Part shown: piece after piece, positions 1 through 64,000 of the stretch
Numbering within the stretch: the stretch's first letter is position 1
How the letters are laid out: each line of letters starts with the position of its first letter
The notes under the pieces: generated by a model
What the model was told of the DNA's origin: nothing
Databases searched by the model: none
Seen by the model: only the letters and a program-made list of their open reading frames with translations
NCBI RefSeq assembly: GCF_008831285.2
Contig: NC_045142.1
Coordinates: 7,478,713 to 7,542,712, forward strand
Direction of reading: 5' to 3'
Origin: Nymphaea colorata
Lineage: Eukaryota > Streptophyta > Magnoliopsida > Nymphaeales > Nymphaeaceae
DNA length: 64,000 bases
Made by a program: the position numbers and the translations under genes

Positions 1-180
1 GAGAAAATCTAGGGGAGGTTGGTTTTTGGGGCCCTTTATAAAAACTAGATTTTGTCAGATTTGTGCTTTGGCAACACCCAATTTTGATGTCACATAAACA
101 CACCTCAAAAGAGTTTTTGAGGTAAAACCAGGTTTTGCCTTTAAAACTTAGTTTTAGGCTGTCATTTGAACGACCTTTAG
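1..180. repeat. Dispersed AAAACCAGGTTTTG-type repeat, cut by the window start
   Basis: Phrases such as GTAAAACCAGGTTTTGCCTT followed by TTTTAGGCTGTCA match the wording at about 35500-35560 and in the 34.6 kb tandem repeat, indicating a shared dispersed family. Confidence 0.5.
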
Positions 181-879
181 AAATTATCGATTGAACTGAG
201 TTGAATCAAAATATGTCTCCAAAATCAAAGTGCAAAATAAGAAAAAGGAAGCATACCATGTTTCCCTTCATTCAATTTGATAGTGGAAACGAAAAGGGTC
301 TGATTCCATTCGACCGGACTTGTTTTCAGCCTGAGTTACATAAGAATCGAGAGTTATAAACAGTCTCCTGGTCAAATCAATTCATGGGCTATTTTTCTAA
401 CTTGACTATGGCAATTAGGATTAGTCTCAAGAATCTCAACCATTGCAAGCACAGGGCAAGTAAAGCCAGCAACAAACAAACTCAAATTCTGCAAACAGTC
501 CATAAAATCCTCAATACCAAACTGTTCTCACAGTACATAGAGGCACGTACAGCAGCTAGTACACAAAATTTGTTGTACACTTTTATAGATGAAGCAATAA
601 AACCATAAACTTCTCTTTCCACAAAAAAGAAGAACACAAACTTCACGGAATGATGAGACCACCAACAAAAGCTCATCCACGGCAGTCGTGAACTTAAACG
701 AGCCACGGTATTGGAGAGAGAGAGAGAGAGAGCCACAGCCATACGCCAAACATGAAGTCTACATGGAAGCAGTTTGTTCTCATGGAAACCAAGAACAATC
801 AGACTGAGGAAAGCACCGCTTCTACTCTGAGAGCAACCTCAACGGCACAATTTGTCTAAATCCATTCTTGTAATAGAAT
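181..879. other. Upstream region of HCF152, no gene seen
   Basis: Non-coding sequence with a (GA)n run at about 714-732. Short open frames here show no recognisable protein features. Confidence 0.5.
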
Positions 880-960
880 CTCTCTCTCTCTCTCTCTCTC
901 CCCCCTCTCTTCCCACTTCCTCGACCCCCCTCTCTTTTTCTCTCTCTCTTATCATCCCTA
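880..960 (+). promoter_or_regulatory. CT-rich leader of the HCF152 gene
   Basis: A pyrimidine tract made of (TC)n at about 880-900 followed by more CT-rich sequence lies on the coding strand, ending about 20 bases before the start codon. Such CT tracts (Y patches) are common in plant core promoters and 5' leaders. I do not see a clear TATA box at a fitting distance. Confidence 0.45.
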
Positions 961-978
961 CCAAATCCATATCCACCA

Positions 979-3069
979 ATGGCTTCTTCTCTGGCCGGAG
1001 CGGCCACCACCACCACAGCTACCGGCCTTCTCTCCGCCACCGTCTCCACCTCGGAGCCGACCTCCGGTCGTGGCCGCACCAGAATCGCCACGTCGACCTC
1101 CTCCTCAACCGCAGAGAATGCGCTGCTTGTGGCTCTGCGGGAACGCCGAACGGAGGATGCGTGGGTGCTCTACTCCCGGGCCTCCGACCTCCCAAATTCT
1201 ACCTGCCTCAGCCGCCTCGTGTGCCAGCTCGCCTACCAACAGACACCTGTAGGCCTGTCGCGCGCACAGTCCATCTTCCGCCGCCTCCGCCGCGAGAAGC
1301 AGCTCGGCCGCCTCGACTGCAACTCGCTCGGCCTCCTCGCCGTCTCCGCGGCCAAGTCCGGAGACACAGTCTACGCCTCCGCTATCGTGAATTCCATGCT
1401 CAAAACCGGGTACTTCCCTCATGTCAAGGCGTGGAGTGCGGTCCTCAGCCGGCTCGACGATGCGGAAGCTGCCATCACCCTTTTCGACGCCGTTTGCCGG
1501 CACTACCAGCAATTGACAGACATCGGCACCGCTGACGTCGTGATGGCGGACATGAAGCCTGACTGTGGGGCCTTCAACGCCGTGCTGAATGCGTGCGCCA
1601 ATGCTGGAAATGCCCGGGAATTCGCGAGAATTTTCGGCACCATGGACCGGTTTTCGGTGAAGCCGGATGTCCTGACCTTCAACATTATGATTAAGCTTTG
1701 CGCCAGGTTGGAGAAGAAGCATCTTCTGGTTCGCGTCCTCGAGAAGATGGTGGAAGCAGGAATAAGTCCGTGCATCACCACCTTCCATTCCTTGGTGGCA
1801 GCTTATGTTGGTCTAGGAGATTTGGGCGCGGCGGAAAATCTGGTCCAAGCTATGAGGGAAGGTAGGAGAGACATAATTGAAGTGCTCCGAGATACGAATC
1901 TAGAATCTAACCGGCAGGAGCCATGCTTAATCGAGAATTCCGTGCTTGAATTGAGCACGAAATCGGCGCTACAGATAAAGAGCAGCTACTATCCTGATGC
2001 AAGAATCTATACCACTCTGATGAAGGGCTATATGCAGCAGGGGAGAGTGAATGATGTAGTGATCATGTTGAAGGCAATGAAGAAACAGGATGACAAGCTC
2101 AGCCAACCTGACCATGTCACTTACACGACTGTGATCACTGCATTTGTGAACAATTGTCTGATGGATGAAGCTCGCATGCTGCTCACTGAGATGGCTGTAG
2201 CAAAGATACCGGCTACCCGCGTTACCTACAACGTGCTGCTCAAGGGTTATTGCCAAATGATGCAGATGGAGAAAGCAGACGCGCTTGTGCAGGAGATGAA
2301 AGAGAATGGACTCCAGCTCGATGCAGTTTCTTATAACATCCTTATTGATGGCTGCATCCTCGTTGATGACAGCATGCGCGCTCTTTCTTACTTCAACGAG
2401 ATGAGGACGAAGGGTATTGCCCCTACCAAAGTGAGTTACACCACTCTGATGAAGGCATTTGCAGTCGCTGGCCAGCCCAAGTTGGTAGTGAAAGTGTTTG
2501 ATGAAATGCTTCAGGACCCGAGGGTGAAGGTTGATGACGTTGCTTGGAATATGTTGATTGACGGGTACTGCAGATTGGGGCTGATAGAAGAGGGCAAGAA
2601 GGTTTTCAAGAGAATGAAGGAAAATGGGGTGCATCCCACTGTTGCCACTTATGGCAGCTTGGCAAATGCTATTGCTATAGCTAGGAAACCTGGAGAAGCT
2701 TTACTTCTTTGGAATGAGATCAAGCAGAGGTGCAACGGAGAAGTAGAGGCTCCGCCATTGAAGCCCGATGAAGGGCTGCTTGGCACGCTCGCAGATATAT
2801 GCGTGCGAGCAGCGTTTTTTAAGAAAGCATTGGAGATTGTTGCTTGTATGGAGGAGAATGGAATTCCACCGAACAAGACGAAGTACAGGAGGATATATAT
2901 AGAGATGCACTCTAAGATGTTTACAAGCAAGCATGCATCTAAGGCCAGGCAGGAAAGAAGGAGTGAAAGGAAGCGAGCTGCTGAAGCTTTTAAATTCTGG
3001 TTGGGGCTTCCAAATGCTTACTATGGAAGTGAATGGCGACTTGAGTCACCTATTGAAGATGGCGAGTGA
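979..3069 (+). CDS. HCF152: Chloroplast PPR protein, HCF152 (At3g09650) ortholog
   Basis: A single uninterrupted 696-residue reading frame. The first ~50 residues are rich in Ser, Thr and Ala and nearly free of acidic residues, as expected for a plastid transit peptide. From about residue 190 to 640 it is a chain of about eleven 35-residue P-class pentatricopeptide repeats, each opening with forms of PD-x-x-x-[YF]-[NT] (near residues 194, 229, 339, 377 and 596). The conserved C-terminal block has MFTSKHASKARQ and then AAEAFKFWLGLPN and YYGSEW, which I recognise as the HCF152 signature. In Arabidopsis HCF152 binds the psbH-petB intergenic RNA and is needed for processing the plastid psbB operon transcripts and for cytochrome b6f accumulation; the same role here is inferred. 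The Arabidopsis protein is longer (about 780 residues, from memory), partly because of an acidic insert before the middle repeats that is much shorter here. The start is the first in-frame Met before the transit-like region, after a CT-rich leader. Confidence 0.93.
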   Translation: MASSLAGAATTTTATGLLSATVSTSEPTSGRGRTRIATSTSSSTAENALLVALRERRTEDAWVLYSRASDLPNSTCLSRLVCQLAYQQTPVGLSRAQSIFRRLRREKQLGRLDCNSLGLLAVSAAKSGDTVYASAIVNSMLKTGYFPHVKAWSAVLSRLDDAEAAITLFDAVCRHYQQLTDIGTADVVMADMKPDCGAFNAVLNACANAGNAREFARIFGTMDRFSVKPDVLTFNIMIKLCARLEKKHLLVRVLEKMVEAGISPCITTFHSLVAAYVGLGDLGAAENLVQAMREGRRDIIEVLRDTNLESNRQEPCLIENSVLELSTKSALQIKSSYYPDARIYTTLMKGYMQQGRVNDVVIMLKAMKKQDDKLSQPDHVTYTTVITAFVNNCLMDEARMLLTEMAVAKIPATRVTYNVLLKGYCQMMQMEKADALVQEMKENGLQLDAVSYNILIDGCILVDDSMRALSYFNEMRTKGIAPTKVSYTTLMKAFAVAGQPKLVVKVFDEMLQDPRVKVDDVAWNMLIDGYCRLGLIEEGKKVFKRMKENGVHPTVATYGSLANAIAIARKPGEALLLWNEIKQRCNGEVEAPPLKPDEGLLGTLADICVRAAFFKKALEIVACMEENGIPPNKTKYRRIYIEMHSKMFTSKHASKARQERRSERKRAAEAFKFWLGLPNAYYGSEWRLESPIEDGE

Positions 3070-4139
3070 AGATTAAATATCTGATCTGTATCTCTGCTGT
3101 TAATTCAGATATACACTCATTGATAATCCAGTGAAATGTAAACCATGTATATTTAAATGGTAAGTTGTCATACATGAAAAAGCATACTTATTTTTTACCT
3201 GTGTTGATGCCTCTTGTTGTCTCACTACGCTTTGTTGGGCACTGCTGATACGAATAGGCCAATACAATAATTGGAAATCCGTGTTTCATTTCCTGTTATA
3301 ATAGTAAGATGCTTCCTCTTTTTGGTATATACCAACTAAGGGAATCCTCATCACGTGCTGTATATTTTGCAGCCTTAATTTGCTTGGTTATCACCCCCGC
3401 CTACCGTTTCTTAAGACCAGCTTTTTCCTTGTGGCAAAGGATGTCTTTCGTGGTTCAGAATCGTAACATCCTGCCAAGTTGAAGAGGTTCAGTTCTCGTC
3501 CATCCTGTGGATGAGCAGTTAGAGAAGTCCAAGTCATATGTGAATATCTGCCACCATTAACTGTTCCTCCCAGCTTTGCAGTCCCAGCTTCATAACAATG
3601 AGCGTGCGCTCTCAATTACTTACAGACTAATAGTTGCCTCGATATTCGGTTACACGCTGCTGTGGCATCCTTTTCTGGGCTACTTGATTCGGCAGCAGAG
3701 AGAAACATGAACCCTTATATCTAAGAACAAGCTAGTATTTGCCATCTGAAACATGAAAAATGCGTCAATGAAGTGAAATCAAGAAGAATGCTTGATATAC
3801 CATTTATGTACGTAGCCATACAACGGTATTTTTACACGGGCCATTGCTTGGTGCCGTGGCATGATCTTGGCTGTCCTACATTCCTTGCAGAAGGGGTACT
3901 GCAGGCAGCCGCTTCAGTCAAAGCAAAACATGGAAAGCAAAGAACAGTTACTATGATCATGCCTTTCCTTCTTTCCTGTCAGTAGGGTATAGTAAAAGCT
4001 TATGTAGAGACTATTTTGAACAAAACAGAGTAGGCGAAGAAAAAAAAAATGAAATAATGATATGAAAGAATCTCGACCAAGATAGTCTTCATTCTTCAAG
4101 TCTCCACCTTAGATGAAGCTAGTGGATTAATGGCTTCCG
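3070..4139. other. Downstream of HCF152, no gene seen
   Basis: It contains the HCF152 3' end and then ordinary non-coding sequence. Nothing recognisable was found. Confidence 0.5.
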
Positions 4140-5450
4140 TCTTGCTTATAGTATTTCATTATTGCAAGCTATTGACAGCCTTTGTGAAGATATCAGACTT
4201 TCAGCTAGTTGATTACAATATCCTCTGATATAGGTGGTGCAGATTTCTCCCTTTTGGACCTTTTCTCGAATGAAATGGCAAAATATTTCAACGTGTTTTA
4301 TCTGCTCGTGAAACACACACTTGGGTAAGATGTGTATAGCTTCCATGATTTCATAGAATAACTGCTTTGATTCAGTCAAGTGAAAACCCATTTCAGGGAG
4401 AATCACTCTGGAGTCTGGTCCACAAGATTTCGCTGGCAGTAGTAGTCACGGCACAACATTATGCTTCTGAACTTGACCAAGAGACCACCCACTGCTTTTT
4501 ACCATTCCAAGGTTCCAAGTTATCTCCAACAGAAACATAAAAGACAATGGTTGTCTCTCTCTGATGCTTTTCTTGCCCAATCAACATCTCAAGCTTGTAT
4601 ATCTATGTGACTAGTTTGCTTCATCTATAGACCCTATCCACACGTCCCCTTCACATATTTCAGAATTCAATTGACTGCATTAAGATGAGTTTCATTGTTA
4701 GAGCATGCATATATGCTAACCCCATTCAAGGCATAGGTGATGGTGAGACAGATCAACTTCACCACAGCTTGTTGATACCACCTCGTCTTCAAGCAAATCG
4801 ACATATGCCATGTCAAGAGGATGATTAGCTTCAATGGGAGTCGGCATCGGCTCTGCTCCAAGCTTGCCTGTATTATTTAACAAACTGAAGTATATGCTTT
4901 CGTTACCAAAAAAAAAAAAAAACCCTTCTCAAAATCATAAGCAACTTTAATTCCTGAGAAATAACAAAGAATCCAGAGCATATTCTCTTTGTGACTAAAA
5001 AAAACAACCCCTAAAGAGTAATTTCAATTCTCAAAACATAACAAATTTGTCTCAAATCTTAAATGTCAAACATTGGCCTTAAATTAGTTTTGGCTTCAGT
5101 TATAGTGTCAATGTCATTGCCTATAATCACAATATCATCTATATGAACTGAGGTCATAATAATATGTTGCTGGCCACCTTGAATGAAAAGAGAACTATCG
5201 AATATGTCTCTTCTCTTTAACAGGACGACATCACTTGTGCATACCAAACACCAGGAGACAATTTCGATATTTATATGTTCTTTTGAAGTTTGCAAACAAG
5301 AGGCTCTTCATTATTAAGCTTTCGTGGCATGTCCATGTAAACTTTTCATCTAATAAGTATTCTTAGAAAAAGGTATTTAGGACATGAAGTTGGTGTAACT
5401 CTATTTGCCACTGAAAAAAGTTCTCGCATAACATAAATCAATTCTTTTTA
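4140..5450 (-). mobile_element. Degenerate Ty1/copia retrotransposon pol fragment (RT and RNase H)
   Basis: Read on the minus strand, from high to low coordinates, the order matches copia pol. At 5340-5270 is a VYMDMP block followed by VCKLQK. At 5220-5060 is the reverse-transcriptase core with DSSLFI and SVHIDDIVIIGNDID, where the usual YVDD is HIDD. At 4860-4670 is the connecting region, with VVKLICLTITY. At 4400-4200 is the RNase H end, with VFHEQIKHVEI and CHFIREKVQKGE. Frameshifts and stops break it throughout, and no gag, integrase or LTRs were identified, so it is a dead fragment. Confidence 0.82.
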
Positions 5451-5939
5451 TAAACACCCAAATGATAATTGGTAGTTTAGATTTCTTCCATTCTGAGGTG
5501 GCGACGACTTGATGCATGCATTGCTTGATAGGTTGAAAGGGATATATGTGAATTTTTCTTCAATCGTGAGCAACCTTGCTTGCTTTTAAAATTTTTTAAT
5601 CATCTTAGTAAAGTTTACCATTGATGAATCTTTGTTCTTAATAAAGAACAATGTATCATAAGCAAAAAAGAGTGTATGATTCCACCAAAACCCCTTACCT
5701 TATAGGAATGGATTATATTATGTTCAAGGAAACATGATAATTTATCATACTGGATATGTTCTTCTTTCTTTGGAATTATGGAACTCGGTTTTGTTAGATC
5801 AGTTGGACTGGGTTGTTCGATATGTTAATAGATCACTTGCCATGAATCTTGCTTATCGTTAGCAACCACCTTTGAGGAAGTAAATAATGATCAAATTTAG
5901 TTTTTCAGATGACTAGGAGGTTAACAACTCACTGCCTTA

Positions 5940-6140
5940 AAAAGAGACTTGAATGTCCCCCCATTCCTCCTATCTCCTGGGGTCCTAGGCTGTGTCGAGG
6001 ATCTAGATAGGGTACGGTACATGATCAATCAATGCCACGAAAAGAGACTTGAAGGTCCCTCCATTCCTCTTATCCCCGGGGTCTTAGGCTGTGTCGAGGA
6101 TCTAGGAGGATCTAGATAGGGTACGGTACAGGATCAAGTT
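5940..6140 (-). mobile_element. Two tandem SINE-tail fragments
   Basis: Two ~100 base copies lie side by side, each with AAAAGAGACTTGAA, then TCCATTCCTC or a variant, then AGGCTGTGTCGAGGATCTAG and GATAGGGTACGGTACA. On the minus strand they match the 3' half of the SINE at 58640-58868. The second copy has an extra nine-base duplication, GAGGATCTA. Confidence 0.6.
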
Positions 6141-6972
6141 TAGTTCAAATGGTAAATAAAGATGACCAATACCTTTCAATGGTCGTGACCTTTTATGGCA
6201 ACCTATTAACTAAGTGATTACATTGCTTTTTGGAACGAAACTTCCTTCTAAAACAACAAGGTGAATTCTTAATGGACATTAAATAATTATAACAAATGAA
6301 ACTTATATCTATGCAAGGGTTTTAGAGCTAAGATTATGTTTAAAACTAATTTAAAACTTATTAATATACCGGTCCTATGATTTATCCTCTTCAAAAACCA
6401 GTTCAGTGAAAAATACCATTTCAATCCCATTTGGGGCATGTAAATTTGGACTTTAAATTCGGATTTTGGATTTTCTTTCTTGAGTCTTTCGCTAGATGTT
6501 GTTGGTTTTCCAGGAACACCGTATTGTGTCTGGTAAGGTGCCATCGACTTCTATTTGTGCTCTGGATTTTGGACCTTGTAAGAGTTGATTGGGTTTTAGA
6601 TGTTTTATATTAATTGGGATTTGATTCTGAGTTCATCTCCAATTAATCAGATTCTTCTAGACTGAGTCTGACGTCTCACATTTTCTCCCCTTCAGCTCCT
6701 ACCGTGCCTACATCTATGTATCCATATCTTGAACTTCATATGCAGATCCAAATCCAAACTAGATCCAATGCGTTAGAGGCCGAATCTGCTTGCCCATGAA
6801 AATTAATTGGGACACTTGTCCGGTTATGATCCAGACTGGATTGCACCTCTGATGGAACATATTAGTGGATCTTAACTAGACGTCAAGTCAGCTTTAGATC
6901 CGACTCATAAACCTTTGATCTGGAATCCAGTTTCAAACTATATCAAGCAGCACTAAGCAAATTGGACTGACC

Positions 6973-7215
6973 TGGCTCAATGGGCATAGCATAGCTGATC
7001 GAGCTGGCGGCTGGTGAGAGCCTGGTCGTCAGTTTAATTCCCATGGATGCTATTTCCTTAGGCTATTAAAGACGACAAATGCTATTTCCCAAGCTGAAGG
7101 GATTAACTGTAAGTTCACGCATTCCCGACACAACTCTCGACCCTAGAGGTAGGGGGAAAGAGGGGGCTTCGGCCTCTCTTTCAGGCGGTGGGGTTCCCTC
7201 CCGCTCACTCGAAAC
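6973..7215 (+). mobile_element. tRNA-derived SINE, copy 1
   Basis: The head shows an A-box-like GCTGATCGAGCTGG and a B-box-like AGTTTAATTCCC at tRNA-like spacing. The tail has CTAGAGGTAGGGGGAA and GAGGGGGCTTCGGCCTC followed by AGGCGGTGGGGTTCCC. The same tail words occur in the copies at 50.3, 58.7 and 63.1 kb. It carries no coding sequence; a LINE would supply mobility. Confidence 0.65.
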
Positions 7216-7969
7216 CGGACTCACCTTTCTTGGTCCATAACCAAATGTGCGCCACCAATCTCTAAGGCACAATGGGTCAGAAACACTCTAGAAGGTCCTC
7301 TAAAGAGGTTGAAGCCTCTTTCCATTTCTCTCTACTCTCAGATTCCAGGACTACTAGGTAGGTAGATGGAAAAGGATACACCCATAAAGTGTCGTGCATC
7401 CACCGTTTGCAGTTTAAAGAAGTAGCACCCCATGGGAATCATATTAACGATAGTGTGACCAACTACGCTACGCCCCTAAGGGCAAAAAACACTGTGGATT
7501 TTGATAATTTTAACAGTATAACACCTGATCATATATTCTTAGTTCATCTTTTTCTCATCAGTTTTTGGAACCCCATTAATGCTCTGGTCATATCACATTG
7601 GTAGTTTTATTTACTATGTCTATTAATTGACATTGATAACAACAACAGCCATGTTGATGATGATAATAATGATGATGAAGAAGAAGGAGGCATAGCCATA
7701 GTACTTGCCATAGACCTTTGAAGTGGGATGTGAAGTGAGCCAGGATGGTAGGAGGCACATGGACCTTGTACAATAGCAGTGGACTTTTGGCTTGACCTAG
7801 ACTCCATACAGTCTGGACTTCATACTGAAGAGCATGATAACTAACCAGATCTCCCTTGGTTGAGTGGACTAGCAGTTAGTCTGGGCTTCAGGCAAGGTTG
7901 ACTATATCCAGATAACAACCAGATATTGGATCTGATTGAGTCTGCCCGACCGCGCACTGACGTCTCCCG

Positions 7970-8013
7970 GACCCACTCAGACCGGTGGGTTCGGTCCTGA
8001 GTCTGAGTGGGTC
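7970..8013. repeat. Perfect 13-bp inverted repeat (hairpin)
   Basis: GACCCACTCAGAC at 7970-7982 and GTCTGAGTGGGTC at 8001-8013 are exact complements around an 18-base loop, in a locally GC-rich segment of an AT-rich region. No T run follows and there is no gene context. Confidence 0.7.
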
Positions 8014-8165
8014 ACCTAGACGGCCGTTTTACAGCTGGGGTGCCGCGTGCCATGGGTCCCACAAACAGGTTTCCTCAACTGCAAGTATAGGTGATAAAAG
8101 GGCCCTTCTCTAAAGAGGAGGGTAAACAACTGGACATTGCATATGCCACCAGATAGATGCGGATT

Positions 8166-8292
8166 AAAGAAAACCAAGTCGTAGAGATGTAAATGGATCG
8201 GATTTGAATTTGTAGCAGAGCTATATATGGGCCGGTGAAGCCCTAAAGATGTAAATAGATCGGATTTGGATCGGTAGCGGAACTACAGTGAC
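8166..8292. repeat. Imperfect ~64-bp tandem duplication
   Basis: GAGATGTAAATGGATCGGAT near 8190 and AAGATGTAAATAGATCGGAT near 8246 begin two similar segments, each continuing to GTAGC(A/G)GA(G/A)CTA. Confidence 0.6.
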
Positions 8293-8799
8293 CCGACAAA
8301 AAATTCATTGGGATGGCTAGAATTTAGATTGGGATGACTAAAAAGTCACAGTTCCGCCATTAATTTAGATCAGCCAAATGTTCAAGAAAAATAATCGTGA
8401 AATAGTCCAAAACTATTTTTAAAGAATCATTTCAAAATTAAATGAAAAAACGTGCCAGAGAAAATTTTAAAATATATTAGAAAATGAATTGTACCTGTAT
8501 CGGTTCATGAGAAAAATCCGTTGGTTCCGACTCGGGCCGATTCTTATAGCAACCCAGTAGACTCATTAGTGCTGGTCAACCTCCAGCTCATGCTAGCTCA
8601 GCAAATCTAATGATGGGACTTGAAATTAGAAGGTAATGCGGGTTGGTTGGCAACGCGTTGGGCAAAAATGATCTGTTCTGGTCCGGCAAGTTCCTTTTTT
8701 AGCGTGTGAGACGCTCATCAGTGCTTGTTTGATGCGCGTAACAGGCGGGTAGAACATATGCCCGGGGGCGGGGTTCATTCTGCAGCCCATGCAAACACT

Positions 8800-9455
8800 T
8801 AGGACTGCACACTACCATAGTCGATCTCAAGCTTGGCCAGTTCCAGGTCGACTCGGCTTAAAAAACTTGAGCTTGGTTCGAACTCAAGTGAGTTTGTAAC
8901 ACTTCAGAAATTTAGTTTTATATTAAAGATTGTGAGGGATATTCAATAAGTTATGAAAGGAGGTCATTAATGAGATGATTGTCATGGTTTTAATCTTTTG
9001 AAAGCTGAAGCTGAAACTGTAAGGGGGAGTTGAGATCCGTCGAATCAGGGGTTCGAGCCCAGGAGTGGGTCGAATTGTTATAGAGCTCCTTATGGCAAGC
9101 TTGAACTCGACTAGACTATATAAAATCGATCTCAAACTCAATAACTCGTGTAAACATTAACTGATTTAACTCGTGTAAGCATTAACTTGTGTAACTTTTG
9201 TGAAAATTTGTTTTACCCTAAAAGTTAAAACCGGTGATTTGGTGAACCAGTTTTGGCAATTTAACATATAGTACAAGTTTGCGAGTAGAATCGAGTATAA
9301 ACGAGTCGAGTTCCTGAAACTTGAACTCGACTTGTTTATTGTTTCAAGTATCTTTATAAGCTCGAACTCGACTCGTTTATTAACGAGTTAAGCATGAGCT
9401 GAGTTTTTTTTTAGAGAGTTCGAGGGGAGTTGTCTCGGCTTGTTGTGTAGCCCTA
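8800..9455. mobile_element. hAT-like non-autonomous element with GAGCTCG-type body
   Basis: It begins TAGGACTGCACACTAC, and the reverse complement of its right end begins TAGGGCTACACAACAA, giving imperfect terminal inverted repeats. The interior is rich in AACTCGA / TCGAGTT words, as in other short elements of this window (the array units, 59918-59990). It carries an internal segment resembling an LTR (8895-9082). No transposase is present. Confidence 0.5.
8895..9082 (+). mobile_element. LTR-like fragment, copy 1
   Basis: It starts TGTAACAC and contains GAGCCCAGGAGTGGGTCG followed by TTGTTATA. The same words in the same order occur at 57941-58060. TGTAACAC starts are common for LTRs of plant Ty3/gypsy elements. 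No internal retroelement domain is adjacent, so this may be a solo or broken LTR; the assignment is tentative. Confidence 0.4.
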
Positions 9456-12132
9456 CTGACACACAAGTTGTGCGGAACATGTCTTAAGTTCGAGGGGCTA
9501 AGGCAGTAAAAGTGTTCGGACCTGTAAAAAAATACAAAAGCAGTCTTTCTTTAAAATAGAAAGGATTGTTATAATATGTGGAAAAAGAAAACCATATAAG
9601 AACAACATGGTGAAGCAAACATTTTATGGTGCACGCATAAATAGCATGTTCGGCCCCGAACATGCAGCATCCCGCATGGATTGTCAATCCCATGCAAGAA
9701 AAATATTGATCAACATATGTCTTCCTCGCTACTCTGCCAAATCATCTGAGATTTTTTTTAAAAAAAATACTGCTTATAATTTTAAAAAAAGAAAAAAATC
9801 TTTCTGAAATTTCATGAAGGCATTTTTTTTTTTGCCCCTACCAACTTTTTTTCTTAGGTTTCATTCGATGCCGCATGGATCTCAGATCCAAAGAGACTTG
9901 AAATCTGGATTTGAACATGTTATATGTTAGGCCCCTAACACAAGATTGCATTTTAATGGCAAAAAATAACTAAAATACCCAGTTAAAAAATATGAAAATA
10001 CCCATCTTCTAAAATGATATATTAGAACCCGTTTTAGCCGTCAAACATAAATTTAATTTAACAAGAGTGCCGAAACCCCCACCCTTGGTTAAGTCAGCAT
10101 AACCCCGCCGGAGTTCCTTTAAAAATTAATGCAACTATAAAGATTAATTACCTAGATAGTTCTTGAGATAAATGTAGGAAAAAATTTTTTTTTTTCCTGT
10201 TCATATCAGACACATTAAAGAACTCTTTTTCTCTCTCAAGATATAAAAAAGAAAAAAAATTGATCTGCTGGCTGCAGCTTTTGATTCTAATTAAACTCAA
10301 CTTTCCAACTTCCAACGTGCCCCAAGTACAACGACATGGCTGGAAGAAGACGAGTGGGTCCAAGGCCAAGAGGACAAAACCCGCACTTTAGAAGAAACTA
10401 AATTGGCGGAGTTGGCACAGCCTAGCCCAGCCCAGCCCAGCCTTACAAACCATGCTATTTAATAAACACATCACAGTTGTACTGAAGCCCCATCGGCCCA
10501 TGAACAACAAGAACGACGTGCGCCAGCTGTGTTTGTAAGCCAAAATTTTATAGGCAGCACGTTCGGACTCGGTCCGAGCCTAGGTTCGACCGAGTTTGGG
10601 CGGTGTAGTACATGGATACAGCATGGGTAGGTGCCGCTTCGAAACTGAGCATGATCAAGTCGCACCCAGGCCTAGCTTAATATCTAATACATGGCGGGTT
10701 TGGATCCTAGATCTAGATTGAGATGTAAAACTGCTTACTAGATCTGAATCCTGGTACTGAAATCTTATTTGCTGTACCAAATCTGATTGATGGGTTCAGA
10801 CATTTTGAGCTCCAACAAATTCAATTCCTTGCAATATGGCTAATTGGAACTGTCTGTTGTCCTGTTTCTAAGGCTTCGGTTGCTATTTGAGCAAATTTGG
10901 CCGCTATGTGTGGTCATCATGCCGGCGTAACTCACGTGCTTCCTTCCAATAACTCTCTCTCTCTTGAACCTTTTAGACTTCCAATGTCAGTCATCATGAA
11001 TCGATGAGACACAGTATTGCAAAAATAATGCGAGTTTTCTATCGCTTAGAGCATAGTTAAAGAAAACGCAATGTTTTTTAAAAAAAAGTGAAAAATACGA
11101 TAAATTAAATGGCAAAAAAATAAGATAAATTAAATGGCTGTTTAAAATTTTAAAAACGCATTTTTTTTTGAAAAAAACATTAAAAATAAAAAAACACGTT
11201 TTTTCATGTTTTTTTCACTTTTTTATTTTTTTTTCAGTTTTTTTTAAATGCCAAACAGTTTTTTTTTTTTCATTTTCGATTCTTCAAATCTACTTATATT
11301 TTGATGTTTGTGTTATTAGTTTCTTACTTATTTTATTTTTCATTCATTTTTAGTTTTTTTAAATTGTAAAGAATTGATTGTATTCTTTCCATTTTTTTCA
11401 AGTTCGCCGTATTATACATGAGAAAAACTTCATGTTCTAAAACTCCGAAACATTATTTGTGACTATAGTTTAGAGATCATCAAAACTAGGTGGGCATTTA
11501 ATCAGGGTCATTTGCTAATAAGCAAGGGCGGATGCAGGTGGAGTCTCCGTGGGTCCTATGTTTCGCATAGCCCACTCTTTAAAATCTTAATTTAGTGCTA
11601 AAACTTCAGTAAACTTGGGTTCAGTTTTATAGAATAGTTCCACGATATCCGGGTCAGTATCTCATTGTCATTAAAAATTTGTTAACCATATATTTAATAT
11701 CACACGAAAAAAAAAACAATAGTTTTGCCCCTAGTAATAGTTACAATGACAAACCATTTCATAAATATAACGTAAAGATCAAATCAGATTCATAAAAATC
11801 TTTAATAAGAAAACAATGTGTTCATCATATAATAGATGTTTTTAGATTACATGTTTCGAGAATGTTTTGTTCTTGTTGAGGAAATAAAACGTAATTACGT
11901 CTAATGATTGATGTTGAGTCTAATAATAACATTTATGATCACATTATGTTTCTTGAAAGAAGAGAATGATAATTTTGACTTGCGTGTTTTAAGAAACACA
12001 TTTCCCAAAAATACGTAAGTCTTCTTCTTAGGCACCCTTTAGTAGACTACTTGAATACTTAATTGGAGCTCTTCTAATAGTTGGGATCACACCAATTTGC
12101 ATTATTGATCCTAGTGGACTTTAGAGATAAAT
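9456..12132. other. AT-rich intergenic, no gene seen
   Basis: Long T and A runs (about 11090-11400 is extremely AT-rich). A small segment near 10560-10670 has GGTCCGAGCCTAGGTTCGAC wording like the hAT-type repeats, and 11520-11600 opens with GGGCGGATGCAGGTGGAG like a GGCGGAGCC-type left end. There is no host gene. Confidence 0.5.
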
Positions 12133-12657
12133 GTAGGGATGTCACCATATATGATTTCGATCGGATCTCCTACTGGACCACTCCTCAAAATCGGATATGT
12201 AAAAAAATTTAATATTTGGTAAAAAAATCAGATATCCGACGAACCGATTCGAAAAAATCGGACATGGAAAAAAATTAATATCCGATTAAGAAATCAGATT
12301 GTATTCGGATCAAATAAATGGCATCCGATTGGATTCAGATCCAGATATACATAAATATCTGATCAGATTCGGATATGGATTCGGATTACATTCATTTTTA
12401 AACAATATCCTATATCTAATGCTATTAAATTTTGAAAATTGGCAAAATCTGGTTCGAAATTCGGATTCAAATATAAATAAAAAAATGGGATTCTGATCTG
12501 GTTTGGATTGTAAAATTGGATTTTGGATTCATATTGGGATATGACTTTTCTTTATTCAATTCGAAAATCTGAATTCGAATCCAAATATGTGAATATCCGA
12601 AAAACATGTATGATTAAAGATATATCCGAACAGAATCCGATTGGTTGACATCCGTAG
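12133..12657. mobile_element. ~525 bp non-autonomous element, GGATATCCGA-rich, copy 1
   Basis: The left end is TAGGGATGTCACC, and the reverse complement of the right end is TACGGATGTCAACC, forming short terminal inverted repeats. The interior consists of repeated ATCCGA / TCGGAT words. The whole sequence aligns by eye, in reverse orientation, with 56189-56606, sharing for example TTTTCGGATATTCACATA and GCATTAGATATA. There are no coding features, so it is likely mobilised in trans, perhaps by a hAT transposase. Confidence 0.65.
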
Positions 12658-12709
12658 ATGTGCTACTCTATAGTTGATGGGTATACTGTCCGCACCATTT
12701 TCCTAAGCA

Positions 12710-12775
12710 ATTGTAGACCCTTATAGATAGGAGGAAAGAAGAGAGGCTTCGGCCTATTTGGACTGTAAAAGCTTT
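12710..12775 (+). mobile_element. SINE tail remnant
   Basis: GATAGGAGGAAAGAAGAG followed by AGGCTTCGGCCT resembles the SINE tail only. The head is absent. Confidence 0.3.
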
Positions 12776-13425
12776 TCATTGTCGGCGAATCTAAGCAAGC
12801 AAACGTCAATAATAGAGTGGGAACAGTGGGCGCCATTTGGCTCCTTAGTCAAGAAAGACACTGTGCATGCAACAAATCTCATCGAATAATGGCACTTCTG
12901 AGAAACGGCATGTTCTGCCATGGCTGAACTCACATCCACTTGATCAGTTGTAAAGAGACGACCAACTTGATCACAACTACACAGATAAGGAAATTCATTA
13001 TGAACTTGAGATCATATTTTAATTTAACTTGGAAGGATAAACCACTGCATTGGCCTTTTGTTTAATAAAATAGTCCACAAAGAATTTCATTTCTTTATCA
13101 GATGTTCCTGATGCAGGTCTGTACAGCTCCAGCAGCTTGCCAACCAGGAGAAGAACACGCTCACCGGCGACCCGGTTTACTGATAATCCGATTCGAAAGC
13201 GACTCAGTCAGCAGTCAAACTTTCATGCTCTTGAATAGAGGCACAGCACAGCACAGAACAGCATAAAGAGCAGAGGAAGAAAAAAGAAAACCTGCTGTTG
13301 CAGGAGAAAACACCCTCGATTTCTGGGGTCTGGTGAAGGACAGTTGGGCCACGTTACAGTCCCACCCAACGAATGAATGGCCAGTAAGCAGGAAAAAGTT
13401 CTGCATCCTCATGTGCTGCTAACGT

Positions 13426-13540
<115 letters not shown>

Positions 13541-13686
13541 CTTAAGTCCTCCAACCATTCCAATCACAGTTGTTTGTCATGGATGATTAAATGAATGAAA
13601 TGACGTAGTTTTGAATCTTTGATAGTGTATTGTGAGAGGCAAGAAGATTTCATCATTCAAACAAAAGGAGAAGAAAAATTGAATGC

Positions 13687-13845
13687 CACTGACTCATGTT
13701 GGTTGTTTGTTCTATCATGATAGATAGTTGAAAAAAAACGTTAAAAAATGATAAACATTATTATCATTTAGTATTAGTTTCCATTTTTTTCCTTCAACTA
13801 TCTATCACGATGGATCCGAATGATCTCAGTGACTCTAGATAGCGA
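13687..13845. mobile_element. Fold-back (MITE-like) element
   Basis: ATGATAGATAGTTGAA at about 13718-13733 is matched by the complementary TTCAACTATCTATCAC at about 13793-13808. The outer parts also pair loosely (CACTGACTCATG versus GATCTCAGTGACTC). The centre is AT-rich. It would fold into one long hairpin, and no coding is present. Confidence 0.5.
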
Positions 13846-14616
13846 GAAACATCATTCATAACTTATATATAAAGATTTTAAAGTGGCAAGTTAATTGTTT
13901 TGAGTTTATAAGGAGAAGTAATTAAACGTTTAGACTACCAACCAAGCTTTGGATCCTATTTTACACAATACTTTTGGCTTGGATGGTAACATTCTTTAAC
14001 TTGGATGGATCATGCGATGCTTCACTTTAATTTTCTCTATCGAAATGTCCATTAGTTTATACATCAGCTTTCCAAACTGCTTAGAAAGCAAAAAAAAAAA
14101 AGGTTTATACTTTTCCAAGCTCACATATTTGATATTACTTGATATAATAACATGGCCAGAAGTCCCACGTGGGCATTGCCGCATCTACCGGAGTTGATCT
14201 TCCCATTGTATTTTTCACCAAGTTTACGCTTATTTTCGAAATAATCCAAAAACTGGGCGGTTTATGGAATATGATAAAGTTTAGAAGTGGAAAACGAAAG
14301 CTGCTTTATTTCCCTTTTAGCGTTGTTCCTGTGTTCTTTATGTTGTCTCCCTGTAAAGGACGAGGGTGTGGTGTGGTGTCCCCACATCAGTGACTGGAAC
14401 GAGACAAGCAGGCGTGTCCGTGGGGGCTCGAACACGTGACCTCTCGCTCTCTCTTGCTTGGTCGCTCCGCAATAAGAGAAATGCGCATGGCAGGTATCAT
14501 GAGGAGACCCACACTAAAAGGTGGGAAGGAACAAGTGAGATGGAAAGAGGAATTGACACAAGGATCCTTTGAGTTTCTCGAGGAACACTTTGCCTGGCAG
14601 TTCTCTTTCTCTTTGG

Positions 14617-15018
14617 GAGCTTTGTTTGCCTTGAATATGAAATCCGGTATGATTTGAGATAATTAGAAATCTTAAATCTAGGGAATTGATGCTTCATCTT
14701 TCCTACCAAGAAAAAAAAAAAAAAATCTTTGAGAGTTTGTTTGCCTTGAATATGAAATCCAAGATGATTTGAGATCACTAGAAATCTTAAATATAAGGAA
14801 TTGATGTTTCATCATTCCTACCAAGAAAAAAAAAAATAATCTGTGGAGCTTTGTTTGCATTGAATATGAAATCCGAAGTGATTTAAGATCACTAGAAATC
14901 TTGTTAATCCGTGGGAGATTTGTTTGCCTTGAATATGAAATCCGGTGTGATTTGAGATCATTAGAAATCTTAAATCCGAGGATTTGACACTTCATCCTTC
15001 CTACCAAGACAAAAAAAA
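14617..15018. repeat. Four-copy tandem repeat, ~113 bp unit
   Basis: TTTGTTTGCCTTGAATATG or its near-variant starts at about 14621, 14736, 14849 and 14919. Three units are about 113 bases and the third is cut to ~70. Each full unit ends in CCTACCAAG and an A run. Apparent protein-coding frames across it are artefacts of the repeat. Confidence 0.85.
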
Positions 15019-15065
15019 AAGCAGACCGTAAATATGAAGTTTTAACTATAAAATGAGCAGGGGCA

Positions 15066-15250
15066 TATGAGCAGGGGCATAACCAAAAATTTTTCATGAA
15101 GTAGACCGAATTAAAGTTTTTAAATTTTGATTAGGGTCAGAATATAATTTCTCAAAATTTTTATATATAACAAGTGAAATTTTTAAAAATTTACATGTTT
15201 TTTTTTTTTTTTTGAGGTGGGGCTAGCCCTACCTTGGCTACGCCCTTAAA
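15066..15250. mobile_element. GGCGGAGCC-type short element, copy at 15 kb
   Basis: It begins GGGGCATAACCAAAAATTTT and ends CTTGGCTACGCCCTT. The interior shares GAATTAAAGTTTTTAAATTT and TTTATATATAACAAGTG with the copies at 18.4 and 51.4 kb. Terminal complementarity is partial and no coding is present. Confidence 0.6.
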
Positions 15251-15853
15251 AATGAAGATCTCAAATCCTCTTTTTCACATAGCAATAAAATCGGGTGCCC
15301 AAATAAGGAGATTTTAGATCAGCGACCTAATGTTATCAAACAAACCCTGAAGTATTTTTAGCAAGGAGGTTAAAATGTTTCGTTGGATAGATCGGCTATC
15401 CTTCCACACGACACCCAGCATGTGGGGGCATTGTTTCATATAGGGGGCTCAAGAAATCGATGCGGGTTCGAGACCTGGTTGGTCGTCCACACTAAGACAA
15501 AAAAAGATGCATGTTTGGATACCAAAAAAATATTCATCCATTTGTAAAAAAGAAATCTCCCTCTTAAGGGGCCTTGAAGGGTATAATATAATCGGTCAGA
15601 CTAACGGATTGGTGAAAGTTTTATTCTCAGTTCGATCAGGACATTACTTCTCTAAACTGCAAATGGTAGGTGAATGACACTGAATTGATGGACATCCTGC
15701 CCCTATTCTGGAGGCTTTTTAGTTTCATTTTTTTTTAATTATTTTAGTCTCACTAAGATTTTAGTTCACCATATTTGGATGTTAGGAGGGCAGTGGCATG
15801 GCCACATGGTGACTACTAAGTCTCTTAAAAGTTCTTTATTTTTAAATGAGAAG

Positions 15854-15855
<2 letters not shown>

Positions 15856-15931
<76 letters not shown>
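15856..15931. repeat. (AT)n microsatellite, ~75 bp
   Basis: A pure alternating AT run. Confidence 0.95.
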
Positions 15932-15935
<4 letters not shown>

Positions 15936-16579
15936 GTCTCACTAGATTTAAGTATTTTTAAACAAGTGCTCCTCCAGCAAACTTTTTTGGCTCCGCCACT
16001 GTGGGAGGGCATTGCCAGAAACTTAATTATCTAAATTTTCATAGCCCAGCAAAATGGAATGTGCTATAAATTAAGGAAATTTGATTTTAACTTCAAGGAG
16101 TTTATGGATTTAAATAAAAATACAGAGTAGAGAATTTAAAAATGTCATAATACAAATCTGGATCGGATCTAGTGAATTAATAATCAGATATTATTTGCTT
16201 CCTTGCCAAAGCCCGTTAAATTGATTTAAATTTTGCTGAATATTCAACCTTAACCCAGAGAACTTGGGATTTGATCCGCAAGGCTTTTGTATGTAAATCC
16301 ACCATTCCATATCGGCACTGTATTGGTTTGCTTACTAATATGACATATCAGCCAATAATATCGCCTTATTTTTTCCTATTTTTGAATTTAAAATTTAATT
16401 TGAAAGACTTTAAATTAATTTAAAAAATAAAAATGCATATACTTAAAGCTTTATTAGTTCGGTATCATAGACAGCTATTAACAATAGTAGTCTATGTCCA
16501 AGAAGGCTACCAAGCCACATGTGGGCGGCAATTGCCTGCATAAACCAATAAAAATTACTATATATTAGTACCTTATTGT

Positions 16580-16770
16580 CAGGAATTTTTCATTGTTGAG
16601 GTCAAATTATAGCTTTAAAATTTTAATAGGGGCTGAAATATATTTTTTTTTCCAAAATTTTTTTATATATTAAACTACAATTTTTAAAATTTTCATGTAA
16701 AACTGATTTTAAAAAAAAATCTACGGTGGGGGGTCCCCATAGCCCGTGCCTCTATTTGTATATTTATATG
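16580..16770. mobile_element. GGCGGAGCC-type element, degraded
   Basis: Interior phrases GGAATTTTTCATTG, ATTTTAATAGGGGCTGAAAT and GGTGGGGGGTCCCCATAG fit the family, but the left terminus is eroded. Confidence 0.4.
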
Positions 16771-17939
16771 TACTTATCCTTTAACCATTTTCTTATATAT
16801 TTGAAGGGCCTACGATTTTATGAATCGGTAACTTTCGGTAAAAATTTCTGACTCTACCACTGAGAGCTCCCATAAGCAGTGGCTGCTCATGTTGAATACC
16901 AAACGCCAATTCCTCATGAAATTTCCAAATGTTAGTGGGAAAATGAAAAACGCCAAGAGTATACCGTGCTAAAGTTTGTTTTTGGTACAACAAATACTAC
17001 AAACGTCCAGTTTGTTTCTAGATGCAATTAAATCTCTCTCCACATGTGGTTGATGTAGCGTGACTTGGGTGTTACGGCGTCTCGCTTGTGACGGTAGAAT
17101 ATCTCAGCATTTTAACGCCATGCAGTAAAGAGTACCACTATGTGTCAAGCGATTGAGAGTGGAATGCCCTAACAAATAATGTTGTCGGATTGATATACAA
17201 GTATTGAAGAAAGATTGGACCTATTAAACGACAAAGCCTTCTTGTTCCTAGAGAAAAAAAGGTTACATTTTTTAGGTTTCCCCCCCCAATATCGAGGGAA
17301 ATTACAAACACATGTCTTGTTTCGGTTGTTCCTTCAGAGCAAAATTTCTTACCAATGGTTTTTGATACTGGGTAAAGCTTCACCTATTAGTGCATCTAAC
17401 GATCAAACAAGTAAAAAATCTTCCCCATATTGTTAAGGTAAAGAAAAAATGGTTGGTCTTAAGAGCGGCCCAATTTTTTCTTAAGAAAATATTTTCTTTT
17501 CCTCAAACGGCCCTTAAGTGAAAGTTTCAATGGTGAAAAAGACTTTTCTCATTACGTAAGAGGGCGTGCAGCAACAGGTGTAGTTTGTTACTGTTTTATG
17601 AATTAACCAATCGAAATGGAGCCGTAAATTTTTTCTTGTTGAAACGATACAGAAAAGATCAACATGGCCCTTGTACAAGGATGACACACATCAATCAAGA
17701 AATAGTAACTCTTGACGGAATTGTAAAACATCGAGGGGCACCATTACATAATAAATCAAATTATCTAATGCAATTTTTCTCCTAATCCCTATTATTTTCA
17801 TTGAGATTGGTGTCATAAGCCGACTCCTCCTACCGTGCGGCACCGCAGCAAAGGATGACTGTACAGACACGACACAAGAGGACAATTGGTCACCATAATA
17901 TAATTCATTAAGAAGATGCCTGAGTATGTCCTTTGAGCC

Positions 17940-18335
17940 AAACTTAAATATTTTGATCGTATCAGATCCAATTCCGACCAGATCTAATCACAAAAGTACC
18001 GTCACCTCTCATATCTGACTTGTTGGCAACCCTAAAAAATTCAAACGGCAAAAGATTTGGTAAGCAGTTACATTTTTTTTGGGTTTCATTAGCATTTAAT
18101 CTGATCAGGTTTGGATTAAAATAAACATCCAATCTGATTTGTATTTGAATTTAAATATTGTTTCTAATAAGTATCTTATATCCAATATTCATATACTTTG
18201 AGAGTTGGCTTGTAACATATTATAATATGAACCAAATTTTGTTGTCTATTTAAAAGTTGGATTCAGATTCAAATGTAAAAATAAAAGTAGGATTTGAATC
18301 AATTCATGTTAATAATTTAAACGTCCCATCGGATT
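17940..18335. mobile_element. Probable diverged third copy of the GGATATCCGA element
   Basis: Short shared phrases such as TTGGATTCAGATTCAAATG and CTTATATCCAA occur in the order found in the 12.1 kb copy, but the terminal repeats are not clear. The assignment rests on weak similarity by eye. Confidence 0.3.
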
Positions 18336-18389
18336 TCACTATCAACTTCTTTTTTTTTTTTTTTTTCATTCATAAACAGCCATTAAATG

Positions 18390-18585
18390 GTAGACCATAC
18401 TAAAAATTTTCCATGAAACGGGCTGAATTTAAGTTTTGAAATTTTGACTAGGGCTAATATAATAATTTTTTAAAATTTTTATATATAACAAGTGAATTTT
18501 TTTAAAATTTATATATAAATTTTAAATTTTTTTTTTAAGGTGAAAATAGAGCCCATGGAAACCCTACTTTGACTCCGCCCTTAAT
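18390..18585. mobile_element. GGCGGAGCC-type short element, copy at 18 kb
   Basis: It contains AAAATTTTCCATGAAACGGG, TTTATATATAACAAGTGAA and the right end TTTGACTCCGCCCTTAA. It is colinear with the copies at 15066-15250 and 51343-51540. Confidence 0.6.
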
Positions 18586-19908
18586 CTCTCCCTCCAACTC
18601 CCAACTCCCTTGGTTTAACACTATGGTTTATTCAAGGTTAGTGGCACATGGAACCAAAATTACATGGAACTTTACACTTTGTACACCAAATAACATATCT
18701 GCCATGCCTCAGTTTTTGGTACTTTTTTTTTTTTACTTCAGTTAAAAAGGGAAAACCTCGAGATGAACCCTATTGACACCAGAAATTCAACTTTTGAATC
18801 ATATTTTACTCTTGACTCGTGGAATTTGACCTTCAATGGACACTCGTTCAATATCGGACATGAAAATTTCACCTCTAAAAATATCTCAAGATGTACGTAA
18901 TGGGTGAAATTTTACCCATTTACTTCATCTTGAATTAAACGTATTCCTACATGTTAGTTTTTGACTATTTTTTCCAATATTAACTTGGTACAAGACATGC
19001 TTTAATTCAACTTGTTTTCAAGTAAAATATTAAATTTTCTACTATCAAAATTTCGGTCTCATATGAGTTATCGATTTTTTTTAATAATTAAAAATTGATA
19101 CACTTATTGTCATATTATTCTTACATTCATAATTATATGTTATTCTTACAATCATATTTACAAAGTTTGCTTGCATAAAAAGAGTACTGTAATTATTTAT
19201 TTTGAAGAACATAGTTTTGTGTCTAATTTATGATATATCATGACAAATCAGTAGTACTAGATCTTAGGTGTTAGGCTTGCATGTAGCTCTCGCAACCGTT
19301 GATTTTTAAGAGATCGGTGGTTGAGAGAAAAAGTAGAAGAAAAATGAGATAAACCATTTTTTGTCATTTAATGTTAATTCACAAATTTTTCTGTATTTTT
19401 TTTTCAACCGTCAATCTCATATGAATCAAAGGCGAAGATGGTTTCTAAGAGTGTAGTACCAAATTTTCAAGATATCTTTTTTATTTTTTTGTATTTATGT
19501 CTAGGTGACTTAATGAGGTCGGGGCGAGCTACGACCATTTTGCAACTGGACCCGACCCGCTTTACGAATCGTTTGGTCGACGGTTGATGGCATTCTTGAT
19601 ATTTCTCGAACATAAAAGGGTACTTCTGGAGCCGCTGCACCTGAGGATGTCAAGCCTGTGTTGGAATTTGGAGACCGCGTGACAGCTGGATGTCAGTGAT
19701 GCCTCTTCCGATTCGTCGTTTAAGAAAACCCGGTTTGTTATTGGCACAAACCGGTCAGTTAATTACATTTTTGTGCATGGCAGCAGTTAAAAATCCTTTA
19801 ATTATTTTGCCATTTTTTAAATTTTATATTCAAAATCCATACCGTTCTAATGGCTGTACTCCACTTAAGACATCTTTTTAATTTTTTTTTTTTTGCTTAA
19901 CACGTGAA

Positions 19909-22900
19909 GATAAAGAATCTCAATTGTAGATCCAAATTTATCTAATCCCAGGTTTGTTATCCGAATGTGAACTGGACTGGACGTTTATCCTTTTAACACC
20001 TTTTAAAGCGTTTCTAGTATTTGCAGTTTTGTTTTCGGTCAGTTGGAATCGGCCTGTATTTTCATTTATATAGATTATGAATCGGTGCTTTGAAATATTT
20101 CAAATTTCAAGTCCTCAATCGGCTAACATCCTTTTAGTTTGATAAAAAACCGATAGACAATATATTTGTTCTTATTTAACGTGAAACAGTGACCCTTAAT
20201 GAGTGGGGGGACAACCAACAACCCCAATCCATAACTACTGGAAAGCACATCATATAACAACTGTCGATATTATTAGGAGAGTGGTGTCCACCAGAATCAA
20301 ATAAAACAACCCATCACATGCATTAGGGGTGAACACGAGCCAAGTAGAGCCCAAGTTCGGTCAGCTCAAGCTCGACTTAACTAATAAGACCTCGAGGTCG
20401 AGAATAGCTCGACGGAAGCAGTTTGAGCTCGACTCGACAGTTACGTGTTGAGCTTGAGCTCGACTCGATTAAGGGTCGACAAATTCGTTTGAATAAAATT
20501 GATATTCATCGTTACGTGTTGAGCTCGAGCTTGACTCGATTAAGGCTCGACAAACTCGTTTGAATGGAATTAACATTCATCCTCAAGTTGTTGAGCTCGA
20601 GCTTGACTTGATTAAGGCTCGACAAACTCGTTTGAATAGAATTGATATTCATCATCAAGTTGTTGAGCTCGAGCTCGACTTGATTAAGGCTTGACAAACT
20701 TGATAAAGAATCTCAACTGTAGATTCAAATTTATCCAATCCCAGGTTTTTTATCCGAATGTGAACTGGACGTTTATCCTTTTAACACCTTTTAAGGCGTT
20801 TCCAGTATTTGCAGTTTTGCTTTCGGTCAGTTAGAATCAGCATGTATTTTCATTTGTATAGATTATGAATCGGTGCTTTGAAATATTTCAATTTTCTAGT
20901 CCTGAATCGGCTAACAACCTTTTAGTTTGATAAAAGACCGATAGATAATGGATTTGTTCTTATTTAACGTGAAACAGTGACCCCTAACGAGTGGGGGGAC
21001 AACCAACAACCCCAATCCATAACTACTGGAAAGCACATCATATAACAACTGTCGATATTATTAGGAGAGTGGTGTCCACCAGAATCAAATAAAACAAGCC
21101 ATCCTATGCATTAGGGGTGAACACGAGCCAAGTAGAGCCCAAGTTCGGTCAGCTCGAGCTCGACTTAACTAATAAGACATCGAGGTCGAGAATAGCTCGA
21201 CGGAAGCAACTCGACTCGACAGCTACGTGTTGAGCTTGAGCTCGACTTGATTAAGGGTCGACAAACTCGTTTGAAAAAAATTGATATTCATCGTTACGTG
21301 TTGAGCTCGAGCTTGAGTCGATTAAGGCTCGACAAACTCGTTTGAATAGAATTGATATTCATCCTCAAGTTGTTGAGCTCGAGCTCCACTTGATTAAGGC
21401 TTGACAAACTTGATAAAGAATCTCAACCGTAGATCCAAATTTATCTAATCCCAGGTTTGTTATCCGAATGTGAACTGGACGTTTTTCCTTTTAACACCTT
21501 TTACGGCGTTTCCAGTATTTGCAGTTTTGTTGTCGGTCAGATAGAGTCGGCCTGGATTTTCATTTGTATAGATTATGAATCGATGCTTTTAAATATTTCA
21601 AATTTCAAGTTCTGAATCGGCTAACATCCTTTTAGTTTCATAAAAGACAGATAGATAATGGATTTGTTCTTATTAAACGTGAAACGATGACCCCATAACG
21701 AGTAGGGGGACGACCAACAACCCCGATCCATAACTACTGGAAAGTACATCATATAACAATTGTCGATATTATTAGGAGAGTGGTGTCTACCAGAATCGAA
21801 TAAAACGACCCATCATATGCATTAGGGGTGTACACGAGCCAAGTTGAACCCAAGTTTAGTCAGCTCAAGCTCGACTTAACTAATAAAGCCTCGAGGTTGA
21901 GAATAGCTCGACGGAGGCAGTTCGAGCTCGACTCGACAGCTACGTCAAGCTCGACTCGATTAAGGGTCAACAAACTTGTTTGAATAGAATTGATATTTAT
22001 CGTTACGTGTTGAGCTCGAGCTTGACTCGATTAAGGATCGACAAACTCCTTTGAAAAGAAATGTTATCATCCTCAAGTTGTTGAGCTCGAGTTTGACTTG
22101 ATTAAGGCTTGACAAACTTGATAAAGAATCTCAACTGTAGATCCAAATTTATCCAATCCTAGGTTTGTTATCCGAATGTGAACTGAATGTTTATCCTTTT
22201 AACACATTTTATGGTGTTTCCAGTATTTGCAGTTTTGTTTTCGGTCAGTTAGAATCGGCCTGTATTGTCATTTGTATAGATTATGAATCAGTGCTTTGAA
22301 ATATTTCAAATTTCTAGTCTTGAATCGGCTAACATCCTTTTAGTTTGATAAAAGACCGATAGATAATGAATTCGTTCTTATTTAACGTGAAACAGTAACT
22401 CTTAACGAGTGGGGGGACAACCAACAACCCCGATCCATAACTACTAGAAAGCAGATCATATAACAACTGTCAATATTATTAGGAGAGTGGTGTCCACCAG
22501 AATCACATAAAACAACCCATCCTATGCATTAGGGGTGAACACGAGCCAAGTTGAGCCCAAGTTCAGTAAGCTCGAGCTCGACTTAACTAATAAAACCTCA
22601 AGGCCGAGAATAGCTCGACGGAAGCAGTTCGAGCTCGACTCGATAGCTACGTGCTGAGCTTGAGCTCGACTCGATTAAAGGTCGACAAACTCGTTTGAAT
22701 AGAATTGTTATTCATCGTTTTGTTTTGAGCTCGAGTTTGGCTCGATTAAGGCTCGACAAACTCGTTTGAATAGAAATTATATTCATCCTCAAGTTGTTGA
22801 GCTCGAGCTCGACTTGATTAAGGCTTGACAAACTTGATAATGAATCTCAACTGTAGATCCAAATTTATCCAATCCTAGGTTTGTTATCCGAATGTGAACT

Positions 22901-23540
22901 GGACGTTTATCCTTTTAACACATTTTACGACGTTTCCAGTATTTGCAGTTTTGTTTTCGATCAGTTAGAATCGACTTGTATTTTCATTTGTATAGATTAT
23001 GAATCGGTGCTTTGAAATATTTCAAATATCAAGTCCTGAATCGGCTAACATTTGATAAAAGATCGATAGATAATGGATTTGGTCTTATTTAACGTGAAAC
23101 AGAGACCCCTAACGAGTGGGGGGACAACCGACAACCCCGATCCATAACTACTAGAAAGTACATCATATAACAATTGTCGATATTATTAGGAGAGTGGTGT
23201 CCACCAGAATCGAATAAAACAACCCATCATATGTATTAGGGGTGAACACGAGCCAAGTTGAGCTCAAGTTCAGTCAGCTCGAGCTTGACTTAACTAATAA
23301 AACCTCGAGGTTGAGAATAGCTCAACGGAAGCAGTTCGAGCTCGACTCGACAGCTACGTGTTGAGGTTGAGCTCGACTCGATTAAGGGTCGACAAACTCG
23401 TTTGAATAGAATTTATATTCATCGTTACTTGTTGAGCTCGAGCTTGACTCGATTAAGGCTCGACAAACTCGTTTGAATAGAATTAATATTCATCCTCAAG
23501 TTGTTGAGCTCGAGCTCGACTTGATTAAGGCTTGACAAAC
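19909..23540. repeat. Five-unit tandem array, ~710 bp period, with nested ~72 bp sub-repeats
   Basis: The marker GATAAAGAATCTCAA (GATAATGAATCTCAA in the last unit) recurs at about 19909, 20702, 21412, 22120 and 22836, and the array ends near 23538. Units are therefore about 793, 710, 708, 716 and 702 bases. Each unit has a ~500 base unique part followed by a run of sub-repeats containing GATTAAGGCTCGAC, spaced about 65-75 bases. Unit 1 carries four sub-repeats and the others three, which accounts for its extra length. Units differ by scattered substitutions and small indels, so the amplification is not brand new. Each unit also contains AGGGGTGAACACGAGCC or a variant, similar to the ends of hAT-type elements. 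Open frames inside are by-products of the 72-74 base periodicity. Confidence 0.9.
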
Positions 23541-24038
23541 TTGTAAAATCGTTTGAATATATTGACTTGATTAAGACTCGAGCTTGACTGAGCAGTTAAG
23601 TGTTGAACTCGAACTCAACTCAGTTATTTGAACTAGTTGAGAAATGAACTCGAGTTCGACTGGTTAAGTTTTTTTCTGTTTGCATCACTTAACTGCAAGG
23701 ACCGAAAATGTTGCCACCTGGTTTTCCGTTTTCAACTTTTTTTTTACCCTACTTCTTCTTTTTCTTTTTCCAAGTATACCCTAAAAATGTCAAGATGGAC
23801 GCAGGGCTGAATTCAGATCTTGGTTAGACCTTTGGTTAACAGTATTGACCCGGTTGGCAGGTCCTTTGGTCTATAATAACTTCAAGTTCGGGTTTGGATA
23901 ATATCAGCTAAACTGGCTCCTATAGCTCATTGAACTGGGTCCACTTTATGCACATCCTCGATCCTGCAGATGATTACGAGTCTGAACCCAAGAAATGTAA
24001 GACAGACCAAATTTGGTTAAAGATCTAAACAAGATCAT
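23541..24038. other. Flank of the tandem array
   Basis: GAACTCGAGTTCGACTGG and further such words continue to about 23690, ending near TTTGCATCACTTAA, which may be the far end of the hAT-like element from which the array grew. The rest is unremarkable. Confidence 0.4.
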
Positions 24039-24298
24039 TTAAGTTGTGTTTGATTACCGTGGATTTCAGATCCGTAGTGATCTCAGTTCACTGCATATTT
24101 GAATACCGCAGTTTTCAAATCCAAATCACCTCCCATCCAATTTCAAATCCACACTTTTTACATTAAAGTATGGATTTGAAATCCACGTTGAGCGTAGAAG
24201 CTGAAATCCTCAGTTTCATAGAACTGTGGATTTCAGCTATCACAGATTTGAGATTTCCTGGGATATGAGATCCGTGGGGAATCACACGCACCCTTAAA
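24039..24298. mobile_element. MITE-like palindromic element, ~260 bp
   Basis: The ends TTAAGTTGTGTTTGATTACC and, in reverse complement, TTAAGGGTGCGTGTGATTCC form imperfect terminal repeats. The interior also folds: ATTTCAAATCCACAC pairs with GTATGGATTTGAAAT across a short loop. The flanking TTAA/TAA is compatible with a PIF/Harbinger-type target site. Confidence 0.55.
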
Positions 24299-25249
24299 TG
24301 CTCCTCATCTGCCCATGATGAAAATTGTTCAGCTCCAAGAGAAGGTGAATTTTGCAAAATTTATGGACTAAATTGTCAAATATTAAGCTTTCAAGTGATC
24401 AAGGAATGTGCATCAAAATTGACAAGATCTTGAAATGGGCTTGGACATTTGCAACCCTGATTTAGACCCAAAATGAGGTCATAGCAATAGAAATGGATCC
24501 AGTTAGACGATCCAAAACCCTTTCCAAATATATTAGTGTTAGAGTGGCGGAGCCAGATGTAGGCTAGTGTGTGCCCCTGTTAAAGTAAAAAAAATTTTTT
24601 TTTTTAAGAAAAATATATTCATTTATCAATGTTTGCTATACTAAGAGCTTAGTAAAGTTTACAAGTTTTATCCCCAAAGTCTAATTTAATAGTCAAGGCC
24701 CGATTTTTACTGTTTACTTTCAGTAATTCAGGGTAACGACCTCCACTATGCTTTAACTTACAAAAAATTTGAAATAAAAACTGGCTACCTATCAACCCCT
24801 GTTCTATCCGTTGTGCCAACCTCTTATAGGATAAAAAAATAAATAACGCATGCTACTTGAAATGTTTTTTGTCAAAATTTTTATAAGATGAAACTATATG
24901 CATTATATAATTTGATACACACGTATCTATTTGTATGCATGAACCTATAATATGTGATATTATAAACAACTAATATCTACTTGAGCCGAGGAAGTAGCAT
25001 CCATTTCCTTCATACTTAGCACATTTAAATATATAATAAGACGACTTTTGGTCACGGAGCATATGCTCTAATCACCAATTAGCATTTTCCCAGGCCAAAA
25101 TGAGCCCAGCTGATTTGTCAAATAAGAGAAAAAGGCAAGACCCAATTTGTCAATTGCCCAAATGTGAGGGATGAATTTGGAGAAGATCGGAAGGCCGAAA
25201 AACACTGGCAGTGAGGTTTCGAGTGGGGCTCAGGGGACTTAGCCGTATC

Positions 25250-25395
25250 CGTCAAGCCTCAGAAATTTTTCAAAATTTAAATAAGAACTAAAATATAATT
25301 TTAATTTTTTTATATAAATTAAACTAAAATTTTTAAAATTTATAAACTTTGAATTTGTTTAAAATAGAAGAGCCCCTTCTGTCCTTGAGTCATGT
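25250..25395. mobile_element. GGCGGAGCC-type element, degraded
   Basis: CCTCAGAAATTTTTCAAAAT and TTTATATAAATTAAACT, followed by AGAGCCCCTTCTG, resemble the interior and right part of the family. Both ends are eroded. Confidence 0.35.
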
Positions 25396-25808
25396 TCCCA
25401 GCGAATCACATCTGGCTCCTTAGAGGTTTTACTTTTATATATATTTAAATTCTTAAATGAATAGATAAGTAAATATTATAATATATCAATTTGGACATTC
25501 CAAACGAACAACTGCCCACGTCTCCCGACGGTGAGAGAGAAGAAGAAACCCTAGAAAAGAAAAACAATGTGGGGAGAACGTCTTCCTAATTGGACCCTCT
25601 CCCTCACATGACCACATTTGGAATAAAAAGATTAAAAAGGACCAACGAGCACGTTGAACCGGGCCAGAGCAGTCCTCTCTCTCTCTCTCTCTTCTCTCTT
25701 CATCTTCTTCACTGGCATGCCCATCCAGACTGTCTTTCTGTCTGCCCATCTGTCTCTACGTTTTCTTTCATTTATTTAATCCCATCTGCACAGATTTCCC
25801 CCGGTTTT

Positions 25809-25814
25809 TATATA
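25809..25814 (+). promoter_or_regulatory. Candidate TATA box of the RRM gene
   Basis: TATATA lies about 175 bases before the start codon, within GGTTTTTATATACCCC. A transcription start some 30 bases downstream would give a leader with the (CT)n run at about 25855-25872. CT-rich sequence also lies at about 25677-25700. Confidence 0.5.
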
Positions 25815-25989
25815 CCCCACAAACCAACCAGTAATCCCACTCTATGAATCTCGGCTCTCTCTCTCTCTCTCTTTCTGCTTCTCAAGCTCCTCGCAACCCA
25901 TCCTCCTTTCGTTCGTGACCGTCGTCTTCTGAGAGCTGGGGCTGTTAATTTTGCAGAGAGATCAAGTGGGGAAGATTGAGACTGTGAAG

Positions 25990-27193
25990 ATGAGTACTGA
26001 GTTGGTGGTGGAGAAGAAGGGAGGACAGGGGCAGCAGTTTGGAGACACGACGCTGACGAAGGTTTTCGTGGGAGGGCTTGCATGGGAGACGCAGAAGGAA
26101 GCCATGAGGTCGCATTTCGAGCAGTTCGGCGAGATACTTGAGGCCGTCATCATCTCCGACAAGGTCACCGGCAGATCCAAGGGCTACGGCTTCGTATGTT
26201 CCTCTCTTTTACTCTGCTTTGATCAATAGAACTTCCCTTTTCTTCTTTTCTTTTCCTCGAATGCCATGTCATTGTTTATGAAGTTCTTTTCTTTCTTATT
26301 CATGGAAGGTGACTTTCAAGGACCCCGAAGCGGCTAAGAAGGCCTGCGAAGATGCGACGCCTGTGATCAATGGCCGCAGGGCCAACTGCAACCTCGCCTC
26401 CCTTGGTGCGCGCCGATCTCGTGCGCCCACTCCCCAGCCAGGTTTTCGTCACCATCTCTCTCTCTTTCTCGCATTTCAAATAATAAAAGTTCAACGATTT
26501 GGTTGTGGAGAATGATCGAAGAAGAGGCCATCCTCTGTTCTTTCTGAACCGCATTGACTTCCATTCATTGTTACAGTTACAGAGATCAAGGACAGGGAGA
26601 AGACATGAGTCAGAGCCTTGGGCTCGGTGAGCGCAAGTCTCTATGAGCCTTGGATTTGACAATGTTGACCTCTGCCGACTCTAGTCCTCGAGTTTTCTTT
26701 GAGGCCCAATGTAATGAGACAAAGTCTCATTATATATATGTATATATGAATTTGGTAATCAAAATTGTGATGAGAGATCAATAACCAGAATTTTAATGTT
26801 ATAATAAGCCTAAAAGCACATCGATCCAATGAAAAAAAGTACATTTTGCAATGTTGATGAAGCTGTTTTCTGTTAACAATTAACATGATTTCTCTCTTCC
26901 TCTCTCTCTTAATTTCGTTTCTCCTTTCTCTTGACCATTGGAGATGTGGGTGTTGAAGGGCCTACCAACAACAATACCAGCAACAACACTGGAACGAGGA
27001 CCCTGGCAACAGCACCAACCGGCGGGGCGGTCCAGTGGTATTACCCAACGGGCGCTGCCGCTGCTCCCTTTCACCACCACCAAGCTGTTCCCTTCCATGC
27101 TTATGGGTATGCCCTATTCCCTACCTCCTTCACTCTACCCTCTCCATAGTCTTCCTCAGATCCTTCAATCAAGTCAATAATTCTCTCTCTCTT

Positions 27194-27227
<34 letters not shown>

Positions 27228-30005
27228 GTTGTAGATCGTGCAAATTAGTGGGGAGGAATCCGAATATGTTATGACTGTTTGGACCTCAACTAGATATAAG
27301 GATCCCCTTGAAGCCATGGCTGGGGGGTTCAATGGTCAGAGGAAGCTTCTCCTGCGGATCCAAGGTCATTTGGAATCTGCTTTCAGGGTGGAACCCAATT
27401 TCCTCTCTTTGCCTCTCCTTAGATTCCCCACATCATTTTGTCGTTTTTCCACTAAAATATTTGTTCTTCTTTATCGTCTGGCCTTTTCTTTCATGTGATT
27501 GTTACGACACTCTCGTTAGGAGATTTCTTGTAAAGCTGCCATTAGCTTTTAGATATTATTATTTATCATTTATTGCTTTTGCTCTTTTAAAATAATTAAG
27601 TTGGACGACTTTATGCTCCTCCTGCATGCGCTGGAACGGTTTTGGGGAAATGGGAAGGGACCATGGTGATGTGTTGGGAGGGAACTTGGCCTCTGCTAAC
27701 AGAAATAGAATGACCATAGAACTCACAAAAGAATCCACAAGAATCCCGTTTAGGCCACATCTGTTCTATGGACTCTTAAGGCAATCATCTTCCCAGGCTT
27801 TTGCTTCTTCTCTTACATATAATTGGGATCTGGGCAATGGGATATTAATGGCTATTGGATGTGCCTGTTTAATGAATGTACCAAGCTGCTCAACTCGATT
27901 AGGGTTGTGGCAATCTCACCAAGTTACAGAAGTCAGCTTAAGCAAGAACATGGTCATTCAACTAAGCTCGATCCGACCAAGGTCAGTTAAAGAAGACTTG
28001 TATAATATTCATGCATATAGAGTGCCTTGCGTGGCGACCCATCAACCCGTCCTAGTCTGTTTAAACTTTAAAGTGTTGACCTGCAAAAACTGGTGTAGTG
28101 GGGAAGCATATGGCTGTTAGATGGTCTGTTATGGTTCGATTTTCGTGTCTGTTACTCTTAATGCTAAAGCGAGCTTACTTGCTAAGCTGAGATTTCAGGC
28201 GTTTTGAGCCACATGTGGGCTTGTGCAGGCAGTTGCCCACACAGTCCTATAAAATTCATTCATTTACATATTACTTGGCCCCAGCTATTTGCTTATTTAT
28301 ATGTTGGTGCCCCACAATCATTTACTTATTTGTATATGGTGTTTCTCAATCATTTTACCACGCATTTGAAGGGTCTAATTTTTTTTTTTGAATTAGTGCC
28401 CTTCAGCCAAATTTTCTGGCTCTGCCTCTTATTTCAGGTCTCAACTAAGGATATGCTTCTCTGCCTGAGTACTCTTTGTGTGTACTTTCTCTGAAGAGTA
28501 CTTACACCCAAAAACTGAGTAAAGAAAATCGGACTTCTGATCACTGATATTCTTCACCTGATTTCAAGTATAAAAACTGTAGGGTGGTGAAGGAAATTGG
28601 TTGCTTTTATAAGTGCGCTTAAACTCATTTTAGCAAAAAAGAAAAGGGAAAGAAAAGAATCTGCGAACAATTACTTTAAAAGCATTGTTATTGTGTGAAT
28701 GCCAGGTTGTAATGGCCATTTTGCCTCCATGGCCTCAGAAGTCAGGCCTTGTCAGAGAACAGAAAAGGTCTTGAAAGGAAAGAAAACAAGATCTATTCAA
28801 TGAGCCAGCTTGGGGAAGCTTGGCAGAATCTAAAAGCTTGATCAGAAGTGTCTCCAAAAGTACTGTTATTTTGTGAATGCCAGGTTGTAAATGAGCACAA
28901 GAAGAAGGCATTTCTGTCAGAACACAGGCATATATACTAGATAAAAGGAGAACTTAGGGACATGTACCATACAACAGCTTGTGTGGCCCCTCAAGCTCCT
29001 TGTGCTTGCAGTAATAGAACATCACTGTCATGTGTCACATGCAGGACCATTATGAGACACATGCAAACCACCCTCTTAAATCGGTTCGCGAACAGTCGAA
29101 TTTGGTACGAGGGCCTTGTCATTTTCTGTGAACCAGATGTGATTTCAACGCGTTTTCTTAATGTATTTAGATCTCCTGAATCCCAACCGTTTGCATGTCA
29201 AGATAAAGCCGCTTTTATGAAGCTCATCTGAAACGAGTAAAGTTGAGCAGTTGCATTACTCAAAACAGAACCTAACTCTTTGACTTGCATCTTGGTCCTC
29301 TGCTGCAGGTATTCCCCTGCTTATTATACTGATCCAACATATAACCCGGTCAGTGTTTTTTCCTTGTTTGCTTTTTGTTTTTAAGGAAACAAGTATGTGG
29401 TCTGAATCTTGCTGATATTCCAAGTTGGAATTTTGAGATGCAGAAATTGGGGTATGGTGGATCTTATGTTACTGGGCAGTATCCACAGTTCTACCACGCT
29501 CAAGGGATGATGAGTCCAAGCACAGTGCTTCCTGTGTACCCTTATTTCCATTTCCATCAGTCACAGACCATGGGTCTCCCTGCCCAACTCTTCCCTCAAA
29601 ACACTGCTACTGCTGCTGTTGCCCCTGCTGCTAACATGCCTGGCTATATCTCTAAGCCCCCTCCCTTGGCCTCCAATACAGGTAAAGGTTTGTGCATCCG
29701 GTGTCTCATTTGATAAAAAAACGTGTTCATGTGTGTGCATGCATACGTGCACCTGTATGCACACCTGTATGCATGTGTTCGTGCAATAATCCAGCACACT
29801 AAGCACACATGCACATGTTTCACCTGGTAATTGTAAATGGGCAGCAACTTGGAATGAAATTTGAACCACAGCCAAGTTCTTGACATTTTCACTTATTAAA
29901 TTTTTTCCTTTTCACGCCAAGGCCGACGACTAATGAACGGACAGTTTATTTGACAATGCAACAGGCATGACAGTGCAGCAGAAGGTTTCAGTAAGGGAAG
30001 CATAG
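25990..30005 (+). CDS. ARP1-like single-RRM RNA-binding protein, six exons
   Basis: Proposed exons are 25990-26193, 26309-26441, 26944-27106, 29309-29348, 29444-29681 and 29965-30005, giving about 272 residues with matching phases at each junction. Residues ~22-95 form one RRM: RNP2 is KVFVGGL (24-30) and RNP1 is KGYGFVTF (64-71), split by intron 1. The RRM ends in INGRRANCNLASLG. The C-terminal half is low complexity, with VQWYYP, FHHHQAVPFHAYG, YSPAYYTDPTYNP and HQSQTMGLPAQ. This architecture is that of the plant ARP1-like group (Arabidopsis At3g54770, At1g33470, At1g76460 and relatives), probably nuclear RNA-binding proteins; targets cannot be read from sequence. Exon 2's donor (GTTTTC) is weak but keeps frame. 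The last exon is the least certain: without that splice the frame reads on to a stop at 29713. The start Met precedes the RRM at the usual distance. Confidence 0.85.
27107..29308 (+). other. Large intron 3 of the RRM gene
   Basis: A 2.2 kb intron from GTATGCCC to TGCTGCAG. It contains a CT/TA microsatellite at about 27183-27228 and a MITE-like insertion at about 28207-28433. An open stretch of 164 codons at 27626-28120 has no recognisable domain and is most likely chance. Confidence 0.75.
28207..28433. mobile_element. GGCGGAGCC-type short element inside the RRM gene intron
   Basis: The left side reads GAGCCACATGTGGGC followed by GCAGTTGCCCACA; the right side ends TTCTGGCTCTGCCTCT, roughly complementary to the left. 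The same left-end wording (GGCTGGTGTGGGCAGTTGCC) is seen in the more complete copy at 60186-60362. There are no coding features. Confidence 0.5.
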
Positions 30006-31639
30006 AGAGGACAGTTGGCCCAGTCGCAGCAATTGGAAGAGAAATTTTTACTCGATATTCTGGGACCTTTTTCCTGTTTCCTTCTTTTTTGCCATCTTCA
30101 TAGCTTGATTGCATTCATTCATTGTCTAACCAAGGGAGCATCTTGGAGATGCAAAAGAAAGATCTGTAACTGAACAGGCCACTGCCCGTTTACCAATGTA
30201 TTTTATGGTAAACTTCAATTTGGCTTCTTCCTCCTGAAAAAACAAAGAGAAAAATTGTTCATGGAAATGTGGACGTCTAGTTCATAATATTGTTCATCAC
30301 TGACTGCTTTCAACTAACGACCGCCCTTTTTAGGGTGTCTCTACAAGGGCCGGAAATGGTGATGAAGGTGTCCATTGATTCAGTTAAACAGAGAATCAGA
30401 GTATACAGAAACTGAACTGTTTACAAATTTTACTCGCATATTTAACCCCTGCTAAATGGCGGAGAGAGAAAGAACAGGTGAAACGAACTGATTCTCTTTT
30501 CTTAGCTTAAGAAATCTTCTTATTTTCGGGATTTCTTCATGAGAGTCGATGCTTACTATTTTGTTCCTCGTTTATCAGCTTCGGAACAGACAGAAAAATG
30601 CTTAATCTAGTTTTGCCATCAAAAGGGAAAACTGAAAAAATAAAAGGCAAAAATGAACGCTGTGACGAGATATTTTCCTGCAGGCGTTGCAGTATCCCAA
30701 TTTGGTAATCAATGCTCCAAAGGGAATCATGAATTGAATATTTCTACCCTGCAGATGCAGGCCCTTTCCTGATCTAAACATTTTACTACGAAAACAAGTT
30801 CATTTGGCTACTTCCTAGAAAAAATTCTGAAGTTTTTGTTTGAAAAAAATGTCTTCTAAGTAGAGTTGAAAGCGATCACAGAAGAATAAATGGCACCATT
30901 CATCAACGAAACAAAGGTGAATCCTAAAGATGGCATGATACCACTCACCATAAAGCGCTTTTTTTTTTTTTCAATTTTTTCCTTCAGAAAACAATATCAA
31001 AGACGCCTACATGTCTGACGCTATCACATTCTTGCTATTTAAATGTCTGATGTTATATCCCTTCACATTGCGTCAAATGAGTTGTTTGATGTATAAAAAC
31101 TAAAGGCGGAGAGACAAGCGAACAGCTGTGCTGGACTTTGGGCATCTTGGTCTGTGTCCCACAATGGGGAGAGATGGGCATGGACCCCTCTCATGGGCCT
31201 GTCAGGGACCCATCAAGCAGCTGGCTGAGAAGAACAGGGGGGGCATGATAAACTAAATGCACCCTTATCATATGCTCTTCTTGGAAATATGCTCTGTCCT
31301 CAAGAAGTGATGGACCTTTCGGCTTCTGAATGAAACTGGTATTGTTTGCTGAGACCAATAACCTTAGTTATTTGGAGAGAAGAATTTATGTTCTTAGAAC
31401 TAACACGCTCTCTCGTAAGTATGTGCAGTATGGTGGGACAAGGAAGTAGATGCTATCAAACTGACTAAATCAGAAAGGGTAATGGGCAGCCATGAGGCTG
31501 AGTTTACTTTCAAAACGCCGGAGAGGATGAATCTCGACATTTCTTCGCCGGAGGAGGGTGAATGGATGCTTGCCGCCAGGGAAGCCCCTGATATAGCAGT
31601 CTTCGGCACAAATGGGAGCAAGAACTGCCATGGAGCTCG
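30006..31639. other. 3' flank of the RRM gene and intergenic, no gene seen
   Basis: It holds the RRM gene's 3' end and then non-coding sequence. A 64-codon open stretch just before the LINE fragment (31482-31676) overlaps the start of that fragment and is not recognised. Confidence 0.45.
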
Positions 31640-32190
31640 AGATATTAAGGACCTTCGTCCTACGTCCTTACTGTAATACTAACAAAATTTTTAGCTAGAG
31701 TTAGTGGGGATGATCAGGGGGCTTTTCTCTCTAACCATAATATCCATGATCAATCTAGTTCTTGAAATGATTGATAGTCTAGAATGAAGCAAGGGGAAAC
31801 GTTTCCTGATGAAGATGGAATTGTCTAAAGCTTTCAACAGGGTTAGATGGAGATTTTTGAGCCGAGCATTTCACATTTGGGATTCCTGATGGTTGGGTGA
31901 GAGGAAAAAAATGAAGTGTGTCTGGAGGACGTCATTTTGTGGTGACACTAATGAAAGGGAGGGGCCGATTGACAGTTGGACAGTTGGAACACTTTATGAG
32001 TGTTTCATGCATCTGCCACAATCATGAAACACTTACAAAGTATTTATAAATAGACAAGAATGCTCATACTTTCCTAGTCAGGGAGGTCTCCACGAGGAAG
32101 GTCCACTCTCTCCCCTTTTCTTTACCATTGTAGTGGAAATTCTATCCAGGAGGTTGAAATGGAGTTGAAAAAAGGCAAGATTAAGTTAAA
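31640..32190 (+). mobile_element. Degenerate LINE (non-LTR) reverse-transcriptase fragment
   Basis: Conserved LINE RT blocks appear in order but in different frames with stops between: DLRPTSLL near 31650, DDQGAFLSNHNIHDQ near 31709, KMELSKAFNRVRW near 31810-31850, and a GPLSP-like block with FTIVVEILSRRLK near 32090-32160. The order and spacing match the finger and palm of plant L1-type RT. The catalytic DD region and the C-terminus are not seen. It is inactive. Confidence 0.72.
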
Positions 32191-32239
32191 AAATGACAAA
32201 CATTTCTGGTTTTCATTTCCCAAGCATCAGCAGAAATTG

Positions 32240-33007
32240 ACAAATCATATCTTGTGAAACGTTTCCTGTCTATGATTCTGTGCGAATTGTCAAATCATAT
32301 CTCAAGTTCTTCACAGTCCAAAGCAAATGTTTTTTTTCTTCTTCTTAATTTTGTGGTCAGGGGATTAACTCCAGAAACCGTTGCCAAATGCAAGTGGAAG
32401 TACCATAGTTGCATAAACTCAGGACAGCTATGCGCTCAGCTTCATTGAAGCCATAATTGAATGTTATACTGCTTGCAGGGAGAAGAATGGCCGTAAAATA
32501 CTTGCCTTGTGTTAAGTCCACACGCTTCGAGACATGAAAAGTGTGCATCAAGCCGCCTCATCAACAAAACGCATCAAGGCGACTCCATGAGGCGCAGATT
32601 TACCTGAACCGTGCTCCTTGCAGTTTCTTTCTAAAATCTTTATAACAGATGAGTTTTTTTAAGTTTAATGTTGAGTCAGCGAAAACCCCATTTGCAGGCA
32701 GAAGAACCCCATTTCCAGGCTTGCTCTCTTCCAACGTTCCACCAGTCTCCGGTCATATTTTCTGTCCATCTGAACCTTTCCAGAGTGCCAATGACAAGCA
32801 AGCTGCATTTGCCATAAGTGGCTGCCAGTTCATGCCAGAGGTAGCCTCTATAGCCACCGGAGTCCACCGACATCATGCATACATGTCATACAATAAATAA
32901 ATCAACACCTTCTTAACCTAGGTGTAGGTGCCTTACCGTCGTTGTGTTGCTGGTAGCTAGCCTGAGGCTTGCTGGAGATGGCCGGCGGCAGCAATGGCAG
33001 CTTCGGT

Positions 33008-33046
<39 letters not shown>

Positions 33047-34617
33047 AAAGGGGAAAGTAACTTTGGTGAGGGGTTAGAAATCTTATAACAAAAAAGATTA
33101 TTATGTTGCCTCACTTTCTTAAGGAACAATTTCAGAAAGAAGTTGGCTACTTTTTGTTTTAGTGGTTTTGCTAAATTTTTTAAAAGTTCTCGGATTTGGT
33201 CGTCAATCTTATGCTTCACCTCTCTTCTTCTCCTTTTGCCTCACTTCACAGGTTTAGAGCTTCGATTCCCCTCATCATATTTAACAGCATTGCTCAAAAC
33301 CACTTAGCAATTGACAATAGGTACCCAAAAGAAAAACCATACTGATGAAATATAAAATATCATGAAGAAGAGGGGAAAGAGCTGTAACTGGTTATTGGTT
33401 TTCTTTGAAATTTCACTTCCGTGAGGAAGAATAATGTGCATGAATTCTTCTTGATGCTTTTTTCTCACGATAGGAATTCATCAACCACAAGACCGAGAGA
33501 AGAGAAGAGAAAGAGAAAAAGAGAAGGGAAACATTCACGACACCAGGAGCAAGTTGTCATGGGACAAGACCTCCAGAAGCAAACAGTCTAACGACAAGCA
33601 GAAATAGAGAGGGGCCCTGGCGGTGTGAATGTTGTGAGGTGCGCAATCTTGCGCTTCACCACCATGCACTAAGCATGGCATTGGGCCGAGGCCAGTTGGG
33701 TTTTTGGCTCCGGGGCAAAGGCTGGTAGACAGTCAATTTTTGTTTTGAATATCTAAAGCATCTTCTTTGTGCTACAAAAGGAGAATCACCGACACACAAG
33801 TTGAAACACAGCAGAAGTGAATTACCAAGACACCAAAAGCACGCCATGTATCTTAAGAAAACAAGAGATTAGATGAAAACTTCGGCTCTCTTCTAAACGG
33901 TAGGATATAATACTCATTCTACTCACCTAAAATGTTTGTCATTGCATCACTAGTGAAAGGGATAAGATAGAGGTCACCATCCTACGATGTGGGAATTTTT
34001 TTTAATGAAAATATACAGTTTTATGAACAAAATATGAGGAGACTTTTCATTGTAAGAAAAACAATTTCTTGTAGATGTTATTCTTTTTTGTAGATGGTTA
34101 AAATTTTCAGAGAAAAAATCCAACATCTCGATGCAGACTTTTTCTAATCCTTAATAAATTACAAAAATCCAATTCATGAAATGGATTAGTTAGGGCGCAT
34201 CAAATCATTACGATTGGACAACTTAGGATATATACCTTACTACTCCATAAAGTCCAGATAAACAATGCATGGTTCAAATATTCGATATATACACGGATAA
34301 AACATTCAAGAATAATCAGTATTTGGAAAAAGAATGTGATGAATTTAAAAAGTACACATGCATGTAACAGTTATTATCTGTTGACTTGTTTGTAAACATA
34401 ATTATCTTTCTCTTGTGAATTCAGTGGTGTTTCAGTCGATACTAGTATTTTCACACAACAGTTTTGTTATAGGGCCTAAGAGAACAACGAATAATAATAA
34501 CAAGTTATCAACATCAAAACGTGCTAATCAGATCGACCATTGTATTCCTCCACTTAAAAAGGACTACTTGGATGGCTGTTCCTTAAATCTAGGGCCGGAG
34601 GAACATATAATGGGCAT
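32240..34617. other. Intergenic, no gene seen
   Basis: One GA microsatellite (33010-33044). Short open frames have no recognisable features. Confidence 0.5.
33010..33044. repeat. (GA)n microsatellite
   Basis: A pure alternating GA run in intergenic sequence. Confidence 0.95.
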
Positions 34618-35271
34618 GCCTAAAACACAGGTAGGCTCAAATGATAATACCCAAATACTCTAAAACTATGGTTGTGGAGTGTCATCCAAATACTCCCAAA
34701 TTTTAATGGGAATTTTTAAGAATAGGTTTTAAAACATATTTTTTTATGAATAACCTCATGCACACGTGTGTGTGTGTGTGTGTGTTTTTTGGGTCTTTTT
34801 CAAATCTAGATTTTGAGATTTGGGTTTTTAGTCTTGGCCAGATTTAGTTTTCACATCATCCAAACACACACTAAACCTGATTTTAATGGCAAAACCAGGT
34901 TTTTTGAAGAACCTGGTTTTGGGCTGGGGCATTCGGGCGTGCCTAAAACACAGGCAGGCTGAAATGATAGCACCCAAATACTCTAACAACCTGGTTTGAG
35001 AGTATCATCCAAATAAAACCAAATTTTCTTATGAGTTTTTAAGAATGGGTTTTAAAACATATTTTTTTACCAATAACCTTGTGTGTGTATGTGTGTTTTT
35101 TTTTTTTTGGAGTGGGAGAGGAGGATAATTATTCACTCTTCTTTTCAAAACTAAATTTTGGGTTTTCAGTTTTGGCCAATTCTAGTTTTCACATCATCCA
35201 AACATACCCTCAGCCTGGTTTTAGAAGCAAAACCTGGTTTTGCTTGAAGCACTTGGTTTTGGGCTGGGGCA
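34618..35271. repeat. Two-copy tandem repeat, ~323 bp unit
   Basis: GCCTAAAACACAGG starts at about 34618 and 34941, and each copy runs to GGTTTTGGGCTGGGGCATT. Each contains TTTTAAAACATATTTTTTTA followed by a GT-rich microsatellite. Shorter related phrases such as GCAAAACCAAGTTTTG continue to about 35560, and related words occur at 1-180. Confidence 0.8.
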
Positions 35272-35589
35272 TTTGTTGTCATCTTCAAAAACTTGGTTAT
35301 GTGAAAACTAAATTTTGTCAAGACGCAGATTCAAAAACAGTTTTTAAAACCTAGTTTGGATGTTTGAATGAAAAGATAAAAACTTAAAGAGGGAGAAAAA
35401 GTCAGTTTTGACTGAAAAGCTTCCAGGGACGTAGGTTTAAAAGCAAATTACTTCAAATTGATAAAATCTAATTTTTTATGTCTTCCAAATGTGTCTGAAA
35501 TAGGGTTTTGAAGGCAAAACCAAGTTTTGTCTTCTTAACTGGGTTTTAGGTTATTAGATCCCCCCAAATCTTTTATATTTGTTCGAGTC

Positions 35590-35800
35590 TTTGGAGTATT
35601 TACATGGGTTCGAGAATTGCTCGAATAAGCTCGGATCGCTAGAAAACCTGACCATGAGAATTGCTCGAGTCAGCTCGAATTGCTAGAAAGCCTGGCCAGA
35701 GTCAAGGATAGCCTTGACTCTTTTAATAATTCAAGTTATTTTAAAACTCGATTGAATCGACGAATCACCTCACTAAGTGGACGAATCAACTCGGTGACCA
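35590..35800. mobile_element. GAGTCGAGCTCG-type remnant
   Basis: GGTTCGAGAATTGCTCGAAT and its near-copy GAGAATTGCTCGAGTCAG occur within ~80 bases, with further TCGAATT words. It resembles the same low-complexity element bodies, with no clear ends. Confidence 0.3.
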
Positions 35801-36414
35801 ATCCAGGGTAGAGTTGCGGGTTTACCAACTATAGTTTGGATTTTCTCCCCATGATAATTTCTTGTCTAGAGTTGGGACGGAGGACAGGTTTTTCCCAAGG
35901 TAATGTGAGCGTAACAGTGATGGTGTATTTGTAATTTACCTTTCACATTTACTTTTTCTGTCGGCTTTTTTACCGCTAGCGCCTGAAATTTACTATGAAA
36001 TGTTAAACAGCAGAATGCAAACTTTTAAAAGTTAAGTGAGCTTGTTTTAAGTTGCACTTCCATTGAGTGGCTATTTGTAATTCTTACAATTTTACAAATC
36101 GCCACGTCTTGTATCTCACAATGTTTTGCTTTTATTTTTGAAATTTTGAGTCCGATTTTTCATTTTCAGATTGGAATGAGAATTTATTCCAAGACTAAGC
36201 TTGGCTCTTGGTTCGATAAGAAGTTGGGTTCGGACCAACCTCACACCCGAAACTCAGGTTTGAGCTCGAGCCTAACCGAGCCCGGGCAGTTGTAAGCTCG
36301 AGCCTAACCCGAGCTGCTTCCCTTCCCAAAAGGAAACAGGAAATTCAGGGCCTTTCAATAAGTAAGAAAGGAGCTCCTGGGCTCGGCCCCGATCGGGGGA
36401 GCTGCCAGAGCAAG

Positions 36415-36438
36415 TCTCTCTCTCTCTCTCGCTCTCTC
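36415..36438 (+). promoter_or_regulatory. CT-rich leader tract upstream of USB1
   Basis: A (TC)n run on the coding strand sits about 75-100 bases before the USB1 start codon, in the same position class as the tracts before HCF152 and the RRM gene. It is probably part of the 5' leader or core promoter. No clear TATA box was seen. Confidence 0.4.
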
Positions 36439-36511
36439 ATTTTTGTTTGCAACTCAACCAACTGGCAGGACAGAAGGTAGAAGCGCCACAAAGGAGGGAA
36501 GAAGACGAAGG

Positions 36512-39500
36512 ATGGAAGCATTGAGGTCGTCATATGGGTCATCGTCTGAGGATACAGACGACGATTCTTCTCTGGAAAGAAGCAAGAAGCGGGCAGCAGT
36601 CAGCCCTCCCTCGCCGGAACCGCAGTCCCTTCCCCCTCCTCCTCTTGACCTCTTGGATCCGCCAGGTCAAAAATTTCTCGTTTAACTGATGCATGTTTAT
36701 CTACCCTTCATCATCAGCGTCACCGTTGTCTTATTTGAATGAAAAATGAACACATATTGTAATTTCTTCTGTTTGTTATTCTTGGTTAATTTTTTTTGGT
36801 TGGTCCGCAAATGGGTTGAGTTGTCTGGGAACTGTTCGAGATATGACTAATCTCAAAGTTATGGAAATTGAGCTGTAATCCTGCAGAAAAGAACTAGACG
36901 TTTGTGTTAGTTGGACTAGTGCATGGGTCGATTAGTCAATAAAAGTGACAGAGCTGGCGATTGAGTGTTTGGGATATTGATCTGGTTGAGGTCGTTGAGG
37001 TTCAAAGAGGTGGCAACACATTTTTCTGGCTGATAATTTGTGAGGCTAACAGGAGTGGAACTTGGGGTGACATCAATGGAATCATCGATCAAACAAAACA
37101 GTTTTTCAGTGCTTGAAGGTTGAGTGCAAAATCTGCTCGGTAATCAAGAGACAAATTTAGTCCTCAGTTCGTGATTTTCTTTTGCAGTTGAATAGTTGCC
37201 TAGAAAATTTCACATGCACTTTTTTTTTTTTTTTCATTAGAGGAAATGCATTCTGAAGATACTTTTTAGGCCACTGGGGATTCTGTGGTTTTGCCATACC
37301 GTATTTGCGATTACTGCCTTGATTTAGTTGATTATAATACATGTTTAAGAAGAACTTGATGAACTTTAAGAAGTTTAAGAAGCCTTCCTTGCACGTGTTT
37401 TGGCCCTTGTATGGCTTCCTTAAGTAATGGCGTGATTCGTCAAGTAGGTGGTTGGTTCTGTTTTCTTAATGATCTAAGTTCTGTCTACTGCTTTACAAGT
37501 CTCATTTTGTGGTTGTTTAAAATGATGATTTCTTTAGAAGTACAATATTCTCTTGCATTTTGTTGACAGAACCACTGGGGTAAATATTCAGCTTTAAATA
37601 TTACTATATATTATCTATTATTGCCAAGGAAATTGATTGGACAATTCAGTCTCTGAGACAGTTAATCCATGCGGTTAATAGTAATAATTGTCCTCTCCTC
37701 TCCCTATGTTAGATTATCAGAAATAGGTTAAAGGATTATTTGATTATCCCATGCCTAGAAATCATAAAAATTTTACAGTTGCAAGTGTTGTTTCATTGTC
37801 AAGACATGAAATGGCACTTTGAAGATGAATGAAAGCCATCACTGATTAGTCAATCTTTGCTCCTTTAAGCAGAGAACAGAGCCCTAAGAGACCGTACTTT
37901 GCTTTGACGAGTTAATTGAGAAAGAATTACAAAGTGTTCTTATTGCATTGAGTAATCTCTGGAGTTAGAGTTCTCCACATGGGTATGTGAATAGATATAG
38001 AGATTCCTTTTTATGGTATGTAGGTTTCTTGTTCATTGGCCATGTAGATTTCTTGTTCATTGGTCGTCTAATCTATGCCTAGGAAACTTCTGTGAATGAT
38101 AAGATTTTATTGTTTTTCTGCAGTCATCTTATTTTCTTATATCAAATGTGGATGCTACAAGATAGGAAAGGAAGCTGTGCATATAATAAAGAACTTTAAG
38201 TATTTGTTTAGCAGAAATTTTTGTTATTTGATTGGCAGACTTTTCTTCCTAAGAATTTGGTATCTAGAAATAAAGATTTATCCATGATGCAAAAGTGAAA
38301 GTCAACTGTCTGACAATGGCTACTGTAACCTTGCTTGTAACATTATCAAGTTGGCAATGGCGTACACAGTATCAGTATAATCCTATGGTCTCACAGACAT
38401 GGCATCACATGAACTGATAAATGCGTAGAAGTTTGTTTTCTTTATCTTTTTCTGTGGATATTATAACATTTCTTAAGTAGGAATTGCCATTAAATTTTTC
38501 CCGTTTTCTTCTGCTGCAGTTTTTTTTTTTTTATCATGGTTTAATGAGTTAATTGCAGCTCATGATATATAACTTTTCTTGGATTTCAGCTTTTTTTCAA
38601 ACAAATGCAAATCGGGTTAGAAGCTTTCCGCACGTAGAAGGAAATTATGCACTGCATCTCTTTATCCCAGGTTCATTTGGGGTTTTCATTTGAACGTTTT
38701 TCATATGATTTTCTTTAGTTCGTAGTTTGTACTAATCGTCTTCTCATTCTTCTGTCCATGGTAGTCTTGATACCTGCAGTAATGAAGAAACAGTTGGTAC
38801 CTTTAATCAGAAAATCTATGTTGCTTGTGGAAGGGCTTCATGCTGTTGATATCGACATCCCTTTGAAGGATCTCTGTGTAGATGATGAAAAGTTCCTGCA
38901 ACTTGTCTTGGGAAGGGAGTTTCACATAAGCTTGTCTAGAACTGTTCCTATTCGCGTGCATCAGATTGATTCAATTGTCACAATGCTTCAACAGAAGTTC
39001 CAAGCCCAAAAGCGGTAGGTAAATTTTGTGCAAATGCTTCTTGTAGTTTCTGCCAGTTGAGCTTGATCAGCGAAATATTTAGTCACAAAAAGCTGATTGC
39101 CATTGTTGTCTACGCAGGTACTGGATAGAATTCAATACTTGGGAAGTGTTTGTTAATGATGATAGGACTCGAACTTTTCTGTCTATGGAAGTTAGTACCA
39201 GAGGCTTAAAGGAGGTATATGATCATTGCAGGGTCCTTGCTTTTTAATTTAAGCTTTTACATTCATATTCACGTATACATCTGTTTAGGTTCCTGTTTTA
39301 GTGCGTGGAATTAATGTTCTCTTCTCTTGTTTCAGATAACCAGGCAAATTCAAGTTGTGAATGATGTATATAGGTTGCATAATCTCCCAGAGTTTTATGA
39401 GGTGCAGGCACTTATCAAAATCCTTTACTGCTGGGCTTATTATGTGCAATATGCATTTAGATAATTGATTCTGTGAGGACATGTTAATTTGTGAATATAT

Positions 39501-40602
39501 TTGGAATATCATGCAATTCAGTGTTTCGTGGAAAAGCTAATGCACATCGATGACATATCACTGGTAATCTGTATATTCTACAACCTCATGTAACTTGTCA
39601 GCCATGATACTTTTTGAAATAGCCATTGCCAGACTCATGCATTCTTGTACGACTTTCTGGCTTTTGCTGTTCTAATATGTCAATTTTCTACAGAATAATG
39701 ATTGTATTCGTGCAATAATGGTAACAGAAATATTATCTTAACATGCAACAGTGATTACTATAGTCTCTTTGTGATGCCATTGTGTTATATGTCATGTGCG
39801 AGGCATCATTCTTTTAGCATCCTTCTGCTCATCAAAAAATTCAACCTTTTAGGCATACTCAATGTTTTTTTTTTTTTCGTAAATTGAAATCAAGAATCTT
39901 TATGACCTACCCTCAATTTCAAGAAAATACATTAGGCTTCCTGTAGTTTGAATTTCTTGTGCGGACTCTTCTGATTAGGTGATAGTGGTTTCAGCCTTTC
40001 AGCTATTGCAACCTTATCAGATTGTAGGAAAGATAACAGTCAGCGGTTGTGCATTCATCTCAATGAGCTTGATACTGTCTTCGGTGAAAGACTAATTTCC
40101 TCTAAATTGGTCAGATTTTTCAACATAATTAAGATGATTTGATCTTGTTGATTTCTCCTTTTGTAAAATTGTATCATACACTGAGATGACTGAAACGATA
40201 AAATCATACCTGTTTCCAGTTATAATTGATGCATGACGTGTTATTGAGACGTCCCTGCATAAAGCACTTAAGCTGGTCCAGATTTAAGAGTTATATGTTC
40301 CCATGATAGAGAAAATTTGTCTGCTTTCTAATACCATTCTGCAACTGCAATTTTGTATTTCCACATATTAGTCATGAAGTTAACTTCCAAGTTGATTTAT
40401 GCAGAATCCTCGGCCACATATATCACTGGCTTGGGGACTTGGTGATATCAGCCATTCTTTGCAACAAGCAGTTAATGAACTGAACAGATCTAGGCCAAGT
40501 AGCGGATCTGCTCAGAAGAATATTTTTTCATGTATGTTTAATGGCATTGAGTGTAGAATAGGAAAGAAATCATATACCATCTGTAAAGTTTTAGTGGCAT
40601 GA
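36512..40602 (+). CDS. USB1: U6 snRNA phosphodiesterase USB1 (Mpn1 family), six exons
   Basis: Exons are 36512-36665, 38590-38670, 38765-39014, 39118-39214, 39336-39401 and 40405-40602, all GT-AG and phase-consistent, giving 281 residues. That is the usual size for the family. The acidic, Ser-rich N-terminus (MEALRSSYGSSSEDTDDD) is followed by a 2H-phosphodiesterase fold with two catalytic H-x-S motifs: FHISLSRT (His132, Ser134) and PHISLAWG (His221, Ser223). The linking blocks include YWIEFNTWEVFVND and TFLSMEV. USB1 is a nuclear 3'-5' exonuclease that trims the oligo(U) tail of U6 snRNA and protects its end, supporting spliceosome function. Both catalytic motifs are intact, so the enzyme should be active. 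Intron 1 is about 1.9 kb. The start follows a (CT)n leader at 36415-36438. Confidence 0.93.
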
Positions 40603-41234
40603 GAAGAATATTAGTGTTCACAACAAGCTTTTGTTCTTTTGCCATTTAAGATACTTGTTACTGCATTTCCCTGCATATATGTAAATATTATGTAACATCA
40701 ATGCACTATGGCAGAAGAATTGGGAGGTGTTTTTTGTCCTTGGCAATGTGGATACTGGTTCGGCCTTGCTCTCTTGTTTGGGCAGCTAAGGAAGACTTTC
40801 ATGCTGGCATTTTTATTGTCAGATCTTCTCTTATATGAGTAGCCATTTCGAGTGTGATAGTCAAGCATAGTGGATATGGTGATTCTAGCTATATTTTCCG
40901 ACATGATCTTTAATGGAATTAAAGTATGGTAAACAACTTTTGCAAATTTCCAGAGCGTGGCTTTTAAAATGTGCTTGATTGGGTACAAATCTACTAGACC
41001 GTTCCCTTTTTAGGCCAAGGGAAACTCCTACATGGATCATTCATACGAGTACTCCCTGCCCAGAGAGTGCACACTCCCAATTTCAAATTTTCAGGCAGGG
41101 ATTCATCAAAAGCTCATGTAGTATCTCTAAACCTGGGTTTTCTGGATGAGGAAGTCTGAATTATTAAGGGTGCTTGGCCAAGTACCTTTCAACATCATTG
41201 GTTTCAATACAAGTAGAGGTAGATGCCATAATTA

Positions 41235-41365
41235 GTTTATTATTGTGCAGGTCTAGTATCAGTGAAATGGCCTAGTATCAATGTTATTATTGTGCAGGTT
41301 TGTTGTATCTGTTCAGGTCTAGTATCATGTTATTATTGTGCAGGTTTGTTGTATATGTTCAGGTA
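41235..41365. repeat. Short direct repeats downstream of USB1
   Basis: GGTCTAGTATCA and ATGTTATTATTGTGCAGGTT followed by TGTTGTAT recur two to three times at ~60 base spacing. Non-coding. Confidence 0.6.
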
Positions 41366-41938
41366 AGCCACATTTACACAAAATAAAGAAGAGGATTCTG
41401 CCTACACGGAAGGAGTAGCTAGGGATGCAAAACGAATAGTCATAATTGATTCTGAGATGGTATATACCCAAAATTGTGAACATTCCTTCCTGGTCCGTTA
41501 ATAATGTCAATCTTTCATCTTTTATTAAGCCTACTGGCTGGAATCTGAATGGAAAAGCTGGACTAACCTGGGCAGCTTTGTTACATGGCCTTAAAACGCT
41601 TGTTTACAGCGCGCTTTTAGTTCATGCGTTTCCACAAAAACATGTCTCAATGGCATTCGACAATGCTCCTCTCCGTGCCCTTAGAACCCGCATATATATT
41701 GTACACACGTTCCAAGGATCAAAACGAGCGACTTCCTAAACATGTACACAACATGTGCAAGAATTGTCACAGAAAACTCTTAAAATGGAAAGGCCGGTTG
41801 ACTCATCAAATAACATGATGTACATCTCTTCCATTAATATGAATAAGTTCAATTACTACCAAACCGATCTTAGGGACCAAAAAAAGACACATAACAGCAA
41901 CAATATCAATAAGCAAACTGACTCGGAATATCAGAATA

Positions 41939-41949
41939 GAGAGAGAGAG

Positions 41950-41982
<33 letters not shown>

Positions 41983-41983
41983 C
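41939..41983. repeat. (GA)n/(CA)n microsatellite
   Basis: GA runs interrupted by a short CA run, in the space between USB1 and the transporter gene. Confidence 0.85.
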
Positions 41984-42414
41984 TTATACAATTGAAAACT
42001 AAAGCCTTTTAATATACGTATTTGAAAGTCGTACATGAGCGAAGAGACATAAACGAGAATTTAACTTTTATAAGGAGCATCTCATATTAATTAAATAGAA
42101 AATTAACAGATAAAAGGAGCCGTTGTGTAAGGCCAATTCTCCAAAAGAATTATACGGCACTCTTTCGCAACCAAGTTAAAATAAAGAATGCCAAGCAACA
42201 TCCCCTTTCCTTCCCCGAAAGGGAAAGCATAAAATAAAAAGCGAAAATCTCAGTTTTATTGAGACCTCTCTATCCTCAACTATTCTGCTGTTGATACAAG
42301 ATGGAAACCTTCCTTCAAGTTTCCACTTCAAAAAGAATATGGGGTGCATCTGGCAAGCTGATGCAGCTGCAAACATGATCAGAGCTCCGACGTGGTGCTG
42401 CATGCTCTTGGTGT

Positions 42415-45400
42415 TCACTTGCACCGCTTCTTAGCTTCACTATAAAGAACAACACCAATAACTGTGAGTGTGTAACCAAGCATGCCGGTGACCGAAACAG
42501 GGTTGCGGAAGAGCATGATAGAGACCACAACTGCTACAGCACCTTTTGCATTGCCTAGCACCTGCAAAATGCGTCAAACCTGTCAAACCCGTCCTTAAGT
42601 TTCATGCAAAACAAGGGAATCAATTCGCTTTAACCACACTCCTATCTAAGTAGTGGCTGTGCCTGCTTCACTAAAAGCAGAGACCTGGTATCTAAGTAGA
42701 GAAACCAAGTAAGCAGACCCACTATTACCAATTGTGCCATCTATAGCACCTGCCACCAAGTTCTTAAGAGTCAAGACCAACATGGTTCCATGATATTCAT
42801 CGTTGAAGACAAAATTGTGCATCAAACATCTTGCGAAGGCCAAACCAAAGATCTAAATGGTTGGTAGATACTAATAAAAAAGTCCAAAAATAGGCCCCCC
42901 ATAAAAACAGGACTAACAAGAAAAGCTGCATGCCACTTCTTGGATGCTACTGGGTGGATCAGATTAATTATAAGTCCACATTAAATAGCAAGTAGTTACA
43001 CAGAGGTGCATGTCTTAAGTTGGATGGATATGCTGATCAGCCCTAGGGAAGAGCCCTTTAGCCTAACCCTATACCACTACCAGGCAGTGGTAATTTCAAA
43101 TGACTACCAACGCAAATGCCTTTACTTCTTTCCTATTCCTTCCGTTTTTTCTTTTCTTTTCATTTTCTTTTTTTTTTGTGCTTCTAACCCTTTCACTCCG
43201 CTGACCTCTACGTTCCAGACTGTGAACTAGGAAGTAGGTTTCCTTTATCAAGACAGCCATGCATCATAAATGACCAATACGGAGAGTAATATATCCATAC
43301 ATTTAGAAACACAAGCAATTTTTTGGCACTAATCACATTGATTGCTATGTGAAGAAACTTGAAGAAATAACTGGCAAAGTAAATTAAGAAAAGAAAGCCT
43401 AGACATATACACGTAAAACAAGAGCAAGCGAGAAAGTATAAAAAAGTAAATACAATAAACAGAAAAAAAAGCTTCAAACTAACCACATGGGTCAAATTTT
43501 TCTCAAATACCACCCTTTTGATTAAATCACATGTTTCAGTAATATATCAGGTTACATAAAAATGGGCCAAGTAACGGAGATATCTTTAATGGAAAAGAAA
43601 CATAGGTCAGACCAAGGATGTCCAAGCAAGTCTTATGTCCGAACATCAATTTTATAATCTGTTTATTTGTTTTCCATAGTCATTAGTAAACGAAGAAAGG
43701 AGGTAACTGCCAAATACAAGAATTATATGACAACCTGGAGAATTTACAAGCATGAGAAAATGGACTACACCTAGACGGTAAAGAAAAGGATGGGAAGGCA
43801 ATTGTGAAAATGAAAGGTAAAGAGCATTATGAGGTCAGTCACAAATTTTTATTGCCAAAAAAAAAAAGTGGACGTTTTCAGTAGGCAAATAAGACGAGAT
43901 TTCAATTTATTACCAAATGAATTTCTCAATGTCTTGATATTATCATGACAAAAAAACTGTAAAAAAAAAAATCGAAAGCTGAAAGTAAAAAGGAAAAACC
44001 TTGAAACACTTGTAGTTTGCAAGTCCAATCTTTGGAATGTAACTCTTGAGGAGGGAGGACACATTTTTAATGCGGTGGTTTGTTGATAACTTGGTATGAC
44101 ATTGCGACTGGTGAGTTGTATGGCTAACTTATGGTGCCTGTTGGTTAGTTTTGGTTGTAATATGATACAGGTTACCTGTTAGTTGTTTACTTGTTTGCTG
44201 ATTGTTTGTTATACAAGTAGCATCTTTCTTGCTCAATTAGCAAATCTTAACTTAGTCATTTGTCTTCACATTTTTTATCTCTTTATTTTACTTTTTCATT
44301 TATCCTCTTTTACCTATTTTTTGGATCTTTCTTTTTTTTTTTTTGAAATTCCTGATATTCTCTCGAAATTTTCCCAAGGAAATAACCTCACCAAAATATA
44401 CTCAAAAAGCTTACAGATAAAAAATCTGAGGATTATATCTGTGACTATGCCATGAAGTATAACTGTTGATCTATGTTGCAAACACTAGGCAGGCCTAAGC
44501 AGCAGAACCCAGGCCAAAGCGGCAGACCATAGAAGGAACTAGTCAAAGCCTAAGCTGTGCATGGTTGGTGTCTAGGCACTCCTCAACAGAAAGAAGGGAT
44601 AAAATGTAAAGAGGGGGAAAAAACAGAAGAGGAAAAAGGGTAAATGTGGGGGTTTTCAGAAAACTCCACCTTCGTCAATAGACTAGAAGATATAACAAAA
44701 ATAAATTAACTTTTAGGATTAGAACCTAAAAGAAAGGTTTTGTTTGGACCACCTAGGTGCTAGATATTTGGGCTATTGCCTAGCACCTAGGCACACCTAT
44801 GCATGCTCTTGAATACAAGCTTGCTGATCAGATTAAAATAGGTATTTTTTTTTAAAAAAGAAGAGGAAAAGATAACGACAGAAAGATGCAAAATATTTAC
44901 ATATCATAGAAAAGGTTGTAGATAAAAAGCATCAATGTTCAATGTTTCAACAAAATATTGTATACAGTAAGAGAGCAAGAATCAACTGTAAGAAAAATAT
45001 AACTCGGTAAAAAAAAAGCATCCCAAGTTATAAAGAGAAAAATAATGAAATACTAGATGAAACAGGAAAAGTATCACGGACATGAAGTTCACAAGAAAAT
45101 GTTGAAAATAATTGTTTCTTCCTTTTTCCTTTTTCAAATAACACTGTGTTTCACAATAAGGGGATTAAGAAATTACCTAATGGCTAATGGTATGCAAAGT
45201 GGGATTACAGTGGCGTTCACAGTTACGAGACACATAAATATTTTATTAAAACATAAGGTGAAATGATAGACCTTATCAGTTATCACCATTCAACTTAGAA
45301 ACAAAAGCAACTCTCTTTTTTTTCAAGAATACTTGATTATTATTTCTCATAAATCTTAAATAAAGAATAACACTTATCTAAGCTGCAGAAAAGCTATTAT

Positions 45401-48400
45401 TGAGGAATCTTGTTTGATTACTTGTCCAGCAAGCCAATAACCAAACGAGAAAGATATGGAATTCACTATTTTAACTCAGATGAAATCACGAAAATTGAGA
45501 CAGATCAATGACTAGAAGGATCAAATAAATCATTAGTTTAGTTTTTCAGAATACAATGGAGAACCATTGGTCCAAACCAGTCACCGATCTTAATCTCAGA
45601 AACGAGTATTTCTTGCACTATTAACAAATATTTTTGCTCCAGAGAACCTTAGAAAATCTTGAAACACCAAAATATTGAAAAACTAAAATGAATATAAAAA
45701 ACTGTATGAGAGAATAGATTCCACAAAATTATCCTAAAGAATCATGATCAAATGATTACAGAAAATTTTTTCAGGATTTAAAATAAGAAAGAAACCACAA
45801 AAATAGAGCACCTATAATCTTATATGCACAAAATATATAAAGAACAACTTTTTTAACTTCAGAAAATAATAATGATTGTTACAATATTATCACAATATAC
45901 ATTTCCGCCATCTCTTAATTTCTTATTGTAATGTGCATAAGTTTATCATAGCTTGCCAACATTATCACAGTATTTTTGAAAAGTTAATAGAAACAAGCAA
46001 AAAAGTATTTGAAAAAAAAAAAACATTAAAAAACAAGTATGAAAAAAGGCCTTTTTCCAAGGTCTCATGAAAACATAGGCAAATCCTGAGACAATGTTGA
46101 AACTTATTTGTTCTTTGATGATCTGATGCAGATGCCAGGTTTTTTTGTTGATACTATCAACTGCCTTAAATAATGATATCAACAAGCTTAAATAGTGATG
46201 CCAACAAACTTTGAAATATGCACTAATCTCAACCATGTAATCAAAATGATCAGACAGCTCATAAAAGGATAGATGTAAAATCGCTTCTGGAAAAATTAGA
46301 TGATAGGTACTTTCTGGATTACAGCCTTCACAACTATTTAATATGATCAGATGGTTGATATCAGTACAAACTAGTGCCCATATTTACCAATGCTTAGATT
46401 CCAGAAACCCTTGTTTGACAAATCATTCTTTTTAGTTTTTGCCAACTGAATCAGTGGGGATGGCCTTGAAAACAGCTAATATCTGGTGAAAGAACTCACA
46501 AAAAGGAATCAAAACCAAGACATAATTGAATGATTTATATCAGCAAAAGTTTCACATTCATTTATTTGTATTCAGGAGGTCTGCATCCTCACAGCACTTG
46601 TGACTGCCATGATGGCATCATCTACAAACAGTTAGAACAATTAGCACCATAAAAAGGGAATGAGTTTAACCAAATTATCCAACAAATCAAACCAACTACC
46701 TTTCAATCTATTTCAAAACGAATAACCAAAAGATATGCTTAGTATAACAAAAAAGGTTAAGTATTATGTGCATTTGATAACTGGATCCATGAAAATGCAA
46801 AACAAAATAAAGGGTACAAGCTAGATAAGATACCTGGAGAGTTAAAGCACTGGTGTGCTTTGTAACCAAGAAATTGGTTAAGTTGACAAAATATGCCAAT
46901 GATGAATTGAACAACAAATACCAAACAATCTTGACATCCTGTCTTGCAAGTGCAACAGTCATTCCCAGCACATTTGGCTCCATAAACAAGGTTGCAGGCA
47001 GTAAAAGCACCACAGCAATAGGGGCCATATAGAGAAGAAGATTCATGGAATTAAGTTTTTCCCTGTGAATAAAGAAGCTAAGAGTTTTAGTACAGTTTCA
47101 ATTAGCACACGCCATTAAGTAGTCATCACATCAGAAGGATAAACATCTTTAACAGAAGGGGGATAAAACCATCCAGACAAATCACAAATATTTCATGGCA
47201 TTGTCAATCACGGGGCAAACAAGAAAAGATATCTACAGAAGGCACACCAGTTACATATGCATGCAGTTAAGTTGTTGCATAAAACTGCTCTTAAGTAGTC
47301 ACACTTATATACAAGGATAAGACAAGTATGAGATGGTTGCCTACCCAACCATCCAAACCACAGAAACCCTGTTCTTTTGGAAATGTAGCCACTAATAGCA
47401 GAAACATACCCTTCAGAAGACAGCAAGATCCCTTGAAGGACTGATTTTAGCGCCCTTGCAGCAGTTGCACCAATGCACATTATGAAACCAAACAAATGGA
47501 AACTTGGCTCGCCCTACAAAAAGATAAACATGGTTGTTTAGTTCACTACAGAAAAACTGATGTACATTCACCGACAAGTAAGACAAATTTTACATACAAT
47601 TTAAACAAAGTGCAAGGCGATTCATCAAGCTCCTTAAAAGTAAGCAAGTAGACCAACGATCGCCACCAATGGAACCAGGATCAACTAAGATACATAGAAA
47701 TAAAGCGACACTATTATAACAGCATCTTCAGCAGCCAACTATGCAGCATGTTATGGACACGAGCAGACTGCATCGAAACAAGGGAAAAAGCAAACGGTTG
47801 TATTGCTTTGAACAGCACCGGATGCCGTAAGGGCCTAAGGGGCACATTATTGTCGACTTACCAAACGGGGGAAAAAAAAGCCACTCCTAGAATCCACATC
47901 GTGATTAAATGATCTCATCCACAAGAAGAGTATAATGTGCCAAACAATATAACAATCTGCAACCCAGAGGCTAAAAAAGCAAGTCGTACGACGAAGATAA
48001 TACATGCATCAAACAAATATTAGATCCAAATTCAACATGTCGATCAAGAAATGTAACACAAACTTGACGAATCTAATTAATTTAAAGCGCAAATAACGAC
48101 AATCCAGAAAAAGGAAAAAGCGAGCTCGACGACTCACCCCGCTTGCTATGATAACTCCTGTGACGACAGGAATCAGCGTCACATACGTTAGCCAAGCCTC
48201 CCGCTTCACCGTCATAATATAAGCAAAAACTGCAGTGAAAAACGGCGTCGTCGCCCCCACCGCCTGGTTGAAGGACACAGGTAGGTACTTCAGCGAAACA
48301 TTGCCACTAACCACCGAAGTGCAGAATATGGCGCTGAGGGCCGCGATTTTCATGAACTGCACCCTCGACCGAATCGTCTGCATTGGCACCATCTTGAACC

Positions 48401-48620
48401 AGGCGACCGCAACGTAGCACAGGAGCGAGCAAGCCATCATGTGGCACATCGTCAGGAAGATCGGGAACCGGAAACCATAGTTGCTGAGCAGATATTTGTT
48501 CAGCAAAAGGACCCCGATATTGGAAGCATACCACGACGAAACAAGTCCTAACGTAAACAAACGGCCGCCGCCAGCACCGCCGGCGGATTTCCCCGCCTGA
48601 AGCGGAAGCGAGCCCTTCAT
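42415..48620 (-). CDS. Golgi nucleotide-sugar transporter, triose-phosphate translocator family (At3g11320/At5g05820 type)
   Basis: On the minus strand the exons are 48620-48138, 47513-47410, 47062-46834 and 42561-42415. All are phase-consistent and total 320 residues. The protein is strongly hydrophobic, with about ten predicted membrane helices and the TPT/EamA fold. Recognisable blocks are [81 protein letters not shown]-like sequence ending at [18 protein letters not shown], and a basic tail YSEAKKRCK. This is the plant subfamily whose members have been shown or proposed to carry UDP-uronic acids or other UDP-sugars into the Golgi for cell-wall polysaccharide synthesis; the substrate here is inferred only. 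The N-terminus carries a Gly/Ala-rich stretch of ~20 residues before the first helix. Intron 3 is 4.3 kb. USB1 is convergent, with about 1.8 kb between stop codons. Confidence 0.92.
42562..46833 (-). other. Large intron 3 of the transporter gene
   Basis: A 4.27 kb AT-rich intron with many A and T runs. It includes a perfect 12-base inverted repeat at 44752-44791 within a CTAGG-rich segment (about 44480-44830) that looks like an inserted repeat. No exon-like open frame was recognised inside it. Confidence 0.75.
44752..44791. repeat. Perfect 12-bp inverted repeat in transporter intron 3
   Basis: CCTAGGTGCTAG at 44752-44763 and CTAGCACCTAGG at 44780-44791 are exact complements with a 16-base loop. 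The surrounding segment (about 44480-44830) has further CCTAGG / CTAGGCA words, so it may be part of an inserted repeat. Confidence 0.65.
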
Positions 48621-49350
48621 TTCTCCCCCAACTCCTGAATTTCCCCTCTTCCTCCGACCTCACCTCTCGATCAACACCAAAACCGAAGAATTCAACTCGA
48701 TCTACTAACACTCCCAAAAGAACCACGGTTTCCGCAAGAAATCATCACAATCGCGGGTCCTCTCCACCTCCGACGAACTAAATCAACGATTGGCGAGCTG
48801 TATCTCCACTCTCCCGCCAAAAGATCACCAGATCCGCGGAGCTAGAGATGGAAACCCGGGCGAGCTACCGTTCGCGAGAGGAATCATGGGCGGAGGACTC
48901 AGATCTGACGATAATTCAGCCCAGAGGGAAGCGATATCGCAATCGATCCACGCGGAATTCTCAGGAGGCGAGGGGGGACGGGATCGCGATACGAGTCGGA
49001 GATCTAGGGTTCGGGAGAAGAGAATTGGCAGCCCTCATCATCAGAAGAGAAACATTCGGAAGAAGAGAAGAAGAGGAGGAGGAGGAGGAAGGAACGGTGG
49101 GCACCTCTCGTTCTCTCTCCCTCTCCCTTCCTCTCCGTCTGTCTCTTTTGTATTGGGAGGAATGGCGAGAAGGGAAGCCCTTCGCTTCGGTCAGGCCGAC
49201 ACGGTTGGAAGAATTGAGAGGAGAGAGAGAGAGGACGCAGGAGAACAAAAAAGGAAATGGCTTTTATGCAGTGGAATGGAATGGAAAGGCCAAACTCATC
49301 GCCCCTCGAAGTGTGAAAATTTTCGGTAATGCCATCGACTCGGCCAACCC
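48621..49350 (-). promoter_or_regulatory. 5' flank and probable leader of the transporter gene
   Basis: A purine/pyrimidine-biased region relatively rich in GC. CT-rich sequence lies on the plus strand at about 49110-49145 and GA-rich sequence at about 49210-49235. It is open in several frames by composition, but nothing resembles a known protein. It is most simply promoter and 5' leader. Confidence 0.45.
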
Positions 49351-50284
49351 TTGAACCATGCGTTTCCGTGTTGACTTCATGGCTTCGTTCCTTTCACAAA
49401 AGAAATTTCTGTAATGGACCGCTTTGTAAACATGATTTCCAAAACGGAGCTCATGCCTTTTGGTTTTTCACATTTCAGCTTCGCCATTTATTCAAAGAAG
49501 AATGAGACACAGTTATCTAATGTGGAAATTTATATACAACTATTTTTAGAAATCCGTTTAGAGAACTTTGGAAAAAATAAACCTGTTTGAGATTATATAA
49601 ATAGCTGATCCAATAACGAAACATGCTCGCAAATGAATACTTCACATAAAAAGTATCTGATATCTGAATCGCAAACTAAAAAAGATGATCAAATGAACAA
49701 AAAAAGGAAATTCAAACTCGAAGCTTGTTTATGTTATACTACCAAAAGTCTGCGGTGTTTTTCTAATTTCTTCATAATGAAACTGCTCTTCCCCTCAATC
49801 TTCTTTAGTTTGGCTGGGTTAGGTTGGCTTGACTTTATTTGTTTATTTTTTCAGCTTACTTGCATAGCAAAATATCTCAAATATTTCCATAATATTTGTA
49901 GTTTTTTATTTCTTATACTTTTATCAGCAAAGGATTATGCTTTTATATTTCTGTGATTATTTCCATAATATACAATTCCACTATCCCCGTCCTTCCGTTA
50001 TCAGTAAGTTACTCTTAAGCATGTGATTGTTATATTTAACCTAAAGTTTTCTCTCTCACAACTAAGATATAGAACCAAGAATTTATCCAAAACAAGCTTT
50101 TCCTTCCTTGGTTAAAATTGATTACTAACACAATGAATATGTCCAACCAAAAGATTATTAAAGTTGAAAATTTCAGTGGCCAAAGAACCCTTCATGATAA
50201 AACCATTAGGTTTGCTAATGTATAGTTTTTAGGTTTGAAACATGAACCTCATTTTTTTTTCTTGCATCAGCAAATATTAATTCT

Positions 50285-50440
50285 GGGTGAACGGGGTTTT
50301 CTACCGCCTGGCAGAAGGGTGAAGTCTCCACTCAACCCCTTATCCCCTAAAATAAGGCGGTAAAAACCATAGAAATTCAACATGAGAACCTACCTATTAG
50401 CCCCCGCACTGGCCATTGCCAACACCCTTGGGGATGACAA
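50285..50440 (-). mobile_element. tRNA-derived SINE, copy 2 (partial)
   Basis: On the minus strand it reads a B-box-like GGTTCTCATGTTGAATTTC, then AGGGGATAAGGGGTTGAGTG and CTGCCAGGCGGTAG, the diverged tail of the same family. The A box is not evident. Confidence 0.45.
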
Positions 50441-50719
50441 ATGTTAATTGGAAATCTAACTTTATAGTAGCCTTTTTAAGTCTAATTAAAATACAAATGA
50501 AAAAGGAAAAAAGTGAAACCTGTTTGTTTTTTTGTGAATTTAAATAAGAGAACTTGGCTGACCCACAACTACAAGGTCAATTATGATTCGATTCTCATAG
50601 GTGTCAACCCATGTGAAAGCTTAAGCAAGCATAGGCCCTTGGAGAAGGAGTGCTACCCTTGGGGTTTTATGCTGCTGTGCGATTGAGATGAGGTTTTCTT
50701 GGGTCCCAACTTCTATCTA

Positions 50720-50721
<2 letters not shown>

Positions 50722-50784
<63 letters not shown>
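50722..50784. repeat. Compound microsatellite (TA)n(GA)n
   Basis: A TA run at 50722-50752 is followed directly by a GA run at 50753-50784. Confidence 0.95.
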
Positions 50785-50788
<4 letters not shown>

Positions 50789-53225
50789 GGCTCATGTGTA
50801 AGGGTTTGAGAGAGAAGCAACAAAAATCATCCACTGTAAACCCTCTTCAAGAGTAAGACTCAAGCCTCAAAGGGCATAGCATAACTGGACATAAGACATT
50901 TCACACTCAAGGTATCTAAGCTTCAAATCTCATGGTCACTGTCATGTTCTTGCGTGTTACTCCTCTGGGCTGTAAATGGTGGCAATCACGACACAAGGTT
51001 GAAGTAGTAACACTCAAGCCTCTTAAGAAGGGAACTAGAAAGAACGTAACTTCCTTGATCCTCTTCCTTCCTTCAAACTCGAAATCCTTATCGTATGAAA
51101 GAGAACGGGATTCTCCATTTCACACGGTGTCTTGTACTGGGGGCGGGGCGGTCGTTTTCTCATCTAGATTGAGACCTACCCTTGCATGTGAATAACACAA
51201 AAGGTTTACCCTATGATCTGAGCTTCTTATTTGGGCCCCCCAACACATCACATGTGTTTGGGGTGCCTTAAATTACAAACATAACCCCGAAACAAGGCAC
51301 ATAATGAGAATGAAAAGTCATTTTTCCATTTTATCCTCATGAGCAGAGGTGGAGTTAGAAATTTTTCATGAGGGGGGTCGAATTAAAGTTTCTAAATTTT
51401 GACATGGGCCGAAGTATCACTTTTCAAAAATTTTATTGAAGATAAATAAAATTTTCTAAAATTTACATGTCAATTTCGAAAAAAAATTCTTTTGAGGTGG
51501 GGCCAGGGCCCATGCGGGCCCCCCTTGCCTCTGCCCCTACTCATGAGGGGGTAACTTGGTGCATTCTCAGGGTGTCAAACACACTCCAAACATGCACCAT
51601 GAACTCACAATTATTAAGATCAAATTGTTCAGGAGAAAAGAAGAAGAAGAAAACAACACAGTGAAGAAGAGAAGTCTAAAGTAGAAGGGCAAACAAGAAG
51701 TTCAATTGGCTATAAGAAGAAGGTCAATAGCATTATCAAAAGAAGAAGAAAAAAAAAAAACCCATTTGAGTAACAAAGACAAGAAGCAGGTGAAGGCGAT
51801 GAAATAGCAAAACCTTGAAGGGGAGGCGGCAGATTTGATCACTAAAGATGCAAAAAAGGGAAGCATGAATGGAGGAAGAAAGGAAGAATCTTTTAGTTTC
51901 ATGAAAGTGTGGAAGGACCTCCCTTTAAAGATGGTGATCAAGAAAGAAAGAAGAATGAGAAAATGGTATCAGTCTAAACTCATTCACACCCTGCAAGGTT
52001 TCATCTAAAGAAGGAAGAATGAAGAAAAGCCACAACCCAAACTCATTCACACACTATAAGGTTTCCATTTAAGTAGGTCCTTTAGAAGTGAAGGCAATAG
52101 AGGGAAAGAGATATAAAAGGACCAACTAAGCGAATTAGGACATCAAGACTTCCTAATGGTAAAAGACAACCTGTCACAACAACAAATAAACAAAAGAAGG
52201 GAGACAAAATAAAAATCAGCTTATCGCTGACATTAAAAAGGATAGTGTCGTTAAAGGTGGCCATTTCCCTGGAAAAACATCATCACTGGCATAGTCAGGC
52301 ATTGCACTCAAAAAGACATGCACAATTTGTTGATAATCTTTTAGTGACACTTTTTTCACCGACATTTGTTAGTAGTTACATTAATGAAAGTCTTACAGAT
52401 GCTTTTCCCTCTTTAATGAGGTTTTTTTTTTGTGTGTGCCACTTAGCAAATTTTGTATAGTGTTCAACCAAAAGCAAATTTTCCTTTTGAATAAAAATTT
52501 AGTTGGGAAAATGTGTCACAAGTCCAAAATATCCTCAAACACTGGAAGTGGACGAGACACTTTAACCATAGTCAGCTAGTAGAATTAACATATAGAAAAA
52601 ACAAGCAAAGAGAAGGTAGAATTTTGTTTTTCTTACTTACTAGATCATTGAAATCTTGGTCGAAAACACAGAGAAGGAGAAGAAGCTATATACTTACAAT
52701 AAGAATGTAGAAAGAATACTTAAAAGCACCAAAGGAATGTATTGCTTTACGTGGCAAGATTCTGTCACTGATTGGACTTTGTACTCTTTTGTTCATTAAG
52801 GACAAGAGAGAATCCTATGTTCAATTTAGTGAGGAGATTTCAAGATGCAAGAAAACTTCTATTCTCATGAAAGAAAGAAACGATGGGAGATTTACAAGAA
52901 CCAAATTGATGTGATATCTAGGAATATAAACAGATTGAAGATTGCCTAATCAATGTTGAAAGGGGAAAAAGTGTTAGAAAAAAGTCGAAAACCCTTCTTT
53001 AAATGGAAATATCTAGCCAGAAGTTGAAATTGAGGTATGGATGACTCATGATAAGAAATAAAAATACAAAATATTTTCATGTAGTGGCAAGATAATAACA
53101 ATATGAAAAGAACTACCACTTGTGTGGAAAAATAAAAGAACACAAAGTTAGCTGCATTCACTAAGGACATGCATGAGGAAGTAGTGAGGTTATACTTGGA
53201 AGGCTAGTGCTCTAGAGTATGAAAA

Positions 53226-53228
<3 letters not shown>
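50785..53228. other. Intergenic, no gene seen
   Basis: Apart from the element at 51343-51540 it is AT-rich or GA-rich non-coding sequence. A near-perfect short inverted repeat, CCCCAACACAT/ATGTGTTTGGGG, lies at about 51238-51262. Confidence 0.5.
51343..51540. mobile_element. GGCGGAGCC-type short element, copy at 51 kb
   Basis: It contains GAGGTGGAGTTAGAAATTTT, then TCGAATTAAAGTTTCTAAAT, GAGGTGGGGCCAGGGCCCAT, and ends GCCTCTGCCCCTAC. Same order as the 15 and 18 kb copies. Confidence 0.6.

Positions 53229-53292
<64 letters not shown>
53229..53292. repeat. (TA)n microsatellite, ~64 bp
   Basis: A pure alternating TA run. Confidence 0.95.
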
Positions 53293-53296
<4 letters not shown>

Positions 53297-53417
53297 GATT
53301 TTTAACGTGGAGAAATAGCACCTGGATTGAAAGTTTGTCACTCATCCGAAGGTGTAAATTAAACTCCAACATATTACCTCATCCCAAGAGCTTATGCCTG
53401 ATTTGGTTTGCACAAGT

Positions 53418-53535
53418 AGGGCAGGGCATCGGGCCGGCCCGATAGGGAGTCGGGCTTGAGCCGGGTTGCAGCCTATGACTGCAGCTGGGCCCTACCCAAC
53501 TGCCTGAAACCTGGGCTTGGGTTTGGCCTGATTAA
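53418..53535. mobile_element. GGGCCGGCCCG-type hAT-like remnant
   Basis: AGGGCATCGGGCCGGCCCGA, GTCGGGCTTGAGCCGGG and GCTGGGCCCTACCC are words typical of short hAT-derived plant repeats. The element is truncated by neighbouring (TA)n sequence. Confidence 0.35.
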
Positions 53536-53552
53536 ACTATCATAATTATAAC

Positions 53553-53555
<3 letters not shown>

Positions 53556-53593
<38 letters not shown>

Positions 53594-53594
53594 G
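53556..53594. repeat. Compound (TA)n(CA)n microsatellite
   Basis: A TA run passing into CACACAC. Confidence 0.9.
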
Positions 53595-54995
53595 TAATTA
53601 TACATACAAATAAAAAATATAAAAAATAAGTGATCATATGAACAGAGATTGGATCCTTTTAGATACAACTGCATATAGTTGAATTCTAAGTATAAAATGA
53701 GGGCCTCAAGGGACATAGTGCAGCTTGCGACAAGGTAGCTCACACTCAAACGAATCATGTGGTTGTTGTCATATTTCATTGTGTTACTCTTGTGAACTGC
53801 AAATGACGGTAAACACGACCCCCAAGTTGAAGAATGTATCATAAGCCTACTAAAGGCCGAAGCATGCTTGAAAGACATAAAGGTATGATACTATTGAGGG
53901 TTTTATGTCCAAGGCACTAATAAGTTTTTAAGAGGCGGTTGATATGTAAATAATGAAATGACTATGAGGTACCAATGTAAAAATAAGCAAGGTTGTATGG
54001 GCTGGTGGCTTCTATGTATCATACCTTTATGTCTGGGCTAGCAGCGCTGCTGACGATAGGATGGGAAAAGCCACTGGGCCTCCCCCTACCCTGTTGATTC
54101 AAAAGAAAAATGAAAGGGAAAAATCATCAGGTCAATGACCACCGCTCCGATTCAAGTATTGCGTGACTCTCGATAGTCAGAATCATCTTGACCTAATAGT
54201 TTTTATTAGTTACCCTTGAGTTCAAAGGATTTAATTTGAATGAATAAATCTAATAAATAAATAAATAAATAATAGAACGCGTCATGGAGTCCTACTCAGA
54301 TAGAACATAAAAAATAATAGAACGCGTCTCTACGACATATAATTTTATATAAGATAATTCTCTCCTCTTTTGTAGTACACACGGAAGCTTGGACTGAAAG
54401 AGTTGACTTAGAGGACGCCTTTCCCTTCAAATTCCGCATTCGCCAAACCCATTCGTATCACATGACAACGACCGCCGGAATATTGAATTCTCCGCAATAC
54501 TTTGTATTAGAATAAAAATTCCGGCGAACTGGCACAGTTATCCTCACGCGTTCTACCTACCTTTTCAAGTTGAGGGGATGATCAAAATTAGTTCGTTAGC
54601 AGGAACGTTGAATATGAGCCAAAACCAAAAAATGCTGCCTTATAACCTAAACTTTCCAAGTCCACATTATATATATATATATATATATACTCTTTATTCT
54701 GCCCATAACGGGTGGATGGTGGCCTTTTTCAAACGTTTGACTACACAAGTATATATATATATATATATATATCTCGCTTTGATTACGAGATCAGAACAGT
54801 CAAAACACTCAAAATGAATCATGCTTTAGTTCAAGTCATTTTCGTAAAAAAAAAAATTGATCTCTGCACTACCAAAATTTGATGTTATAACAGCTATTCA
54901 ATTTTTTTTACTATTAAAAACATTATTTTAAGTAATAAAACAACAAACTTAAAACATGTTTCTCATAAATCACTCATAAGATCATATCTATTTTA

Positions 54996-54997
<2 letters not shown>

Positions 54998-55091
<94 letters not shown>
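54998..55091. repeat. (TA)n microsatellite, ~93 bp
   Basis: The longest pure TA run in the window. Shorter TA runs lie at about 54667-54688 and 54749-54772. Confidence 0.95.
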
Positions 55092-55093
<2 letters not shown>

Positions 55094-55720
55094 GAGATTT
55101 GAAATATGGTAGATGTTGACAGATGACTAGATATTCAAAAGTTGTACCTAAATGCGCCACAAACCGTTGTTAAACCAACACATATCCATTGAAGAGAGAG
55201 GAGAGAGAAGCTCCCATTTGGTTGCCGCCTACCATGGCTCTCCCTGTCATGGTAGCGTCGGGAGATATCGCAGGAATGACTCTCGACCCAAATGAAGACC
55301 TTCTGAACGAACCACCCCTGATGAGAGACGAGACGACGACAAGTGAGCAGAAAGGAAAAACAGAACAGCAATGGCTGTAGGAGGAGGTAATTGGTGAATG
55401 CATGGAAGATTTGGAGCTGTGGCCGAGCTATAAATTTCTGTCTAAGGGGGCATTATTGATTTATGTTTTAAGAGGCACTCATATGTAAAAGGAAAAACAG
55501 AAAAAAAAAGAGCATTAATATGCAAATATTTCTGGCTAAGGGGAATTATTATTTTGTTTTTCAAGCTTTAAGGAGCACCAATATATTAAAAAAAAAAGAG
55601 TATTAATATGCAAATAAGATACTATGCCTTTCTGTCTCCGGGCCCTCGTAGTGTAGTTGCTTCTCTTGATAGATTATGTAGCAAATTCTTTTGGGGAGAT
55701 TCTAAAAACCACCAAACCCT

Positions 55721-55929
55721 AGGAGGCATTTGATAGTATGAAATTTTGATTCAAGAATGAAAATTCCAGAATCATAATTCCTCTTCAAAGTAGAATGAAA
55801 TCAAAATTCCGGGTTTTACTTTCTTAATTTCAGAAACAAAATGCCCCATTTGTTTAATAATTCTAATTTCTTAAAAAATGAACATTTTGATTCTAAAATT
55901 CCATGATTCTGGGTATATCAAGCGCTCCT
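55721..55929. mobile_element. MITE-like element, ~209 bp
   Basis: The left end AGGAGGCATTTGATAGTA and the reverse complement of the right end AGGAGCGCTTGATATAC are imperfect inverted repeats. The interior is rich in TTTTGATTC / AAAATTCC words that pair with each other. Confidence 0.5.
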
Positions 55930-56188
55930 TACGAGATCCCACATGACTTAATTAGCATTTCGAGCCCATGTTTTCGGACCCCAATTGGGTCAGTTGTCCA
56001 AATTAAGTACCTTATAACAAAGAGTATGTGGACCTTCAAACTAAAATCCTACTCTTTCTGGTCATGGAAAGTTATTAGAAGGGGTTGGAGTGGTGCATGG
56101 TTTGAATCTCCCTCTTTGAACTTTTCTTCCGGAGGCAGCGAGTCAGGTCAACTTTGTTGCCCAGGCCCGGTATGTTCGAGCTGAGCAC

Positions 56189-56606
56189 TGGGGATGTCAA
56201 CAGATCAGATTCAAATCACATATATCCTTAATCATATCTGCTTTTTCGGATATTCACATATTTGGATTCAAATTTGATTAAAGAAAAGTCATATCCAAAT
56301 CCGAATCCAAAATCTATTTTTTGAATTCAATCTAACCCTGATTTTTATATCCGAATCTGAATCTAAATTTTACCGGATTTTGCCAATTTTAAATATTTAA
56401 TAGCATTAGATATATAATATTTGTCTAAAAATGAATCATATCAGATATTTATTTATATCCAAATCCAAATTCGATCAGATGCCATTTATTAAATCCGATT
56501 CCGATCCGATTTCTTAATCGGATATTATTTTTTTTTTTCATATCCAATTTTCTGGATTGGATGGGTTGAATATCCGATTTAAATAGGATATATTGACATG
56601 TACCCG
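56189..56606. mobile_element. Non-autonomous GGATATCCGA-rich element, copy 2
   Basis: It begins TGGGGATGTCAAC and ends TTGACATGTACCC, roughly complementary to its start. It is colinear with the reverse complement of 12133-12657 over most of its length but about 100 bases shorter, mainly through the loss of repeated TCCGAATC-type words. Confidence 0.65.
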
Positions 56607-57940
56607 TCCTCATGCCCAGCCTTCATTAGATTGACAAAGATAGAGAAGCCTTAAAATGACACAAGAATGAAATATAAGTAAAATTGGAGAAGAAAAAACT
56701 AAGAAATTAAAAATGTTGCAATCTCGTTCAGATAATAATTTTAGAATTTTGTTTATGAAAACAAGGAGTCAATATAAATTTAATAACTTAAAATCTATAG
56801 CTCCAAAAGTTCTGAAACTTAAGGGCACTTTCCATAAATATTTAACAACACACCACCAAAAATTGGGCTAATTTTAACGTGTTTAATTAGCTTTGGAACA
56901 GAAATAAAAAAAACCCTCTGCTCTGCTACAGGTTCAGGAACTTTAATTCTATTTTTCCAAGCAGGCCAAAAATCAGATTAATCACAATAATAATTTTTCA
57001 ATGATTTTTTAAAATTCAGACAAATCCTGCTGAAAAAACAGAATTTCAAGTTTGAAATTTCTGAGCTTTTCGTTTATATTTTTAAAAATAAATCTAATAA
57101 AAAAATAGAAAAAATTAACTAAATGATTCTAAATTACTGCAAATGTACAGTCAACCAACAACGTGCTACGCACCCATTGAAACGCACTAAAACATGAAAA
57201 CAAAAATGGAAATTAATAAGAAAAGAAACAAAAAACAAATGAAATCTAATTAAAATGTTCTTTAGAACTTACATATTTATTCGCTCCCTCCATAAGCACA
57301 ATCACCACAAATATAAGAGCAAAATAAACCCAAGTGAGCTTAGAGTCGTCACAAGTGTCTAACTATGTCAAATCAATATTTACTGACTAAACAAAACATT
57401 AATAAAGTTAAAAAAGAGTGGGATTCGCATAGTTTTGTGCAAAACCCTTTTAAAAAAAAAGTAAATTCATTGTAAATCTAGTTGAGAACGCGTACCAATA
57501 ACAAAAATTTACTGAACTCAACTATAGAAATATATATTCAGTCAAACCATTGAGGAACAAGGGATTATGTCATTGAATTCCAAGTCTAAATTTTACTTTA
57601 TTAATTGAAATTAAAACAATATTCAACAAAGCATCTCAATAAATTTACCCAATCACACAAAATGAAGCAAATCAAACCAGGAAAATCCCAAGAGTAAAAG
57701 GATTCCCATCTATCTGCCACAAAGCCAACCGGGATATGGCACAAACCTTGGAAGCACAAAAAGCAAGGTCAATGAACTATTCAAAATAAACTAAATAATT
57801 AAACTAAGAGATAAACTATATGATGCTCTACACTCCACCAATTCTCATCTACTCCAATGAATAAAATGAAACGCACAATATTTATCTAATTATCACGTAA
57901 ATGATACCATTTAAGTAGAATATAACAAAGTAACATGGAT
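56607..57940. other. AT-rich intergenic, no gene seen
   Basis: Strongly A-rich, with stops in all frames. Nothing was recognised. Confidence 0.5.
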
Positions 57941-58060
57941 TGTAACACCCCCAAAGTTTCTTCAAGGGCCCTTTTGAGGTTGGAGCCGAAACTGCTAGGG
58001 GGCGGGTTGGGATCCATCGAACCAAGGGCATGAGCCCAGGAGTGGGTCGGGTTGTTATAC
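57941..58060 (+). mobile_element. LTR-like fragment, copy 2
   Basis: It starts TGTAACACCCCC and continues to GAGCCCAGGAGTGGGTCG and TTGTTATA, shared with 8895-9082, but is shorter because the middle part is missing. There are no adjacent gag-pol domains. Confidence 0.4.
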
Positions 58061-58639
58061 TATGTGCATTGGTAATATGATAATAACAATAAATGAAGGA
58101 AGTTTAAGTACCGGTGATGTGTTCTAAGCAGTGTACTTGCAGTTGCTTTGATATTAACATATTCAAACATGAATTTGTTTTTATTAATCCTACACAAGTT
58201 GGGTGCGCTTTTTTATTTTTTTCCTAGTTGACTAAAGTGTACAAAATTTAAGAAAATAACTAACATAATTAATAAAGTGTTATGGAAAAATGAAAAAAAA
58301 AACTCTTTGAAAAGCACAAAAAAGTTTCTTGGTTAAATAGTTATGTACCAGCTAAAAGGATAACAAGTTAAAAATGTATCTGAATGTGCTGTCAAACCTT
58401 TGTGAAGTCATATGCTGAGTTGGTGGGAGCCTAACTCCCAGCAAATGACTTCAAGAGTATTCCATGGAAATCATGGATCAGGTCAAGGAAATGGAGGAAG
58501 AAGATGTTGGGGGGAATGAAACAAGTGATGGCCAAGAAAGAGAAGACACCGATCAACCATGAAAGGGCTTCTCAAAGGAGCTTTGATACAGGAAATCACT
58601 GGACTGTGATGGCGGGCTAGAAGATAGGCAAATCAGACA

Positions 58640-58868
58640 GTTCAAGTGAGCGAGAGAGTCAATTCCACCACCCAAAGCGAAGCCCGAAAGCCCCCCTCCA
58701 ATTCCCCCTGCCTCTGGGGGTCCTGAGCTGCGTCGGTGTTAGTGATAGAATGGAACATCCTTCAACTTGGATGCCGCGTCCTATCGTCTTATGACACATG
58801 AACATAGCGCCCACGGGAATCGAACTAGAGACCTGCCTTTTACATGCCTCTAGCCCGACTGTTGAAAC
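58640..58868 (-). mobile_element. tRNA-derived SINE, copy 3
   Basis: On the minus strand a tRNA-like head ends in a good B box (AGTTCGATTCCCG). It is followed by GACGCAGCTCAGGACCCC, AGAGGCAGGGGGAA and GGGCTTCGCTTTGGGTGG. This is the best-preserved head in the window. Confidence 0.65.
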
Positions 58869-59350
58869 AAATCAGACAATTGGAGTCAAAGATCAAAAGA
58901 TGAACTTGAATATGGAGCTCTTCTAAAGAGCCATTGCCCTTGTCATTGTTTCATAATATGGTTTTTTCTTGGCTTGTTTTGTTTCATATTGTGAACTTCA
59001 AGTTTCTACGCACGTCATATCCCTTGAGATAGTTGACAAAAATCCTACTATCTGCAATCTATTCACGTAAGTAAATTTTCACCCAAAGCCAGCAAAAAAT
59101 TTCCACTTAGCTCATGGAATTGCATCACATTTCCAGATCAAGTTTCTCATGTTATCCACCTCTCTTTTCTCTCTAATCTCATCATATATGTCCATTCTTT
59201 TTATAACTTCAACCCATTATTCATATTCGAAGCTAATCAGCCCAAGGACGTGGCATCTGCTTCATCCATGCGTACACTGAATCCATAGGTGTGTTCCATT
59301 CATGCCATCTCTGCCATAGATTTCTTATACAATTCATTACTCCATATTTA

Positions 59351-59550
59351 GGGGGCGGAGTCAGATTTTTTTTTTGACGTGGATGGAGTAATTATTTTTA
59401 AAATTTATACAAGGGCCTAATAATATTTTTAGAATTTTTACATAGACCAACTTAAAAAAATTCTAAAATATAAATATAAACTTTCTTTTTTTTTTTACAA
59501 AATATGAAGGGGGTCAATGGCCCCTGTCAGCCTCCGCTTCCCTCCGCACC
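59351..59550. mobile_element. GGCGGAGCC-type short element, copy at 59 kb
   Basis: It begins GGGGGCGGAGTCAGATTTTT and ends GTCAGCCTCCGCTTCCC, complementary ends. AT-rich interior with GGGGTCAATGGCCCC near the right side. Confidence 0.6.
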
Positions 59551-59917
59551 GCCATTTGTCATTCTTGCCATTTCCAATTTGGCAAGTTACTATATGATTA
59601 ATTTCAGATCAGTCACAAAATACGTGCCTTATTCCAAAAAAATGTGAGAAAAATTTTAAAAACAAGGAAGCAGAAAAAGGAAAAAAGAAAAACACGAGTA
59701 AAGCACATTTTATTCTTTTTTTGTGTGTTTTTTCACGTTTTTTAGTATTTTTAATTGCCAGTTTTTATTTTAACATTTTATTTTCAGTCTTATAGCTTTT
59801 TAAAAATTTATTGAGTTTTTTTCAAGAAAAACAACTATGCCATAATATGCTCGAGAAAAATCTCACCGTTTTAAACCCAAAAAAGATATTTGTGGCATCC
59901 CGAAAAGGTGGTTTAAT

Positions 59918-59992
59918 AAACGAGTCGAGTTCGAGTCAAGTTTATCGAGCGACTTCGAGTTAGCTCGACTCGTTGAACGGCCCTGGCATTAA
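59918..59992. mobile_element. GAGTCGAGTTCGAG-type remnant
   Basis: ACGAGTCGAGTTCGAG and TTAGCTCGACTCGTTGAACG resemble the body of the hAT-like element at 8.8-9.5 kb. Neither end is identifiable. Confidence 0.35.
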
Positions 59993-60185
59993 TTTACAAT
60001 GATTGTCTGAGTCATCCCAAATGAACACAAGGCAAAGTTTTTCCAAACCTTCACGACAGACATAGGCAGCCTAAAAGCCATTAACATATGACCAATTAAC
60101 TGGTAGATTACATGAAGAACCAGACATACTTTTGCCACAAAAGATGGCATTCAACCGTTCCACTCTGCCAGTCCAGAAGAAACCA

Positions 60186-60362
60186 GTGGCAGAGCCACAT
60201 ATAGGCTGGTGTGGGCAGTTGCCCACCCCAGCTTCTCAATTTTCTTTCAACTTTACATTAAGATCATTTAATCTTTACTTTGTTATACATGTAAGTGCCC
60301 CTTCAAGTATGAAAGCCTGTGAATCAGTGTCTCTCTAGAAATTTTTTGTGGCTCCATCACTA
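60186..60362. mobile_element. Complete ~177 bp GGCGGAGCC-type MITE-like element
   Basis: The left end AGTGGCAGAGCCACA and the right end TGTGGCTCCATCACTA are imperfect inverted repeats. The interior has GGCTGGTGTGGGCAGTTGCC, shared with the intronic copy at 28.2 kb. It sits just beyond the 3' side of the minus-strand LINE remnant. Confidence 0.65.
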
Positions 60363-60374
60363 GAAGAAACCTTC

Positions 60375-61540
60375 TTGCATAATTTCTCACACTATTCCTT
60401 CTAATCTTCCCAGAAAATGGGTAATGGCATCATTCTCCACCCAAAAAACAGATTGTATTCTAATTCTTTATCAGAATTTAAATGGAATGGAATACCCAAA
60501 GATTTGAAGGGATTGACAACCAAACCTGATTCCTGTAACCAAATCCCACCACAGCTTTTCTTAACATTTACTTCTCTTCTTTCAGCTGAGGAAGAACAAT
60601 CCAGCCATCGGCAAAAAACGATTCCAGGATGAAGAATATCAATCCCCACAAATTTGTTGCAGTTTTAATTCTCCTCATGCAATTGTTATATCGAACTCTT
60701 CTTGAAGCCCATTAAATAGCAAGGGATAGGATCCCCTTGGCAGCAATTAAACACGAAGAAGTCACACATTTCATCATTTTTCAAACCCAGCTTTCATTCA
60801 ATCCCAAGAACAAAAGGGATTTCTTAAGAAATGTTAAGTATGCTTCAGAAATGTTAAGTATCATTGGTTGACACTTATGAGTCTCAAGGCTATTTAAAAC
60901 CTCATTCACCAAAAGCACTTGATTTTGTATAATTCTGCCCAAAAGAAATGCACCTTGTTCTTTCCCAATCACCTGTGGAAGAATCAATTTCATTCTCTCC
61001 GCCGTAAGCTTTGGAATCACCTTGTCTACAGTGTTGTGGGGCGAAAATCTTTTGTATTGTCAGCCCCTTGAAATCTAGGAATCAATATAATATGGGCTTC
61101 GTTTACTTGTTTAACCAAACTTCCAGGTTCTGAAATGATATCATTCTCCACTGTATGTCAAGAAGTTTTGGAAAAGCTCCACTTTGAATCCGGCGGGGCC
61201 AGGAGCTTTTCCATTTTCATCATGAAAGCAATTTTTTCTTTTTTAAATTCCTTCCCACTGACAGGTTGAAGAAGATACTTGTTATCTTGAATAGAAATTT
61301 TAGAATCTTCCTCCAAATGATTGAGAAGACCTTTGTCACCATCACTAATCACTGAAGAAATCAGAAAAATAGTCTTTACAGGGCCTGTGCATGGTCTACA
61401 GCTCCTCATTTCTTTCCAAAATGGTTCCTCTTCAACCAGAGTTCCCTTAATTTTTTTTCTAATTAACCGTTCATGTTCTGGGTCATATCTGGCCATCACA
61501 TTCCTGCCCTTAAATTTGGAACTCAAAGTTAGAACGAGAG
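60375..61540 (-). mobile_element. Second degenerate LINE reverse-transcriptase fragment
   Basis: On the minus strand, from 61526 downwards: a pre-RT region with RYDPEHERLI and EEEPFWKE, then an IILIPRF block near 61085, then KLTAERMKLILPQ and KEQGAFLLGRIIQNQVLLV near 61010-60900. A block around VNPFKSLGIPFHLNSDKELE near 60540-60470 corresponds to the region after the catalytic aspartates. The frame changes and stops repeatedly, and the catalytic motif itself is scrambled. It lies in the opposite orientation to the copy at 31.6 kb and is more complete at its N-terminal side. Confidence 0.75.
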
Positions 61541-61649
61541 GAGGCTAATGTTGGGGGTTTTGTGTTTGTATGGAGATTTTATGCTACTAAATATATCAAA
61601 TTGAAGGTACTAAACTCAACAAACATTCTTGCAAAGTTTCATGGCCAAT

Positions 61650-62579
61650 ACTACCAGAAAACACCAATATCTCGCTGAAAAATTTTGGATATATATCCTA
61701 CAAGCATGTTATAAACTAAAAACATTCACAAATAGAAAAAAACAGCGTGTTATAAACTAAAAACATTCACAAATAGAAAAAAACGGGCGAGGAGATTGAA
61801 GAACAAACCTTTCTGTCTTTTAGCCAACCAAAAACGATGAAGAACACCTGCATTTGCCAGAAAAACATGGTAACCGCCAGTGAGAAGAAGAGTGAAGAGA
61901 AATGAAAAGAAGGAAAAAGAAAGAAATGAGAAGAAGGGTTAGAACTGAGTTAATATATGTTCAAATCCTCATTTAGCAATCTCTTATCACCTCGAACCTC
62001 ATGTCAAGGTAAGCAAATTCCCCCATATGAAAATTTGACTACTGAGATTTTAGATCCATGGACATCATATATGATTTTTTTTTTTTTTGGCTGATATGGT
62101 AAAGCTCCATGTTAAAATCCATGTTCAACATTGAACTTCTTAAGTCACACCTCAAATCCGTGCTTGAGATTGAGATCTTCATTTTACTTTTTGCAAGGGT
62201 AGAAAGAGAGGTTGATCTTAAACCCATGAATCTCAAAGATCATATGTCAAAATACGTCAAAGGTAACCTAACATCTTCTATAGTCGAAATTTACTTCAAA
62301 ATTTATTTAAAAAAAGTAGACTTGTTAAGTAGCCATGATTTATTCGTCACCTATTTTGCGTATGTAAATTCTTTTATGCAACGGAGGAGAAAAACTATAA
62401 ACCAAAAGTCCACAAGAGCTTTTAATGAAATGGATGGGAGTCTTAACTCTCGGCTGGGAATTGCCAAGACATCAGTAAAAATAATCTTCACTGACATTTG
62501 CCTCTGGACGTTGGTAAAAGTTGGATTCCATCGACATTGGTTTTCCCACGCGTCGGTAAATCAGTCTTTTTTTGTAGTG
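61650..62579. mobile_element. Possible CACTA-type deletion derivative
   Basis: The left boundary reads ACTACCAGAAAACACC and the right boundary TTTTTTTGTAGTG, which in reverse complement is CACTACAAAAAAA, both like CACTA-superfamily ends. The right subterminal region has CATCGACATTGG and CCACGCGTCGGTAAA words. The first C of the left terminus is altered and a clear 3-base target duplication is not seen. A 165-codon open stretch inside (62109-62606) has no recognisable transposase domain. Confidence 0.35.
61707..61784. repeat. 37-bp exact tandem duplication
   Basis: The segment beginning TGTTATAAACTAAAAACATT is present at 61707-61743 and again at 61748-61784 with a four-base spacer. It lies within the possible CACTA derivative. 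Confidence 0.85.
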
Positions 62580-62946
62580 TGTGACCAATGTAGCAACATC
62601 ATCTAAACCAAATCAAAGTGCTACCATGGATTCACAAACAGAAAAGCAGATCCCCAAGATGATCAAACGAAACCCAATGTTAACATTAATTCTTCCCAAC
62701 GACAGTAAACAGGGGAGAAAACATCCTTGCAAGCTTTAGTGACATGAGACAGTAGACGTCACTAAAGCATTATTCTTGTAAGAGTCATTTTTTTTGTTTG
62801 CCAAAAAAAAAAGTGCAGTTCATGACTGATCAAGTGTCCAACTACAAGTGAAACTACAAGTGAACCTTGCTGGCAACTTTGCATTATTTAAACTGGTTTA
62901 TGTTCATCAAGCAAAACTGGGTTATTAATATAGCTGGACCAGACTC

Positions 62947-63165
62947 CTGAGGGGGTTGGTGCAATAGTTTGGCTGGGCCAGTCTTTATTTCGAATTCCCG
63001 TAGCTTCAACCCTTTGTCTTTCAAAATAGGAGACACCAATATACGACTTCATGTATAGTACAGGTGTTATTCCGTGACGCCAAAAAACAGCCTTGAACTC
63101 TAGGGAAATGGGAGAAGTAGGGAGGCTTCGGCTTTCACTTGGGTAGTGGACGTCACCCCAAAGCA
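62947..63165 (+). mobile_element. tRNA-derived SINE, copy 4
   Basis: The A-box-like TGGTGCAATAGTTTGG and B-box-like ATTTCGAATTCCC form the head. The tail has CTCTAGGGAAATGGGAG and AGGGAGGCTTCGGC, then TTGGGTAGTGGACGTC. Plus orientation. Confidence 0.6.
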
Positions 63166-63219
63166 CCAAAAACATCTTTGAACACTTGGCATGGGTGCAC
63201 TCACCTGAAATATAGCTGA

Positions 63220-63402
63220 GGCCAAGGGCAGAGGGAAGGGGGGGGCGCCTAGGCCATGGCCCCACCCCAACCAATGAAAATTCTTTTTTTTACATTAAAT
63301 AAATAATATTTTTTAATTACATATTTTGTATTAGAATTCAGTTTGTCAGATCTAAAGGTCGGACTGCCGGCCCGCCCTAAAAGAAAATCCTGGCTTCGCC
63401 CC
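63220..63402. mobile_element. GGCGGAGCC-type short element near the window end
   Basis: The left GGCCAAGGGCAGAGGG and the right CTGGCTTCGCCCCTGGC are roughly complementary, and the interior is AT-rich. It lies directly after SINE copy 4. Confidence 0.45.
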
Positions 63403-63660
63403 TGGCTGAGGCAACAGACCGTACTGTTGTTGAGCAGTCTAATTGCTTATTACTGTTCGTTGGTGCTTATCCTTGTCCAATTAATTGTTTACCCAATCGA
63501 GCTTTGGACATATAGACAACGTTTTCTTTCATCGCGTCTTCATTATCATCCTTGATTTTTATCCGGTCTTGTATATTTTTGTTTCTTTAACTCTTGCATG
63601 GCCTTATTAGATAGCAGCCTGTGACTTGAGTATTCTTGTGCCAATTTCCAAACATCATTT

Positions 63661-63780
63661 TGGCACCAATATGCTTGGCCGTGGATCACTTTATAATATT
63701 CTCAAAGTAATAAAGTAATGACATCATTTAGAGAAGAGGATTGGCACCAATATGCTTGGCCGTGGATCACTTTATAATAT
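63661..63780. repeat. 39-bp exact direct duplication
   Basis: The segment starting TGGCACCAATATGCTTGGCC is identical at 63661-63699 and 63742-63780. Just inside and outside are AAAGTAATGACA and its complement TGTCATTACTTT. Confidence 0.85.
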
Positions 63781-63962
63781 GTGTGGCTTCTAATAAGCCG
63801 AAATTATGTCATTACTTTATATCTAAATCACATACATCTAATTCTAACACGATCTCCCTTTTTGGTCTACTTTCTGTTGATCATTGGCCAGCTTTTTGGT
63901 TCTTATTATGTATGTCTTCTTGCAAAGTTATAAAGATTACCTTTTCTTATCTCATGCATAAT

Positions 63963-64000
63963 ACTAGGGGTGGGCATCGAGCCAAATATCCAAACCGACC
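63963..64000. mobile_element. Start of a further hAT-like repeat at the window edge
   Basis: CTAGGGGTGGGCATCGAGCC matches the left-end wording of the same class of repeats. The rest lies outside the window. Confidence 0.35.

Follow-up and report, generated by a model that had tools for sequence, protein, structure and literature searches.

A five-unit tandem array in Nymphaea colorata that probably arose by old local duplication of host DNA and the 5' portion of a non-autonomous hAT-type transposon

We analyzed a stretch of 64,000 nucleotides from Nymphaea colorata (contig NC_045142.1, positions 7478713-7542712; the window hereafter) with 65 open frames of at least 90 aa, ten of which were chosen for a Pfam search. 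Four of these gave matches: a PPR gene (877-3069, forward strand), an RRM gene on the forward strand (first recognised frame from 25933 on), an HVSL exon (38719-39018, forward strand; this family also goes by the name USB1) and a triose-phosphate-transporter-type gene on the reverse strand (48659-48009). The tandem array described here (19909-23542) ends ~2.4 kb before the RRM frame. Pfam recognised no gene within the array among the ten frames, and its longest stop-free stretch amounts to only 66 aa. Likewise, scanning the window against Rfam at gathering thresholds gave no match in the array, and a tRNA scan of the window with the bacterial code found none. The sole Rfam match in the window is to U6 snRNA (17603-17716, forward strand, 56.3 bits). 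Plant U6 promoters carry USE and TATA elements; inspecting the sequence upstream of 17603-17716 by eye we saw no clear copies of them, so this match may be a pseudogene. Tandem Repeats Finder also reported a tandem array at 14610-14971, where a 115-bp unit (2.6 copies) overlaps a 69-bp unit (2.0 copies).

The region 19909-23542 is filled by five head-to-tail units of 793, 710, 708, 716 and 707 bp, all read on the forward strand (unit 1, 19909-20701; unit 2, 20702-21411; unit 3, 21412-22119; unit 4, 22120-22835; unit 5, 22836-23542), and ends two bases beyond the position given in the initial annotation. Self-BLAST of 19400-24200 returned 39 off-diagonal matches, and those longer than 300 bp have offsets of 711, 793, 1420, 1503, 2135, 2211 and 2927; shuffles of non-overlapping dinucleotides, used as a control, gave zero matches in 30 of 30 cases. 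The delimitation of the units and these offsets confirm the five ~710-bp units described from the sequence earlier, and the diagonals near 710 bases expected in a self-alignment are indeed present. As the longest period accepted by Tandem Repeats Finder was 500, the 710-bp period lay beyond its reach. In all five units the program found a terminal stretch with a period of 71-72 bp (3.6 copies in unit 1; 2.4-2.6 in units 2-5), in agreement with the inner period of ~72 bp noted before.

Each unit is made up of a host segment followed by the 5' part of a transposon. The host segment (19909-20323 in unit 1, forward strand, 415 bp) is present in all five units. The transposon part occupies 20324-20701 in unit 1 and begins at 21112, 21823, 22530 and 23237 in units 2-5, in each case with the 5' terminal inverted repeat (TIR) TAGGGGTGAACA (20324-20335 in unit 1, forward strand; one change in the copy at 21823). 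What had been taken for a unique segment of ~500 bases in every unit is really ~415 bp of host DNA plus ~120 bp from the 5' end of the transposon. From its TIR the transposon part runs to an abrupt stop at AAACTT, and GATAAAG (GATAATG in unit 5) of the following host segment adjoins it directly at all four inner junctions. Unit 5 runs on to the right into a single-copy transposon remainder (23543-23668, forward strand), which continues in register: 23502-23668 matches positions 336-522 of the 596 positions of the family profile described below with one 20-position gap (nhmmer, E 1.2e-41), and this match spans the breakpoint 23542/23543. Thus, since the transposon continues past the last unit, the left flank, one unit and the remainder represent the order before duplication. 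The final ~74 positions of the transposon, including the 3' TIR, are gone, so that only a 5' end is present here. At the two breakpoints, CACGTGAA/GATAAAG and AAACTT/GTAAAATC, at most one base is shared in register, suggesting that the first duplication came about through end joining or an error of replication.

Searching the 408-Mb assembly (783 contigs) with unit 1 (19909-20700) gave at least 84 matches, a lower bound since scoring covered 40 of 1261 first-look candidates. This whole-genome search with one unit, proposed in the initial annotation, returned the array itself as the five strongest matches, while none of the other matches listed starts before query position 413; the transposon starts at 416 of the query. 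As a family sample we used all 39 non-array loci among the matches listed (L006-L044), which hold 40 element clusters. Both TIRs were found in 34 of the 40 clusters with at most 3 mismatches in 12 positions (ends TAGGGGTGAACA...TGTTCACCCCTA), and these 34 elements have a median length of 575.5 bp. The family consensus carries an identical 12-bp TIR, inverted, at both ends. The 8-mers flanking the elements match at six or more of eight places in 22 of the 34 cases (9 perfect), compared to 9 of 1120 control pairings of unrelated flanks; this evidence for 8-bp target-site duplications comes from other members of the family, the copy in the array having lost its 3' end. The remaining 12 elements with two TIRs show no clear duplication, which is what decay or mis-set ends would give. 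Short TIRs together with 8-bp target-site duplications are hallmarks of the hAT superfamily. Both are found in this family, which we therefore class as non-autonomous hAT-type, the superfamily being assigned from the TIRs and the 8-bp duplications only. Among the literature matches listed on hAT, MITE and satellite we found no Nymphaea work. Two of its loci, at 7.90 Mb (L009) and 6.94 Mb (L013) of contig C7, share 2470 bases that are 99.6% identical and inverted ~1 Mb apart, so that this stretch was either duplicated recently or doubled in the assembly. Within the window, 8801-8875 and 9070-9455 weakly resemble one end each of the element profile (E 2.4e-4 and 3.9e-7, respectively) and perhaps represent a much older copy or relative.

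Full sub-repeats, i.e. those covering at least 60 model positions, occur in all 40 clusters, although this presence is partly built in, as the loci were chosen by similarity to a query bearing sub-repeats. For the same reason, copies without sub-repeats could have been missed. The number per cluster ranges from two to eight (two in 15 clusters, three in 18, four in 4, and five, seven and eight in one each). The sub-repeats of the array are the internal minisatellite of this dispersed non-autonomous hAT-type transposon and were not born in the array. Two levels of amplification, as suggested from the sequence at first, do exist, but the inner period originated elsewhere: it came with the dispersed element. 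In unit 1 the sub-repeats span 20446-20701 (forward strand) and comprise three full copies of 71, 72 and 72 bp and a 41-bp partial one. Units 2-5 have two full copies each (63-72 bp; the first one of unit 3 is shortened to 63 bp) and a partial copy. A comparison of the sub-repeats across units shows that the additional copy previously noticed in unit 1 alone is real. Certain marks are bound to position: in 5 of 5 units GGTC is found in sub-repeat 1, and in 5 of 5 sub-repeat 2 ends with CATCCTCAAGT, while AAGGCTTGAC characterizes the terminal partial sub-repeat in 5 of 5 units and is present in 0 of 11 full ones. Since these marks recur in all units, the sub-repeats had diverged before the units were copied. 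Sub-repeat 3 of unit 1 has ACTTG as in the terminal type, and elsewhere AAGGCTCGAC and ATCAAGT, close to sub-repeat 2; ACTTG is also present in the first sub-repeat of unit 2. This make-up would fit a 72-bp unequal exchange, the fit depending on one base. Unequal exchange, which the initial annotation had considered probable, is a fair reading of the difference in sub-repeat number, and its direct support comes down to this single base shared with the terminal type. Either unit 1 gained a sub-repeat or units 2-5 lost one.

Used as a query (412 bases, 19909-20320), the host segment gave 5 matches from 5 candidates in the 408-Mb assembly, all of them at this locus, in a search that skips very common words; the case for no other array of this kind in the assembly is strong but not absolute. 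This also bears on the idea that the entire ~710-bp unit is one mobile element, e.g. a Helitron forming head-to-tail arrays. Head-to-tail units with constant ends are indeed present here, but the host segment has no match outside the array, the search with it found no dispersed copies sharing both ends, and on the right the hAT-like element simply continues, so that the flank is not an insertion site. Furthermore, the units end in GATAAAG...AAACTT, without the TC...CTRR of Helitrons, and we consider this explanation extremely improbable. The divergence between units is 0.078 for the host part and 0.079 for the transposon part. Being equally diverged, the two parts were probably copied as one piece, and for the same reason no constraint is seen on the host segment. 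We see no sign of a function of the array. It is very unlikely that the five host segments were kept for a regulatory role as a multi-copy element lying ~2.4 kb upstream of the RRM gene, or that the 72-bp repeats provide extra transposase-binding sites whose number is under selection in the family.

Pairwise K2P distances between units range from 0.057 to 0.111. Over the aligned positions this amounts to 5.5-10.2% difference. Every unit carries private changes, and some have indels as well. Artefactual copies or haplotigs would be near-identical instead, so that an assembly duplication artefact is hardly credible as the source of the array. We counted 100 changes confined to a single unit versus 19 two-against-three sites, once columns with gaps or with three bases had been excluded. 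The tree of the units is near to a star, with internal branches making up just 7% of its length (supports 80 and 52). A strict star is worse by ~10.3 lnL, however, some of the splits conflict, and 500 rough star simulations yielded a mean of only 3.8 two-against-three sites (maximum 12) compared to the 19 observed. As the shared sites exceed the star expectation, some stepwise copying or conversion occurred. Most of the copying seems to fall into a short period, accompanied by a degree of stepwise growth or exchange, after which each unit decayed on its own. At 6.5e-9 substitutions per site per year, a rate known for grasses and assumed for this plant, the divergence of the units corresponds to 4.4-8.5 million years; with 1.5e-9 and 1.3e-8 as rates the range widens to about 2-37 million years.

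The initial annotation had suggested a young satellite seed or a copy-number-variable locus. Such an array would still be active and sustained by ongoing unequal exchange. Five tandem units with a nested repeat, the differing sub-repeat number in unit 1 and the conflicting shared variants between units, above the expectation of a strict star, would suit such a locus. The divergence of the units, the near-star tree with its short internal branches, the excess of single-unit over shared changes and a host segment that finds no further match in the assembly all contradict it, and we regard it as a very improbable explanation. Satellites form long homogenised arrays, usually at several loci; here we find five diverged units at one locus. 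Judged from the sequence, the array is most consistent with an old duplication that has seen no recent homogenisation.

Taken together, we conclude with a probability of roughly 90% that the array is an old local tandem quintuplication in which host DNA was copied along with the 5' portion of a non-autonomous hAT-type transposon. Its starting point would be the dispersed family, with the 12-bp TIR, the 8-bp duplications and the 71-72 bp minisatellite shown above, which is represented here by a 3'-truncated copy. Reading the anatomy of the locus, the duplicated segment appears to begin in host DNA (19909) and to end inside the transposon (23542). For every round of duplication the mechanism is what we infer. 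The first one would have joined non-homologous ends at the junction AAACTT/GATAAAG, by end joining or a replication error, and unequal exchange between the then homologous ~700-bp units may have raised their number to five, mostly in a short time. A 72-bp unequal exchange or slippage would then have altered the number of sub-repeats in unit 1 versus the others, and the units have probably decayed separately since. The two levels of repetition would thus stem from unrelated steps, a minisatellite borne by a transposon and a later segmental tandem duplication that happened to end inside the transposon. Nested periods by themselves are no proof of satellite birth. Tandem duplication across a transposon is a known kind of event, and the wider importance of this one is low.

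The components have counterparts in other genomes. BniHAT-1 and -2 of Brassica nigra (PMC7385995) are plant hAT MITEs or non-autonomous hAT elements and, like the present family, are short non-coding class II elements with dispersed copies; the internal 71-72 bp minisatellite sets our family apart from them. Tetris, a foldback transposon of Drosophila virilis, resembles our family: it is likewise a non-autonomous DNA transposon, and its internal tandem repeats (TIR-220) vary in number, a variation for which unequal crossing-over was proposed (PMC4079207). Its repeats are described there as having grown to satellite-like arrays of kb size, whereas the present array consists of host DNA and part of a transposon in five units only (PMC4079207). 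With the MITE-derived tandem repeats treated in a review (PMC9659126) our sub-repeat has in common that the monomer was born within a MITE; unlike those repeats, the outer 710-bp period stems from segmental tandem duplication in which host DNA took part. Among the 40 clusters of our family, the longest inner arrays are those of L025 and L029, with 8 and 7 full sub-repeats. L029 (23.01 Mb of contig C5) was at first suspected to be a second tandem duplication, as two matches lie next to each other there; it consists of two insertions, both flanked by a perfect 8-bp duplication of their own. By their sub-repeat numbers, L025 and L029 may be better candidates for satellite-like growth than the array at 19909-23542.
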